Part shown: positions 1 to 5,229 of the stretch, in pieces
Numbering within the stretch: position 1 is the stretch's first letter
Layout of the letters: every line of letters begins with the position of its first letter
Source: Bacteroidota bacterium
GTDB taxonomy: Bacteria; Bacteroidota; Bacteroidia; Bacteroidales; UBA1556
Assembly: GCA_003648395.1 (NCBI GenBank)
Contig: QMPB01000388.1
Coordinates: forward strand, 1 to 5,229
Reading direction: 5' to 3'
DNA length: 5,229 bases
Notes under the pieces: generated by a model
Databases searched by the model: none
Told to the model about the DNA's origin: nothing
What the model saw: the letters and a program-made list of their open reading frames with translations, nothing else
Position numbers and translations under genes: made by a program

Positions 1-70
1 ACAGAGAAGTTAAGCCTACCTGCGCCGATGATACTGCATTTAGTTGTGGGAAAGTAGGTCGTCGCCACAG
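1..70 (+). rRNA. rrf: 5S ribosomal RNA, 3' part (5' end outside the window)
   Basis: The first ~70 bases read as the 3' two-thirds of a bacterial 5S rRNA. The conserved loop segment CAGAAGTTAAGCC-like (here AGAGAAGTTAAGCC) is followed by TGCGCCGATGATACTGC, then GTGGGAAAGTAGGTCGTCGCC. The wording is very close to Bacteroides 5S rRNA as I remember it. The closing GCCAC (65-69) would pair with a GTGGC at the missing 5' end (helix I). The exact 3' end is uncertain by a few bases (about 67-72). An intrinsic terminator follows within ten bases, so this is the end of an rRNA operon whose 16S and 23S genes should lie to the left, outside the window. Confidence 0.95.
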
Positions 71-76
71 ACATAT

Positions 77-110
77 AGCCTCATTCTGGAAACAGGGTGG
101 GGCTTTTTTT
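77..110 (+). terminator. Intrinsic terminator of the rRNA operon
   Basis: A 12-bp stem, AGCCTCATTCTG (77-88) with CAGGGTGGGGCT (93-104), contains three G-U pairs and is closed by a GAAA tetraloop (89-92). It runs directly into a T tract ending at 110. Its position a few bases after the 5S 3' end is that of an rRNA operon terminator. Confidence 0.93.
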
Positions 111-120
111 ATGCTCAAAA

Positions 121-174
121 AAAGGCTAGAGGTTTGAAAACAAGGCTAAAAGCAAAAAAAATAACAAGGCTAAA
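121..174 (+). repeat. A-rich spacer with a 12-nt direct repeat
   Basis: The stretch after the terminator is very rich in A on the + strand. AACAAGGCTAAA occurs exactly twice (139-150 and 163-174, start-to-start 24 nt), and a shorter relative, AAGGCTA, lies at 122-128. No reading frame or start codon context is visible. The repeats may be regulatory, the result of slippage, or chance in low-complexity DNA. No function is assigned. Confidence 0.5.
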
Positions 175-203
175 GTAAAAATTTAGTTGTTCAAAAGTAG
201 GTC

Positions 204-272
204 CTGACGATAAATGTTAGGATGCTGACAGAATCGTCAGTATCAGGATGCTGGACCGATAGCGTCAGCATC
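204..272. repeat. 69-nt palindromic (REP-like) element inserted in the 5S-tail copy
   Basis: The segment is built from repeated half-palindromes. CTGACGAT (204-211) is the perfect inverse of ATCGTCAG (233-240). GATGCTGAC (221-229) is the perfect inverse of GTCAGCATC (264-272). GATGCTG (247-253) can also pair with CAGCATC (266-272). AGGATGCTG is directly repeated at 219-227 and 245-253. Two successive hairpins (204-240 and 247-272) or one overlapping pairing are therefore possible. Its higher GC differs from the A-rich flanks, and its borders coincide with the break in the 5S-tail duplicate. This suggests a discrete insertion of a short intergenic palindromic repeat. No transposase or identifiable target-site duplication is visible. 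Confidence 0.6.
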
Positions 273-290
273 GTTGCAATTGATATATAA

Positions 291-322
291 GCTGCATTCT
301 TTAATTAGAGTGCGGCTTTTTT
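291..322 (+). terminator. Second intrinsic terminator (copy of the rRNA terminator)
   Basis: GCTGCATTCT (291-300) pairs with AGAGTGCGGC (307-316) in a 10-bp stem containing two G-U pairs, with a six-base TTAATT loop, followed by six T residues (317-322). It resembles the first terminator in sequence and spacing. Stem pairing is kept despite the sequence changes, so it is probably still functional. It would isolate the downstream sigma factor gene from rRNA operon read-through. Confidence 0.85.
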
Positions 323-349
323 ATATGAAATATTTAATAAAAAAGTGTT

Positions 350-377
350 ATCCTTCGTGCAACTATTTATATCTTAG
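350..377 (+). promoter_or_regulatory. Weak candidate promoter for the sigma factor gene
   Basis: TATCTTAG (370-377) matches the Bacteroidota -7 consensus TAnnTTTG at all but one position and lies 17 nt upstream of the first ATG. No convincing TTG-type -33 element is seen about 20 nt further upstream, so the call rests on one element in AT-rich DNA. A promoter is nonetheless expected somewhere in 323-393, because the preceding terminator should stop read-through from the rRNA operon. Confidence 0.2.
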
Positions 378-393
378 TGCATCATATACGTAG

Positions 394-984
394 ATGCAGG
401 GAATGTTGACCACTATCGAGACAGAGAAGCTTTTAAAGGCTTGTAAAAAAGGGAGTTATAAAGCAAGATCAAAGGTGTATAAAATATATGCTCCTATGTT
501 GCTTGGCATATGCCTGCGCTATACTAAAAATAAATCTGAAGCAGAAGATGTTTTACATGAGGGATTTATTAAAATTTACACCAAAATAGACCAAGCAGGA
601 AGAGGCTCTTTTGAAGGTTGGATGAAAAAAATTATTATGAATGAAGCCTTACAATTCTTAAGAAATAGAAATATTTCATTTAAACGACACGAAAAATATG
701 AACTTGATTATATAAGTGATTTAGCTTCTACGGATGATGTTAGTTTTGAAGGAATATCTACAAAAACTATTTTAGATTTCATTCAAAAACTACCTGAAGG
801 TTATAGGTTAATATTCAACCTATACGTATTTGAAGAATATAGCCATAAACAAATAGCAGAACTATTAAATATTTCTGAAGGTACTTCTAAATCTCAGTAT
901 TCTAGAGCTAAAAGTAAGCTTAAGAAAAGTATAAATGATTATAAAGATAATAAATTAAAAGAAAATAAATATGAAGGAATTTGA
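394..984 (+). CDS. ECF-type RNA polymerase sigma factor (sigma-70 family)
   Basis: This 196-residue protein has the two-domain layout of extracytoplasmic-function sigma factors. Region 2 spans about residues 22-93: an RSKVYKIYAPMLLGICLRY-like helix, then the conserved SEAEDVLHEGFIKIY core and the -10-binding GSFEGWMKKIIMNEA helix. A short linker follows, then region 4 at about 126-178 (KLPEGYRLIFNLYVFEEYSH) with a helix-turn-helix, HKQIAELLNISEGTSKSQYS. Region 1 and most of region 3 are absent, as expected for the class. It would direct core RNA polymerase to a specific promoter set. ATG 394 is taken as the start, but ATG 403 (residue 4) is equally plausible because neither has a good ribosome site. 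The 3' end overlaps the next gene by 14 nt, so the two are very likely translated together, which fits a sigma/anti-sigma pair. ECF subgroup not determined; a relation to the ECF21-like sigma factors of Bacteroidota is likely from context only. Confidence 0.93.
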   Translation: MQGMLTTIETEKLLKACKKGSYKARSKVYKIYAPMLLGICLRYTKNKSEAEDVLHEGFIKIYTKIDQAGRGSFEGWMKKIIMNEALQFLRNRNISFKRHEKYELDYISDLASTDDVSFEGISTKTILDFIQKLPEGYRLIFNLYVFEEYSHKQIAELLNISEGTSKSQYSRAKSKLKKSINDYKDNKLKENKYEGI

Positions 985-2461
985 TGAATTTGAAAAGTCA
1001 TTAAAAGATACCTTTAATGACTATAGTGCAGAAAAGCCATCCTCAAAACTGTGGATACGGATTAATACTAGCTTAGTGGCCTTATATGCTACTAAGAGCT
1101 CTGCTATTATTGGTTCTGTAATTGCAATTGTTAGTATTATTGCTCTTACTCTTTTTGTTAATTCTAATGAAATAATAGATAATAATTTAGTAAATATAAG
1201 AGAGACTGAATTAATAGTTAACACTGAATCTAATAATACGACAAATGCTCAAAAAAAACAAGCTGAAAATGATAATAAAACAAAAACAAATATTGTAGCT
1301 ATAACAAAACAGATTAATAATAATATAGAATCAGAAAAACAGAATAACTTAAAGAAAAGTAATACTACAGCATTTAATAATACTATAGTAAGAAATGAAG
1401 AAAAAGAAATTAGTACTTCAGTGAATGCTAATTTAATTAAAACGACAGTGATAGTTGATGAAGTATTACGAGAAAATAATACATCTTCTGTGAATAATAG
1501 CACCTCAGAACTTGTATCTTTAAATATAGATAATAGAATTAATTTTAGAGAAAAAAAGCCTGTTTATAATAAAGAAGCTGAATTAATTAGTGTTCCATTA
1601 TTGAAACATGACTATAGTAATAATACAAAGGTTAATGTTGAAATGGAACCAATAAGACCTATTGGTTCTAAAAGAAGTGTTATTCATTATAATTATGACT
1701 TCTTCTTAGGTGGGCAGTATAACTATTCACAGATTAAGCTAGATCCTACAAATAGCTATGATAAAGATTTTAATAAAAACTCTACTGCATTAGATTATAA
1801 TTTTGGAACAAATATAAATGTATATAAGGATAATTGGTTTGTTCGTTTGGGATTAAATTATAATAAATATACTGAGCATTATTTCTATAATACATCGTCT
1901 ATAAGTGTAGATTCAACAGTATATAATTATACTTTTATTAGTAGAAGTTATACTCAAATAATAACAGGTTGGAATACTAACGTAGGTGGAGGAATAGACT
2001 CCATCCCGATATATGAGCAATCTGTTGTGGAAACAACAAATCAAAACTCAGTTGCAGAGTATGATACAGCTAGAGTAATAAATAATTACGAATATAAAAA
2101 TGAGTATTCAGTAATAAATATACCTTTGCTTGTTGGTCGTGAATTTGATATGGAATCATTTGTATTTGATTTTGCAGCAGGAGTTTCATGGTCGCATATA
2201 GTAAAGTGTAATGCATATGTACTTGAACCAGAGAATGGAGAAATGATACCTATGAATGAAAATAATTCGCTTATTAAGAAGGATATTTTCAATGCAGTAT
2301 TAAGTTTAGGTGCTGGTTATAAATTAAGCCGATCTAATATTATCTTTGTGCGACCTGAATTATACTATAATCTGAATTCAATTATTGATAAAAAATATAT
2401 AGAAAATCACAAAATGTATCAAATGCGCTTTTCTTTAGGTTTACGATATACAATACGATAA
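971..2461 (+). CDS. Putative dual membrane-spanning anti-sigma factor (Dma-like)
   Basis: Four zones are visible in 496 residues. Residues 1-42 form a charged cytoplasmic segment (FDEFEKSLKDTF, then KPSSKLWIRINTSL) resembling the short, W-containing anti-sigma N-terminus common in Bacteroidota. Residues 44-63 are one hydrophobic helix (SAIIGSVIAIVSIIALTLFV). Residues 65-235 are a low-complexity Asn/Thr/Lys/Glu-rich linker, probably disordered. Residues 237-496 alternate aromatic and polar residues in beta-strand fashion (FFLGGQYNYSQIKL, WFVRLGLNYNKYTEHYF, YSVINIPLLVGREF, MRFSLGLRYTIR) like small outer-membrane porin-fold barrels. There is no cleavable signal peptide, so the helix should remain as an inner-membrane anchor. 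The order matches the Dma family described in Bacteroides thetaiotaomicron, in which one protein spans both membranes and controls a partner ECF sigma factor. Overlap with the sigma gene supports the pairing. Anti-sigma activity and barrel insertion are inferred. Alternative: a barrel-domain protein with an unrelated cytoplasmic role. Confidence 0.78.
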   Translation: MKEFDEFEKSLKDTFNDYSAEKPSSKLWIRINTSLVALYATKSSAIIGSVIAIVSIIALTLFVNSNEIIDNNLVNIRETELIVNTESNNTTNAQKKQAENDNKTKTNIVAITKQINNNIESEKQNNLKKSNTTAFNNTIVRNEEKEISTSVNANLIKTTVIVDEVLRENNTSSVNNSTSELVSLNIDNRINFREKKPVYNKEAELISVPLLKHDYSNNTKVNVEMEPIRPIGSKRSVIHYNYDFFLGGQYNYSQIKLDPTNSYDKDFNKNSTALDYNFGTNINVYKDNWFVRLGLNYNKYTEHYFYNTSSISVDSTVYNYTFISRSYTQIITGWNTNVGGGIDSIPIYEQSVVETTNQNSVAEYDTARVINNYEYKNEYSVINIPLLVGREFDMESFVFDFAAGVSWSHIVKCNAYVLEPENGEMIPMNENNSLIKKDIFNAVLSLGAGYKLSRSNIIFVRPELYYNLNSIIDKKYIENHKMYQMRFSLGLRYTIR

Positions 2462-2463
2462 TT

Positions 2464-4203
2464 ATGAGAATACTTAAAATAATTTTATTGTTAATAGTTT
2501 CAAGCTCTTCTTATGGGGCTACACTTAATGTAAGTGGAAATGTTACAGATTTGAGTAATGCGCCTATTGATAGCCATTGGGTTTATATCTCTGTTAGCGA
2601 TAGTATAAATATGTTTCAGAGTACGGACTCTGTTCAAACAAATATACAAGGAGATTATTCATTTTCTATTTCTGACCCAGCTATATCACAATATGCAAAT
2701 GCCACAATAACGGTTATTGATTGCAATAGTACTATGCATACATTACTTACTTATATGCCAGGAGGTATAGGCTATGATTTTCAGATTTGTAATGGAGTAT
2801 CGCCATCTTGCCAAGCACAATTTATGTATTTTGTAGATAGTCTAAATACAAATACCTATCATTTTGTTAATCAATCAACTAATAATATATCCAATACATG
2901 GAGTGTAAATGGGATTGTAGTAAGCCAACAGCTTGATTTTACATATACATTTTCTTCTCCTTCAGTAGATACAGTTTGTTTACAAATTATAGGAAATATG
3001 AACTGTGCTGATACTGCTTGTGCTATTATAGTAATGGATACATGTAGTACATCTTTCATTAGTATTGTTAATGGAATGACTGTAGATTTTGTTCCATTTA
3101 ATAATGGGGTTGTCGATTATTATTTCTGGGATTTTGGAGATGGTAATGTTCAAATGTCATTGGCAAGTCTTGTCTCTCATACATATTCTAATAATGGCAA
3201 TTATAATGTAGTATTAACATCATACACTGTATCTGGCCAAGATACTTGTGTTGCCGTATACTCAGATTTTGTTTTGATAGGGCAGCCTTATCCTATGGGA
3301 AACATTTATGGTTATGTTTTTGCAGGAAGTGATTACCTTGATATTGGAGAAATTTTTTTATATGCAAAGAATCCAATAAATGGTAACCTTACTTTAGTAG
3401 AGAGTACTGTATTAATACCTGATTCAAATAATGTAAGTACATATTTCATTTTCGATAATATAGCCTATGGCAACTATTATATTAAGTGTATTATTCCCCA
3501 ATCATCTAATGAATATGGAAAATATTTTAATACTTGGGCATCACAAAATCCAAATTTTCAGGAAATTAGTTGGGAGAATGCTGAAGTGTTGGAGCTTAGC
3601 TCAACCCTGCAGCTTGCAAATATTAATCTTAAAGAACCTGATGTTATTATAAGCAAAGGCTCTAGCGAAATTTCGGGATCAATAATTAATAATATGGGGA
3701 TTGATGTTTCAGAGCAAGTATTGTATTTAATGAATTATAATAAGAACTTAATAGGGTGTATTCAGCCAAATAGTACTGGAGATTTTTCTTTTGATTCGTT
3801 AGTGTATGGGACTTACTATATACGTCCAGAGCTTATAAATATTAATACTTTGGATATAGAAGTATTATTGAATGCAAATACACCTAGTGTTGGTAATATA
3901 GAGATACAGCTTGATAGTAATTCTTACTCTACATCAATTAGAAGAGATGAGAACTTAATTACATTTGATGTTTACCCAAATCCTGTTAATGAAAAATTAA
4001 ACTTGTATATTAGTGGACTACAAGGGAATGAGATTATTATAGATATTTACAATACTCTAGGAATAAATATATACTCTAAAAAGATGGTATTGCATGGTGA
4101 TTATAACTGTAATATAGATTTTTATAATAATGAGCCAGGCCTTTATATTATTACTCTCTCTGATGGTTATGAGATTTATTCTAAAAAGATTTTAAAGAAG
4201 TAA
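2464..4203 (+). CDS. Secreted PKD-domain surface protein with T9SS type A sorting domain
   Basis: A signal peptide covers residues 1-19 (MRILKIILLLIVSSSSYG), with likely cleavage before A19 or T20. Residues 20-112 form a carboxypeptidase-regulatory/CNA-B-like beta-sandwich (VSGNVTDLSNAPIDS, GDYSFSIS). Residues 113-192 are a degenerate PKD-like module without the WDFGDG motif, and 193-275 a canonical PKD domain with WDFGDG at 222-227 and HTYSNNGNYNVVLT after it. Two further beta-sandwich modules follow (about 280-345 and 402-457, each with a GxYYI strand). Residues 498-579 are a T9SS type A sorting domain: VYPNPVNEKLNLYI, IYNTLG, PGLYIITLSDG, KKILKK. It should be exported by Sec, then carried across the outer membrane by T9SS and attached to the cell surface or released. 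No catalytic motif is seen, so an adhesive or matrix role is most likely. The start lies 2 nt after the preceding stop, placing it in the sigma/anti-sigma operon. Confidence 0.9.
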   Translation: MRILKIILLLIVSSSSYGATLNVSGNVTDLSNAPIDSHWVYISVSDSINMFQSTDSVQTNIQGDYSFSISDPAISQYANATITVIDCNSTMHTLLTYMPGGIGYDFQICNGVSPSCQAQFMYFVDSLNTNTYHFVNQSTNNISNTWSVNGIVVSQQLDFTYTFSSPSVDTVCLQIIGNMNCADTACAIIVMDTCSTSFISIVNGMTVDFVPFNNGVVDYYFWDFGDGNVQMSLASLVSHTYSNNGNYNVVLTSYTVSGQDTCVAVYSDFVLIGQPYPMGNIYGYVFAGSDYLDIGEIFLYAKNPINGNLTLVESTVLIPDSNNVSTYFIFDNIAYGNYYIKCIIPQSSNEYGKYFNTWASQNPNFQEISWENAEVLELSSTLQLANINLKEPDVIISKGSSEISGSIINNMGIDVSEQVLYLMNYNKNLIGCIQPNSTGDFSFDSLVYGTYYIRPELININTLDIEVLLNANTPSVGNIEIQLDSNSYSTSIRRDENLITFDVYPNPVNEKLNLYISGLQGNEIIIDIYNTLGINIYSKKMVLHGDYNCNIDFYNNEPGLYIITLSDGYEIYSKKILKK

Positions 4204-4302
4204 TGCAACCTTTATTGTAAAAAGTATCTTTAATATAGAGCTATAAAAAGAGGCTCTAGAAAAATAATTAATTAATATATAAATCATTAAAACACCTTTG
4301 TC
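4204..4302 (+). other. 99-nt intergenic spacer with a small hairpin
   Basis: The gap is AT-rich and has no coding capacity. TAGAGCT (4236-4242) can pair with GGCTCTA (4252-4258), seven pairs including one G-U, around a nine-base loop. No T tract follows (GAAAAATAATT), so this is not a standard terminator. It could act as an mRNA-stabilising or processing hairpin, or be chance. CACCTTTG (4293-4300) is one base off the Bacteroidota -7 consensus but ends 2 nt before the next ATG, so it is not called as a promoter. Whether the downstream gene is in the same transcript is unresolved. Confidence 0.45.
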
Positions 4303-5229
4303 ATGATTAAAAAATTACTAAGTTTAACAATTCTAATTATTGCGACACTTGGATTAAGTGCGCAAACAATTAGTGGTACAGTTACAGATCTAAATGGTGC
4401 TGCTATTGCTAATCAGCAAGTTCATATTATGAATAATGATAGTATGAACCCTTATTCTTCTTCTACCTATACTACTGGCAGTGGTGCTTATTCTTTTGCA
4501 AATGTGCCTAGCAGTTCAATGGGGTTTATGGTATATACTTATGATTGTCAACAAAACTTTCAATCAGTATATGTTGCCTCTAATACGGGTACTGCAAATT
4601 TCACTATTTGTACTTCAAATCCGACGGGCTGTTCAGCAATGTTTATTGATAATCCAGACACATTGAATCCATTAGTAATTAATTTCATGGATCTTTCTAC
4701 GGGTAATCCAACTAGTTGGGCGTGGTTTTTTGGCGATGGTACTGCATCAAGTATGCAAAATCCAACACATACATATGCTTCTAATGGCAGTTATAGTGTA
4801 AGCCTAGTAATAAGTAGTGCTTTATGTACTGATAGTATTTCTTTTACTATTTATGTTGGAAATAATATACCTAGCTGTATGGCCGCTTTCTATTATGTGC
4901 CTGATAGTAATATTACTAACAGTATTGATTTCTTCGATGCTTCAGTAGGAGGTCCTACATCTTGGTCATGGGACTTTGGTGATGGCTCAACAGCGTCTAC
5001 TCAAAATCCTTCGCATAATTATGCAACACAAGGGATGTATACTGTAACTTTACTAATTGCAGGAACTAATTGTAGTGATTTAATTACACAAATGGTTTAT
5101 GTTGGTACAGGTGGAAATCCTTCAGGCTGTCAATCTTCATTTAGCTTATCAGTTCAGGGCCTAAATACTACTTTTACAGATGCATCTACAGGTGCTCCAA
5201 CAGGTTGGACATGGAATTTTGGTGATGGT
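4303..5229 (+). CDS. Secreted multi-PKD-domain protein, 3' end outside the window
   Basis: An open frame of 309 codons starts at ATG 4303 and reaches the right edge without a stop. Residues 1-20 are a clear signal peptide (MIKKLLSLTILIIATLGLSA, cleavage before Q21). Residues 21-105 are a beta-sandwich (TISGTVTDLNGAAIANQQV, GAYSFANVP) paralogous to the one in the upstream gene. Three tandem PKD modules follow, with WAWFFGDG at 139-146, WSWDFGDG at 221-228 and WTWNFGDG at 302-309, a period of about 81-82 residues. The first two are each followed by QNPTHTYASNGSYSV or QNPSHNYATQGMYTV; the third is cut by the window end. Each module opens with a Cys (110, 192, 276). A surface or matrix protein exported by T9SS is likely from the paralogy, but its sorting domain, if any, lies beyond the window. 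Ribosome site: none obvious, only A/T-rich upstream sequence, as usual in Bacteroidota. Confidence 0.9.
   Translation, partial: MIKKLLSLTILIIATLGLSAQTISGTVTDLNGAAIANQQVHIMNNDSMNPYSSSTYTTGSGAYSFANVPSSSMGFMVYTYDCQQNFQSVYVASNTGTANFTICTSNPTGCSAMFIDNPDTLNPLVINFMDLSTGNPTSWAWFFGDGTASSMQNPTHTYASNGSYSVSLVISSALCTDSISFTIYVGNNIPSCMAAFYYVPDSNITNSIDFFDASVGGPTSWSWDFGDGSTASTQNPSHNYATQGMYTVTLLIAGTNCSDLITQMVYVGTGGNPSGCQSSFSLSVQGLNTTFTDASTGAPTGWTWNFGDG

Follow-up and report, generated by a model that had tools for sequence, protein, structure and literature searches.

We propose that the window, the whole 5,229-nt stretch of Bacteroidota contig QMPB01000388.1 analyzed here, encodes a surface-to-cytoplasm switch of the Dma type (also the EcfO/Reo type) whose own output is T9SS cargo, a reading to which we assign a probability of roughly three in four. 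It draws on the domain order and fold model of a predicted trans-envelope anti-sigma factor, the adjacent sigma gene, the synteny of cargo genes, a rare promoter-like motif and profile kinship with Dma-like proteins. The new part is the output: T9SS cargo as the partner of a Dma-like switch is well supported. In a search of open-licence titles and abstract openings, whose scope left the founding Dma1 (PMC10927553) and EcfO/Reo (PMC3536166) papers outside, we found no description of an operon joining a trans-envelope anti-sigma factor to T9SS cargo. This link provides a concrete, testable regulon and a route to ask what the barrel senses.

A sigma gene overlaps the gene of a predicted trans-envelope protein

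On its plus strand, which carries all features described here, the window opens with the tail of a 5S rRNA gene, followed by four genes encoding a sigma factor, a 496-aa protein, a T9SS cargo and a T9SS-type protein. The rRNA match (3′ part, 1..70; Rfam RF00001) reaches 31 bits, below the gathering score of 38, and its 5′ side is truncated by the window edge. A pattern scan placed one terminator-like stem-loop after it (77..104) and a second upstream of the operon (289..318); two in the window against 1.7 expected from shuffles are weak evidence alone. The window is 98.1% identical across about 4.8 kb to contig JAOZSY010000140.1, part of a MAG (genome G001). Gene order is the same in loci L001, L002 and L020, and also in L003, where cargo A is in two pieces. 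No relative was found among viral contigs.

The first gene (394..984) encodes an ECF sigma factor of 196 aa, with PF04542, PF08281 and TIGR02937 all over their cut-offs and a TIGR02985 match below its own. Start codons are uncertain because the ORF calls are mechanical, and this gene has an alternative one at 403. As a first, sequence-only reading of this DNA had noted, it overlaps the second gene (971..2461), by 14 bp. We annotate the 496-aa product as a predicted Dma-like trans-envelope anti-sigma factor (model m755a2abf23ec, homologues P0002-P0011).

That reading had described, in order, a tryptophan-containing N-terminal segment, one membrane helix, a disordered linker and a barrel, and the AlphaFold2 model reproduces this order, with the N-terminal and helix parts partly at low confidence. 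Residues 1-42 (971..1096) are modelled as a helical hairpin (helices 2-16 and 25-42) with a KPSxxLW motif, presumed to be the cytoplasmic sigma-binding module. Across 11 sequences, M1, K2, F4, F7, E8, K12, P23, L27 and I31 are invariant and W28 is kept in 10; this conserved helical module belongs to a gene adjoining the sigma gene. Residues 45-64 (1103..1162) are a predicted inner-membrane helix according to the model and to hydropathy (window value 2.8 at residue 45). Against our reading, the model is weak at both the presumed sigma-binding part and the membrane helix: block pLDDT is 49-69 in the hairpin, with 18-23 and 37-42 below 50, and 34-45 in the helix, the second low stretch running through 37-52.

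The disordered, predicted periplasmic tether comprises residues 65-237 (1163..1681), 173 aa including 33 Asn, with pLDDT below 50 for 54-235; a linker of about 170 residues had been anticipated. Among 74 relatives its length ranges from 130 to 272 and is never below 130. Residues 238-495 (1682..2455) were modelled as a closed, OmpA/NspA-like beta-barrel, predicted to lie in the outer membrane, and structure prediction of the C-terminal region thus gave the closed barrel that had been expected. A PDB sequence search returned six weak matches (E 0.22 to 0.64), none of them an outer-membrane barrel.

T9SS cargo genes follow the anti-sigma gene

Cargo A (2464..4203, 579 aa) starts 2 nt past the anti-sigma stop. 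It has a CarboxypepD_reg-like domain (CarboxypepD_reg itself below its cut-off), a PKD domain (PKD_4, 39.9 bits, cut-off 27) and a type A C-terminal sorting domain (PF18962, 35.8 bits, cut-off 27; TIGR04183, 30.7 bits, cut-off 23). Cargo B (4303..5229) has PKD repeats (PF18911, 116.7 bits) and is truncated by the window end. The gene is whole in L001 (4335-6035), where it ends in a C-terminal sorting domain (G001:C383:1076-1306, 56.9 bits) and where both cargoes have sorting domains; L001 contains one more ORF, of 274 aa. SprA (TIGR04189) scores 2673 bits in G001, placing the translocon in the genome of a close relative.

The association extends beyond this locus. The window's family includes 11 further sigma/anti-sigma pairs in L018-L026, and a sorting-domain protein comes directly next for 10 of them; the pair in L026 has none directly downstream. 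Tandem arrays of the form sigma, anti-sigma, cargo, sigma, anti-sigma, cargo also exist. At the order level, the anti-sigma model matched in at least 231 of 393 genomes at E <= 1e-5, counting the best three candidates per genome. We took 80 regions by score, new loci only, and added 12 earlier loci, which gave 109 anti-sigma ORFs. A sigma gene lies directly upstream of 105 of 106 anti-sigma genes. T9SS cargo lies directly downstream in 94/109 and within three genes in 100/109, against a background in the same loci of 41 cargo genes among 360 other ORFs (>=150 aa); the seeds of the order model were 11 close homologues plus 11 family loci (10 of them coupled), which makes 94/109 a biased, upper figure. 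Of the 109 direct neighbours, we scanned those that were complete, on the same strand, > 150 aa and under the residue limit, 77 in all: at E <= 0.001, PF18962 and TIGR04183 each matched 69, PKD_4 63 and CarboxypepD_reg 54.

At the class level, matches at E <= 1e-6 occurred in at least 233 of 295 genomes (best five candidates per genome). In 80 regions, one per genome, a sigma gene is upstream in 79/83 cases, and cargo, called with our own sorting-domain model, is directly downstream in 21/83 and within three genes in 24/83. A coupling of only 21/83 means that cargo is not an obligatory partner: it is near-universal in the best-scoring order sample and a minority feature in the wider class. The same scaffold recurs across the class while its surface-protein partners differ, and the switch may tie surface events to the choice of exported proteins. 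According to the cited part of PMC7406223, a class I anti-sigma domain is nearby for just 6% of the ECF sigma factors in Bacteroidetes. Trans-envelope anti-sigma factors, given the number of class genomes with matches, could explain part of the remaining ECF sigmas.

A promoter-like motif precedes the sigma genes

Upstream of the sigma gene, L001, L002, L003 and L020 share a TGCAACTATT-like sequence followed by GCATCAT or GCGTCAT. In the window, the putative autoregulatory ECF promoter lies at 359..385, with GCAAC at 359-363, a spacer of 16 and CATCAT at 380-385; the GCAAC-N16-CATCAT site is kept in L001, L002 and L003, and in L020 as CGTCAT. A second site that may serve this sigma factor as a promoter precedes cargo B (4205..4230; GCAAC at 4205-4209, spacer 15, TATCTT at 4225-4230). 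Its degraded -10 element counts against our reading. Between cargo A and B, L002 and L020 keep CATCAT, the site is weaker in the window and L001, and L003 has none.

We then counted a loose form of the motif (GCAAC, 14-17 nt, YRTCW), chosen after inspecting L001, L002 and L020. It precedes 38/104 order-level sigma genes (0.4 in shuffles), 13/79 class-level sigma genes (0.4) and 6/17 sigma genes of T9SS-poor genomes (0.0). Upstream of anti-sigma genes it is absent (0 of 106), and of 95 directly following cargo genes one has it, a scarcity expected if these genes share one transcript with the sigma gene. Other cargo genes have it in 5/38 cases (0.4 in shuffles). Its frequency is also raised before other genes (order 10/365 vs 2.2; class 13/409 vs 0.4), and the motif is therefore not exclusive to these sigma genes. 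An open dyad count that used no predefined motif ranked GCAAC-N18-GTCT first in the order set (21/104 vs 2/498); the class set gave no comparably clear dyad.

Across genomes G001, G002, G003 and G010, a strict pattern has six matches, of which one lies inside an ORF and the other five at the operon or its counterparts. A relaxed pattern has 20 in the same four genomes, against four for a reversed-pattern control: seven at the operon or its counterparts, nine inside ORFs, and single cases before another such sigma gene (L286), before a possible T9SS ORF (L274), 201 nt before an ORF (L284) and within no ORF of >=80 aa (L282). This distribution suggests a small, largely private regulon. Among order-level loci with a second cargo, the site was found in only 4/19, a count from exact patterns, which miss variants. 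Together, synteny and promoter-like sites strongly support the earlier proposal that the cargo neighbors mark a different output.

The protein is related to Dma-like proteins of T9SS-poor genomes

The defining parts of a Dma protein are its anti-sigma domain, transmembrane helix, disordered tether and, at the C-terminus, a barrel, and its gene lies beside that of an ECF21 sigma factor (PMC13088901, as far as the cited part describes them). The window protein has this domain order, with a presumed anti-sigma module at its N-terminus. We searched for kinship with profile model A4, built from 74 of 75 selected relatives of the window's anti-sigma protein. The search covered 17 genomes from the order, namely 16 that gave no SprA match plus G334, which has the 16S pattern seen only in G069, G174 and G334 (3/295) and has SprA and no sorting-domain match at E <= 1e-9. 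Few genomes are usable for a T9SS-null comparison, as SprA is present in 370/393 genomes of the order draw. A genome that is incomplete may also give no SprA match: G137 and G235, which belong to the 16, have 51 and 27 sorting-domain matches. The T9SS-poor set consists of 20 loci from the other 15 genomes, each with zero or one such match at E <= 1e-9.

A4 detected a Dma-like protein in all 20 loci. A sigma gene lies directly upstream in 17, was not detected upstream in L252 and L253, and in L265 is fused to the barrel, resembling the described Dma3. L259 and L263 (A4 E-values 2.5e-15 and 2.4e-10) are of the dma2 type, their next two genes encoding DUF4943 and DUF4858 (233 and 190 bits, 214 and 133 bits), the arrangement of BT_1557 and BT_1556 beside dma2 (PMC13088901, cited part). 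A NigD1/NigD2-family lipoprotein gene over cut-off adjoins in six loci (L249, L250, L251, L253, L260 and L261), and L254 and L258 have a NigD-family neighbor below cut-off. With hhalign, A4 aligned to A5, the profile of 13 of these T9SS-poor proteins, at 99.7% probability over 159 columns, and A1, from a narrow set, aligned to A5 at 96.5% over the last 116 columns. With A1 alone, 9/20 T9SS-poor proteins score well enough for inclusion, those of L250, L251, L259 and L263 not among them.

The fit to the Dma family offered by the sequence-only reading is supported by this domain order and these profile links, and the profile searches find kin in dma2-type and NigD-neighbor loci, the link to Dma2 resting on neighbor genes. 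We conclude from sequence comparison that the window protein is homologous to Dma-type proteins and that it probably works as they do. The comparison of T9SS-rich with T9SS-poor genomes suggests that the tether is old and that the surface-protein output was exchanged between lineages.

Comparison with known systems and a proposed mechanism

What follows on known systems is taken from the cited portions of the respective reports. Dma1/Das1, Dma2/Das2 and Dma3 of Bacteroides thetaiotaomicron have the same domain order, with the sigma gene directly upstream and partner genes in the operon (PMC13088901). They differ from the window in those partners, which are NigD or DUF4943/DUF4858 proteins instead of T9SS cargo. 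The earlier reading had contrasted the window pair, placed with T9SS cargo, with pairs standing alone. The cargo neighbors are confirmed, but Dma pairs are not solitary in Bacteroides, as dma2 shares an operon with BT_1557 (PMC13088901). An effect on outer-membrane vesicles is reported for Dma1 and Dma2 and none for Dma3 in the backgrounds tested (PMC13088901); the window pair has no known link to vesicles.

EcfO/Reo of Bacteroides fragilis and Phocaeicola vulgatus shares the trans-envelope anti-sigma factor with a C-terminal outer-membrane barrel, the upstream sigma gene and a regulon with surface-protein genes (PMC9308784, PMC13114119). That regulon includes an LPS glycosyltransferase gene besides NigD lipoproteins, with no T9SS cargo named in the portions cited; the P. 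vulgatus nigD numbered next to ecfO-reo belongs to it. PorA-PorXY-SigP of Porphyromonas gingivalis likewise ties a T9SS sorting-domain protein to an ECF sigma factor, but by a two-component route, described there with no trans-envelope anti-sigma factor, and SigP controls the secretion machine, while the proposed output of the window's sigma factor is private cargo (PMC7712824). FecA-FecR-FecI also runs from an outer-membrane barrel through an anti-sigma factor to an ECF sigma factor, but with separate proteins and a TonB-dependent receptor where the window has one polypeptide (PMC9249621). Pfam identified no TonB-dependent receptor among the window's four proteins, which sets them apart from the FecR type.

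In the mechanism we propose, the N-terminal hairpin would hold the ECF sigma factor at the inner membrane, and the uncleaved membrane helix and ~173-residue tether would join it to the OmpA-like barrel in the outer membrane. If the barrel were disturbed, whether because its assembly failed or was altered or because it met envelope stress or a ligand, a signal would pass down and free the sigma factor, probably via proteolysis or loss of the anti-sigma factor. Freed sigma would then use the GCAAC-N16-CATCAT promoter before its own gene, co-expressing sigma, anti-sigma and cargo A, and the similar promoter before cargo B. The cell would thereby make more of the switch itself and export, through the type IX system, two proteins of the PKD type. 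When Dma2 is lost in B. thetaiotaomicron, das2 and the operon genes behind it rise by log2 2.5 to 6.0 (PMC13088901), and in P. vulgatus production of NigD needs EcfO (PMC13114119). An autoregulated operon with secreted products therefore fits the known members.

What the barrel may sense

The strongest competing reading, which we hold to be nearly an even bet, takes over what has been proposed for EcfO/Reo: the switch would respond to outer-membrane stress in general or to a failure of barrel assembly, and the T9SS proteins would simply form a protective coat. Toxins that attack the envelope induce EcfO/Reo, which drives NigD-family surface lipoproteins (PMC9308784, PMC13114119, in the portions cited), and Dma-related loci in T9SS-poor genomes adjoin NigD genes. 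The content of the window, however, favors no particular signal, and within the family a genome encodes up to three distinct such anti-sigma proteins (G002 and G010, two G002 matches being one protein), which suggests more specific signals.

Cargo could also serve as input. On reaching the surface, cargo A or B would bind or cap the barrel, which would act as a sensor of completed secretion, switching the system off (or on). Each locus pairs one barrel with one or two cargoes, a unit repeated in tandem arrays, and P. gingivalis offers a precedent in sorting-domain PorA signaling to PorXY-SigP (PMC7712824, cited part). We nevertheless regard this as unlikely: 62/83 class members have no cargo directly downstream, and 30/83 have no same-strand neighbor within 300 bases. 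Nor does the barrel speak for it. A stretch that is a surface hairpin by topology (residues 294-385 in the window, 91 residues) is longer than in T9SS-poor Dma-like relatives (median 31), but is about equally long with and without cargo coupling (medians 73 in order-coupled, 68 in class-coupled and 71.5 in class-uncoupled proteins; 105/109 order, 82/83 class and 14/20 T9SS-poor proteins placed). Because the stretch is about as long in uncoupled relatives, we rejected its greater length as a sign of coupling to cargo.

A shade more doubtful is a one-protein export checkpoint, in which the barrel would detect its T9SS cargo on the cell surface and tie cargo transcription to successful export. 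If so, many Bacteroidota genomes would carry several private sigma/anti-sigma/cargo circuits, and the form in Bacteroides would be an adaptation to T9SS loss, with the same tether and a lipoprotein (NigD or DUF4943) taking the place of cargo.

We consider it improbable that the protein sits in one membrane at a time, being cut or keeping its C-terminal domain in the periplasm, and acts as an ordinary anti-sigma factor of a single membrane; the mean pLDDT of 57.8 for the whole model and the low-confidence membrane helix leave some room for this reading. That cargo genes are simply common and their synteny meaningless has been made very unlikely: G001 does have 89 sorting-domain matches in 3.0 Mb, but cargo follows far more often than it occurs among other ORFs of the same loci (94/109 vs 41/360), gene order is kept in L001, L002, L020 and, with cargo A split, L003, and the cargo label clusters on a FastTree phylogeny of the sigma factors (154 of 201 rows), with 21 changes against 51.5 in shuffles, none of 500 of which was as low.

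Modular variation among relatives of the anti-sigma factor

In some relatives of the anti-sigma factor, the sigma-binding-like N-terminal module is repeated two to three times ahead of the membrane helix (loci L021:6721-8355, L023:14180-15760, L024, L056, L084, L088, L091, L118, L120, L121 and L130). By HMM, two modules were found in 13 of 106 proteins from the same order and three in a single one (1/106, L021), while 7/83 proteins from the wider class carried two; a motif expression identified three modules in the L118 protein as well. One anti-sigma factor with repeated modules might hold several sigma molecules. A short N-terminus of another kind, the WPxAExxLDxHF type, precedes the membrane helix in class-level relatives L146, L148, L152, L154, L155 and L167, and is perhaps another sigma-binding module. 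At L265 (6263-7906), ECF sigma domains and an outer membrane barrel domain are fused in a single 547-aa protein, a fusion that resembles Dma3 as described in B. thetaiotaomicron (PMC13088901).

Genes adjoining the anti-sigma gene

Of the 77 scanned genes directly downstream of order-level anti-sigma genes, two hit the model for PorZ, a part of the T9SS (NF052228; best E 6.6e-50), so cargo may at times give way to a secretion component. In L003, cargo A is split into two ORFs of 406 and 120 aa (L003:9780-11373) and the cargo B reading frame stops early; these broken frames may reflect decay or an assembly error. Among T9SS-poor relatives, the anti-sigma gene is adjoined by NigD lipoprotein genes (L249, L250, L251, L253, L260 and L261) or by a DUF4943-DUF4858 pair (L259 and L263).

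Upstream stretch and a promoter-like site

The window's stretch between the 5S and sigma genes (59-393) is about 215 bases longer than its counterpart in the 98.1% identical contig L001. L001 310-364 has two aligned counterparts in the window, 59-113 and the stretch from 271 on, as might arise by duplication of a piece that carries a terminator. Beyond the operon, a promoter-like site at L274:1501 (G002:C6:7303) lies 81 nt upstream of another ORF, whose product looks secreted, possibly through the T9SS.
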